Assembly (NCBI GenBank): GCA_004357475.1 | Contig: SMWE01000076.1 | Span: forward strand, 1 to 38,500 | Direction of reading: 5' to 3' | DNA length: 38,500 bases | From: Gammaproteobacteria bacterium | GTDB lineage: Bacteria; Pseudomonadota; Gammaproteobacteria; Steroidobacterales; Woeseiaceae | Shown here: piece by piece, positions 1 to 38,500 of the stretch | Layout of the letters: every line of letters starts with the position of its first letter | Numbering within the stretch: the first letter of the stretch is position 1 | Translations under genes and position numbers: made by a program | Notes under the pieces: model-generated | The model's input: only the letters and a program-made list of their open reading frames with translations | What the model was told of the DNA's origin: nothing | Databases searched by the model: none

Positions 1-744
1 ATGCTGCAGTACGCCGGCCAGTCAAATATGAAGCGCGTGTCACTCGAATGCGGCGGTAAGTCCCCGCAGGTGTTCATGGCAGATACCGCGAATCTCGAGC
101 GTGCGGTTTCGGCAGCCTGTGACGGTATCTATACCAATATGGGCGAGGTCTGTAACGCGGGATCAAGAATTCTTGTAGAGAAACCTTTGTATGACGAATT
201 CGTCGAGCGATTTATTGCAGAGGGCAAAGATGCTTACGTGCCGGGCAATCCGCTGGACCCGCAAACCAACCTCGGACCGTTAGTCACCGCCGAGGCACAG
301 CAACGCGTACTGTCATTCATCGAATCCGGTAAACAGGAAGGTGCGCAACTCGAGTTTGGCGGCGACGTGCCGGAGATGGTCGGAGCGTACATCAACCCGA
401 CGTTGTTTACGAACGTGAATAACAACATGCGCATTGCACGCGAGGAAATATTCGGGCCGGTTGCCTCGATCCTGCCATTTGACGGAATCGATGAGGCAAT
501 CGCGATTGCCAACGACACAATTTACGGGCTGGCAGCAGGCGTCTGGACCAGTGATCTTAACAAGGCACACCGCCTGATCAAGGAAATCGAAGCCGGTGTT
601 ATCTGGGTCAACAGCTTCGATGAGGGTGACATGACGCAGCCGTTCGGCGGCTACAAGCAGTCGGGCAATGCACGGGACAAGTGCGTCGAGAGCATTTTAA
701 GTTACACGCAGAGCAAGTCGGCATGGATACGCCTGTCTGAATGA
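1..744 (+). CDS. NAD(P)-dependent aldehyde dehydrogenase, PuuC-like (3' part; 5' end outside window)
   Basis: C-terminal 247 residues of an aldehyde dehydrogenase of about 490-500 residues; the frame is open at base 1, so the first ATG is not the start. Visible landmarks are the general-base Glu in LECGGKSP, the catalytic Cys in GEVCNAGSR, the EEIFGPV motif and the C-terminal PFGGYKQSG segment. The end, with DGDMT-like EGDMTQPFGGYKQSG and a terminal W-I-R-L, resembles the gamma-glutamyl-aminobutyraldehyde dehydrogenase (PuuC/KauB) branch, which oxidises aldehydes from polyamine or amine breakdown. The substrate is inferred from family resemblance only. The TGA stop (742-744) overlaps the left arm of the inverted repeat at 743-830, so the gene and the convergent EAL gene both end inside that element. 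Confidence 0.85.
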   Translation: MLQYAGQSNMKRVSLECGGKSPQVFMADTANLERAVSAACDGIYTNMGEVCNAGSRILVEKPLYDEFVERFIAEGKDAYVPGNPLDPQTNLGPLVTAEAQQRVLSFIESGKQEGAQLEFGGDVPEMVGAYINPTLFTNVNNNMRIAREEIFGPVASILPFDGIDEAIAIANDTIYGLAAGVWTSDLNKAHRLIKEIEAGVIWVNSFDEGDMTQPFGGYKQSGNARDKCVESILSYTQSKSAWIRLSE

Positions 745-830
745 ATTAAAGGGATAGTTTAGTTAATTGACCGCGCCACAAATTAGGGAAACCGCTTTCA
801 GTACAATTAAGTAGACTGTCCCTTTAATTC
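743..830. repeat. 88-bp element with 27-bp imperfect terminal inverted repeats
   Basis: Left arm 743-769 begins GAATTAAAGGGATAGT; right arm 804-830 is its reverse complement with three mismatches in 27 (24/27 pairing), separated by 34 bp. The arms contain the stop codons of both flanking convergent genes. The arm has the look of a dispersed REP/MITE-type unit that I recall from gammaproteobacterial intergenic regions; that recollection is not verified here. A transcript in either direction would form a long A/T-rich hairpin, so it may act as a bidirectional terminator. Confidence 0.7.
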
Positions 831-3205
831 GCGAAGGCGCGCTTATTTTTTCGCCGCTCGCCATACGACACCGGTTTGTATTTCTGTAGCCAGTCAATCA
901 GGTAATCGGAAGGAACCGGTTTGCTCAGGAAGTAACCCTGTGCCTGTTCACATCCGGCATTACTCAGGTACCGCAACGTATTCTCGTCTTCCACGCCCTC
1001 CGCGCACACTTCAAGCCCCATGTTGTGCGCGAGTTCGATGGTCGCTCGAACGATGGCCTCATTTCGATTGTCTCCCAGCAGGTCAATGACAAACGATTTG
1101 TCGATCTTCAGTTCGTGCGACGGAATGTCTCTCAACTGCGCCAGCGAAGAGTGTCCGGTACCGAAGTCATCGATCGAGATTCTCACTCCCATATCGCGAA
1201 GGCACTCTAGTACGCTAACCGCGTGATTGACGTCCTGCATGACGGAATTTTCAGTAATCTCGAGCGTCAGTTGTTGCGCCTCGATATTTTGCTCCTTGAG
1301 AATTTGCAGCACGAAGTGGGGTAGATATTCGTCCTGCAGGTCGCGCGCAGACAGATTGACAGATATGCCGAGCTCATGCCCTGCGTCACGCCATTCGCGG
1401 CAGAACTGCAGAGCGCGTTCGAGGACATAACGGGTCAAGTGCACAATGGTTCCGGCCTGCTCCGCAGCAGGAATGAATTCGTCCGGAGCGAGGTATCCGA
1501 GTTCCGGATGTCTCCACCGGACCAGCGCCTCAGCACCACAGGGTGTGCCATTCGGCAACGAAATCTTCGGTTGAAAATGCAGCTGGATTTCGTCGCGCCG
1601 CAGAGCGCTGCGAAGATCATTGACGATGCGAAGTTGGCGTATGTAATGATCCTGGCGGCCGGCTTCGTATATCATGACACGCTCCCGGCGAGTCTCCGCC
1701 TCACTGCGGGCAATGGATGCATTACGCAGGAGATCGGCCGCGTGCTCCCCGTGTTTCGGATATTCGGAAATACCGATTTCCGTCTGCAATGTAATGTTGA
1801 TACGGCCAAGCGTTACGCCGGTACCGAGGATATTCTCGATCTTGTCGGCGTAGCTCTGGGCGCTTTCAAGGCTGCTGTCCGGCAGGATCAGGACGAATTC
1901 ATTGGTGCCAACATGACCCAAAATGTCGCCGGGATCGAGGTTTAGCTTGAGATGACGGGCAGCCAGCCTGATGAGTTCGTCGCTGGCGCTGTGTCCGAGA
2001 GTTGATGACAAGGCGGCCATGCGTGACAGACGAATCGACAGTATAGCGACGCTGGTGCCTGCGGTGCGGGCGTCCTCGATTGCCACGGACAGGTTTAGCA
2101 GGATTTTGTTGCGGTTCGGCAGATCGGTCAGCGGGTCGTGCAGTGCCTGGTGCGAGATGCGATCTTCACGATCAGAGATCGCGGTGCGCATGGCATTAAA
2201 ACTCTCCGCAAGCTCACCGAACTCGTCATCCGATTTCACATCTACGGGGGACTCATAGTTTCCTGAAATCACTCGCCGTGCGGCGTCAGCCAGATCCCGA
2301 AGCGGCTTCGCGATAGTGCCGGACACATAGCCCGCGGTCAGAGTGACAAAAATCAGCAAAAAACTCGAGAAGACAATAAGACCCTGTCTTGCTTCGTTGT
2401 ATGGCAGCATCGCTTCCTGCATTGATCGTTGCAGAACAACGAGTACGTCTTTTCCGTTTTTGACAAACGGCGCACTCAGCGTCAGACGGTCCACGCCGGC
2501 GTCGTCGATAAGGTAGACGGAACTGAAAATAGCATCAGGTACTGTCAACGATGCTGCTGAGTTTGCGCCGGCGGCATCGTCATAGGTAGTTGCAATCGCA
2601 CGTGGTGAATCTCTGCCCATCGCGATGATTGAAACATCGAGACCCGTCAGGCCGCCGATCCTGTCCACGACAGTTTGGTCGATGCGAAAACCGAGCACGA
2701 TCCAGCCAATCTGCAAAGGCGCACGCACCGGTGCCATAATCGTATGGTATGTAGCGTCACTGACAGTCAAAGTGGATTGGGCGTTGCCGCGATCACTGGC
2801 TTCTTCGATGAAACGGCGGAAGTCAATTTTATGGTTGTTGCTGAAGTCTTGCGTGCTGGCTATGTCTTTGCCGTCCAGGTCAAGAAATATCGCGATATCA
2901 GCACCGACACGCTGACTGTGACTGTTCAGAATAGATCGAAGAGTTGCTGCATCGCGGGCTGCGGCAGCCTGTTTCAATCCGAAATCGGCAGCCAGGATCT
3001 GGGCGCTGGTCCGTAATTGCTCGCCGCGGGCAGCGAGGAATTCCCTGATTACCGTTCCGCCAATAACAAGCGAGTCATGCGCGCGACGGTATACATCTTC
3101 CTCGACCGTCTGCATAACGGCAAATAGTGTGACGATTTGCGCCACCGCGAGTGGCACGATCGTCAGCAAAAATAACTTGCTGCGAAAGCTTGTTCGAAGA
3201 TTCAT
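824..3205 (-). CDS. Membrane-bound GGDEF/EAL protein, probable c-di-GMP phosphodiesterase
   Basis: 793 residues from the ATG at 3205 (MNLRTSF); an in-frame TTG at 3313 would add 36 residues that look unlike a signal anchor, so it is not preferred. Order: an N-terminal membrane helix (about 12-30), a periplasmic sensor region of roughly 250 residues, a second membrane helix, a HAMP domain (DDEFGELAESFNAM), a GGDEF domain and a C-terminal EAL domain. The GGDEF signature is degenerate (G-T-N-E-F), suggesting no cyclase activity. The EAL domain keeps EALVRW, the ENS glutamate, IDDFGTG, the KIDKSF lysine and EGVE, so c-di-GMP hydrolysis is expected. It is divergent from a cupredoxin gene; I recall this pairing from other gammaproteobacteria, which could point to a redox or copper-linked signal (inference). 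Confidence 0.9.
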   Translation of the reverse strand: MNLRTSFRSKLFLLTIVPLAVAQIVTLFAVMQTVEEDVYRRAHDSLVIGGTVIREFLAARGEQLRTSAQILAADFGLKQAAAARDAATLRSILNSHSQRVGADIAIFLDLDGKDIASTQDFSNNHKIDFRRFIEEASDRGNAQSTLTVSDATYHTIMAPVRAPLQIGWIVLGFRIDQTVVDRIGGLTGLDVSIIAMGRDSPRAIATTYDDAAGANSAASLTVPDAIFSSVYLIDDAGVDRLTLSAPFVKNGKDVLVVLQRSMQEAMLPYNEARQGLIVFSSFLLIFVTLTAGYVSGTIAKPLRDLADAARRVISGNYESPVDVKSDDEFGELAESFNAMRTAISDREDRISHQALHDPLTDLPNRNKILLNLSVAIEDARTAGTSVAILSIRLSRMAALSSTLGHSASDELIRLAARHLKLNLDPGDILGHVGTNEFVLILPDSSLESAQSYADKIENILGTGVTLGRINITLQTEIGISEYPKHGEHAADLLRNASIARSEAETRRERVMIYEAGRQDHYIRQLRIVNDLRSALRRDEIQLHFQPKISLPNGTPCGAEALVRWRHPELGYLAPDEFIPAAEQAGTIVHLTRYVLERALQFCREWRDAGHELGISVNLSARDLQDEYLPHFVLQILKEQNIEAQQLTLEITENSVMQDVNHAVSVLECLRDMGVRISIDDFGTGHSSLAQLRDIPSHELKIDKSFVIDLLGDNRNEAIVRATIELAHNMGLEVCAEGVEDENTLRYLSNAGCEQAQGYFLSKPVPSDYLIDWLQKYKPVSYGERRKNKRAFAN

Positions 3206-3420
3206 ATTGCCGGTTTGTGCAGGAATCAGGAAAAAAACCTCGACACCGGCACAGCTCTCATCCACTTTTCGTGCGGCGCCAGATCCGTGCACAGTCGCCA
3301 GAAATCGGTCCAATCAGAATTCTAAGAGGCTTTTGTCAAATAGAGTGTGCGACAGTTCACGGTTGCCGCGCCAAACAACGCCGTACACTTGATCCCGGAT
3401 CCAGTACCTGTTGGGAAAAC

Positions 3421-4095
3421 ATGGAATATCCAGACTATTTTCCTATCGAACGGCCTATGCGGATGCTGCTTGCGGTCGCCCTGCTTCTTGCGATGTTCTC
3501 ATTGAACGCTGCGGAAATAGAAGTGACAGTACTCGACAGAGACGGGGAGCCGGTTCCGAATATCGCCGTTTATGTCCAGTTAGATCATGACGGGCCGTTG
3601 CCGGCGCCGACGGACAGTGCGGTCATGGCCCAGATCGATACTCGCTTCGTACCGCATTTTCTTGTCGTGCAAACCGGAACCCAGGTCGAATTCTCAAATA
3701 GCGATGTCGTCGCACACCACGTTTACTCATTTTCCAATCCTAACAACTTCATGCTGCCCCTGTATAAAGGTGATCTGCAAACGCAGATCGAATTCGATCA
3801 TGATGGCGTTGTAACATTAGGCTGCAATATCCACGATCACATGCTGGCCTACATCCTTGTCGTGGACAGTCACGTATTTGGCAAAACCAATATTGAAGGA
3901 AAAGCGCAATTGACGACCGATAATCCGAACGGTCTGACTGTCAATATCTGGAGTCCGCGGATCGAACTGAACCATGAGAATCTGATCCAGACCGTCAAAG
4001 CAGGCCGATCGGCCCAGATCACGTTTTTGCTCACGGAAAAATTGCGTGCACCCTACAGTGATGAATTGGAGGCATTGTCGTGGAACCAGAACTAA
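3421..4095 (+). CDS. Exported cupredoxin-like protein ('methylamine utilization protein' type)
   Basis: About 224 residues. ATG 3421 is preceded by GGGA at 4 nt; a second ATG at 3457 gives a cleaner signal peptide (MRMLLAVALLLAMFSLNAAE), so the true start may be there. The mature part begins with a short Ig-like region (DGEPVPNIAVYVQ), followed by a plastocyanin-like fold. The expected type 1 copper ligands are visible: His in VVAHHVYSF, then Cys, His and Met in GCNIHDHM. The protein should be a periplasmic electron-transfer or copper-binding protein. Databases often label this family 'methylamine utilization protein', but no methylamine genes are nearby. It is divergent from the GGDEF/EAL gene, with a 215-bp shared upstream region. 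Confidence 0.8.
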   Translation: MEYPDYFPIERPMRMLLAVALLLAMFSLNAAEIEVTVLDRDGEPVPNIAVYVQLDHDGPLPAPTDSAVMAQIDTRFVPHFLVVQTGTQVEFSNSDVVAHHVYSFSNPNNFMLPLYKGDLQTQIEFDHDGVVTLGCNIHDHMLAYILVVDSHVFGKTNIEGKAQLTTDNPNGLTVNIWSPRIELNHENLIQTVKAGRSAQITFLLTEKLRAPYSDELEALSWNQN

Positions 4096-4195
4096 CTCCT
4101 CTCAGGGGTTGCTGTCTCTTTGCGGCGACATCAATACTTGTCGATACCGGTACTGCGATTTAGTATCCGCTTTCAAACAAAAACGTTCATAGTCA

Positions 4196-5134
4196 ATGCA
4201 AGATACGCGTCAGCTATTTCTGATGATCACGGTACTGTTGCTTGCCCTTACTCGCGGCGCAACGGCCGACGATACTGTGGCTGCTCTTAGCAGATCCAGT
4301 CGATTACCCGCATACCTTCTGGAATTGCCGGGTTCGGTCAGCGATATACTGATCGCCGACGTCGCGTCTGCGACCATGCGCCGGTTTGTCCGTTCCGGCG
4401 GCAACATTGTTGAAAAAGATCAGCGCTACATGTCGATTGGACTGAACGGGACCGGCAAGGAAAGAGCCTGGGACCGCAAGACACCACTCGGCGTCTACTT
4501 CATCACGGAAAAACTCGATACCAGCAAGCTGAATGACAAGTACGGGGCTGCGGCATTCTCGCTTGATTATCCGAATGCCCGGGACCGGCAAAAGCACAGA
4601 ACAGGTAGTGGCATCTGGCTGCACGGCGTTGATTATAAAAACCCGGATCGTCCGCCGCGGGACACCGACGGTTGCCTGGTGCTGTCGAACGAGGAAATCT
4701 TATTGCTTGCAGAAGTGATCGAACCCCTCGTTACGCCGGTCATAGTTGCCCGCGAGATCGTCTGGGCAACGCCGGAGGAACTCGAGAAAACACGGCTGGA
4801 GTTTCGCCGGATGCTCGATATCTGGAAAAACAGCCTGGCCAGAGGTGATCTCAAAACCTACCTGTCGCTGTACTCGGATGACTTTCAATATCAGGATATG
4901 GACAAAGACGAATGGTCGTCGTATCGACTGGGCGTGTTCGAGGCGAGGCCGCTCGAAGGCGTAACGATCGACGATGTAATGTTGCTGGCCGATCCGGAGG
5001 AGCCGAATCTGTTCCTGAGCCGGTTTACGCAGATCCTGCTGACGGACGCTGGTCCGGTAACGACCACGAAGCGCCTTTACTGGCGGCGCGGGGAAGACAG
5101 CCTCTGGGAAATCGTTTCAGAAGATTCCAGCTAA
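4196..5134 (+). CDS. L,D-transpeptidase (YkuD) with C-terminal NTF2-like domain
   Basis: 312 residues. A signal peptide (about 1-24) leads into a YkuD catalytic domain in which LHGVDY (His143) and DTDGCLVLS (Cys160) form the His...Cys active-site signature. Residues about 200-312 form a separate alpha+beta domain (starting near MLDIWKNSLARGD, ending in a KRLYWRR/LWEIVSE strand pair), typical of NTF2/SnoaL-like or Cds6-type C-terminal domains. Family knowledge: these enzymes act in the periplasm on peptidoglycan stem peptides, making 3-3 crosslinks or attaching proteins, or cleaving such links. It lies 100 nt after the cupredoxin gene on the same strand. The exact reaction cannot be read from sequence. 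Confidence 0.85.
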   Translation: MQDTRQLFLMITVLLLALTRGATADDTVAALSRSSRLPAYLLELPGSVSDILIADVASATMRRFVRSGGNIVEKDQRYMSIGLNGTGKERAWDRKTPLGVYFITEKLDTSKLNDKYGAAAFSLDYPNARDRQKHRTGSGIWLHGVDYKNPDRPPRDTDGCLVLSNEEILLLAEVIEPLVTPVIVAREIVWATPEELEKTRLEFRRMLDIWKNSLARGDLKTYLSLYSDDFQYQDMDKDEWSSYRLGVFEARPLEGVTIDDVMLLADPEEPNLFLSRFTQILLTDAGPVTTTKRLYWRRGEDSLWEIVSEDSS

Positions 5135-5145
5135 GCTCAAAGACA

Positions 5146-5206
5146 TCGCCCGCTTGGGAAGGGCTCCTACAATCGTTTCGCAGGAACCCGCACCAGCAGG
5201 CGATTC
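5146..5206. repeat. Pair of inverted REP-like palindromes
   Basis: Unit A (5146-5170) reads TCGCCCGCTTGGG...GGGCTCCTAC. Unit B (5180-5206) is the same motif inverted, GCAGGAACCCGC...GCAGGCGATTC. The pair fills the gap between two convergent genes, ending 4 nt before the dsbA stop. Related copies occur at 7588, 17311 and 27555. Confidence 0.75.
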
Positions 5207-5210
5207 ATTT

Positions 5211-6071
5211 TCAGCGAACCGATTCGCGTGCGATCAGTTCGTCAATCAACTCCATCAGTGGCGGATAGCCACCGGCCTCAGCAGCTCCGGTTCGATACTT
5301 GCCATTGACCACAATGGTCGGAACACTCGTAATGCTGTAGCGCTTCGCGAGGTCTTGCGCCACGCGCAATTTCTGTGATACCTCAAATGAGCTCCAGATG
5401 CTGGAAAAATCTTCCGCACTCACGCCGTGACGTTCGAAGACAGCCTGAATCGAAGACTCGGAAGCCATGCGATTGCCGCGGCGGTGATACTCGGCAAATA
5501 CAGCCGCACGAAACTGCTCGGGATTGGCAATCTTGCCGTTTTTCACCAGGACTTCTTCGGTGTAGTAAAGCTGCGCATGCAGTTTGACCAGCGGATTCCA
5601 TACTGCCGGGATGCGGACGAAGCGTACGTTTGCCGGCTTTTTCTCCAGCCAGCGGCGGACGTAGGTTTCAAAGTCATAGCAATGATTGCAGCCATACCAG
5701 AAAATTTCCGCGACTTCAATCTTGTCGGCGCCACCAACGGTTGGCTGAGTGGGAACCATGCGGACAAAATGCGTACCTTCCTTGAATTTCCAGTCCTGCG
5801 ATGCAGCGGGCACATTTGCCTGGGCCAGCAACAACGGTTTTTCTTGCGCTTGTTCCTCTTCGTCTTGTGCAGCAGATTCCTCAACCATTTCAGGTTGCGC
5901 GTCATCATCAGACTGGGCCTCAACAGCCGACACCTTGTCGGGTGCCTGCACCATCGTCACGGCTTCAGCCACAGTCTCCGGCGCAGGAATTTGTTCGGAT
6001 TGCTGCATGAACATAACAACCCCGGCGAAAAGGACGACGGCGAGAACGGCAAAAATTGCAATGCGCTTCAT
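5211..6071 (-). CDS. dsbA: DsbA-family periplasmic thiol:disulfide interchange protein
   Basis: 286 residues from ATG 6071, which has GGAG 8 nt upstream; an upstream in-frame start at 6110 lacks this support. A single membrane/signal segment (about 4-22) is followed by an unusually long, acidic, Gln/Ala-rich spacer (about 23-90). The thioredoxin-fold domain carries the active-site C128-N-H-C131 in FWYGCNHCYDFE and the cis-proline loop TSVPTIVV. It should introduce disulfides into exported proteins, possibly while tethered to the membrane because the N-terminal segment may not be cleaved (inference). It sits 74 nt downstream of the cytochrome c4 gene on the same strand, the arrangement known from Pseudomonas, so co-transcription is likely. 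Confidence 0.9.
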   Translation of the reverse strand: MKRIAIFAVLAVVLFAGVVMFMQQSEQIPAPETVAEAVTMVQAPDKVSAVEAQSDDDAQPEMVEESAAQDEEEQAQEKPLLLAQANVPAASQDWKFKEGTHFVRMVPTQPTVGGADKIEVAEIFWYGCNHCYDFETYVRRWLEKKPANVRFVRIPAVWNPLVKLHAQLYYTEEVLVKNGKIANPEQFRAAVFAEYHRRGNRMASESSIQAVFERHGVSAEDFSSIWSSFEVSQKLRVAQDLAKRYSITSVPTIVVNGKYRTGAAEAGGYPPLMELIDELIARESVR

Positions 6072-6145
6072 TTGAAAATCTCCGGAAAGAACACTGGTTC
6101 TGACTGGCAAGACGAGAAATGGGTTAGCCGATTTTGCTGTCCAGT

Positions 6146-6766
6146 CTATTGAAGTCCCTGAACATAAGACGAAACAGCAACAATATCCTCCTCGCTGAGC
6201 TTGGCTGCGATGTCGCGCATGACCCGCGTTGCCCCGTCCGACCGGCGCGTGCCACTGGCGTATGCCCGAAGTTGTGCTGCAATGTAAACGGCATATTGTC
6301 CCTTGAGTGTCGGGACGGACGCCGCAGGGTTGCCACGGCCGTTCGGGCCATGACAGGCAATGCAGGCGGGTGTCTTGTTCTCGCGACTACCACCACGATA
6401 GAGTCTTTCCCCGTGATCGAGCGTCGCGGGATTCGCAACAACCTTGGTGGCCGCCGGCAAATCGGAGAAATAAACGGCCAGATTGCGCATATCCTCATCC
6501 GTCAGCATCATCGCCTGTCCGAGCATCAGCGGCTCGGTGCGGGTACCGTTCTTGAACGCCTGCAGCTGGTTGACAATATAGGTGGGATGTTGTCCGGCGA
6601 TGCTTGGCCATACCGGGTTGACGCTGTTGCCGTCCGGGCCATGGCAGGCGGCGCAGGTAATGGCCTTCGCCCTGCCGGCGTCCGCAGAACCGTCCACCAG
6701 ACCTGCGGCCGGAACCGCGCCGGATATCAAAACGTATATCGTGAGTGCGGCAAACTTCTTTTTCAT
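6146..6766 (-). CDS. Dihaem cytochrome c4
   Basis: 206 residues with a signal peptide (MKKKFAALTIYVLISGAVPAA). Two class I cytochrome c domains follow, with haem-binding motifs C38-A-A-C-H and C135-I-A-C-H; Met residues in the PLMLGQAM and TRVMRDIA regions are likely axial ligands. The internal duplication and length of about 200 match cytochrome c4, a periplasmic electron carrier that feeds terminal oxidases. ATG 6766 has AGG 4 nt upstream. It is followed by dsbA and divergent from engB across 193 bp, matching the Pseudomonas gene order engB / cc4 / dsbA. Confidence 0.93.
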   Translation of the reverse strand: MKKKFAALTIYVLISGAVPAAGLVDGSADAGRAKAITCAACHGPDGNSVNPVWPSIAGQHPTYIVNQLQAFKNGTRTEPLMLGQAMMLTDEDMRNLAVYFSDLPAATKVVANPATLDHGERLYRGGSRENKTPACIACHGPNGRGNPAASVPTLKGQYAVYIAAQLRAYASGTRRSDGATRVMRDIAAKLSEEDIVAVSSYVQGLQ

Positions 6767-6959
6767 ACTGCCTGACCGTTACTTAGACGGGATTATTGCT
6801 ACTGCAATGATGCAAAACCAAAAACAGAATCTTAAACGTGGCATCAATGCATGGGAGCCGGAATGGCCAGTGGCCTTGCTGAGCGAACCCGGAGCCGTCA
6901 GTATAAGGTCCGGCCGGTCCTTAAGGCCGCAAATTATACACACATCGGGGCCCGATCCC

Positions 6960-7550
6960 ATGTCGCAGTTCCCTGACGCAAAATTTATGCTGAGTGCCAA
7001 TGCAGCGGATCAATTCCTGCCTGACAACGGTACGGAAGTGGCCGTGGCCGGCAAGTCCAATGCCGGCAAATCCAGCGCTATTAATGCGATCGTCAACCGG
7101 CGCCAGTTCGCGAGGACCAGCAAGACGCCCGGGCGAACCCAACTTGTCAATTTCTTCGAGCTACGGGATGGACAGCGCCTGGTCGATCTGCCCGGCTATG
7201 GCTTTGCCAGGGTGTCGGAGTCGGTGCGGCAACACTGGGGCAGATTATTACGGACCTATTTCGAACAACGTGAAAGCCTGTCCGGGTTGATACTCGTTGT
7301 AGACGTGCGCCGTCAGCTTGGGGAATTCGATCGCCAGATGCTTGCTTTTGCCGAGTCCGTCGGCGTGCCAATCCACATCCTGTTAACCAAAGCCGATAAA
7401 CTCAAGCGGGGCAAGGCGGCGACGGCATTACTGGAAGTAGAAAAGGAACTCGGTGATTCTCTCAGCGTGCAACTATTCTCGGCGCTCAATAAGCAGGGGG
7501 TGAAAGAAGCACGCGAGGTGCTCGAGAAATTCCTGGCGACGGACAGATAG
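6960..7550 (+). CDS. engB: Ribosome biogenesis GTP-binding protein EngB (YihA/YsxC)
   Basis: 196 residues from ATG 6960 (MSQFPDAKF), the usual family length; the frame stays open upstream but that extension has no family character. GTPase motifs are complete: G1 GKSNAGKS (31-38), G2 in TPGRT (57-60), G3 DLPG (76-79), G4 TKAD (143-146) and G5 SA near 164. EngB is an essential assembly factor for the 50S subunit in many bacteria. It is divergent from the cytochrome c4 gene and convergent with polA; the engB-polA neighbourhood is ancient in gammaproteobacteria (yihA-spf-polA in E. coli). Confidence 0.95.
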   Translation: MSQFPDAKFMLSANAADQFLPDNGTEVAVAGKSNAGKSSAINAIVNRRQFARTSKTPGRTQLVNFFELRDGQRLVDLPGYGFARVSESVRQHWGRLLRTYFEQRESLSGLILVVDVRRQLGEFDRQMLAFAESVGVPIHILLTKADKLKRGKAATALLEVEKELGDSLSVQLFSALNKQGVKEAREVLEKFLATDR

Positions 7551-7587
7551 GGGGCGGGTTCAATGTCAGGAAATATGGCGGAGTATC

Positions 7588-7614
7588 GTAGGAGCTCGCC
7601 CCAGCGAGCGATTC
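7588..7614. repeat. Single REP-like palindrome downstream of engB
   Basis: GTAGGAGCTCGCCCCAGCGA... with a 6-bp stem GCTCGC (7594-7599) / GCGAGC (7604-7609) and CCCA loop. It has the same layout (TAGGAGC then palindrome then GATTC) as the copies at 5146 and 17311. It lies 38 nt after the engB stop. Confidence 0.7.
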
Positions 7615-7623
7615 CAACGCCAT

Positions 7624-7659
7624 AAAAAAACCCCGGCATGTTAATAAAACAACCGGGGT
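7624..7659 (-). terminator. Rho-independent terminator on the minus strand
   Basis: Read on the minus strand: ACCCCGG, a 16-nt loop, CCGGGGT, then a run of seven T (7624-7630 are A on the plus strand). The 7-bp GC-rich stem plus U-tract is a textbook intrinsic terminator. It lies about 190 nt beyond the polA stop, further than a simple gene-end terminator, leaving room for a separate short transcript. Confidence 0.85.
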
Positions 7660-7779
7660 CAGTTACGCAACAGGTTTGGGGTAGCCGTGTTGCAAGCCCG
7701 CTTAGGGAGGTAAGCAGGCAAGTGACTAACGCACTCGGAAGTTTGGAACAGTTTTCAGGTCCGGAGTTCACTACGCAGA
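7624..7779 (-). ncRNA. Candidate small RNA between polA and engB (Spot 42/ErsA position)
   Basis: About 156 nt. A possible promoter on the minus strand has -35 TTGAGC (7809-7814), a 17-bp spacer and -10 TTCAAT (7786-7791), which would start transcription near 7779. The transcript would end at the strong terminator 7624-7659. Its centre forms a 9-bp stem (7696-7704 with 7711-7719) closing a CCUCCC hexaloop. One pair is a U-G wobble on the minus strand but a C/A mismatch on the plus strand, which favours a minus-strand RNA. A C-rich loop of this kind can pair with Shine-Dalgarno sequences. The location matches spf (Spot 42) in E. coli and ErsA in Pseudomonas, but I see no clear primary sequence similarity to Spot 42. 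It could instead be a processed polA 3' UTR. Confidence 0.45.
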
Positions 7780-7785
7780 GAACTT

Positions 7786-7814
7786 ATTGAAAACAAAGAA
7801 GTATTTCGGCTCAA
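7786..7814 (-). promoter_or_regulatory. Possible promoter for the candidate small RNA
   Basis: Minus strand TTGAGC at 7809-7814, 17-bp spacer, TTCAAT at 7786-7791. The -10 box matches only four of six consensus positions, so this is a suggestion from spacing and position, not a firm call. Confidence 0.3.
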
Positions 7815-7847
7815 TTCTTGCCGGTCTTCGGCTTTGTCCAGCAGCTG

Positions 7848-10550
7848 CTAGTGTGCTTCATCCCAATTGCTGCCTATACCTGCATCGACCTTGAGCGGGA
7901 CCGAGAGGTCGGCCGCGGCGCTCATCAGGGCAACGATCCTGGCCTGGACCTCATCGACTGATTTTTCCGCGACTTCGAATACCAGTTCATCATGCACCTG
8001 CATGATCATGCGGGCAGGCGCCTTGCTGGTATCGAGCCAGTGCTGCACGGCAATCATTGCGCGTTTGATGATGTCGGCGGCAGTACCCTGCATCGGCGCG
8101 TTGATCGCACTGCGTTCGGCGTACTGCCGCCGTGGCGCGTTGCGGTCGTTGATATCAGGGAGATAAAGACGGCGCCCGAAGATCGTTTCGACGAATCCGG
8201 ATTGACGCGCCTGCTCGCGTGTGTCGTCCATGAATTTCTTTACGCCGGGATAGCGGTCGAAGTACAGGTCCACATACTCCTGTGCTTCGTGGCGACTGAT
8301 GCCGAGTTGCTTGCCGAGACCGAATGCCGACATACCATACATGAGGCCAAAATTGATGGCTTTTGCGGATCGCCGGTGATCTGCGGTTACCTCATCGGGG
8401 TCCAGTCCAAATACTTCTGCGGCAGTTGCCTTGTGTATGTCCTGATCTGCGGCAAAAGCATCCAGCAATCCGGCGTCACCTGACAGATGCGCCATGATGC
8501 GGAGTTCAATCTGCGAATAATCGGCCGCCAGCAAGAGGGTCCCGTCCGGAGCAACAAATGCCTGGCGAATACGGCGTCCTTCGGGGGTTCGGATCGGAAT
8601 GTTCTGCAAATTCGGATCCGTTGACGACAGGCGTCCGGTAGCGGCAACCGCCTGGTGATAAGACGTATGCACGCGTCCGGTATCTGCGGCAATTTGCTCG
8701 GGCAATTTGTCCGTATAAGTGCTCTTCAGCTTGCTGACGCCTCGATACTCCAGGATGACGCGCGGCAGATCGTATTCGCTCGCCAGTTCCTGTAAAACGT
8801 CCTCAGCGGTCGACGGTTGTCCTTTGGGCGTCTTCCGGATCACTGGCAGGCCGAGCTGAACGAACAGTATTTCCTGAAGCTGCTTCGGGGATCCCAGGTT
8901 GAACGGAGCACCGGCCAGCTCGTGCGCAGCGGCTTCCAGGCCAACCATTTTCTCTGAGAGCTCGCCGCTTTGCTTTTTGAGCATATCGGAATCGATAAGC
9001 ACGCCCGCTTCTTCCATCCCGAGCAAAATCGGCACCAGCGGTTGCTCGATTTCCACATACACATTCTTTAGCGTGGCGGTCTTCTGCAGCTCGCCCCACA
9101 GATGTTCGTGAAGCTTGAGAGTAATGTCCGCATCCTCGGCTGCATAAGGTGCAGCCAGTTCCAGGTCGATCTGGTTGAACGTAAGTTGTTTTGCTCCCTT
9201 GCCCGCAACATGCTCATAATGAATGGTGTCGATGTCGAGATAATAGCGCGCGGTCGAATCCATATCGTGTCGTGTGGCAACACTGTTCAACACATACGAC
9301 TCGAGCATTGAATCAAATTGCATTCCTTGTAGTGCGATGCCGTAACGCGCAAAGATATGCGCGTCGTACTTGAGATGATGGCCGACCTTCTTCTTTTGCG
9401 GATCTTCGAGAAATGCTTTGAGCGAGGACAACACCGATTCGCGACTGAGCTGTTCCGGCGCGCCCGGGTAGTCGTGTGCCACCGGAATATAAGCCGCCTC
9501 GCCGGTCTTCACCGAGAGTGAAATGCCGACGAGTTCCGCCTGCATGTAGTTGATGCTGGTTGTTTCGGTGTCAATTGCCGTCAGCGCAGCTTTATCGATT
9601 TTCTTCAGCCAGGCATCAAACCCGGACTGCTTGAGAACCGTCTCGTATTGGCCCTTGCTCCGGGACTTCGGTTTCACCGGCGCATCGACGCCATCGTTGC
9701 CCAGTTGCGCCAGCAGTGTTCTGAGTTCCAGCCGGCTGTAAAGTGCCCTGAGTTTTTCAGTATCACCCGCGGAACGCTTGAGTTCCTTCGGCCCCAGCGG
9801 CAATTTGACGGTCTGCCTGATGGTGGCCAGGTCCTGCGATAATTTTAGCCGGTCGAGATTCTCACGAAGACTCTCTCCAACCTTGCCTGTTATCTCTTCT
9901 GCATGCTCGATGATCGATGCGGCACTGCCATACTGATTCAGCCACCTGGCGGCAGTTTTTGCGCCGACCCGCGGTACGCCGGGTATGTTGTCGGAACTGT
10001 CGCCAACCAGTGCCAGGTAGTCGATGATCTGTTCCGGAAAGACGTCGAACTTTTTCTTGACGCCCTCCCGGTCCAGTACCGTGCCGCTCATGGTGTTGAT
10101 CAGGGTGATGTTGTCGTCGACGAGTTGCGCCATGTCTTTGTCACCGGTCGATACCAGCACCTGCATACCGTCCGCCGCGGCCTGCCGGCACAGGGTGCCA
10201 ATGACATCGTCCGCCTCGACGCCTTCGATTCGCAGCATCGGCAACCCCATGGCAGCGACAGCTTCGAGCAGCGGATCTATTTGCAAGCGCAGGTCATCGG
10301 GCATTGGCGGCCGGTTCGCTTTGTATGCGTCGAACATTTCGTCCCGAAACGTTTTTCCGGGAGCGTCGAATACCACCACGAAGTGCTCGGTGTCCTGCTC
10401 CTTCGCGAGCTTCAGTAGCATGCTCAGCACGCCATGTATCGCGCCGGTCGGCTCGCCACGGGAACTTGTAAGACTGGGGAGCGCGTGGTATGCGCGATAA
10501 AGATAGGATGATCCGTCCACAAGGACGAGTTTGCTGTCGCTCATCAGCAT
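7848..10550 (-). CDS. polA: DNA polymerase I
   Basis: 900 residues; ATG at 10550, with a second ATG at 10544 (MSDSKLVLVDG) equally plausible, and no clear Shine-Dalgarno for either. The N-terminal 5'-3' exonuclease starts VDGSSYLYRAYHALP and contains DKDMAQLV and GDSSDNIPGV. The 3'-5' proofreading domain keeps the DxE exonuclease I motif (AIDTETTSIN). The polymerase domain has motif A (ADYSQIELR), motif B (RRSAKAINFGLMYG) and motif C (QVHDELVFEV). All three activities should therefore be present: Okazaki primer removal, gap filling and repair. lptM lies 28 nt upstream on the same strand and may be co-transcribed. Confidence 0.97.
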   Translation of the reverse strand: MLMSDSKLVLVDGSSYLYRAYHALPSLTSSRGEPTGAIHGVLSMLLKLAKEQDTEHFVVVFDAPGKTFRDEMFDAYKANRPPMPDDLRLQIDPLLEAVAAMGLPMLRIEGVEADDVIGTLCRQAAADGMQVLVSTGDKDMAQLVDDNITLINTMSGTVLDREGVKKKFDVFPEQIIDYLALVGDSSDNIPGVPRVGAKTAARWLNQYGSAASIIEHAEEITGKVGESLRENLDRLKLSQDLATIRQTVKLPLGPKELKRSAGDTEKLRALYSRLELRTLLAQLGNDGVDAPVKPKSRSKGQYETVLKQSGFDAWLKKIDKAALTAIDTETTSINYMQAELVGISLSVKTGEAAYIPVAHDYPGAPEQLSRESVLSSLKAFLEDPQKKKVGHHLKYDAHIFARYGIALQGMQFDSMLESYVLNSVATRHDMDSTARYYLDIDTIHYEHVAGKGAKQLTFNQIDLELAAPYAAEDADITLKLHEHLWGELQKTATLKNVYVEIEQPLVPILLGMEEAGVLIDSDMLKKQSGELSEKMVGLEAAAHELAGAPFNLGSPKQLQEILFVQLGLPVIRKTPKGQPSTAEDVLQELASEYDLPRVILEYRGVSKLKSTYTDKLPEQIAADTGRVHTSYHQAVAATGRLSSTDPNLQNIPIRTPEGRRIRQAFVAPDGTLLLAADYSQIELRIMAHLSGDAGLLDAFAADQDIHKATAAEVFGLDPDEVTADHRRSAKAINFGLMYGMSAFGLGKQLGISRHEAQEYVDLYFDRYPGVKKFMDDTREQARQSGFVETIFGRRLYLPDINDRNAPRRQYAERSAINAPMQGTAADIIKRAMIAVQHWLDTSKAPARMIMQVHDELVFEVAEKSVDEVQARIVALMSAAADLSVPLKVDAGIGSNWDEAH

Positions 10551-10578
10551 CGTTTGCGGGTCAGCCCGCGCCTGGAAT

Positions 10579-10791
10579 TTAGTTTATGGGGTTAGTTTGT
10601 TTTTTGTCTTTGTCTTTGTCTTCGTCTTCGTCGTCTTGTTCGGACTCTTCAACGACCGGCTGCTGCTCCCGCACCACTGACTGGATCTCGCTCGGACTCC
10701 CGGGCAAGAACAAAGGGCCCTTCTGGCCGCAAGCCGCCACAAACACAAGATTTAAAATGAACGCAATAAGTAATCCCGGTTTGGTTTGCAT
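10579..10791 (-). CDS. lptM: LptM-like small lipoprotein (YifL family) with charged tail
   Basis: 70 residues from ATG 10791. A signal peptide ends in a lipobox (VFVAAC, Cys21), followed by GQKGPLFLP, the hallmark of LptM/YifL. In E. coli LptM helps mature the LptD/LptE lipopolysaccharide translocon. The C-terminal 25 residues are unusual: almost only Asp, Glu, Lys and Gln, ending KKQTNPIN, encoded by a TTTGTC/TTCGTC hexamer-like tract at 10603-10636. The gene lies 28 nt upstream of polA; in many genomes it sits near lysA instead. Family assignment rests on the short conserved core. Confidence 0.8.
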   Translation of the reverse strand: MQTKPGLLIAFILNLVFVAACGQKGPLFLPGSPSEIQSVVREQQPVVEESEQDDEDEDKDKDKKQTNPIN

Positions 10792-10954
10792 AATTTTGAG
10801 CCACCGTTGCAGCGAAACGCCGACACCCGGAATGGTATACCAGATACCGCGCCAAAACCGTGAAATAGGGCAGGAGCCCGGGAATATTGAAAACTCGTAG
10901 CTGCTAATATGCGCTGCTTCGTTTTTCAACAAACTACTTATGGAGCATTGCAGT

Positions 10955-11632
10955 ATGGAGTTGCCGGAAACCGTCGAAGTTGCTACTGGCGCGAGCCCGG
11001 AAGGCAGCGTCATCTGGTTACATGGGCTTGGCGCGGACGGGCATGACTTTGAGTCGATCGTGCCGGAACTTGGACTTGGCGGTAAGCGGAGCCTGCGATT
11101 CGTTTTTCCGCATGCGCCCATGCGGCCAGTGACAATCAATGCTGGCATGACCATGCGCGCCTGGTACGACATTCTGACCCTGGAGCGCGGGGGACCCCAG
11201 GACGAGGTGGGGATCAGGGAAAGCAGCCGCATGCTGGAAATGCTGATCGAGCGCGAACATGAGCGCGGAATACCCTATGAAAATATTGTGCTGGCCGGGT
11301 TTTCACAAGGCGGCGCAATCGCGCTACATACTGCGTTGCGCTATCCGCACCGGCTTGCCGGACTGATGGCTTTGTCAACGTACCTGCCATTGCAGGACAG
11401 TTTCGACAGCGAGGTTCTGCAAAACAGGGAGGCCCAGTCGCAGAAGCTGCCGATATTCATGGCGCACGGCTCGTCTGATCCCATGCTGCCGATGGCGCTT
11501 GGGCAGCATTCCCTTACAACCCTGGAAAAAGCCGGGTACGAGGTCGAATGGCACGATTATCCGATGGCACATGCCATCTGCGCCGCGGAAATTGCTGATA
11601 TCAGGAATTGGCTTTTGTCCGTGATCTCGTAG
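10955..11632 (+). CDS. Alpha/beta-hydrolase carboxylesterase (phospholipase/carboxylesterase family)
   Basis: 225 residues from ATG 10955, which has GGAG 9 nt upstream; an in-frame ATG at 10940 lies just before that site and lacks its own. Catalytic triad: Ser117 in GFSQGG, Asp175 in HGSSDPMLP and His206 in YPMAHAI. The N-terminal WLHGLGADGHDFE forms the oxyanion-hole region. The family (esterase II / acyl-protein thioesterase-like, about 220 residues) hydrolyses short-chain carboxylic esters and is normally cytoplasmic; no signal peptide is seen. It is convergent with the NRDE gene, 21 nt apart. Confidence 0.92.
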   Translation: MELPETVEVATGASPEGSVIWLHGLGADGHDFESIVPELGLGGKRSLRFVFPHAPMRPVTINAGMTMRAWYDILTLERGGPQDEVGIRESSRMLEMLIEREHERGIPYENIVLAGFSQGGAIALHTALRYPHRLAGLMALSTYLPLQDSFDSEVLQNREAQSQKLPIFMAHGSSDPMLPMALGQHSLTTLEKAGYEVEWHDYPMAHAICAAEIADIRNWLLSVIS

Positions 11633-11653
11633 TGCCTGCCGTTCCCATCAATT

Positions 11654-12412
11654 CTATTCGCAGCTGAAACTGAAATTCGAATCACCGCAGCGAGCGCCAT
11701 CCGGATCGAAGCTGCGCTCACAAAAATCAATCCGTCCGTCATTCGAATGCAATAATATCGTCGAGCAACGGGTGCCATAAGTGTCCGAGACGATGAACGG
11801 CGCGGTCAGTGCCCGAGCCAGCCTGAATGGCAATTCACCACTGGGAACGTCCGAGCTTGCGGCCGGCGTTTTGTCCTCGAGCAGGCGCAGTAATTCTGTG
11901 GTGTTTACGTCATCCGAATCAATGAGTGCCGTGAGTGCCGCTTTCGTTCGTGTGAGCTTCGTCCACGGCGTGTCGAGCGACGCGTTGCTGAGCCCATAAA
12001 CTCCCGGCGCGAGGGATACCGGTTCATCGCCACGATTCGACATGTAGCAGATATTCTCGTGATCCGCTGCAAGCACACTGACGCCCGCATAATTTTCGCC
12101 TGCAATCGAAGAGACATAGGTCATCGCGTCAACGTCAGTAGAAACGAACCTGGTGACGATCTCACCGCGCGATCGCAATCCGACATGGGCTCGTTGTTGC
12201 TCCCGATAATTCGTCACGGTCGCGAATCGTCCCGACCTGGCCGTCGCGAGCCAGGTGCCACCGGCCTGCAGGTCTCGCCCGGCCAGGACGTCCGGCAGAT
12301 CAGGCCACCAGTGCGCTTCCTGTGACGGCCTGCCGTGAAATTCATCGCGGTTGGCGGCGAGTATCAGCTTGTAATCGGGATGAGATTTCCACGCAAAAAC
12401 GACCAGGCACAT
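11654..12412 (-). CDS. NRDE family (TANGO2-like) protein
   Basis: 252 residues starting MCLVVFAW, with the diagnostic AANRDEFHGRPS at about 20-31 and the downstream TNYRE segment. The NRDE/TANGO2 family is widespread; Cys2 at the N-terminus resembles an N-terminal nucleophile arrangement, but no reaction is firmly established for bacterial members. Proposed roles in haem or lipid handling come from eukaryotic homologues. It is 15 nt downstream of nudC on the same strand, so the two are probably co-transcribed. Confidence 0.88.
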   Translation of the reverse strand: MCLVVFAWKSHPDYKLILAANRDEFHGRPSQEAHWWPDLPDVLAGRDLQAGGTWLATARSGRFATVTNYREQQRAHVGLRSRGEIVTRFVSTDVDAMTYVSSIAGENYAGVSVLAADHENICYMSNRGDEPVSLAPGVYGLSNASLDTPWTKLTRTKAALTALIDSDDVNTTELLRLLEDKTPAASSDVPSGELPFRLARALTAPFIVSDTYGTRCSTILLHSNDGRIDFCERSFDPDGARCGDSNFSFSCE

Positions 12413-12427
12413 TTGAGATATTCCGCG

Positions 12428-13315
12428 TCAGGCGCTGCCAAGCAGCCAGTTGTCGACCAGGCGGCGGGCGATGGACAGACGGTAGGGGAGCTTAGGGAAA
12501 CCGGATCGCAATTCCTTGCGGGTAAACCATTGCGCGTCTGCGAGTTCGCCGTCGTTCAGCAGGATCTCACTGGAAACGGCTTCCGCCGTAAAACCGAGCA
12601 TCAGTGATGATGGAAACGGCCATGGTTGCGAGCTGTGGTAACGGACCTTGCCGACCTCAATATTGGTTTCCTCCGCCACTTCGCGGCGAACTGCGTCTTC
12701 AAGGCTCTCCCCCGGCTCTACAAAACCGGCGATCGTTGAGTAGCGACCCTCGGGCCAGTCCGGCTGACGGCCAAGCAGGCAATGCTCGCCATTCGACACG
12801 AGCACAATAATGGCCGGGTCCACGCGCGGGAAGCTCTGGGCCCCGCATTCGTCATTGCTGCAGATCCTCGTATTGCCGCCCGACTCAATGCGCGCCAATG
12901 AGCCGCAAACACCGCAGTGTTTCTGCAAACCGTGCCATAGCACGAGCGCGCGGGCGTGGGCTGCCAGATTGGCTTCATCGGCGGGCAGGACACTGCCCAG
13001 GTATCGCAGATCATGAAATTCTCCGGCCTCGGCAAATGGTGCATCGATTGCACCATCGATACCAACCGCGAATGCCGGCTGCCCCTGGTACATGCCGAGA
13101 AAAATCGTCTCCTGCGATTCGAGGAATCCGGCCATCTCAGAGCAATTGAGCAATACAGTCCGCAACGGTTCGCCGGTCGCCAGGCACTTGTCGCCCCATA
13201 CCGGCAGGAATCGGGACTGCGGGCTGTCCACAGCCGCCTGCAGCCACTCCGGGTCTTTGCGCCGGTGACCCGAGCGATCGACAAAGGCGCCGGCAAAAAT
13301 GTTGTGATTGCTCAT
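12428..13315 (-). CDS. nudC: NAD(+)/NADH diphosphatase NudC (Nudix hydrolase)
   Basis: 295 residues from ATG 13315; a TTG-started extension to 13360 is not preferred. A zinc ribbon with C134-x-x-C137 and C152...C157 precedes the Nudix box (197-219, GFVEPGESLEDAVRREVAEE), complete with REVAEE metal ligands. The NudC-specific SQPWPFPSSLMLGF follows. NudC cleaves NAD(H) to NMN(H) plus AMP and removes NAD caps from RNA 5' ends. It lies 71 nt downstream of the flhC-like gene and 15 nt upstream of the NRDE gene, all on the minus strand. Confidence 0.95.
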   Translation of the reverse strand: MSNHNIFAGAFVDRSGHRRKDPEWLQAAVDSPQSRFLPVWGDKCLATGEPLRTVLLNCSEMAGFLESQETIFLGMYQGQPAFAVGIDGAIDAPFAEAGEFHDLRYLGSVLPADEANLAAHARALVLWHGLQKHCGVCGSLARIESGGNTRICSNDECGAQSFPRVDPAIIVLVSNGEHCLLGRQPDWPEGRYSTIAGFVEPGESLEDAVRREVAEETNIEVGKVRYHSSQPWPFPSSLMLGFTAEAVSSEILLNDGELADAQWFTRKELRSGFPKLPYRLSIARRLVDNWLLGSA

Positions 13316-13386
13316 TCGGGTAAAAGTGTACCGAAATTTCGACGCAGGAAGTGCCCCCAATGCTGATCAGGGTGCCCAAACATTGT

Positions 13387-13980
13387 TCATGTTTTGCCGC
13401 TGGAGCCGGTGACCAGGCGGCCTTCCCGGCACTGGGAAATCTCGCAGCACGGACAGGTTCTGTGATCGAGCGCGTACGCATCCTGTACATAGGTAGCCCG
13501 GCAACCAGCGCAGGTTGCGAGAACGAGCTCGTCGTTTTTAGAGATATTCTGCAACAGGCTCCAGGCCCATTCGAAACTTAAGCGTGGCCGGGGATGCAGT
13601 AGCAGGTAGGTTTCGAATGCGCGGCACACACGATGCCCGTATTCCACATCAGGTCTGGGCCAGCAGGCATGAACCCGATTGGCCGCATCTATGCGCAGCA
13701 ACAGGCTCGCACAGAACAAGGCGACCAGCGTGGTCGCCTCGAGCTGGTTCAGCGGCGGCTTGACGAAAGGTCCGACCTGCTGTGGAGACTTGCCGCGCCG
13801 CCGGGTCACCTTAGTGTCGCCCGTGTCCCGGAAGTAGGTCGTGTAGAGTTTGCGAATGCGGTCATCGCTCAGTCCCGTACAGTCCTTGATCGTGTGGGTC
13901 CTGGCTTCGTGGTGGATCATCCTGAGCGCCAGTTCGAATTGGCTGCGCTCGCTTGCGTAGCGATCGTCGGTTAGTCGCAT
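13387..13980 (-). CDS. FlhC-like transcriptional regulator
   Basis: 197 residues; ATG 13980 has AGGAAAG about 5 nt upstream. The N-terminal helical part (FELALRMIHHEAR ... GLSDDRIRKLY) matches the DNA-binding region of FlhC as I recall it. The AFETYLLLHP and AWSLLQNISKNDEL segments match the core. The C-terminus has the FlhC zinc site: C157-A-G-C160 and C176-P-C-C179. FlhC forms a D4C2 heterohexamer with FlhD and is the master activator of flagellar class II genes. Here no flagellar gene is in the window, and the divergent neighbour looks like an FlhD partner, so the pair may control another regulon (inference). Confidence 0.85.
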   Translation of the reverse strand: MRLTDDRYASERSQFELALRMIHHEARTHTIKDCTGLSDDRIRKLYTTYFRDTGDTKVTRRRGKSPQQVGPFVKPPLNQLEATTLVALFCASLLLRIDAANRVHACWPRPDVEYGHRVCRAFETYLLLHPRPRLSFEWAWSLLQNISKNDELVLATCAGCRATYVQDAYALDHRTCPCCEISQCREGRLVTGSSGKT

Positions 13981-14123
13981 TTCTTTCCTTTTATGCTAGT
14001 TTAATACCATATCTAGTGATACAAAGCCTATAGTATTCGTACATGGGAAATCAATCGAAAATAGCGTAACTGGATATAGCAAGAAGAAATTACCGGTAAT
14101 GCGCAATCCTTGGGGAGAACAAG

Positions 14124-14777
14124 ATGGCGTTCGATGGCCCGGCACCCGTTGACTACCGAAATGTAACTGCACTGAATCGTGCGTATTTGTCCTTGTTGCA
14201 GGCGAATCGCCGCGCCCGGCGGAGCCTGCATCAGCTCTCTTCGCCACTATGCCGTCGCATCACGTCACTGACCCCTCACCAGGTTGACCGGCTATCGGCG
14301 ACGCCATTTCTGTTGCTTTCGTTTCGTGAGCGAGACCACAGACTGTGGAGTCAGATTCTGTCGGACGATGGCGGGCACGACCTTTTCACGTGCCCGGTCG
14401 CGGACGATCTCGAGCGGCTCCAGTCAGCCGGGCTTGGTTTTATCTGGCACCTTGCGCGACAGAACCCGTATACTCTGCGGCTGATCTGTGGTGCGAGCCT
14501 GAATTGGTGTGAGCAGATTGCCGAGCGGACATTCTTCGGCCTGCTTGCCGCGGTGGCACCACATCCCGATCTGCTGGAACTTCGCAGGGGAAACGACGAC
14601 CAGTTGTGGTTGAAACTGCTGAATCCTGGCGTCAGCAGGGAGACCGAGGTCCGCAGCGCAGCGCACATGAGTGTGTTGCAGACGCTGCTGACGCGACCGG
14701 CTGCCAGCGTGCCGCGAACCTGGGCAGTAGCAGCCTGCAAAACCAAACACACCGGCCTGCGTGTTGCTGACGAATAA
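14124..14777 (+). CDS. Unknown protein with FlhD-like N-terminus, divergent from the FlhC-like gene
   Basis: 217 residues; ATG 14124 has GGGAGA about 6 nt upstream. I do not recognise the full-length protein. Residues about 16-75 follow the FlhD pattern: LNRAYLSLLQ against INLSYLLLAQ, and SLTPHQVDRLSATPFLLLSFR against [21 protein letters not shown] of E. coli FlhD (recalled, not aligned by program). E. coli FlhD is about 116 residues, so about 120 C-terminal residues (FIWHLARQNPYTLRLICG..., WCEQIAERTFFGLL...) are extra. No membrane segment or signal peptide is apparent. The AT-rich 143-bp region between the two divergent genes probably carries both promoters. Its role as FlhC partner is inference. 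Confidence 0.6.
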   Translation: MAFDGPAPVDYRNVTALNRAYLSLLQANRRARRSLHQLSSPLCRRITSLTPHQVDRLSATPFLLLSFRERDHRLWSQILSDDGGHDLFTCPVADDLERLQSAGLGFIWHLARQNPYTLRLICGASLNWCEQIAERTFFGLLAAVAPHPDLLELRRGNDDQLWLKLLNPGVSRETEVRSAAHMSVLQTLLTRPAASVPRTWAVAACKTKHTGLRVADE

Positions 14778-14865
14778 GGTATCGCGGCTGTACGCCGCGA
14801 TCCCGGTGCCGATAGAAAAAACAAACGCAGGCGACGACAGGCAAATAGAGGTAGCCCGGACCTCT

Positions 14866-14882
14866 CGCGTATACAATACGCG
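14866..14882. promoter_or_regulatory. 17-bp palindrome immediately upstream of yadG
   Basis: CGCGTAT (14866-14872), ACA spacer, ATACGCG (14876-14882): perfect 7-bp arms ending 5 nt before the yadG ATG. It overlaps a -10-like TACAAT, and no Shine-Dalgarno is visible between it and the ATG. It may be an operator over a promoter giving a nearly leaderless mRNA; no matching -35 box is clear. Confidence 0.35.
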
Positions 14883-14887
14883 TCGCT

Positions 14888-15826
14888 ATGTATGCGCTAT
14901 CTATCAAGCAACTGACCAAAACTTACAGCAACGGTTTGCAGGCCCTGAAGGGCATAGATTTCGACGTCAAACCCGGCGATTTCTACGCCATGCTCGGGCC
15001 GAATGGTGCGGGCAAAACCACGGTGATCGGTATTGTCTGTTCCCTTATCAACAAAACCTCCGGTAAGGTCGAGATTTTCGGACACGATATCGATACGGAC
15101 GTCGAGGCTGCAAAAGCATGCATCGGACTGGTGCCCCAGGAATTGAATCTGAACATATTCGACTCGGTGCTCAATATCGTCGTTAACCAGGCCGGCTATT
15201 ACGGCATCGGTCGAAAGCTGGCCCTGCAAAAGGCCGAACAGTACCTGTGTGAATTGAGGCTGTGGGATCGGCGTTTTGACCAGGCGCGCAAGCTGTCTGG
15301 CGGCATGAAGCGGCGCCTGATGATTGCACGTGCGCTGATCCACGAACCGAAGCTCCTTATGCTCGACGAACCAACGGCGGGCGTGGACATCGAGATTCGT
15401 CGATCGATGTGGGACTTTCTGCGGCGCATCAACGCAGCCGGAACCACCATCATCCTGACAACACATTATCTCGAAGAAGCCGAAAACCTTTGTCGTCATG
15501 TCGCGATCATCGATGAAGGGAAAATCATCGAAAATGCCCGCATGACCACCGTACTCAGAAAACTGCAGCGCGAGGTATTTGTCTTGAGCCTGCGCGAACC
15601 CCTAAGTGAGGCGCCGGTACTGGCGGAATTCGAGACCTCACTGGTTGAGGATTATGAACTCGAGGTTACCGTTGAATCGGGCAATGATCTCAATACGTTG
15701 TTTGCCCGCCTGAATGAATCGGGAATTAGTGTCGTCAGTTTGCGCAATAAGGCCAGTCGGCTCGAGGAACTGTTTATGGGCCTTGTAGAGAGCAAGCAGG
15801 GCACCGGTCGGGCAGTGCCCAGTTAA
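14888..15826 (+). CDS. yadG: ABC-2 type exporter, ATP-binding protein (YadG-like)
   Basis: 312 residues. Walker A GPNGAGKT (37-44), Q-loop VPQE, signature LSGGM (near 138), Walker B LLMLDEPTAG and the switch His in TTHYLEEAE are all intact. Family knowledge: YadG pairs with the YadH permease as a 2+2 exporter of unknown substrate. The yadH start is 6 nt after the TAA stop (15824-15826), so the two are one transcription unit. No Shine-Dalgarno is visible, and the palindrome at 14866-14882 abuts the start. Confidence 0.93.
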   Translation: MYALSIKQLTKTYSNGLQALKGIDFDVKPGDFYAMLGPNGAGKTTVIGIVCSLINKTSGKVEIFGHDIDTDVEAAKACIGLVPQELNLNIFDSVLNIVVNQAGYYGIGRKLALQKAEQYLCELRLWDRRFDQARKLSGGMKRRLMIARALIHEPKLLMLDEPTAGVDIEIRRSMWDFLRRINAAGTTIILTTHYLEEAENLCRHVAIIDEGKIIENARMTTVLRKLQREVFVLSLREPLSEAPVLAEFETSLVEDYELEVTVESGNDLNTLFARLNESGISVVSLRNKASRLEELFMGLVESKQGTGRAVPS

Positions 15827-15832
15827 ATCATT

Positions 15833-16606
15833 ATGGATATCGCCGTTAACTGGGTTGCTCTGAAAACACTGGTGCGCAAGGAAGTTATCCGTGTTGCGCG
15901 AATCTGGGTGCAGACTATCGTGCCGCCCGCAATTACGATGACCCTGTACTTCATCATATTCGGCAACCTGATCGGACGGCGCATTGGCGAGATGGGTGGC
16001 TTTGATTACATGCAGTACATCGCGCCAGGACTGATCATGATGTCGGTAATCACCAATTCCTACGGTAACGTCGTGTCATCATTCTTCGGCGCCAAGTACG
16101 GCAAACACATCGAGGAAATGCTGGTCTCGCCGATGTCGAACGCCACGATAATCATCGGCCATGTTGCGGGAGGCGTAATCAGGGGGCTCATGGTTGGCGC
16201 CCTGGTGACGATGATCGCATTGGGATTTACCAGCTTGTCGATCGAACATCCGCTGGTCACGATTTCGATTGTATTGCTTGCCTCCATAGTTTTTGCGTTG
16301 CTGGGCTTTGCCAACGCGGTGTTCGCAAAGAAGTTTGACGATATTTCGATCATTCCAACGTTCATCCTGACACCGCTGACTTACCTGGGTGGTGTATTTT
16401 ATTCGATCACGCTGTTACCGGAGTTCTGGCAAAAGGTCTCACTCGCGAATCCTATTCTCTACATGGTAAACGCGTTTCGTTACGGGATTCTCGGCGTCTC
16501 GGATATCAGCATCGGCTACGCGTATTTGATTGTCGTAACTTTTGTCGTCGGCCTTTTCACGATGAACCTGATGCTGCTCAATCGTGGCATTGGCATTCGA
16601 GAATGA
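15833..16606 (+). CDS. yadH: ABC-2 type exporter, permease (YadH-like)
   Basis: 257 residues, all one ABC-2 membrane domain with about six hydrophobic segments: an N-terminal amphipathic region (KTLVRKEVIRVARIW), TM1 at PPAITMTLYFIIFGNLIG, and the conserved YMQYIAPGLIMMSVI. The VSPMSNATIIIGH coupling region and ILTPLTYLGGVFYSI before the last helices fit the YadH/NodJ branch. It should be the inner-membrane channel for the ATPase encoded directly upstream. Its TGA (16604-16606) is followed after 1 nt by the ATG of the HMCES gene (TGACATG), suggesting translational coupling. Confidence 0.93.
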   Translation: MDIAVNWVALKTLVRKEVIRVARIWVQTIVPPAITMTLYFIIFGNLIGRRIGEMGGFDYMQYIAPGLIMMSVITNSYGNVVSSFFGAKYGKHIEEMLVSPMSNATIIIGHVAGGVIRGLMVGALVTMIALGFTSLSIEHPLVTISIVLLASIVFALLGFANAVFAKKFDDISIIPTFILTPLTYLGGVFYSITLLPEFWQKVSLANPILYMVNAFRYGILGVSDISIGYAYLIVVTFVVGLFTMNLMLLNRGIGIRE

Positions 16607-16607
16607 C

Positions 16608-17282
16608 ATGTGTGGCAGATTCGCCTTTTATTCTCCCAGCGAAGCGACAGCCGCCTTATTTGGCGCCACCTCGTCAACGGAAGTGGTACCACGCTATAAC
16701 ATTGCACCGACGCAGTTTATCGCTGCTGTGCGTGCAGATGTACAGGGCGCACCCGAGTTGGCGATGCTTCGCTGGGGTCTCGTGCCGTTCTGGGCGAAGG
16801 ACCCGTCAATCGGCAATCGGATGATCAATGCGCGAGCCGAAACAGTCGCCGAAAAACCATCGTTCAGAAGCGCGTATAAAAAGCGTCGCTGCCTGATTCT
16901 TGCGGACGGATTCTATGAGTGGCGCAAGGAAGGAGACGCCAGGACGCCGTATTTTATTTCACTTGCTGACGGATCGCCTTTTGCGTTTGCGGGGCTCTGG
17001 GAAGAGTGGAACAGCAAGGACGCCGACGAGTCGCTGCAGACCACCGCGATCATTACAACAGCTGCGAACGATTTTATGGCGCAGCTGCATCAACGCATGC
17101 CAGTGGTCATGCTTGCCGAACAGGCAGAGCGGTGGCTGGGTGGCGATATGGAGTTGTTGTCCGAGGTAATCGACAATTGGCCGGCGTTTCGGGCCTGGCC
17201 TGTCGATCGCAAGGTCAACAACGCGAGGAACGAAGACGCGGCCCTTATTGATCCAGCCGGTGAGATGATTGCACAGCCGTAG
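16608..17282 (+). CDS. HMCES/YedK-type abasic-site processing protein (SRAP domain)
   Basis: 224 residues from ATG 16608, so that Cys2 (MCGRFAFY) is exposed as the N-terminal nucleophile after Met removal. The other family landmarks are present: RYNIAPTQ, WGLVPFWAKD, NARAETVAEKPSF with the active Glu, ADGFYEW and HQRMPVV with the catalytic His. Family members form a stable thiazolidine crosslink with abasic sites in single-stranded DNA and protect them during replication. Its start lies 1 nt after the yadH stop, so it is probably read from the yadGH transcript although functionally unrelated. Confidence 0.93.
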   Translation: MCGRFAFYSPSEATAALFGATSSTEVVPRYNIAPTQFIAAVRADVQGAPELAMLRWGLVPFWAKDPSIGNRMINARAETVAEKPSFRSAYKKRRCLILADGFYEWRKEGDARTPYFISLADGSPFAFAGLWEEWNSKDADESLQTTAIITTAANDFMAQLHQRMPVVMLAEQAERWLGGDMELLSEVIDNWPAFRAWPVDRKVNNARNEDAALIDPAGEMIAQP

Positions 17283-17310
17283 CCCGAATAATTACGCGTA
17301 ATCAGGTCGA

Positions 17311-17388
17311 ATCGCCCGCTGGGGCGGGCTCCTACGGGACCATACGCGCATCGAGCCAACGCAGGAACCCGCTCCAGCGGGCGATCGA
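17311..17388. repeat. Inverted pair of REP-like palindromes between convergent genes
   Basis: Unit A near 17311-17334 (TCGCCCGCTGGGGCGGGCTC then CTAC). Unit B at 17361-17388 is in the opposite orientation (GCAGGAACCCGCTCCAGCGG then GCGATCGA). The pair occupies most of the 167-bp gap between the HMCES gene and gspB and is the clearest copy of the family seen also at 5146, 7588 and 27555. Confidence 0.8.
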
Positions 17389-17449
17389 CAAACGCTGAAT
17401 TCAACACAGTGATTAAACCATTGCGGCAAATCGCAGAGCCGCTGCCCAT

Positions 17450-18094
17450 CTATTCCCGCGGCAGCAGGAATCCCGTCCCAAAATATTCAAGAATGACACC
17501 GTCAGGCGTTATCTCCCTGACAACGGGGCCTTCATCGAGAATGCCTCTCTCTTTATATTTGCTCATGTTGACGAAGATGAATCGGTCCTCGGGTACGCTG
17601 CTGTAGACGTGGATGTCGAGATGCAAGTCCGGGAGTTGCAACAGACCTTGCACCCTCAGATCGTTGAACGTGGCATAGGATTCGATGAGCAGCGGCGATT
17701 CGTAGCTGGCAACCGCAGGCACAGGTGCAGCGTGCTGACTCGCAACGGTGACTGCCGGTGAAACATGATCTGTTGCCGTGCCCGCCGCCGGGAGCTGGAT
17801 GCGCTCTGTTTCAGCCAGGAATTGCGGCAAGCCGGCCGCACTCGCCGATTCTGATGGTAATACTGATACCGGCTCTGCGGCCGGACTGGAGGCGACCGGA
17901 TCCTGAACCCGATCTGGTGTCATGAACATCACGACGAGTACGATCAGGTTGATGCCGATCAGTACGACGGCGATCCAGATCCAGTGAGACGCAGACTTCT
18001 CTCGTGCACTGTCAGGTACATTTGAGAATCCGGGCGCATCCTTCCTCAGCCGCTCGGCTTCCGATTTCTTCAAGGCATCTAGTATGAAGGACAT
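17450..18094 (-). CDS. gspB: General secretion pathway protein GspB
   Basis: 214 residues. The start MSFILDALKKSEAERLRK is the classic cytoplasmic tail of GspB/ExeB. It is followed by one transmembrane helix (about 40-58, HWIWIAVVLIGINLIVLVVM), a Pro/Ala-rich periplasmic linker and a C-terminal domain (about 130-214) ending near VILEYFGTGFLLPRE. With GspA it forms the inner-membrane complex that helps the type II secretin pass the peptidoglycan in Aeromonas and Vibrio. gspA is 29 nt upstream on the same strand. The main gsp operon is not in the window. Confidence 0.9.
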   Translation of the reverse strand: MSFILDALKKSEAERLRKDAPGFSNVPDSAREKSASHWIWIAVVLIGINLIVLVVMFMTPDRVQDPVASSPAAEPVSVLPSESASAAGLPQFLAETERIQLPAAGTATDHVSPAVTVASQHAAPVPAVASYESPLLIESYATFNDLRVQGLLQLPDLHLDIHVYSSVPEDRFIFVNMSKYKERGILDEGPVVREITPDGVILEYFGTGFLLPRE

Positions 18095-18123
18095 AAACTC
18101 GTTCCGTCAGGTGAATAGCGTAA

Positions 18124-19752
18124 CTATCGAGTAGCTGACAACCTGGGCGTGCCATCCACCGCCAGCAGCGAATTGATGATGATCTGAGTCTTTTGTCCGG
18201 CGAGTCCATCGGCTTCCAGGCGATGCTGGCGCTGAAATGCGATAAGTTGTTGCTGGAGACCGTCATCAAAAAAATCCGATTCTGCAGTTTGCGGCTGATA
18301 GTTATCGTCGAGTTTGACGAGGCTTTGCCTCAGCCAACGCACGTTTTCATTTTGCATGCCCGGTGAAATCGCCATAGGCGTGCCACCCGGCGGCCGCCAG
18401 ATCAGCAGGAATTGCCCGAACCAGAGATCCGCAACCTCGTCGAGCGGAAAAGTCATCCGTTTGCCACCAAACGAGAGCTCGGCGACATTGTCATCCAGAC
18501 TGACAAGAACCGGCTGGTGGGTTGCGCCCTGGCTATCCGTCAGTGTCAGCACTACAGGCCGGTCAAGTTGTCGGATTCCGTTCCACGAGCCGCGCTGGAA
18601 ATAACAACTGAAACCCTGGGCACTGGCCTGTGCGCAGGCAGGTCCGGCCGCAGCGCTGTAATCGATTCCCCAGAGCGACAGCAGTGTCATAAGGCCTGAA
18701 TCGGACCCTGGATTTGAACTGAATTCCGCGAGCCGCACCTCGAGACCGGGCTGTTCATCGAGCGACTCCGGCGGCGAGTCCTCAATGGTGGCAGATGCGT
18801 CTGCTACCGGCGCCGTTGCTAATGGCACCGAATCCACGGCATCCGGGTCTCTTTCAAGCATGGCCCAGATGGCGGCGCCAAGCACCATGAGTCCAATCAC
18901 GCTGATGACCGGCACGACGAATTTCATGAACACCGGCGGCAGTGGCTGCCCGGATACCTCGGATGCCGCACGCCGTACGAGGCGCTTGTTGACCGTTCGT
19001 GATTCGCGGCTGTACGCACCCAGCAGCGCGCGATCACAGATGACATTCATAACCCGCGGCACGCCGCCCGACAATCGATACACTTCGCGCCTGGCCCGCC
19101 TATCGAAAATTTCGGTCAGTGCCCCGGCAACCCTCAAGCGGTGATGTATGTACTTGTCTGCCTCATCCCGCGAAAGGGGTTCGAGGTGATAACGGCCTGT
19201 TACGCGCTGCGCAAGTTGACGCATATTGTTCTGCGACAACTTCTCCCGCAGTTCCGGTTGCGCAATCAGGATGATCTGCAGCAATTTTTGTTTTGCGGTT
19301 TCGAGATTGGTCAGCAGACGCAATTGTTCGAGAACGTCCTCAGCGAGATTCTGCGCTTCATCGATCAGCAGTATTGTCCGCCGCCCGCGCGCATGGGCGT
19401 CCAGCAGGTGATGATTCAATGCATCAACCAGTGCCTTGGCGCTGCCCTTTTCCTGGGGCAGCGCTATATTGAGTTCCTCGCAAATCGCTGTGAGGAATTC
19501 GATTGCCGTCAACTGCGGATTAAGAATCAGCGCAATATCGACTTCAGCGGGAATTTGTCCGAGCAAGGCGCGGACAAGTGTTGTCTTGCCGGTTCCGACC
19601 TCGCCGGTCAGCTGGATGAAACCACCGCTTTCGGTGACGCCATATACAAGGTGTGCGAGCCCCTCGCCATGCCGCTCGCTCATGAACAGATAACGTGGAT
19701 CAGGCGTTATCGTGAACGGCTTTTCGTTGAGGCCAAAAAAGCTTGTATACAT
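18124..19752 (-). CDS. gspA: General secretion pathway ATPase GspA (ExeA)
   Basis: 542 residues starting MYTSFFGLNEKPFTITPDPRY, the family signature. The AAA ATPase domain has Walker A GEVGTGKTT (50-58), Walker B ILLIDEAQN and an arginine-rich sensor region. A single transmembrane helix follows near 275-295 (VVPVISVIGLMVLGAAIWAM). The periplasmic part has a C39-peptidase-like region around 350-450 and a C-terminal peptidoglycan-binding domain (FFDDGLQQQLIAFQRQHRLEADG). Together with GspB it is expected to use ATP to insert or assemble the type II secretin through the cell wall. It lies 48 nt downstream of dinB. Confidence 0.92.
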   Translation of the reverse strand: MYTSFFGLNEKPFTITPDPRYLFMSERHGEGLAHLVYGVTESGGFIQLTGEVGTGKTTLVRALLGQIPAEVDIALILNPQLTAIEFLTAICEELNIALPQEKGSAKALVDALNHHLLDAHARGRRTILLIDEAQNLAEDVLEQLRLLTNLETAKQKLLQIILIAQPELREKLSQNNMRQLAQRVTGRYHLEPLSRDEADKYIHHRLRVAGALTEIFDRRARREVYRLSGGVPRVMNVICDRALLGAYSRESRTVNKRLVRRAASEVSGQPLPPVFMKFVVPVISVIGLMVLGAAIWAMLERDPDAVDSVPLATAPVADASATIEDSPPESLDEQPGLEVRLAEFSSNPGSDSGLMTLLSLWGIDYSAAAGPACAQASAQGFSCYFQRGSWNGIRQLDRPVVLTLTDSQGATHQPVLVSLDDNVAELSFGGKRMTFPLDEVADLWFGQFLLIWRPPGGTPMAISPGMQNENVRWLRQSLVKLDDNYQPQTAESDFFDDGLQQQLIAFQRQHRLEADGLAGQKTQIIINSLLAVDGTPRLSATR

Positions 19753-19800
19753 GGTGCGGCGGCGTACCTTGTTCGACCGATTGCATCCCTGAGCGGAATT

Positions 19801-20979
19801 CTACCTGATTTGATCGTTGTCCAGCGTCCGTGCGCGCCCGACGGACAACTTGCCGAAGCGGGTGCGAATCGCATCAACCGTTTGGTCCAGTGGCGTTCCA
19901 CCGGCGGCAAGCTCGGGCGCAAACAGGTCCGGTTGTGCATCAGCGGCCAGATCGCTGCCGCCCACGCCCAGCAGGCGAACGCGCACTCCCGGATGTTCGA
20001 GTAGCCAGTCGGCGAGCAGGCCTTTTGCAACTCCATACAACTGGTCCGTACCGTTGCCAGGCGGGTGCAGTGCTCGCTGTCGCGTAAAGGTCGAAAAATC
20101 CGACTGGCGAATTTTCACTTGTACCGTACCGGCAACCAGTGCTCTGGCGCGCAGCCGGCTTGCGGTTTTCTCACTCAAGCCTAATAGTTGGCGGTTCATT
20201 GCCGTTACCTCGGACAGGTCTGTATCGAATGTCTCTTCGGCGCTGATCGATTTGTCGGCCCTGGAAGAAACCACTGGCCGGTCGTCGATACCGGAAGCCC
20301 GGTCCCGTGTGCGCTGCGTGAATTTTCCGAATATGGGTTCGAGATCACGATCCGGTGCCAGCCGCAGATCGGCAATTGTCTCGATACCGACGCGCTTCAA
20401 CCTGGCCAGCGTTTCACGGCCGATGCCCGGGATCACGCGGGCCGGCAGGGGATCCAGAACCTCATGAACATTTTCCTGTGTCACGACACACAGACCATCG
20501 GGCTTATCGAGATCAGACGCGATCTTCGCGACAAGCTTGTTCGGTGCAACACCGACAGATGCGGTAAGTGCGGTTTGCGCCCGGATTCGGTGCTTTATTT
20601 CCGTCGCAATGCCGACCTCGTCGCCAAACAATGACAAGCTTAAGCTTACGTCCAGGAATGCCTCGTCCAGCGACAGCCCTTCGACGAGTGGTGTGAACTC
20701 ACGAAAAATCGTGAAGATGTCCTTCGACACTGATTGGTAGTGCGACATCTGCGGCGCCACCCTGAGCAGATCGGGGCAGCGGCGATAAGCGTCCCGCATC
20801 GGCATCGCCGAGCGGATGCCGAACCTGCGTGCCTCGTAGCTCGCAGCGGCAACCACGCCGCGATTGCTGCTGCCGCCGACGACAAGCGGTTTGCCGCGTA
20901 AGAAAGGATCGTCGCGCTGCTCGACCGACGCATAAAACGCATCCATGTCTACGTGTAGAATTTTTCGCGATTTTGTCAA
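19801..20979 (-). CDS. dinB: DNA polymerase IV (Y family)
   Basis: 392 residues beginning MTKSRKILHVDMDAFYASVEQ. The start codon is TTG at 20977-20979, overlapping the ispA TGA as TTGA; this spacing and the normal family N-terminus support it. Catalytic acidic residues are in HVDMDAFYASVE and SLDEAFLDVS; the steric-gate aromatic lies in DAFYASVE. A beta-clamp-binding motif QPDLF is visible near 352, followed by about 38 further residues. Pol IV copies past damaged template bases without proofreading. Its translational coupling to ispA is a local peculiarity. Confidence 0.93.
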   Translation of the reverse strand: MTKSRKILHVDMDAFYASVEQRDDPFLRGKPLVVGGSSNRGVVAAASYEARRFGIRSAMPMRDAYRRCPDLLRVAPQMSHYQSVSKDIFTIFREFTPLVEGLSLDEAFLDVSLSLSLFGDEVGIATEIKHRIRAQTALTASVGVAPNKLVAKIASDLDKPDGLCVVTQENVHEVLDPLPARVIPGIGRETLARLKRVGIETIADLRLAPDRDLEPIFGKFTQRTRDRASGIDDRPVVSSRADKSISAEETFDTDLSEVTAMNRQLLGLSEKTASRLRARALVAGTVQVKIRQSDFSTFTRQRALHPPGNGTDQLYGVAKGLLADWLLEHPGVRVRLLGVGGSDLAADAQPDLFAPELAAGGTPLDQTVDAIRTRFGKLSVGRARTLDNDQIR

Positions 20980-21908
20980 GACACGCGCTCGACAATGTAC
21001 GCTGCGAGTACATTCAAGGGCTCGGCGTCGCCGCCAAATATGGATAATTGTGCGGTGCCCGATCTCAGCAGTTCGTCACAACGGCGCCGAGCTTCTTCAA
21101 GTCCGAATAGTCCTGGCCAGGTTGCTTTGGACAATTTTTGATCTGCTCCTGCACGTTTACCGAGCACCGCGGTTTCCCCGGCGACGTCCAGGATGTCGTC
21201 GCGAATCTGAAACGCGAGCCCGATATCGCATGAAAACCTATCGAGGGCCGTCAATTTTTCCGGCGACAATTCATTCGCAAGGCAACTCGCAGAAATAACA
21301 CAGGCGCGGATCAATGCCCCGGTCTTGAGGTAATGCATCTCGGCCAGTTCCTTCGCCGAAAGCGTTTGCCCCTCGGATGCAAGATCAATCGACTGCCCAC
21401 CCGTCATGCCGAGCGAACCACAGGCTGCAGATACTCTTTGGATGATCGCGGTTTTCTCACTGTCGTCTAGTGCGGCTGCAGATGCAATGACCTGGAACGC
21501 GAGCGGCTGCAGCGCATCGGCAGCCAGTATGGCGATGGCCTCGTCAAATTGCCGGTGCACCGTGGGTTTGCCGCGCCGCAGATCGTCGTCGTCCATCGCC
21601 GGCAAATCGTCATGTACGAGCGAAAAAGCATGAATGAGTTCGATTGCCGTGGCCGGCGCATCCAGTTTTTCCGGATCGACGCCTAAGCATTCGCCGGTTG
21701 CATAAACAAGGAGCGGCCGCACGCGTTTGCCGCCGCTCAGGACCGCGTATCGCATCGCCTCATGAAGCTGGCGCGGTGTCTCGTCCTGCGCCGGCAATGC
21801 CCGGTCAAGGCAGCCAACCACACGTTCCAGATAGGCTGCCGCTTTGTCAGCGAGTAAAGTGGCTGTTGCCGGTATCTCATGGGCCTGGGACATTCGTCTA
21901 GCGTACAC
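20976..21908 (-). CDS. ispA: Polyprenyl synthetase, farnesyl diphosphate synthase type
   Basis: 310 residues from GTG 21908, which has AGGAG 9 nt upstream; ATG 21893 (MSQAHEIP) is a less well-placed alternative. The first aspartate-rich motif is DDLPAMDDDDLRRG and the second is RDDILDVAG; LSGGKRVRP and ELIHAFSLVHDD are also present. Family: condenses IPP with DMAPP and geranyl diphosphate to C15 farnesyl diphosphate. Chain length is inferred from overall similarity to bacterial IspA. It is divergent from the mevalonate operon, whose products are its substrates, so the two form one isoprenoid block. Its TGA overlaps the dinB start by 3 bases. Confidence 0.92.
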   Translation of the reverse strand: MYARRMSQAHEIPATATLLADKAAAYLERVVGCLDRALPAQDETPRQLHEAMRYAVLSGGKRVRPLLVYATGECLGVDPEKLDAPATAIELIHAFSLVHDDLPAMDDDDLRRGKPTVHRQFDEAIAILAADALQPLAFQVIASAAALDDSEKTAIIQRVSAACGSLGMTGGQSIDLASEGQTLSAKELAEMHYLKTGALIRACVISASCLANELSPEKLTALDRFSCDIGLAFQIRDDILDVAGETAVLGKRAGADQKLSKATWPGLFGLEEARRRCDELLRSGTAQLSIFGGDAEPLNVLAAYIVERVS

Positions 21909-21931
21909 CGAATCGTGCTCCTGCGCGCCGG

Positions 21932-22067
21932 GTGGGAGCGGCTGCAGGAGGGGCTTCAGCCGCGAATCAGGTTTGAGTCATTCGCGGCTCGTCGCTCTCG
22001 GACGTCCTGTCCTCCGCGACATTAATGCGGCCCTGCACACAAAAGTCGCTCCAACAGGCGCGACCCG
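21932..22067. repeat. Cluster of REP-like palindromes between ispA and the mevalonate operon
   Basis: A GTGGGAGCGGCT...GGGCTTCAGCCGCGAA unit (21932-21966) is followed by a perfect 10-bp inverted repeat AGCCGCGAAT (21958-21967) / ATTCGCGGCT (21980-21989). A further GTCGCTCCAACAGGCGCGAC unit lies at about 22045-22064. The sequence differs from the units at 5146 and 17311 but has the same design (GGAGC next to a GC-rich palindrome). Confidence 0.65.
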
Positions 22068-22074
22068 AAGAGTC

Positions 22075-22103
22075 ATGACAGTTAATTAACGGCACCCTAT
22101 AAT
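22075..22103 (+). promoter_or_regulatory. Sigma70-type promoter of the mevalonate operon
   Basis: ATGACA (22075-22080; five of six -35 consensus positions), a 17-bp spacer and a perfect -10 TATAAT (22098-22103). Transcription would start near 22110, giving a leader of about 50 nt before the mvaD ATG. This is the best-matching promoter in the window and implies constitutive expression unless a regulator acts here. Confidence 0.65.
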
Positions 22104-22159
22104 CGACTTGTACTCCCTGTAAAACATCTTTGTTTAACAAGGCTCCGGACAAAAATAAA

Positions 22160-23122
22160 ATGCGGGCAGATGCTCAGGCACAACCGAATATCGCGCTGAT
22201 CAAGTACTGGGGCAAACGTGATATCGAACAAAACCTGCCAGCGGCCGGCTCGCTGTCCGTCACCCTTGATTCCCTGTGGACGAAAATGTCGGTCGAGTTT
22301 TCGGATGCCCTGCCTGGTGATGAACTCGTGGTCAATGCGGCTGCCAATGATGAAATGTTGCCACGGATCAGTGCTTGTCTCGACCGCGTTGCCGGGACCG
22401 ACCGTCCTCGTGCATTGATAAACAGTGAAGGCAATTTCCCGATAGCGGCCGGCCTCGCCTCATCCGCATCCGCGTTCGCCGCGTTGGTTGTTGCAGCCAG
22501 CAAGGCGGCGGAACAAAACAGCGATACTTTGTCGCTGGCAAGAATTGCCGGCTCGATATCGGGGTCGTCAGCTCGATCCCTGTTCGGCGGCTTCGTTGAA
22601 TTGCAGACAAATGACACGAACATCGATGTTGAGACAATCGCGGAAGCAGGCGTCTGGCCGCTGACTGTTGTCATTGCGGTTACCGCAGAAGGCGCGAAGC
22701 CGGTCAGTTCCGGTGAGGCGATGATTCGCAGTGCCGCAAGCTCTCCTTTTTATTCGAGTTGGCTCGAGCAACAGCCGGCCGACCTGGTGTCGGCAAGGGA
22801 TGCAGTCCTGCGCACGGACTTTGCACAACTCGCAGCGGTATCAGAGCACAATTGTCTGAAAATGCACTCTGTTATGTGGGCATCCCGTCCACCCATTGTC
22901 TACTGGAACAGTGCGACCTTGTCGTGCATGGAGGCAGTTCGCCATCTGCAGGACGAAGGGCATGCAGTATTCTTCACGATAGACGCCGGCCCTCAATTGA
23001 AAGCAATTTGTCTGCCGGACGAAGCCGACCTGGTCCGATCTGCTCTCGATGCGTGTGCCGGAGTAGTACGCACGATGGTGAGCGGTCTCGGCGCGGGCGC
23101 AAGACTGCTGGACAGCAAGTGA
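22160..23122 (+). CDS. mvaD: Diphosphomevalonate decarboxylase
   Basis: 320 residues from ATG 22160 (MRADAQAQPNIALIKYWGKR); an in-frame TTG at 22130 would add ten residues unlike the family. Hallmarks are PNIALIKYWGKRD at the N-terminus, the GHMP-type loop AAGLASSASAFAAL, and GSSARSLFGGFVEL. The enzyme uses ATP to convert mevalonate 5-diphosphate to isopentenyl diphosphate, CO2, ADP and phosphate in the cytoplasm, the last step in making IPP. It is first in the operon. Its TGA (23120-23122) overlaps the GTG start of the next gene as GTGA, a typical coupling arrangement. Confidence 0.95.
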   Translation: MRADAQAQPNIALIKYWGKRDIEQNLPAAGSLSVTLDSLWTKMSVEFSDALPGDELVVNAAANDEMLPRISACLDRVAGTDRPRALINSEGNFPIAAGLASSASAFAALVVAASKAAEQNSDTLSLARIAGSISGSSARSLFGGFVELQTNDTNIDVETIAEAGVWPLTVVIAVTAEGAKPVSSGEAMIRSAASSPFYSSWLEQQPADLVSARDAVLRTDFAQLAAVSEHNCLKMHSVMWASRPPIVYWNSATLSCMEAVRHLQDEGHAVFFTIDAGPQLKAICLPDEADLVRSALDACAGVVRTMVSGLGAGARLLDSK

Positions 23123-24132
23123 TAACGGCTACTGCGCCTGGTAAAGCGGTGTTGTCCGGCGAGTATGCCGTACTGCAAAATGCTACTGCGATCGCCACCG
23201 CAATCGATCGCCGTGTTCGTGTAACGGTTTCGGAGTCGCCTGGTGAATACCATTCCATCACCGCGCCGGGCTACCTGGAGGGAAACTGGCATTTCCGCGT
23301 GAGTGGGGAGGGAAAATTCGCATGGCAGGACCGATTACCCGGGCCATCAGCATTCTCCCTCGTGGAAGAAGTGTGGAGATCATTTGATACCGCGCAATGG
23401 CCATCGATATCACTGGTGGTCGACACGCAGGTATTTATCGACGCAGCGACCGGCCTGAAACTTGGCTTGGGCTCTAGCGCTGCAGTTTCTGTGGCACTCA
23501 CAGCAGCGTTGCAAAGCTTTCGTTCAGCCGATCGCGATACTGGAAAAACCGCCATGGATGCACACGAGCGATTCCAGGGCGGCCGGGGCAGCGGCGTCGA
23601 TGTCGCGACGAGTTTACAGGGGGGCGTAATCGCATATCGCCGCGCCGGAGCCGACTCTCGCCAGCTTGGCTGGCCGGCGGGACTCCATTATCGATTTCTG
23701 TGGAGCGGGCAGTCCAGCGTTACCGCAGAAAAACTGGCGAAGCTGGACAAACGCCGCGAACAGCGCGCAGCAAGTGACAGTATGAAACTGCTCAGTAAGA
23801 CTGCGGAGCAGGTTGCCGCTGCCTGGTCGTCCGGCGACAGCAGGCAGATCCTGAAAGCATTTCCTGGCTACATCGATGCGCTTCGACAATTCAGTATTGA
23901 CCGTGATCTCGGTGTGTTCGATGCTGGGCATGAGGGCCTGGTTCATCTAGCGAGTGGCAACGGCATTGTGTATAAACCTTGCGGCGCCGGTGGTGGCGAT
24001 ATTGGCATCGTGCTCGCTGCAAGCGAGGCTGCCGTAAGCGAGTTTTGCGGGGAGGCGCATCAGCAGGGTTTCAGAAATCTCGATATTGCACTGGAAGTTG
24101 AGGGCGTCCTCATCACGGAGCGAAGACATTGA
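23119..24132 (+). CDS. GHMP kinase, probable phosphomevalonate kinase
   Basis: 337 residues from GTG 23119 (reading V-I-T-A-T-A-P-G-K-A). The frame is open further upstream, but that part only shadows mvaD. The N-terminal APGKAVLSGEYAVL is GHMP motif 1, GLGSSAAVSVAL is the ATP-binding motif 2, GSGVDVATS carries the likely catalytic Asp, and CGAGGGDIGI is motif 3. Position between mvaD and HMGR-mevalonate kinase, plus the ATAPGKAVLSGEY start, indicates phosphomevalonate kinase: mevalonate 5-phosphate plus ATP to the 5-diphosphate. Substrate is assigned from context, since mevalonate kinase and decarboxylase are accounted for. Both ends use 4-nt overlaps (GTGA upstream, TTGA downstream). Confidence 0.88.
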   Translation: MITATAPGKAVLSGEYAVLQNATAIATAIDRRVRVTVSESPGEYHSITAPGYLEGNWHFRVSGEGKFAWQDRLPGPSAFSLVEEVWRSFDTAQWPSISLVVDTQVFIDAATGLKLGLGSSAAVSVALTAALQSFRSADRDTGKTAMDAHERFQGGRGSGVDVATSLQGGVIAYRRAGADSRQLGWPAGLHYRFLWSGQSSVTAEKLAKLDKRREQRAASDSMKLLSKTAEQVAAAWSSGDSRQILKAFPGYIDALRQFSIDRDLGVFDAGHEGLVHLASGNGIVYKPCGAGGGDIGIVLAASEAAVSEFCGEAHQQGFRNLDIALEVEGVLITERRH

Positions 24133-26471
24133 GTGATTCGCGATTTGCCGACTTCTATCGCTTGAGCCACGCTGACCGCGTCAGGGTGCTGGCGGAGCGT
24201 GGCATGATATCGCCGGATGATGCCGAGGCGTTGCTGAGTGACCATTGTCTGTTGCCGGTGGATGCGGCCGACAAGATGATTGAAAACGTCATCGGTGTAT
24301 TCGGACTGCCACTTGCCATTGCACCGAACTTCTTGGTCAATAACAAAGACTACATCGTACCAATGGTGGTCGAGGAACCGTCGGTCGTCGCTGGCGTCAG
24401 CGGCGCCGCAAAACTGATCAGGGAAGCCGGTGGCTTTCATGTCAGGTCGACCCAGCCTGTACTGATCGGCCAGATTCAGCTTATCGATGTTGAGGAGCCT
24501 GATGCCCTTATTCAAACATTGCGTGGTTCGCAGGAGGAATTACTCGGCCTGGCGAACGAGTTGCAGCCCGGATTACAGGCGCGTGGCGGCGGCGCAAAGG
24601 GCATCGAGTATCGAAAGTTACAGCTGCCGGACGGCCGCTGGACCGTTGTGCTGCACGTCCTGGTCGATACGCGTGACGCAATGGGCGCCAACGCTGTCAA
24701 TACAATATGTGAAGGTATCGCCCCGCACCTGGAAAGAATATGCGGCGGCACTGTTGGCCTCAAAATTATCTCGAATCTCACCGATCGCTCGCTCGTTTCG
24801 GCGAAGGTGAAAATTTCACCGGCAGTGCTCGGGCACGGAGAATTTACGGGCGAGCAGGTTCGTGACAGCATTGTGCTGGCAAACGATTTTGCCAACATCG
24901 ACCCGTATCGTGCCGCGACTCACAACAAGGGCATCATGAACGGCATCGACGCAGTTGCCCTGGCAACCGGCAATGATTGGAGATCTCTGGAGGCTGGCGC
25001 ACACGCGTTTGCTGCACGGGATGGCGCATACCGGGCGCTGACAAGCTGGGTAGCAGATGCAGACGGCGACTTGCTCGGCGAACTGACGTTGCCTGTCAAG
25101 ATCGGCGTCGTCGGCGGCTCGCAGGCATTGAATCCGTCGGCGGCAACAGGCCTGAGAATAACAGGGGCAAAATCGGCACAGGAACTTGCCGAACTGATGG
25201 GTGCGGTCGGGCTTGCACAGAACTTTGCAGCGCTTCGCGTACTGGTTACCGATGGCATCCAGAAAAGTCACATGAGCCTGCACGCCCGCAGCGTTGCAGC
25301 ATCAGCCGGCGCGCCGGACGAGATTTTCGATCAGGTAGTCTCAGCTATGGTCAGCAGTGGTGACGTGAAGTCATGGAAGGCGGAAGAGCTGGTCAAGAGC
25401 TTGCAGACGTCTGATGGCGACACGGTAAAGATCCCGATATTGAAGACGTCCGGGAGCCTGCCACCTGGATCGGTTGTCGCGCCCGTTGAGGCTGCCGCGG
25501 AAAACGTTCCGGCGGTGCAGAAGCCTGACGGCGTGGCGGCAGGCAAGGTTATCCTGCTTGGTGAACATGCCGCCGTTTACGACCGGCATGTACTGGCACT
25601 GCCGCTCGAATCTGCAGTGAGCGTCCGCATTGCCGACACCGCATCGGGTATTCGGCTCTTGATCCCGGACTGGAACATTGAACAGCAACTCGATCCCGAT
25701 GCTCCGGTAAGAGGCGGCCATGCTGCAGTGTTGTCCCTGATCAGGCGATATTTCGGCGTAACAGAGCGTGGCTTCGATATTCATGTGCGGTCACGCATTC
25801 CGCTAGGGGCGGGCCTCGGATTTTCCGCAGCGCTCGCGGTGGCGACCATTCGTGCGTTCGACAAAATTGCCGGAAAAGGCATGAGCAACGTGGAGGTCGA
25901 GAAGCTGGCGTTCCAATGTGAAAAAATATCGCACGGAACGCCGTCCGGAATTGACAACAACATCGCGACTTTCGGCCAGCCCGTACTCTTCAGCAAGGGT
26001 ACCGGCTCCAGGACAAAGCCGGTCACGCTGACCGAGGTACCGCCACTCGTGATCGCATCAAGCGGAATCAGGGCAAATACAATAGAACAAGTGGCAGGCG
26101 TGCGCGCGCGATTCGACAAGAATCGTGAGCTCTACACCACCATCTTTGATGAAATCGGTGAAATCAGCATTGCCGGCGCGGTTGCGCTCAGGAATTGTGA
26201 TTACGAACAGCTCGGATCGTTGATGAATGTTTGCCAGGGCTTCCTGAACGCGATCGAGGTTTCCACGCCGGAACTCGAGACGATGATTGCAATCGCGAGG
26301 CAAAACGGCGCGATCGGTGCGAAACTGACAGGAGCAGGTGGTGGCGGATCGATCGTCGCACTGTGCCCGGACAAGGTCAGCGAGGTAACGCGGGCGCTGG
26401 ACGCGGCCGGATACCAGCTTGTACCAATGGAAAATCGCCAGGAGTCTTGTGGAAGCGCGGACGGTAAATAG
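24129..26471 (+). CDS. Bifunctional fusion: class II HMG-CoA reductase - mevalonate kinase
   Basis: 780 residues from TTG 24129, overlapping the previous stop as TTGA. Residues 1-425 are a class II HMG-CoA reductase: ENVIGVFGLP, VEEPSVVAG (Glu83), TRDAMGAN, GGTVGLKI, THNKGIMNG (Lys267), ATGNDWRS (Asp283) and SHMSLHAR (His381). These positions equal the catalytic numbering of the Pseudomonas mevalonii enzyme as I recall it, which supports the TTG start. An Ala/Pro/Val linker (about 426-471) joins a mevalonate kinase: GKVILLGEHAAVY (Lys473), PLGAGLGFSAALA, GTPSGIDNN (Asp609) and GAKLTGAGGGGS. The fusion carries out consecutive steps, HMG-CoA to mevalonate, then to mevalonate 5-phosphate. One oddity is Phe for the first Ser of GLGSSAA. 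Confidence 0.93.
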   Translation: MSDSRFADFYRLSHADRVRVLAERGMISPDDAEALLSDHCLLPVDAADKMIENVIGVFGLPLAIAPNFLVNNKDYIVPMVVEEPSVVAGVSGAAKLIREAGGFHVRSTQPVLIGQIQLIDVEEPDALIQTLRGSQEELLGLANELQPGLQARGGGAKGIEYRKLQLPDGRWTVVLHVLVDTRDAMGANAVNTICEGIAPHLERICGGTVGLKIISNLTDRSLVSAKVKISPAVLGHGEFTGEQVRDSIVLANDFANIDPYRAATHNKGIMNGIDAVALATGNDWRSLEAGAHAFAARDGAYRALTSWVADADGDLLGELTLPVKIGVVGGSQALNPSAATGLRITGAKSAQELAELMGAVGLAQNFAALRVLVTDGIQKSHMSLHARSVAASAGAPDEIFDQVVSAMVSSGDVKSWKAEELVKSLQTSDGDTVKIPILKTSGSLPPGSVVAPVEAAAENVPAVQKPDGVAAGKVILLGEHAAVYDRHVLALPLESAVSVRIADTASGIRLLIPDWNIEQQLDPDAPVRGGHAAVLSLIRRYFGVTERGFDIHVRSRIPLGAGLGFSAALAVATIRAFDKIAGKGMSNVEVEKLAFQCEKISHGTPSGIDNNIATFGQPVLFSKGTGSRTKPVTLTEVPPLVIASSGIRANTIEQVAGVRARFDKNRELYTTIFDEIGEISIAGAVALRNCDYEQLGSLMNVCQGFLNAIEVSTPELETMIAIARQNGAIGAKLTGAGGGGSIVALCPDKVSEVTRALDAAGYQLVPMENRQESCGSADGK

Positions 26472-26472
26472 C

Positions 26473-27024
26473 GTGTCATCCAGGAGCGAGTTGCTCATCC
26501 TTGTCGATACTGACGATCAGGAAATGGGGAATCTCAGCAAAGTCGAGTGTCACGACGGTGATGGCATATTGCATCGGGCGTTCTCGGTATTCCTGTTCAA
26601 CGACCAAGGAGAATTGTTACTACAACAGCGCAGCGCGGACAAACGTCTGTGGCCAATGTACTGGACGAATACCTGTTGCAGCCACCCGCGCCAGGATGAA
26701 TCGATGCAACTCGCGACAGAGCGGCGCCTGCAGCAGGAACTGGATACCGCTTCGGCGCTCGAGTTTATTTACAAATTCGCATACCAGGCAAGGTTCGGTG
26801 ATCTGGGCTCGGAAAATGAACTCTGCTCGGTCTATCTTGGCCGGCTTGAACGGGAAGCGACCGCAAACGACACGGAAATCGCCGCGTTACGCTATGCCGG
26901 TGTCAAGACATTGCAGGCGGAGATACAGTCGAACCCTGACAACTACACGCCGTGGTTCAAAATGGAGTGGCAACGCCTGAACGAAGAATTCCCGGATCGC
27001 CTATCCAAATACACTATGGTGTAA
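26473..27024 (+). CDS. idi: Isopentenyl-diphosphate delta-isomerase, type 1
   Basis: 183 residues from GTG 26473, 1 nt after the TAG of the fusion gene; ATG 26419 would overlap that gene by 53 nt and add 18 unlikely residues. With the GTG start, the SENELCSVY glutamates fall at 114 and 116, the same numbers as in E. coli Idi. The catalytic Cys is Cys69 in TNTCCSHP. The fold is Nudix-related, with the helix ATERRLQQEL. The enzyme interconverts IPP and DMAPP, needed because the mevalonate route makes only IPP. It closes the mevalonate operon. Confidence 0.93.
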   Translation: MSSRSELLILVDTDDQEMGNLSKVECHDGDGILHRAFSVFLFNDQGELLLQQRSADKRLWPMYWTNTCCSHPRQDESMQLATERRLQQELDTASALEFIYKFAYQARFGDLGSENELCSVYLGRLEREATANDTEIAALRYAGVKTLQAEIQSNPDNYTPWFKMEWQRLNEEFPDRLSKYTMV

Positions 27025-27054
27025 GGCGGAAGGCGACTCGAAGCGGAGGGTGTG

Positions 27055-27504
27055 ATGAATACCGATCGTCTCAATCGCTGGTTGACTCTTGGAGCTAATC
27101 TCGGCGTCCTGATTGGAATTGTTTTGTTGGTCATCGAAGTCAGGCAAAACAATGCGAACCTGGTCGCGCAGGCGCGCGCTACCTTCTATGCAGGGACCTC
27201 GGACGTGTGGGGCATGGTAGCGGAACAGCCCAGCCTGGCCGAAGTTCTTGCCAAGGAACTGAGCGGTGAAGAATTGACCACGGCGGAATTCGTTCAATTA
27301 TCTGCATACTTCACGAAAGTTTTGCTGTCCCATCAGTGGAGCTATCTCGAGTTACCTGAAGGAGAGTCTGCCGGTAATCTGTATTACCTGATAGGAAACT
27401 TTGAAGATTTTCCGACGCTCCGCTGGGTCTGGAAGAATCGCCAGTCGTTTTTCAAATCCGAATTCGTTGAGTACATGAACGAGAACATCGTTGACAAGAA
27501 ATGA
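27055..27504 (+). CDS. Small membrane-anchored protein of unknown function
   Basis: 149 residues; ATG 27055 has an excellent GGAGG 5 nt upstream (a GTG at 27052 is too close to it). One hydrophobic segment near 10-27 (LTLGANLGVLIGIVLLVIEV) is followed by RQNNANLVAQARATFY and a soluble region rich in aromatic residues (HQWSYLELPEG, RWVWKNRQSFF). I do not recognise a named family, though proteins with this RQNN-after-one-helix layout are frequent in marine gammaproteobacteria (recollection). It is 30 nt downstream of idi and may be read with the mevalonate operon, but nothing in its sequence links it to isoprenoids. Confidence 0.75.
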   Translation: MNTDRLNRWLTLGANLGVLIGIVLLVIEVRQNNANLVAQARATFYAGTSDVWGMVAEQPSLAEVLAKELSGEELTTAEFVQLSAYFTKVLLSHQWSYLELPEGESAGNLYYLIGNFEDFPTLRWVWKNRQSFFKSEFVEYMNENIVDKK

Positions 27505-27554
27505 CATGCACCATGTGATGGCTGTCCTCAATTTTGGATTGCTCGTCCCATAAA

Positions 27555-27578
27555 CAATCGCCCCCCAGCGGGCGATTG
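27555..27578. repeat. Perfect 9-bp palindrome, REP-like, possible terminator
   Basis: CAATCGCCC (27555-27563), six-base loop CCCAGC, GGGCGATTG (27570-27578). It shares the GCGGGCGATT core with the other REP units and sits between the convergent 27055-27504 gene and HMG-CoA synthase, followed by the T-containing TATTCTT. It could terminate transcription from the operon. Confidence 0.6.
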
Positions 27579-27703
27579 TATTCTTCGGGTGGTCCGTAAC
27601 GGCAAGTCAAACGCAGGTTGTAACCTGCTAATCAATGGTTATAACGGAAGTTCTAGCTTACGCTCAAACCGGTTGGAGTCCGCTCGCGCTGCGTGAGTTG
27701 TTT

Positions 27704-29176
27704 TCAGCTCACGTATCGATAGTATTCGATACCCAGATCCTGGAAATGGCGCTGATCGATGCGGCCGACTTTTTCGATGATGAATTCATCTTTCGGCAGA
27801 TAGGCGAGACCGGTAACACGCCGGCCGTCGTGCAGGGCTGCGTATTGTTTTTCGCTCAGGTCCACCGCGAATTCCATGGAGTCCGCCAGGCGGATCCTGG
27901 CGGTCGCCTCTCGCCAGTCATCCGCGACCACCAGCGGGATGACTTCGGCTGCGTCGCCGCTGCCATAGCCAAGTGTCAGCAATTCTTCACCAGTCAAATC
28001 GCGGTTCTCATCTACTGCCTGTTCAAATCCTGCCGCCATCCATGCGGGTAGTGCGGCGGTGTACAGGTTGCCGAGGTCGAGCATCGTGTCGCTGCCAAGC
28101 GCGAGTTTGTCGAGAATCTCACGACGATATTTTCGTGCCGCGCGGAAGATGCGGAAGACAGCCATGGTTAGCGGGTAGGCTTCGAAGTTGTGGCGTTCAG
28201 GATGGGCGAGGTCGGCTACTTCCGGCTTGCTCATCATCTCCTTGAGCAATTCCTCAGGCTCGACGCCCGCCTGGTAGCAATAAGAAGCAAGCTCGGCACG
28301 ATCGTCGGGAGTACCGCTAGGCAATGCAAACAGGTAGGCGATCGCATAGCCGGTTTCCGGCATCCTGCGATAGGGCCTGTGCATGAATATGGTTTGCAGG
28401 GTTTTCAGATACTCGCTCGCATTCAGCCCGCGCTTTTCATACATGTCATTCAAGGCATGCAAGGTCTCATCGATGTAGCAGGTGGTCGAGTACTTGCCGT
28501 TGAAGATCGGGAAGTCCTGTACCTGGTGACTTTCACTGCGGTCCTGACCGCAGAATCGCATCATCGGCTTGCGAAAGTCGATAATGCGGTAATCGGAAGC
28601 TGATCCAGATTTGGTCAGATCAACTGCCACGAGTTTTGGCTCTTCTTCCAGCAACATTGCAATCGCACCGGCACCCTGCGTCGGTTCACCGCTGCTGCCG
28701 CGCGCGTACTCCGCGATGTCGGCGCAAACGACAATTGCCTGGCTACCCGCGCCATCGAGCGCGAGATGACGCAATGCGCCTTTCATGCCGTATACACCGC
28801 CCAGGCAGGCATGCTTGAATTCCGGAACCTCGCAACTCCTGGCGATCGGCGAGGAGCCCTGCATTTCGAGCGCGCGGTCCACCATGCCCTTGACGATGAT
28901 TGCGCCGGCGGAATTATCCGTGCTGGACTCAGTACCCAGGCCAAGAAACTTGATACGCGCCGGGTCGATTTCATACTGCCTGATCAGGCGCATGACGGCC
29001 GTGGCGGCCATCGTATAAATGCTTTGATTGGGCCCGCGTACGCGAAAGCTGCGCCCCACAACCTCCCGTACCTTCGGCCACTGGTTACCGGTCCACTGAC
29101 ACCAGTCCTCCAGCCATACCCGATATGGCGGCACATAGGCGGCTAGCCCGCTTATTCCTATGCTTTTTCTATCCAT
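27704..29176 (-). CDS. Hydroxymethylglutaryl-CoA synthase
   Basis: 490 residues from ATG 29176 (MDRKSIGISGLAAYVPPYRV) with a weak AGG 6 nt upstream; GTG 29221 is possible but its AAAGG is too close. The catalytic triad is visible: Glu83 in GTESSTDNS, Cys124 in KHACLGGVYG and His266 in FMHRPYRRMPETG. It condenses acetyl-CoA with acetoacetyl-CoA to HMG-CoA, the entry step of the mevalonate pathway. At 490 residues it is longer than the roughly 390-residue enzymes of Gram-positive cocci. It is convergent with the operon rather than part of it, so must have its own promoter. No acetoacetyl-CoA thiolase gene lies in the window. Confidence 0.92.
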   Translation of the reverse strand: MDRKSIGISGLAAYVPPYRVWLEDWCQWTGNQWPKVREVVGRSFRVRGPNQSIYTMAATAVMRLIRQYEIDPARIKFLGLGTESSTDNSAGAIIVKGMVDRALEMQGSSPIARSCEVPEFKHACLGGVYGMKGALRHLALDGAGSQAIVVCADIAEYARGSSGEPTQGAGAIAMLLEEEPKLVAVDLTKSGSASDYRIIDFRKPMMRFCGQDRSESHQVQDFPIFNGKYSTTCYIDETLHALNDMYEKRGLNASEYLKTLQTIFMHRPYRRMPETGYAIAYLFALPSGTPDDRAELASYCYQAGVEPEELLKEMMSKPEVADLAHPERHNFEAYPLTMAVFRIFRAARKYRREILDKLALGSDTMLDLGNLYTAALPAWMAAGFEQAVDENRDLTGEELLTLGYGSGDAAEVIPLVVADDWREATARIRLADSMEFAVDLSEKQYAALHDGRRVTGLAYLPKDEFIIEKVGRIDQRHFQDLGIEYYRYVS

Positions 29177-29306
29177 GGATTGCCTGTCTAAACGTTCCTG
29201 TTTGCGGCCTGTAAAAGGCACAGCCTTTGAATTCTAGTTGTCCGGGCCCTTGCACTCAAGGCCGGCGGCTGGCCGACCACGCCCGTCCCTGTCATTGAGA
29301 CCGCAG

Positions 29307-30644
29307 TCAGATGGAAAATGCTGCGAAAAGTGCGACCAGGCTGAACATGATAATCAGGCCGGCGAAATAAGCGAATGTGAGAATCAGGAATTTCAGGATC
29401 GTGAACAACCGTCCCTGTTCGTAAACGCGGCGCAACGCCTTGTAAAGGTAGACCGGGACATACAGCAACGCCGCGAAGACGGTGATATCAACGGCGGGTT
29501 CAGGCACACGAAACAGTGTCCCCAGTCGTGTAAACAGGAGTTGCAGGCTCAGGATCAGGAAGACAAACGAGTGATAGTGCACCACGAATAACAGGTGTTC
29601 GACGTAGAAGCGCTTCGACAAGGGATACAGAATTTTCAGCACCAGCGCCATCAACGGCAGCAAAACGAATAATGCCGCCGGTACGTTGTCCAGAAGTTTG
29701 TTGACAAAGGCCCTGCCATCGTCCGCGATAACGCGGTCGCACGTGACCTGAAGGCGTTCTTCCGTCAGGCGCGATGCCAGCCACCGTGGCAGGTCCGCAC
29801 TGTCGAAGTCGTCAAGATCACAGTTACTGCCGGGCTCTTCGTCGTCATCTTCGGCGGCATCACCGGCGGTATCGGTGCCGCCCGGATCGACGACGATGAT
29901 CCCCTCTTCCGCCAGGTCACCTAATACCTCTTCGCGAATGGCATCCGCGTTATTGGCATTTTCCTCGCTGTCGGTGGCCGCCGGTGCCTGAGGTTCGAAC
30001 AGGATGCCCAGCTCTTCCCGCGGATCAAAAAAAGCGACCAGGAAGAAGAGGATGCTCAATACGAGGTACATGCGAAATGGCGGCATGACGCGCGCACGCC
30101 GGCCCTCGAGATAATCGCGAGTCAGTTGCCCCGGGCGAATTACCAGCGGCACCAGCGTGCGCCAGAGGCGGGAATCCAGTTCCAGCAGATCGCCGACGGC
30201 ATCCCTGAGCAATTCCCATACGCTGATGAGCCTGCTGGTTGCACGCTGCCCGCAATTGCCGCAGTACTGTCCGTCGAGTTTGGTGCCGCAATTCAGACAG
30301 ACTTCAACCGGCTTTTGCTTGTCTTCGGCGATATCAATGTGGCGCAATACACGACCGGACGCCTCGAACCGGCCTGCGAAGCGATCGATTACCGATTGCC
30401 GCATCGCCTCTGCCTGCTCCGACAAATACCGCTCGAGGTCAGCGTCACTGACAAAGTAATAATGGGCGATGCGGCGGGCGCGACCCTGATCGTCGTCTTC
30501 CTGTTCAAAAACAAGCGCGCGGTATATCCCGGAGACCTGCAACATCTCCTCGACGTGATGGGTCAGCCACTCATCGAATTGATCGACGATCTCGCGATCA
30601 ACACTGATCGTGACCTCATAGATGGGCCCGGAGGTGTTTGTCAT
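29307..30644 (-). CDS. DUF4286 - DUF3667 fusion membrane protein
   Basis: 445 residues. The N-terminal 100 or so (PIYEVTISVDREIVDQFDEWLTHHV) is a DUF4286 domain, a ferredoxin-fold type small domain. Next comes a zinc ribbon with CLNCG...CGNCGQ (about 116-133). The DUF3667 part contains LTRDYLEGRRARVMPPFRMYLVLS and several membrane helices, with a long acidic loop (about 225-290) between the first helix and the C-terminal helices. The function of both domains is unknown. It lies 14 nt downstream of the fadE stop on the minus strand, so read-through from fadE is likely. Confidence 0.82.
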   Translation of the reverse strand: MTNTSGPIYEVTISVDREIVDQFDEWLTHHVEEMLQVSGIYRALVFEQEDDDQGRARRIAHYYFVSDADLERYLSEQAEAMRQSVIDRFAGRFEASGRVLRHIDIAEDKQKPVEVCLNCGTKLDGQYCGNCGQRATSRLISVWELLRDAVGDLLELDSRLWRTLVPLVIRPGQLTRDYLEGRRARVMPPFRMYLVLSILFFLVAFFDPREELGILFEPQAPAATDSEENANNADAIREEVLGDLAEEGIIVVDPGGTDTAGDAAEDDDEEPGSNCDLDDFDSADLPRWLASRLTEERLQVTCDRVIADDGRAFVNKLLDNVPAALFVLLPLMALVLKILYPLSKRFYVEHLLFVVHYHSFVFLILSLQLLFTRLGTLFRVPEPAVDITVFAALLYVPVYLYKALRRVYEQGRLFTILKFLILTFAYFAGLIIMFSLVALFAAFSI

Positions 30645-30658
30645 GGATCAGACTGCCG

Positions 30659-33298
30659 TTATTTTTTCTTTGCGCTTTTCTTCTTTGATGCGGCTTTTTT
30701 GCGGCCGCTCTTCTTTGCCGCAGCCCGTTTTGCGGGTTTCTTTCCAGGAGCCTTTTCGACGGCAGGTTTTTTCGCCTTCGAAGCTGGTTTCGAATTTCGA
30801 ACCCGGGCTACCGCTGCGCTGTCGGCCACCGGCCCCGTGGGACTCTCACTGTTCGAACCGGCCCTGCCGAGCTCCTCCGGTGAGAAATCATCGACTGATA
30901 ACAGGTGCAGTACTTTTGCGTGAAAAGCACGCAGCTCGCGAGTTTCTGCGGCGCTGACGATTTCGGCGTCCTCCGCCTCGTCGATCTGATGGCCAAAATA
31001 GTCGGCTTGAATCAGGCCTTCCCTTTTCGCCTGTTTCAGTTTCTTCTCGAGCGGCGCAAGATTCTCTGATAATTCCAGTGCCTCCTGCAGCAAGCCGAGC
31101 GGATTCGTTGGTTCGAGTGTTGTGTAAGCCTGCTGGCTGAGGCGCTCTCTTGCCTCGCCGGTCCTGGTAATCAGATCAACAACCTTCTGGCCCAGCTCGT
31201 CAGCCGGCGCGTGATAGGTGCGGCCGCGCGGAAATATTACGAGACGTAAGAGAAATGCGACAGGCCGATTCGGAAAGTTCCGCAGAAAACTGTGTAGCTG
31301 TTCCTGGGCGTGATACATCAGCGTTCTCACTGACCACTCGACCAGGGGAAGGTCGCTCGCGCGGCGGCCCTGGTTCTCGAAATGTTTCAGGACTGTCGAG
31401 GCAAGATACATCGAACTCAGAACGTCTCCGAGCCGCGCCGAGAGCAACTCCTTGATCTTGAGTTTGCCGCCGAGCGTCAACATCGCAAAGTCGGTGGCCA
31501 GTGCGAATGCAGCGCTGTAGCGATTGATGTTCTGGTAATAACGCCGCGTTGGCGTGTTGTAGGGCACGTTACTGAATCGCGCATGGGTAAGCGCAAGGAA
31601 AAATGATCGCGCAGCATTGCTGATGGCGTAGCCGATGTGAGAGAAAAGCGCATCGTCAAAATCGGCCAGTCCGCGTTCAGCGTCCTGGTCCTGTGCGGCC
31701 TGCAACTCCCGCAGGACATAAGGATGACAACGCATCGCACCCTGGCCAAAAATTATCAGGCTGCGGGTCAAAATGTTTGCGCCTTCAACCGTAATCGCGA
31801 TCGGGGTCGCCATGTAGCCACGCCCGATGTAGTTTTTCGGACCCATCATGATGGCTTTGCCGCCGTGCACATCCATGGTGTCGTTCGCGACCTTGCGGCC
31901 CATTTCAGTGCAGTGATACTTTAATATCGCTGAGGGGACGGCCGGTTTCTCACCCTGATCGATAGCGCCCGCCGTCACCGAAACGGCCGCATTCATAATA
32001 TAGGTGTGTCCGGCAATTCGTGCCAGCGCTTCACCGACCCCTTCAAATTTTGCGATAGGCATGTTGAACTGCCTGCGAATTTGCGTGTACGCACCTGATG
32101 CGTACGCTGCCGCCTGGCTGCCGCCTGCAGCGGTTGAGGGCAAGGTAATGGCGCGGCCGACCGACAGCAGTTCGACCAGCATTTTCCAGCCCTTGCCGGC
32201 CATCTCGGGGCCACCGATGATGGCGTCCAGTGGCACGAAGACATCCTTGCCGCTGGTTGGACCATTCTGGAACGGGATACTCAAAGGACAGTGTCGCCGG
32301 CCGATCGTGATGCCGGGGAGGTCCGTTGGAATCAGTGCTGCGGTGATGCCGTACTCATCCTTATCGCCGATCAGATGATCCGGGTCATAGAGTTTAAACG
32401 CGAGCCCGAGCACCGTTGCCACGGGCGCGAGCGTGATATAGCGCTTGTCCCAGTTCAGGCGGATACCGAGTGTCTGCTTGCCGTTCCATTTTTCTTTGCA
32501 AACAACGCCGTTGTCGATCAACGCTGCGGCATCGGAGCCAGCTTGTGGTGAGGTCAGCGCAAAGCAGGGAATTTCGTCACCGGTGGCGAGCCCCGGCAGC
32601 CAGCGTTGTTTCTGCTCCTCGGTGCCATAGTGCAGCAGTAACTCCGCCGGGCCGAGCGAATTCGGCACGCCCACCGTCGACGACGCGGCTGGATTGCGGC
32701 TGGCCAGCTTGGTGATGATCATTGCATTTGCGTAGGCAGAAAATTCCAGGCCGCCGTACTGCTTTGGAATGATCATTGCGAAAAATTTGTGTTTCTTGAT
32801 GAATGCCCAGACTTCCGGGGGCATGTCGCCACGCCAGTGGGCAATATCCCAGTCATCGAGCATCGCACACAGTTGTTCACAAGGACCGTCGAAGAATGCC
32901 TGTTCTTCATCGGACAGCTGTGGCGCTGGAAACTCGGTCAAGCGGTCCCAGTTGGGCATGCCGGAGAACAACTCACCGTCCCACCAGACATTGCCGGCCG
33001 CGAGCGCTTCACGCTCCGTATCGGACATCGACGGCAGCAGTTTTCGATAGGCTTCGAGCGCCGGTCGCGTAATTCTTTCACGCCGGAATTCGGGCATGTT
33101 GGGCACGAACAGTACGGTAAACAGCAGCCACAAGAATATGAGAGTGACGATGTTCCAGGAACCGTAGAAGGTGTAGACGATGAGTGCCGCACCGGCGATG
33201 ACCGTAGAGGTCAGCAGCCTGACCCGGTGGTAGGCGAGATAGATGCCGCCGCCGAAGAACAACAGGAACCAGGCAAGATCAATTAGAAAACTGGACAC
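30659..33298 (-). CDS. fadE: Acyl-CoA dehydrogenase FadE with Lys/Ala-rich C-terminal tail
   Basis: 879 residues from GTG 33298, supported by GAGGA 7 nt upstream. Two N-terminal hydrophobic segments (about 4-22 and 35-65) precede the acyl-CoA dehydrogenase core: KHKFFAMIIPKQYGGLEFSA, FALTSPQAGSDA, NGPTSGKDVFVPLD and VHGGKAIMMGPKNYIGRGY. E. coli FadE is 814 residues and starts each beta-oxidation cycle by making trans-2-enoyl-CoA with FAD. The last 45 or so residues are odd: repeated AKK/KPAK/KKAA units, resembling histone H1 or AlgP tails, which are absent from E. coli FadE. The DUF4286-DUF3667 gene follows at 14 nt. Confidence 0.95.
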   Translation of the reverse strand: MSSFLIDLAWFLLFFGGGIYLAYHRVRLLTSTVIAGAALIVYTFYGSWNIVTLIFLWLLFTVLFVPNMPEFRRERITRPALEAYRKLLPSMSDTEREALAAGNVWWDGELFSGMPNWDRLTEFPAPQLSDEEQAFFDGPCEQLCAMLDDWDIAHWRGDMPPEVWAFIKKHKFFAMIIPKQYGGLEFSAYANAMIITKLASRNPAASSTVGVPNSLGPAELLLHYGTEEQKQRWLPGLATGDEIPCFALTSPQAGSDAAALIDNGVVCKEKWNGKQTLGIRLNWDKRYITLAPVATVLGLAFKLYDPDHLIGDKDEYGITAALIPTDLPGITIGRRHCPLSIPFQNGPTSGKDVFVPLDAIIGGPEMAGKGWKMLVELLSVGRAITLPSTAAGGSQAAAYASGAYTQIRRQFNMPIAKFEGVGEALARIAGHTYIMNAAVSVTAGAIDQGEKPAVPSAILKYHCTEMGRKVANDTMDVHGGKAIMMGPKNYIGRGYMATPIAITVEGANILTRSLIIFGQGAMRCHPYVLRELQAAQDQDAERGLADFDDALFSHIGYAISNAARSFFLALTHARFSNVPYNTPTRRYYQNINRYSAAFALATDFAMLTLGGKLKIKELLSARLGDVLSSMYLASTVLKHFENQGRRASDLPLVEWSVRTLMYHAQEQLHSFLRNFPNRPVAFLLRLVIFPRGRTYHAPADELGQKVVDLITRTGEARERLSQQAYTTLEPTNPLGLLQEALELSENLAPLEKKLKQAKREGLIQADYFGHQIDEAEDAEIVSAAETRELRAFHAKVLHLLSVDDFSPEELGRAGSNSESPTGPVADSAAVARVRNSKPASKAKKPAVEKAPGKKPAKRAAAKKSGRKKAASKKKSAKKK

Positions 33299-33445
33299 GC
33301 ACTTATCCTCACTGACGCGGCACCCCGGCGCCGCAAGAGGTCCCGGTCAATCGCAGGGCCTCACAATAACCCTATCACCGGGGAGCACAGGGTGCCACAA
33401 AGCTGCCCGAGATCCCGTGACCTGATTCTCAGCATTGCGTGCGGG

Positions 33446-34423
33446 TTACAACAGCGATTCGATTGCCGCGCGTTCCTCACGAAGTTCTGCTTCGGTTGCC
33501 TGCATTCGATCACGGCTGAAATCATTGATCGCCAGGTCCTGCACGATTTCAATCTTGCCACCCTGGCAGCGCACCGGGTAGGAATAGATGACACCGGGTT
33601 CAATGCCGTAGCTGCCGTCGGCGGGAATCGCCATGCTGACCCAGTCATCCGCCGGCGTCCCCAGTGCCCAGTCATGCATATGGTCTATAGCTGCCGAGGC
33701 CGCCGAGGCTGCGGAGGATGCACCGCGCGCTTTAATGATGGCGGCCCCACGCTGCTGCACCAGCGGAATAAATTCGTCAGCCAGCCATGCCTGATCGACA
33801 AGGTCCATTGCCGGCTTGCCGCCAGCCGTCGCGTGATAAATGTCCGGATACTGCGTCGCGGAATGATTTCCCCAGATTGTCATTTGCCGGACGCTCGATA
33901 CGTGATTGCCGGTTTTTGCCGCGAGCTCCGCTGCTGCACGATTGTGGTCGAGCCGCGTCATTGCGGTGAAATTCGCCGGATCGATGCCTGGCGCGTTGCT
34001 GCTGGCGATCAATGCGTTCGTATTGGCGGGATTGCCGACCACCAGCACCTGGATCGTGCGGTTTGCGTGATCATTGATTGCTTTACCCTGCACCGAGAAT
34101 ATTTGTGCATTCGCCTGCAGCAATTCCTTGCGTTCCATTCCGGGGCCGCGTGGCCGTGCGCCGACCAGCAAAGCGTATTCGGCATCTTTAAAGGCGACGT
34201 TCGCGTCAGCTGTAGCAACGATGCCGTCGAGCGTGTCGAACGCGCAGTCGTTCAGCTCCATGACCACGCCGTCCAGTGCCGCCAGTGCAGGCGCGATTTC
34301 AAGCAGCTGCAATATGACCGCCTGGCCGGAGCCGAGCATCTGACCCGAGGCGATGCGAAACGCAAGTTGATAGCCAATCTGGCCGGCGGCGCCGGTGATG
34401 GTGATACGAACGGGATTATTCAT
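33446..34423 (-). CDS. mdh: Malate dehydrogenase
   Basis: 325 residues. The NAD-binding glycine motif is [11 protein letters not shown] (10-20). The substrate loop has the arginine pair in [15 protein letters not shown], another Arg is in RLDHNRA, and the catalytic His is in [12 protein letters not shown]. Length and motifs match the cytosolic-type bacterial MDH of about 326 residues rather than the 312-residue E. coli type. It interconverts malate and oxaloacetate with NAD in the TCA cycle. It lies downstream of the sigma/anti-sigma pair (96-nt gap) and 147 nt before fadE on the same strand. Confidence 0.96.
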
Positions 34424-34519
34424 TGATGGCTCGACCTGTCATAAGTAGAAATAGGCGCTAATTTTATGCGGCGCGCGATTCTAGCATTCGATGCCGCGTT
34501 CGGCACCCGGCTTCTGGTC

Positions 34520-35242
34520 TTATTCGGGCAGTTCGAAATCCGGGAAGATCTCCCGGAAGTTATCGAGTTCCAGGTCTGCGGCCGCGGCCTGTCCCGATTG
34601 GCGGAGCGTTGCTATGCATTGCCACCATTCCTCAACATCGGATTTTTGTTCATCGCTACAGGCAAACGGCGCCTCCGGCAAAAGGGGCTTGAGCGCAATG
34701 GCCGGTCGCGGCCTGGCGAATTTAGCGGCCGCGTTCGGTGCTGGCTTCAGGGCGGTGCCTGCGGCTGCTTCCATTTCCTGGACACGTTGTTTCTCTCTCT
34801 CGACCTCAGCCGTGAATACATCGCTGAGACCCGTATGATCCTCAAGGGGTGCTCCTTCCGGCTGAGTTGCCGCCGGGGCAAGGTCCGGTTGCATCCTCAG
34901 GAGCTGTGCTGGTTCAGGCCCGCGGTCAGCTGTGGTGTCGGCCGGCGTCTGGACGGGCAGCGCGGTTTCCAGAGACATATCAGCCGCTGGGCTGAAAATA
35001 CCCGGGTCGCTGAGATCAAGAATGATCGCCAGGGTCAGCCCGACCGTCGCCATGACTGCGGCGGGACGATACCAGGCCTGGAAAGAACCCTTTCGGCTGT
35101 CGGCCCGTACCGCCCTCGCGGCCTCGCGCAAGACAGCGTTATCGAGATCCGCCGGTGTCTCTTCGTCAGCAAGTGATTGGTAGTGCGCCGACACCTGCGG
35201 GTCAACGTCTATTGCTTCGTGTTTATCGTGGTCCTGATTCAT
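34520..35242 (-). CDS. Putative membrane-anchored anti-sigma-like protein
   Basis: 240 residues, not recognised by family motif. A charged cytoplasmic N-terminus (MNQDHDKHEAIDVDPQVSAHYQSL, then LDNAVLREAARAV) is followed by one transmembrane helix near 59-77 (PAAVMATVGLTLAIILDL). The remaining periplasmic part is rich in Pro, Ala and Glu and ends in a compact segment with Cys (FACSDEQKSDVEEWWQCIATLRQSG) suggesting one disulfide. Position directly after an ECF sigma gene (51 nt) and the single-helix layout suggest an anti-sigma factor or linked sensor; no ZAS zinc motif (HxxxCxxC) is visible, so this is inference from context. Confidence 0.65.
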   Translation of the reverse strand: MNQDHDKHEAIDVDPQVSAHYQSLADEETPADLDNAVLREAARAVRADSRKGSFQAWYRPAAVMATVGLTLAIILDLSDPGIFSPAADMSLETALPVQTPADTTADRGPEPAQLLRMQPDLAPAATQPEGAPLEDHTGLSDVFTAEVEREKQRVQEMEAAAGTALKPAPNAAAKFARPRPAIALKPLLPEAPFACSDEQKSDVEEWWQCIATLRQSGQAAAADLELDNFREIFPDFELPE

Positions 35243-35293
35243 GTCAATGGTCCGTCGCCGGGCCGCCTGATGAGCCCTTCATTACGCAGTCCT

Positions 35294-35851
35294 CTAAGTG
35301 TGCACAGCAGGCTCGGCCAGAGCCGTCTTTAGTTTTTTGGTGGCGTATCGCAGTCTGCTCCTGACCGTTTCCCGGTTAACGCCGGTCACCTGTGCAATTG
35401 TGTTGATACTCAGGCCGGCCTCTTCGTGCAGCAGGAAGGCGTCTCGTTGTTCATCCGGTATTGTGCCGAGCGCCGCATCGAGTCGCTGGCGGGCAAAGCT
35501 CTTTTCGGCTTCGAGATCCGGTTCATCGCCGGGATCTGGTCTGCAATCAGGATCCATGGCAGAGGCGACCCTGTGACGATTGTTTCTCCGCACGTAGTCA
35601 ATGAAACAGTTGTGGGCGACGCGATAAAGAAAGGTCGTAAATTTCGCCGTTGGCCGATAGCGGTGCCGTGCCTTGATGATCTTGCCCCATACGTCCTGGA
35701 ATACGTCCTCAGCCGTGTCGCGATTCTGCGAAAGGCGCAGTAGATAGCGATACAGGGAGTCTTTGTGTCGGCGATACAGTGTCTCGAACGCTGTTACGTC
35801 GCCGTCCTTGTAGCGCAGCATCAAGGCCGAATCTTCCGGGATAACGCTCAT
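35294..35851 (-). CDS. ECF-type RNA polymerase sigma factor
   Basis: 185 residues from ATG 35851 (MSVIPEDSALMLRYKDGD); the upstream open frame is not sigma-like. Region 2 is clear (FETLYRRHKDSLYRYLLRLSQN, then AEDVFQDVWGKI and FTTFLYRVAHNCFIDYVRR). Region 4 has DEQRDAFLLHEEAGLSINTIAQVTGVNRETVRSRLRYATKKL, an intact helix-turn-helix. Region 3 is absent, defining the ECF group. It should direct polymerase to a stress or envelope regulon under control of the membrane protein encoded next. I see no convincing ECF promoter upstream for autoregulation. Confidence 0.93.
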   Translation of the reverse strand: MSVIPEDSALMLRYKDGDVTAFETLYRRHKDSLYRYLLRLSQNRDTAEDVFQDVWGKIIKARHRYRPTAKFTTFLYRVAHNCFIDYVRRNNRHRVASAMDPDCRPDPGDEPDLEAEKSFARQRLDAALGTIPDEQRDAFLLHEEAGLSINTIAQVTGVNRETVRSRLRYATKKLKTALAEPAVHT

Positions 35852-36149
35852 TGGTCGAGCATAAGCGGCGGTTTCACCCGTGGAAAGAGACGCTTGCAAC
35901 CGCAAGACCTCTCTCGCTACCGTGGCCACAGTGGTGGGCATATTTGCGGCCAAACTCCGGCGGGCCCGCACTGAGCCATTCGATCCCTGCCTGGTGGCCG
36001 GGGCGGCTTGCCGCCCGGGGCTTCGCCGGCGCACATCACGTAGGTCATTGATATTAAGCCCCGAGAGCAATTTGACTGACCCTACAAACGGCCGGCCAGG
36101 CGATTCAGGGTTAAATGTCCAGGCAAATACCTTGCAATTGTGAAGACTG
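35852..36149. other. Intergenic region between divergent sigma factor gene and GntR/ABC operon
   Basis: 298 bp without a convincing gene. The right end carries the -35 box at 36132-36137 for the operon. A GC-rich hairpin GGGCGGC (36001-36007) - TT - GCCGCCC (36010-36016) lies in the middle and may separate the two transcription units. The left end must hold the sigma gene promoter, which I could not identify. Confidence 0.5.
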
Positions 36150-36159
36150 GTGTTATAGT
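36132..36159 (+). promoter_or_regulatory. Promoter of the small protein / GntR / ABC operon
   Basis: -35 TTGCAA (36132-36137), 16-bp spacer, -10 TATAGT (36154-36159). The -10 box lies inside the left arm of the palindrome at 36150-36171, so a bound repressor would block polymerase. Confidence 0.5.
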
Positions 36160-36171
36160 CAACTATAACAC
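36150..36171. promoter_or_regulatory. Perfect 22-bp palindrome, probable operator of the GntR regulator
   Basis: GTGTTATAGT (36150-36159), CA, ACTATAACAC (36162-36171): two perfect 10-bp arms. It overlaps the -10 box and lies about 50 nt before the first gene. YtrA-type GntR repressors typically autoregulate ABC operons through such operators, and a YtrA-type gene is the second gene of this operon. Confidence 0.65.
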
Positions 36172-36220
36172 TAAGTCACTTAAACCAAGGACGGCACTCA
36201 AAAGGGCGCCGAATGAGCAA

Positions 36221-36538
36221 ATGAACACTCGCTGTGATCAGTTCCTAAAAGTATTGCTTTCACTGTCAGTTATGCTGATGTTCACGGTCGCGTTGATTGC
36301 GGGCCAGGTGCATGCAAATCTGCCTGCAGAGGTCTCAACAGCACGGAATTTTGGTCTTGTGACCCGGATGAGCATCACTCTCGAGTCAGAATCATTCCAG
36401 AAAATCGATTCGCTGTTGCATCTGGTCGACGCCATTTTTGCGCTGCCCATCGATATGGACCTAAACCTCGATGAGCTGGCGCTTCGAACGGGTAAGTTAA
36501 GGAATGCCGGATCTGAAGACTCGCCGGTGGTCCAGTAG
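36221..36538 (+). CDS. Small exported protein of unknown function
   Basis: 105 residues from ATG 36221 (MNTRCDQFLKVLLSLSVMLM); the frame is open up to 36140, but that segment runs through the operator and promoter. A signal peptide or membrane anchor occupies about 8-30, cleavable near VHA-NLPAE. The rest is short, acidic and leucine-rich (SESFQKIDSLLHLVDAIFALPIDMDLNLDELALRTGKL). No family is recognised. It is the first frame after the operator, so it is likely co-regulated with the GntR/ABC genes. Weak GAG 4 nt upstream; moderate confidence that it is expressed. Confidence 0.55.
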   Translation: MNTRCDQFLKVLLSLSVMLMFTVALIAGQVHANLPAEVSTARNFGLVTRMSITLESESFQKIDSLLHLVDAIFALPIDMDLNLDELALRTGKLRNAGSEDSPVVQ

Positions 36539-36662
36539 CACTTTGCAGGTTAGCGGCATGCACAAACTGTCAGGAATTTGGAGGACTGTGTTCGCGCCCG
36601 TCCTCATGCAGAATCAGCAGGTATCAGATCGCGACTTCCCGTTTCGCCCTGTTACTATTGCG

Positions 36663-36693
36663 CCGCGGGCTGACCATGACGGCAGGCCCGCGG
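36663..36693. other. Hairpin between the small exported gene and the GntR gene
   Basis: CCGCGGGC (36663-36670) and GCCCGCGG (36686-36693), perfect 8-bp arms with a 15-nt loop, in the 186-bp gap before the regulator gene. No T-run follows, so it is more likely an mRNA processing or stability structure than an intrinsic terminator. Confidence 0.4.
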
Positions 36694-36724
36694 ATTCCGA
36701 CCGCAAGCTTAATCCAAACAACAA

Positions 36725-37135
36725 ATGACTGGCCTCGGATATTCAATGGACCCGAAGTGGAATGAAGACCTGCCGATCTATCGCCAGCTGCGTGATCGCG
36801 TCGTTGCAATGATCCTCGAAGGCGTCCTCGGCGATGGTGACGTGCTGCCATCGGTCAGGAATGTCGCTGCCGAATACCGGCTGAATCCGTTGACCGTCCT
36901 GAAAGGTTACCAGGAGCTCGTTGATGAAGGTCTCGTCGAGAAAAAACGCGGCCGCGGCATGTTCGTTACCGACGGGGCCCACAAACAGCTGTTAAAAGAC
37001 GAGCGTCTTCGATTCATCGAAAAAGAGTGGCCGCAGGTCGTTGCGACGATCCAGCGGCTTGGCCTCGAGGTTGATCAATTGCTGCGGCAGGTGAAGGCAA
37101 AGAAACCATCGAAGCCGGGAGGGAAGGATGACTAG
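36725..37135 (+). CDS. GntR-family transcriptional regulator, YtrA subfamily
   Basis: 136 residues from ATG 36725; ATG 36746 (MDPKWNEDLPIYRQL) is also possible and closer to the family start. The winged helix-turn-helix is typical: PIYRQLRDRVVAMILEG, DVLPSVRNVAAEYRLNPLTVLKGYQELVDEGLVEKKRGRGMFV. Only a short helical tail of about 50 residues follows, without the large effector domain of FadR or HutC types, which defines YtrA. Such regulators repress adjacent ABC transporter genes and often respond to cell-wall antibiotics. Its TAG (37133-37135) overlaps the next ORF (ATG 37128) by 8 nt, so the genes are coupled. Confidence 0.92.
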   Translation: MTGLGYSMDPKWNEDLPIYRQLRDRVVAMILEGVLGDGDVLPSVRNVAAEYRLNPLTVLKGYQELVDEGLVEKKRGRGMFVTDGAHKQLLKDERLRFIEKEWPQVVATIQRLGLEVDQLLRQVKAKKPSKPGGKDD

Positions 37136-37985
37136 CCTGGTTAGTGCACGCAACGTATCAAAGAATTATGGTGACTTGCGCGCGGTTGACGATGTCAGCT
37201 TCGATATTGAAAAAGGCTGCATCATGGGCCTTATCGGTCCGAATGGTGCGGGCAAGACGACACTCCTGAAAGCACTTCTTGGCCTGACCGACTGCCAGGG
37301 CAGCCTTTCAGTGCTGGGTCTGGACCCGTTTCGCCAGCGCAAGGAACTGATGCAAAACATCTGCTATATCGCTGATGTGGCAATACTGCCGCGGTGGATT
37401 CGCGTTTACCAGCTTCTGGATTTTGTAGAGGCCGTCCACAGTCACTTTTCCAGGGAGAAAGCTGAGAAATTACTTGCTGATACAAAAATCCTGGCCAAAG
37501 CGAAAGTGCGGGAATTGTCCAAGGGCATGGTCACGCAACTGCATCTGTCGATCATCATGGCAATCGACGCAAAGCTGCTGATACTTGACGAACCGACGCT
37601 GGGTCTCGACATCATCTTTCGCAAGGACTTTTACAGTAATTTGCTGGGGGACTACTTCGACGAAGAGCGGACCATCGTTATAACAACGCACCAGGTAGAG
37701 GAGATCGAGAACCTGTTGACGAACATCATGTTTATCAACAATGGTCGCATAGTGCTTGATGCCAGCATGGACGCGTTACCTGAACAATACGTCGAATTAC
37801 TCGCTAGTGGTGAAAATGCCGACCGGGCCAGAAAGCTTAATCCGATCTTTGAACGCGACGTATTCGGCAAGAAAGTCCTCACTTTTGAAGGCATCAGTCG
37901 TGAGCAACTGACAGGGCTCGGCGAGCTGCGGACACCGGATATCGCCGATCTGTTCGTGGCCAAGATCAAAGGAGTGACAGCGTGA
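37128..37985 (+). CDS. ABC transporter ATP-binding protein (YtrB-like)
   Basis: 285 residues. Walker A GPNGAGKT (37-44) and Walker B LLILDEPTLGLD are intact; the signature is LSKGM rather than LSGGQ, usual for this ABC-2 group, and the switch His is in TTHQVEEIE. The C-terminal 70 residues (YVELLASGENADRARKLNP...) form a short regulatory extension. It should energise the permease encoded next. It overlaps the GntR gene by 8 nt and shares one base with the permease start (TGATG), a tight operon. Confidence 0.93.
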   Translation: MTSLVSARNVSKNYGDLRAVDDVSFDIEKGCIMGLIGPNGAGKTTLLKALLGLTDCQGSLSVLGLDPFRQRKELMQNICYIADVAILPRWIRVYQLLDFVEAVHSHFSREKAEKLLADTKILAKAKVRELSKGMVTQLHLSIIMAIDAKLLILDEPTLGLDIIFRKDFYSNLLGDYFDEERTIVITTHQVEEIENLLTNIMFINNGRIVLDASMDALPEQYVELLASGENADRARKLNPIFERDVFGKKVLTFEGISREQLTGLGELRTPDIADLFVAKIKGVTA

Positions 37986-38500
37986 TGCAGGGCCAGCTCG
38001 CACTGCTTCAACGAGAACTCTGGGAGCATCGGTCGATATACATCGTTCCCATTGTTGTTGCGGTCGTCATGACGCTGGCAGCATTGACGGGCCAGGTGTC
38101 AATCAACGGCATGGAACATGTCGACATCGGCATCGTCGGTGCGTCCAATATGCCGGATAATGCGAGGGCAGCGGTACTGTCCGGAATCATGATCGGCCTG
38201 TCGACCACATTCGTGTTTTCGATGTGGATACTGACCATCTTCTATGCGCTCGATTCGCTGTACGCAGAGCGCAAGGACAGAAGTATTCTCTTCTGGCGCT
38301 CCATGCCTTCGACCGATCTTGAAACGGTGCTCTCGAAGCTGTTGACAGCAATGCTGGTTATTCCATTGGTGACTTTCGCAATGATCCTGGTCACGCACCT
38401 GGCCGTGCTGCTGTTTGCCAGTGTGTGGGTCGCGGCCCGCGGCGGCAGCGGCTTGACCCTGATCTGGGGGTCAGTCCCGTTCTTCGACAACTGGACAGCG
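37985..38500 (+). CDS. ABC-2 permease (5' part; runs off the window end)
   Basis: 172 codons from ATG 37985 to the end of the window without a stop. The start MQGQLALLQRELWEHRSIYIVPI has the amphipathic lead-in and first transmembrane helix of ABC-2 permeases. A periplasmic stretch, a helix at LSGIMIGLSTTFVFSMWILTI and YALDSLYAERKDRSILFWRSMPSTDLETVLSKLL, the usual cytoplasmic coupling segment, follow. A further helix is near AMLVIPLVTFAMILV. It completes the transporter with the ATPase encoded upstream. Start codon overlaps the ATPase stop as TGATG. Confidence 0.88.
   Translation, partial: MQGQLALLQRELWEHRSIYIVPIVVAVVMTLAALTGQVSINGMEHVDIGIVGASNMPDNARAAVLSGIMIGLSTTFVFSMWILTIFYALDSLYAERKDRSILFWRSMPSTDLETVLSKLLTAMLVIPLVTFAMILVTHLAVLLFASVWVAARGGSGLTLIWGSVPFFDNWTA

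Follow-up and report, generated by a model that had tools for sequence, protein, structure and literature searches.

The window analyzed here, 38,500 nt of contig SMWE01000076.1 from a bacterium of the family Woeseiaceae, contained the following genes and features.

20976–21908, minus strand: farnesyl diphosphate synthase, transcribed away from the operon (NF045485, 335.8 bits; cut-off, 275)
22160–23122, plus strand: diphosphomevalonate decarboxylase (MVD; TIGR01240, 246.4 bits; cut-off, 171.35), with an in-frame ATG taken as the start (the ORF as listed begins at 22130, TTG)
23119–24132, plus strand: phosphomevalonate kinase (PMK; TIGR01220, 98.3 bits, below the cut-off of 165.7)
24129–26471, plus strand: HMG-CoA reductase (HMGR)-mevalonate kinase (MVK) fusion gene, a single intact ORF of 780 codons (780 aa) with a TTG start
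24129–25409, plus strand: class II HMGR half, residues 1–427 (profile matches and AlphaFold2 model)
25416–25517, plus strand: disordered linker, residues 430–463 (pLDDT < 50)
25527–26438, plus strand: MVK half, residues about 467–770 (profile matches and AlphaFold2 model)
26473–27024, plus strand: isopentenyl-diphosphate delta-isomerase type 1 (IDI), 1 base past the fusion stop
27704–29221, minus strand: HMG-CoA synthase (HMGS), divergent in sequence (TIGR01835, 160.9 bits; cut-off, 360.35)

The gene order was MVD-PMK-HMGR·MVK-IDI, with the HMGS gene beside it in convergent orientation; the GTG start of PMK overlapped the MVD stop (GTGA), and the TTG start of the fusion overlapped the PMK stop (TTGA). 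HMGS, HMGR, MVK, PMK, MVD, and IDI were all encoded within nt 22160–29221 of the window, PMK and HMGS with scores below the NCBIfam cut-offs, and the HMGS possessed the HAC-GG stretch that is aligned in a solved HMG-CoA synthase, the Cys of which is presumably catalytic. PMK and MVD were mostly conserved beside the fusion, lying upstream of it in most fused loci. The fusion operon looks biosynthetic.

The original prediction, that HMGR and MVK are joined in one 780-residue protein, was confirmed, both halves being full, above the NCBIfam cut-offs, and in possession of their catalytic residues. PF00368 matched fusion residues 16–386 (334.4 bits; cut-off, 27), the HMGR half scored 378.6 bits with the class II HMGR model TIGR00532 (cut-off, 259.95), and TIGR00549 (MVK) matched residues 470–745 (245.4 bits; cut-off, 163.05). 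The kinase half also matched solved MVKs, while a domain scan of the fusion protein gave no family match for a thiolase domain. In the AlphaFold2 model (mean pLDDT 86.2), HMGR and MVK were ordered, the former ending in three C-terminal helices (residues 377–392, 400–410, and 415–427), and pLDDT was below 50 at residues 430–463. The fusion was found in 46 of 60 relatives (own genome included). A hidden stop or frameshift between the halves was looked for and none was found: the linker of the nearest relative, L003, was in frame, and both halves lay in one frame in 46/46 relatives, a count of the genomes with a strong match, G006, G009, G010, G028, and G054 being cut by contig ends.

The linker had been put at roughly 45 residues, a fair estimate: 53 residues separated the two junction-flanking motifs in the window protein. 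Across the fused loci in which both motifs were found (57 of 60), the same distance ranged from 20 to 53 residues, with a median of 30; L057, outside this count, had a linker of about 80 residues. L003 shared 92% identity with the window protein in both halves and possessed the same 53-residue linker. Between these two, the halves gave dN/dS values of 0.12 (285 codons) and 0.18, and the 53 linker codons a value of 1.3, all to be read with the caution that many dS values in these comparisons were above 1 and saturated. Such a linker, predicted to be disordered and variable in length, could suit a gene that yields two working proteins, through internal initiation before MVK or cleavage in the exposed linker. 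However, linker dN/dS was 0.03–0.43 in the other pairs (4 computable of 7), and the relatives keep both halves in one frame. Within the 20-codon stretch preceding MVK, 34 of 59 loci (58%) contained a start codon of any kind, versus 80% of 2950 control stretches drawn from the same genes, and 13 of 59 contained an ATG, versus 44% of controls. A start preceded by a Shine-Dalgarno-like site was observed in 4 of 59 (7%) versus 7% in controls, and therefore was no commoner before MVK than by chance. Thus, an internal start was not supported, and two separate products appear improbable as compared with a single chain.

HMGR of Pseudomonas mevalonii is degradative, and the original prediction took the reductase half to be its close relative, one that the kinase could pull forward. 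If this half also ran from mevalonate to HMG-CoA, the kinase would compete for mevalonate or salvage it; its best solved relative is indeed the P. mevalonii enzyme, and TIGR00532 carries the name "degradative". Close kinship was not supported, however: despite 48% identity, the stand-alone HMGRs of Pseudomonas and Variovorax were separated from the fused rows by a fully supported branch, and all 58 fused rows fell to one side of a branch (SH-aLRT 100) in a quick, midpoint-rooted tree without bootstrap, from which L003 and L019, whose HMGR was partial, and L001, the window locus itself, had been dropped. A need for a pull was likewise not supported by the cofactor helix, which in the window protein was QPGLQAR (Gln146...Arg152): Arg152 was present in 58/58 fused HMGRs and Asp146 in 0/58, versus Asp146 in 20 of 30 HMGRs for which no neighbouring MVK was found. 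His occupied helix position 1 in 47 of the 58 fused rows (Gln in the window), and Ser occupied position 3 in none of them. In PMC13370337, the helix is given as Dx(V/L)xxxL for NADH-type and (H/Y)xSxxxR for NADPH-type class II HMGRs, and the authors hypothesized that a third, "undefined" kind uses both cofactors. The fused HMGRs did not possess the NADH-type helix; that of the window had the Arg at position 7 of the strict NADPH motif without its H/Y and S, and was nearest the "undefined" kind as described there. The cofactor of the reductase half is probably NADPH, or both cofactors. Also against degradation were the operon with PMK, MVD, and IDI and the adjoining HMGS gene, the lack of an HMG-CoA lyase match in a Pfam scan of 29 window proteins, and the failure to find Dxr in the fusion genomes among the 60 relatives. 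A degradative role was rejected on the helix, the HMGR tree, and the operon, and is very improbable; the NCBIfam label would mislead annotation of this biosynthetic-looking fusion.

Dxr, of the MEP pathway, scored above the cut-off in none of the 46 fusion genomes and in 10 of the remaining 14 relatives (10/60 in total), a pattern from related genomes and so not one of independent observations; G004 gave a match of 18.6 bits, below the cut-off. Outside the 60 relatives, Dxr was present in 7 of 32 fused genomes (four Cryobacterium, two Acidobacteriota, and G098). A strict exclusion between the fusion and the MEP pathway therefore holds in the 60 relatives, fails elsewhere, and is not claimed in general. 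The fusion marks bacteria, mostly Gammaproteobacteria, in which the mevalonate pathway seems to have replaced the MEP pathway. No PF00368 protein other than the fusion was present in 33 of the 46 relatives that carry it; a second HMGR was present in the other 13, the window's own included, and thus the fusion need not be the sole reductase there. In 44 genomes a single MVK exceeded the TIGR00549 cut-off, in every case the fusion, and G023 and G033 contained, at the start of a contig, a fragment of another MVK-like protein.

The HMGR residues Glu83, Lys267, Asp283, and His381 (P. mevalonii numbering), which we take to be the catalytic positions, were present in the window protein and invariant in the aligned fusions (40/40 in alignment A2, from which L061, at a contig end, was dropped, and 14/14 in A1). 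Equally invariant (40/40 and 14/14) were Lys473, Ser566, Glu598, and Asp609 of MVK, presumably corresponding to rat/human Lys13 (catalytic), Ser146 and Glu193 (Mg-binding), and Asp204 (catalytic). One oddity was Phe565 in the GLGxSAA loop of the window protein, unique among the 40 rows, which could mean that one half lacks catalysis or has a regulatory role, such as a kinase domain serving only as a sensor of mevalonate or products. Position 565 is variable anyway (G in 26, A in 8, S in 5, and F in 1), whereas no variation occurred at Ser566 or at the remaining catalytic positions examined; moreover, the 44 genomes had no second MVK above the cut-off, and PMK and MVD, the users of the kinase product, are mostly retained beside the fusion. 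A dead or sensing half is thus highly unlikely, and both halves look catalytically competent as judged from sequence.

HMGR and MVK in one frame were also found beyond the relatives. Of the 396 genomes sampled from the order, 198 matched a longer fusion query at E ≤ 1e-60, and every match listed (to near E 4e-211) spanned the HMGR-MVK junction. A contig scan matched at least 589 stretches, the best 80 of which served as a sample; records from Calditrichota, Acidobacteriota, Planctomycetota, and Cryobacterium also carried the fusion. Among 72,556 plasmid records, 50 matched the fusion query and none covered 80% of it. In two genomes of another family (G056 and G043), PMK, HMGR, and MVK occupied one frame of 1,133 codons, a probable trifunctional enzyme that would place three steps, from HMG-CoA to diphosphomevalonate, on one chain. 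Although the window's genome assembly is fragmented and 76% complete, an assembly or frameshift artefact is ruled out for practical purposes by the same architecture in independent genomes, including the single-contig G017 and the Cryobacterium isolate genomes L055, L056, and L062. The fused architecture has been conserved across a large group of environmental bacteria.

Several origins of the fusion were not needed to account for the HMGR tree. In the MVK tree, which left out sequences with fewer than 200 aligned MVK residues, the fused rows also fell to one side of a branch, but its support was only 36 and there were long-branch warnings. Given this weak support on the MVK side, the two halves likely, though not provably, share one history. 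The fusion probably arose once, from neighbouring genes in a mevalonate operon.

The window protein is thus very probably a bifunctional enzyme of isoprenoid biosynthesis with predicted HMGR and MVK activities. The N-terminal half would convert HMG-CoA to mevalonate, and the C-terminal half would phosphorylate mevalonate with ATP. The C-terminal helices of HMGR cover the active site during every catalytic cycle, and the kinase would sit on a flexible tether behind the three helices of this part, which carries His381. Control of the mevalonate pathway is usually exerted at HMGR, and engineered cells lose free mevalonate by leakage; the most likely benefit of the fusion would be a fixed 1:1 supply and proximity, with free mevalonate kept low. 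Direct passing of mevalonate to the kinase is a hypothetical possibility; the linker is predicted to be disordered and is variable in length. That the fusion is a working module, in which kinase occupancy is coupled to reductase turnover and mevalonate is retained, is a speculative and rather unlikely extension; the PMK-HMGR-MVK frame belongs to the same lineage of fused enzymes. One chain that makes and phosphorylates mevalonate would offer a direct test of the effect of tethering on flux, and a natural fusion, present also in cultured Cryobacterium, with C. psychrotolerans among the culturable carriers, would provide ready parts for engineering.

Fusion of pathway enzymes is a known kind of arrangement; for the joining of HMGR to MVK, no published description was found in open-access text, surveyed mostly at listing level, in agreement with the original prediction, which knew of no characterized reductase-kinase fusion. 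MvaE of enterococci is an acetoacetyl-CoA thiolase-HMGR fusion. Like the window protein, it couples HMGR to a second mevalonate-pathway enzyme, but the partner is different, is attached at the opposite end, and does not catalyze the consecutive step. The class II HMGR of P. mevalonii (1QAX, 9DCP) shares the fold, the catalytic residues, and 47–48% identity over the full chain with the window HMGR half, yet it stands alone and has an Asp146-type helix, as opposed to the kinase-fused window enzyme with Gln146...Arg152 in a biosynthetic operon. The NADPH-bound class II HMGR of Streptococcus pneumoniae (5WPJ) has the same fold and 42–44% identity, and the entry contains HMGR alone, without a kinase. 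MVK of Methanosarcina mazei (6MDE), reported to be free of feedback inhibition in PMC9231021, shares the GHMP fold and 34–35% identity with the C-terminal half but is a stand-alone enzyme. At 10 loci in Bacillaceae and Myxococcota, hmgr and mvk are adjacent genes; these pairs have the same HMGR-then-MVK order and Arg152 in 10/10 but differ in having two frames, or a stop between them, and in having MVD (and PMK where seen) downstream.

The gene under study encoded a class II HMG-CoA reductase (HMGR) and a mevalonate kinase (MVK) in a single chain:

24129-26471, forward strand: HMGR-MVK fusion ORF, 780 residues, TTG start

The HMGR half matched TIGR00532 (residues 2-386, 378.6 bits) and the MVK half TIGR00549 (residues 470-745, 245.4 bits), both above the curated NCBIfam cut-offs, and Pfam agreed on the two domains; with both in one ORF, the original prediction of an HMGR fused to an MVK in one 780-residue protein was borne out. 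An AlphaFold2 model built from 40 fusion sequences (mean pLDDT 86.2) had two ordered halves, with pLDDT below 50 at residues 430-463, and its pTM of 0.58 gave no confident prediction of their relative placing. Glu83, Lys267, Asp283 and His381 of HMGR and Lys473, Ser566, Glu598 and Asp609 of MVK, whose roles we take to be those described for P. mevalonii HMGR and mammalian MVK, were each invariant in two alignments of fusion proteins (40/40 and 14/14), while position 565, Phe in the window's protein, was variable in the larger one (G 26, A 8, S 5, F 1; n = 40). In comparison with L003, the closest relative, dN/dS was 0.12 for HMGR (285 codons), 0.18 for MVK and 1.3 for the linker (53 codons); linker values were 0.03-0.43 in four other pairs, and three further pairs gave no computable value. 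Judged by sequence, both halves look active.

HMGR-MVK is a conserved fusion. Among 60 relatives, a set that includes the window's own genome, 46 had a strong match, with both halves in one open frame in 46/46 and 5 of the 46 matches ending at contig edges; of the remaining relatives, 5 had no match and 9 had weak matches only. In the class sample, 22 of 274 genomes matched at E <= 1e-40, comprising six with the fusion (G000, the window's own, G021, G098, G176, G228 and G291), 15 with the HMGR half only at this threshold, and G238, where query residues 365-765 were covered within a 390-residue frame. With a longer fusion query, 198 of the 396 genomes in the order sample matched at E <= 1e-60; every match listed (down to about E 4e-211) spanned the junction, and stops were present in 14 of them. 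The best 80 of at least 589 loci included 40 fused ones, 10 with separate adjacent hmgr and mvk, and 30 with no MVK found nearby. By record title, which may be wrong for MAGs, the majority of these 40 fused loci were from Pseudomonadota (26), followed by Calditrichota (4), Cryobacterium (4, three being named strains), Acidobacteriota (3), and Planctomycetota, Nakamurella and an unnamed bacterium (1 each).

In an HMGR tree of 98 rows (quick method, midpoint root), all 58 fused rows fell on one side of a branch with SH-aLRT 100 and formed a clade under that root. An MVK tree (68 rows) agreed with this grouping, with a support of 36 and a long-branch warning. The window fell within a 15-row set (support 99) consisting of its own family, f1, and three Woeseiaceae-titled MAGs, which probably places its organism within Woeseiaceae or close to it. 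As read from these trees, the fusion probably had a single origin. Unfused hmgr-mvk neighbours were found in Bacillaceae and Myxococcota among the best 80 loci; in two Myxococcaceae MAGs (L058:3467-5752 and L059:7885-10215) the two genes shared a frame with one stop codon between them, showing that little is needed for fusion, without marking these loci as ancestral to it.

Two genomes of one genus, the sole members of family f8 in the sample, possessed a longer frame that also included phosphomevalonate kinase (PMK):

L011:355-3753 (G056:C6), forward strand: PMK-HMGR-MVK frame, 1,133 codons, no stop
L010:1489-5241 (G043:C107), reverse strand: PMK-HMGR-MVK frame, no stop

These shared 96% protein and 88% DNA identity. 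NCBIfam placed PMK at residues 5-368 of the L011 product, its 156.9 bits falling slightly below the 165.7 cut-off, followed by HMGR (378-767) and MVK (834-1107); by sequence this is a probable three-enzyme fusion. No further clear frame of this type was present among the matches listed from the 396 order genomes; some frames there exceeded 1,000 codons, yet their match started at HMGR, and G022 aligned over nearly the whole longer query with two stops.

The TTG start of the fusion overlapped the stop of the preceding gene (TTGA), and a possible GTG start of the next gene lay 1 base past its own stop. Diphosphomevalonate decarboxylase (MVD), PMK, the fusion and isopentenyl-diphosphate delta-isomerase (IDI) formed a tight operon, to which farnesyl diphosphate synthase was divergent and HMG-CoA synthase convergent:

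27704-29221, reverse strand: HMG-CoA synthase, 505 aa, long; 160.9 bits against the NCBIfam cut-off of 360.35

This synthase was mostly 74-81% identical in close relatives (97% in L003, 65% in L017). Among the best 80 loci, MVD and PMK were both found upstream by script in 31 of the 38 fused named loci with sufficient upstream sequence; both were on the gene map outside the script's distance rule in L049, L056 and L062, and one or both were missing upstream in L035, L036, L040 and L044. IDI followed the fusion in 27/38; HMG-CoA synthase and farnesyl diphosphate synthase lay within the examined flanking DNA in 14/40 and 9/40 fused loci, respectively. From this gene context, the fusion looks biosynthetic. 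Elsewhere in the window, an AAA ATPase (17450-19752, reverse strand) matched peptidoglycan-binding and GspA C39-like domains and adjoined a T2SSB protein; the two look like a GspA/GspB pair, the nearest NCBIfam model for the ATPase being XrtA/PEP-CTERM ATPase, below cut-off.

For class II HMGRs, PMC13370337 distinguishes an NADH motif, Dx(V/L)xxxL, from an NADPH motif, (H/Y)xSxxxR, and describes a third, 'undefined' kind, which has Arg at the seventh position and which its authors hypothesised to use both cofactors. Arg152 was present in 58/58 fused HMGRs and Asp146 in 0/58, residue 146 being His (47), Gln (10) or Asn (1); Ser at motif position 3 occurred in 0/58. Arg152 was also present in 10/10 unfused HMGRs adjoining an MVK gene, and HMGRs with no MVK found nearby had Asp146 in 20/30 and Arg152 in 6/30. 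The Arg152 and Asp146 counts in the fused proteins thus argue against the earlier suggestion of a reductase, akin to the degradative one of P. mevalonii, that the kinase could pull forward, and predict use of NADPH or both cofactors with no degradative role.

The MEP-pathway marker Dxr (TIGR00243) exceeded its cut-off in 10 of the 60 relatives, namely in 0/46 fusion carriers versus 10/14 others (Fisher p = 1.3e-8, overstated as the genomes are related). Neither fusion nor Dxr was found in G012, G029, G035 and G042, all except G012 being <90% complete. Mutual exclusion as a general rule was rejected, being broken by 7 of 32 fused genomes tested beyond these relatives (4 Cryobacterium, 2 Acidobacteriota and G098). 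The Cryobacterium genomes (L055, L056, L057 and L062) carried the fused mevalonate operon together with Dxr, possibly a second isoprenoid pathway gained by lateral transfer. Each of 44 genomes had one MVK above cut-off, the fusion; contig ends truncated it in G010 and G054, and a further MVK-like protein, a fragment at a contig start, occurred in G023 and G033. The fusion was the sole PF00368 protein in 33/46 fusion genomes, and 13/46 had a second HMGR, typed in the window's genome only. There it was class I-like (TIGR00533, 309.8 bits, below the cut-off of 441.8) and lay in a gene row (L104:453-12027, G000:C117) that also encoded a PPDK_N/PEP-utiliser protein, an AMP-dependent ligase, DUF3419 and an MMPL protein matching a sterol-sensing domain. 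Its counterpart in G012 (L105:3703-4914) was an HMGR with 66% identity; G012 is a 94% complete relative with no match to fusion, Dxr or MVK, where missing sequence may account for the absent isoprenoid route.

Architecture, invariant active sites, common frame and operon were observed directly; by function, the HMGR half would convert HMG-CoA to mevalonate, the MVK half would phosphorylate it, and the product would pass to the PMK and MVD encoded in the same operon. In the AlphaFold2 model the linker started directly behind three C-terminal HMGR helices (377-392, 400-410 and 415-427), the first bearing His381. This three-helix domain presumably undergoes the closing movement known from work on P. 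mevalonii HMGR. For Borrelia HMGR, PMC13370337 describes discontinuous density for the domain. The kinase is thus probably tethered to a mobile element of the reductase. Linkers differed in sequence and spanned 20-53 residues in 57 loci and about 80 in L057; this variation favours a simple flexible tether over a fixed tunnel.

In the titles, abstract openings and selected passages covered by searches of open-access full text, no description of an HMGR-MVK fusion was found, and the fusion is undescribed there. Fusions of pathway enzymes, including those of HMGR, are already known, as in MvaE. In Foldseek searches, the first half matched P. mevalonii HMGR in structure (48% identity), and the second half matched MVKs, for example from Leishmania (28%) and from Methanosarcina (34-35%).
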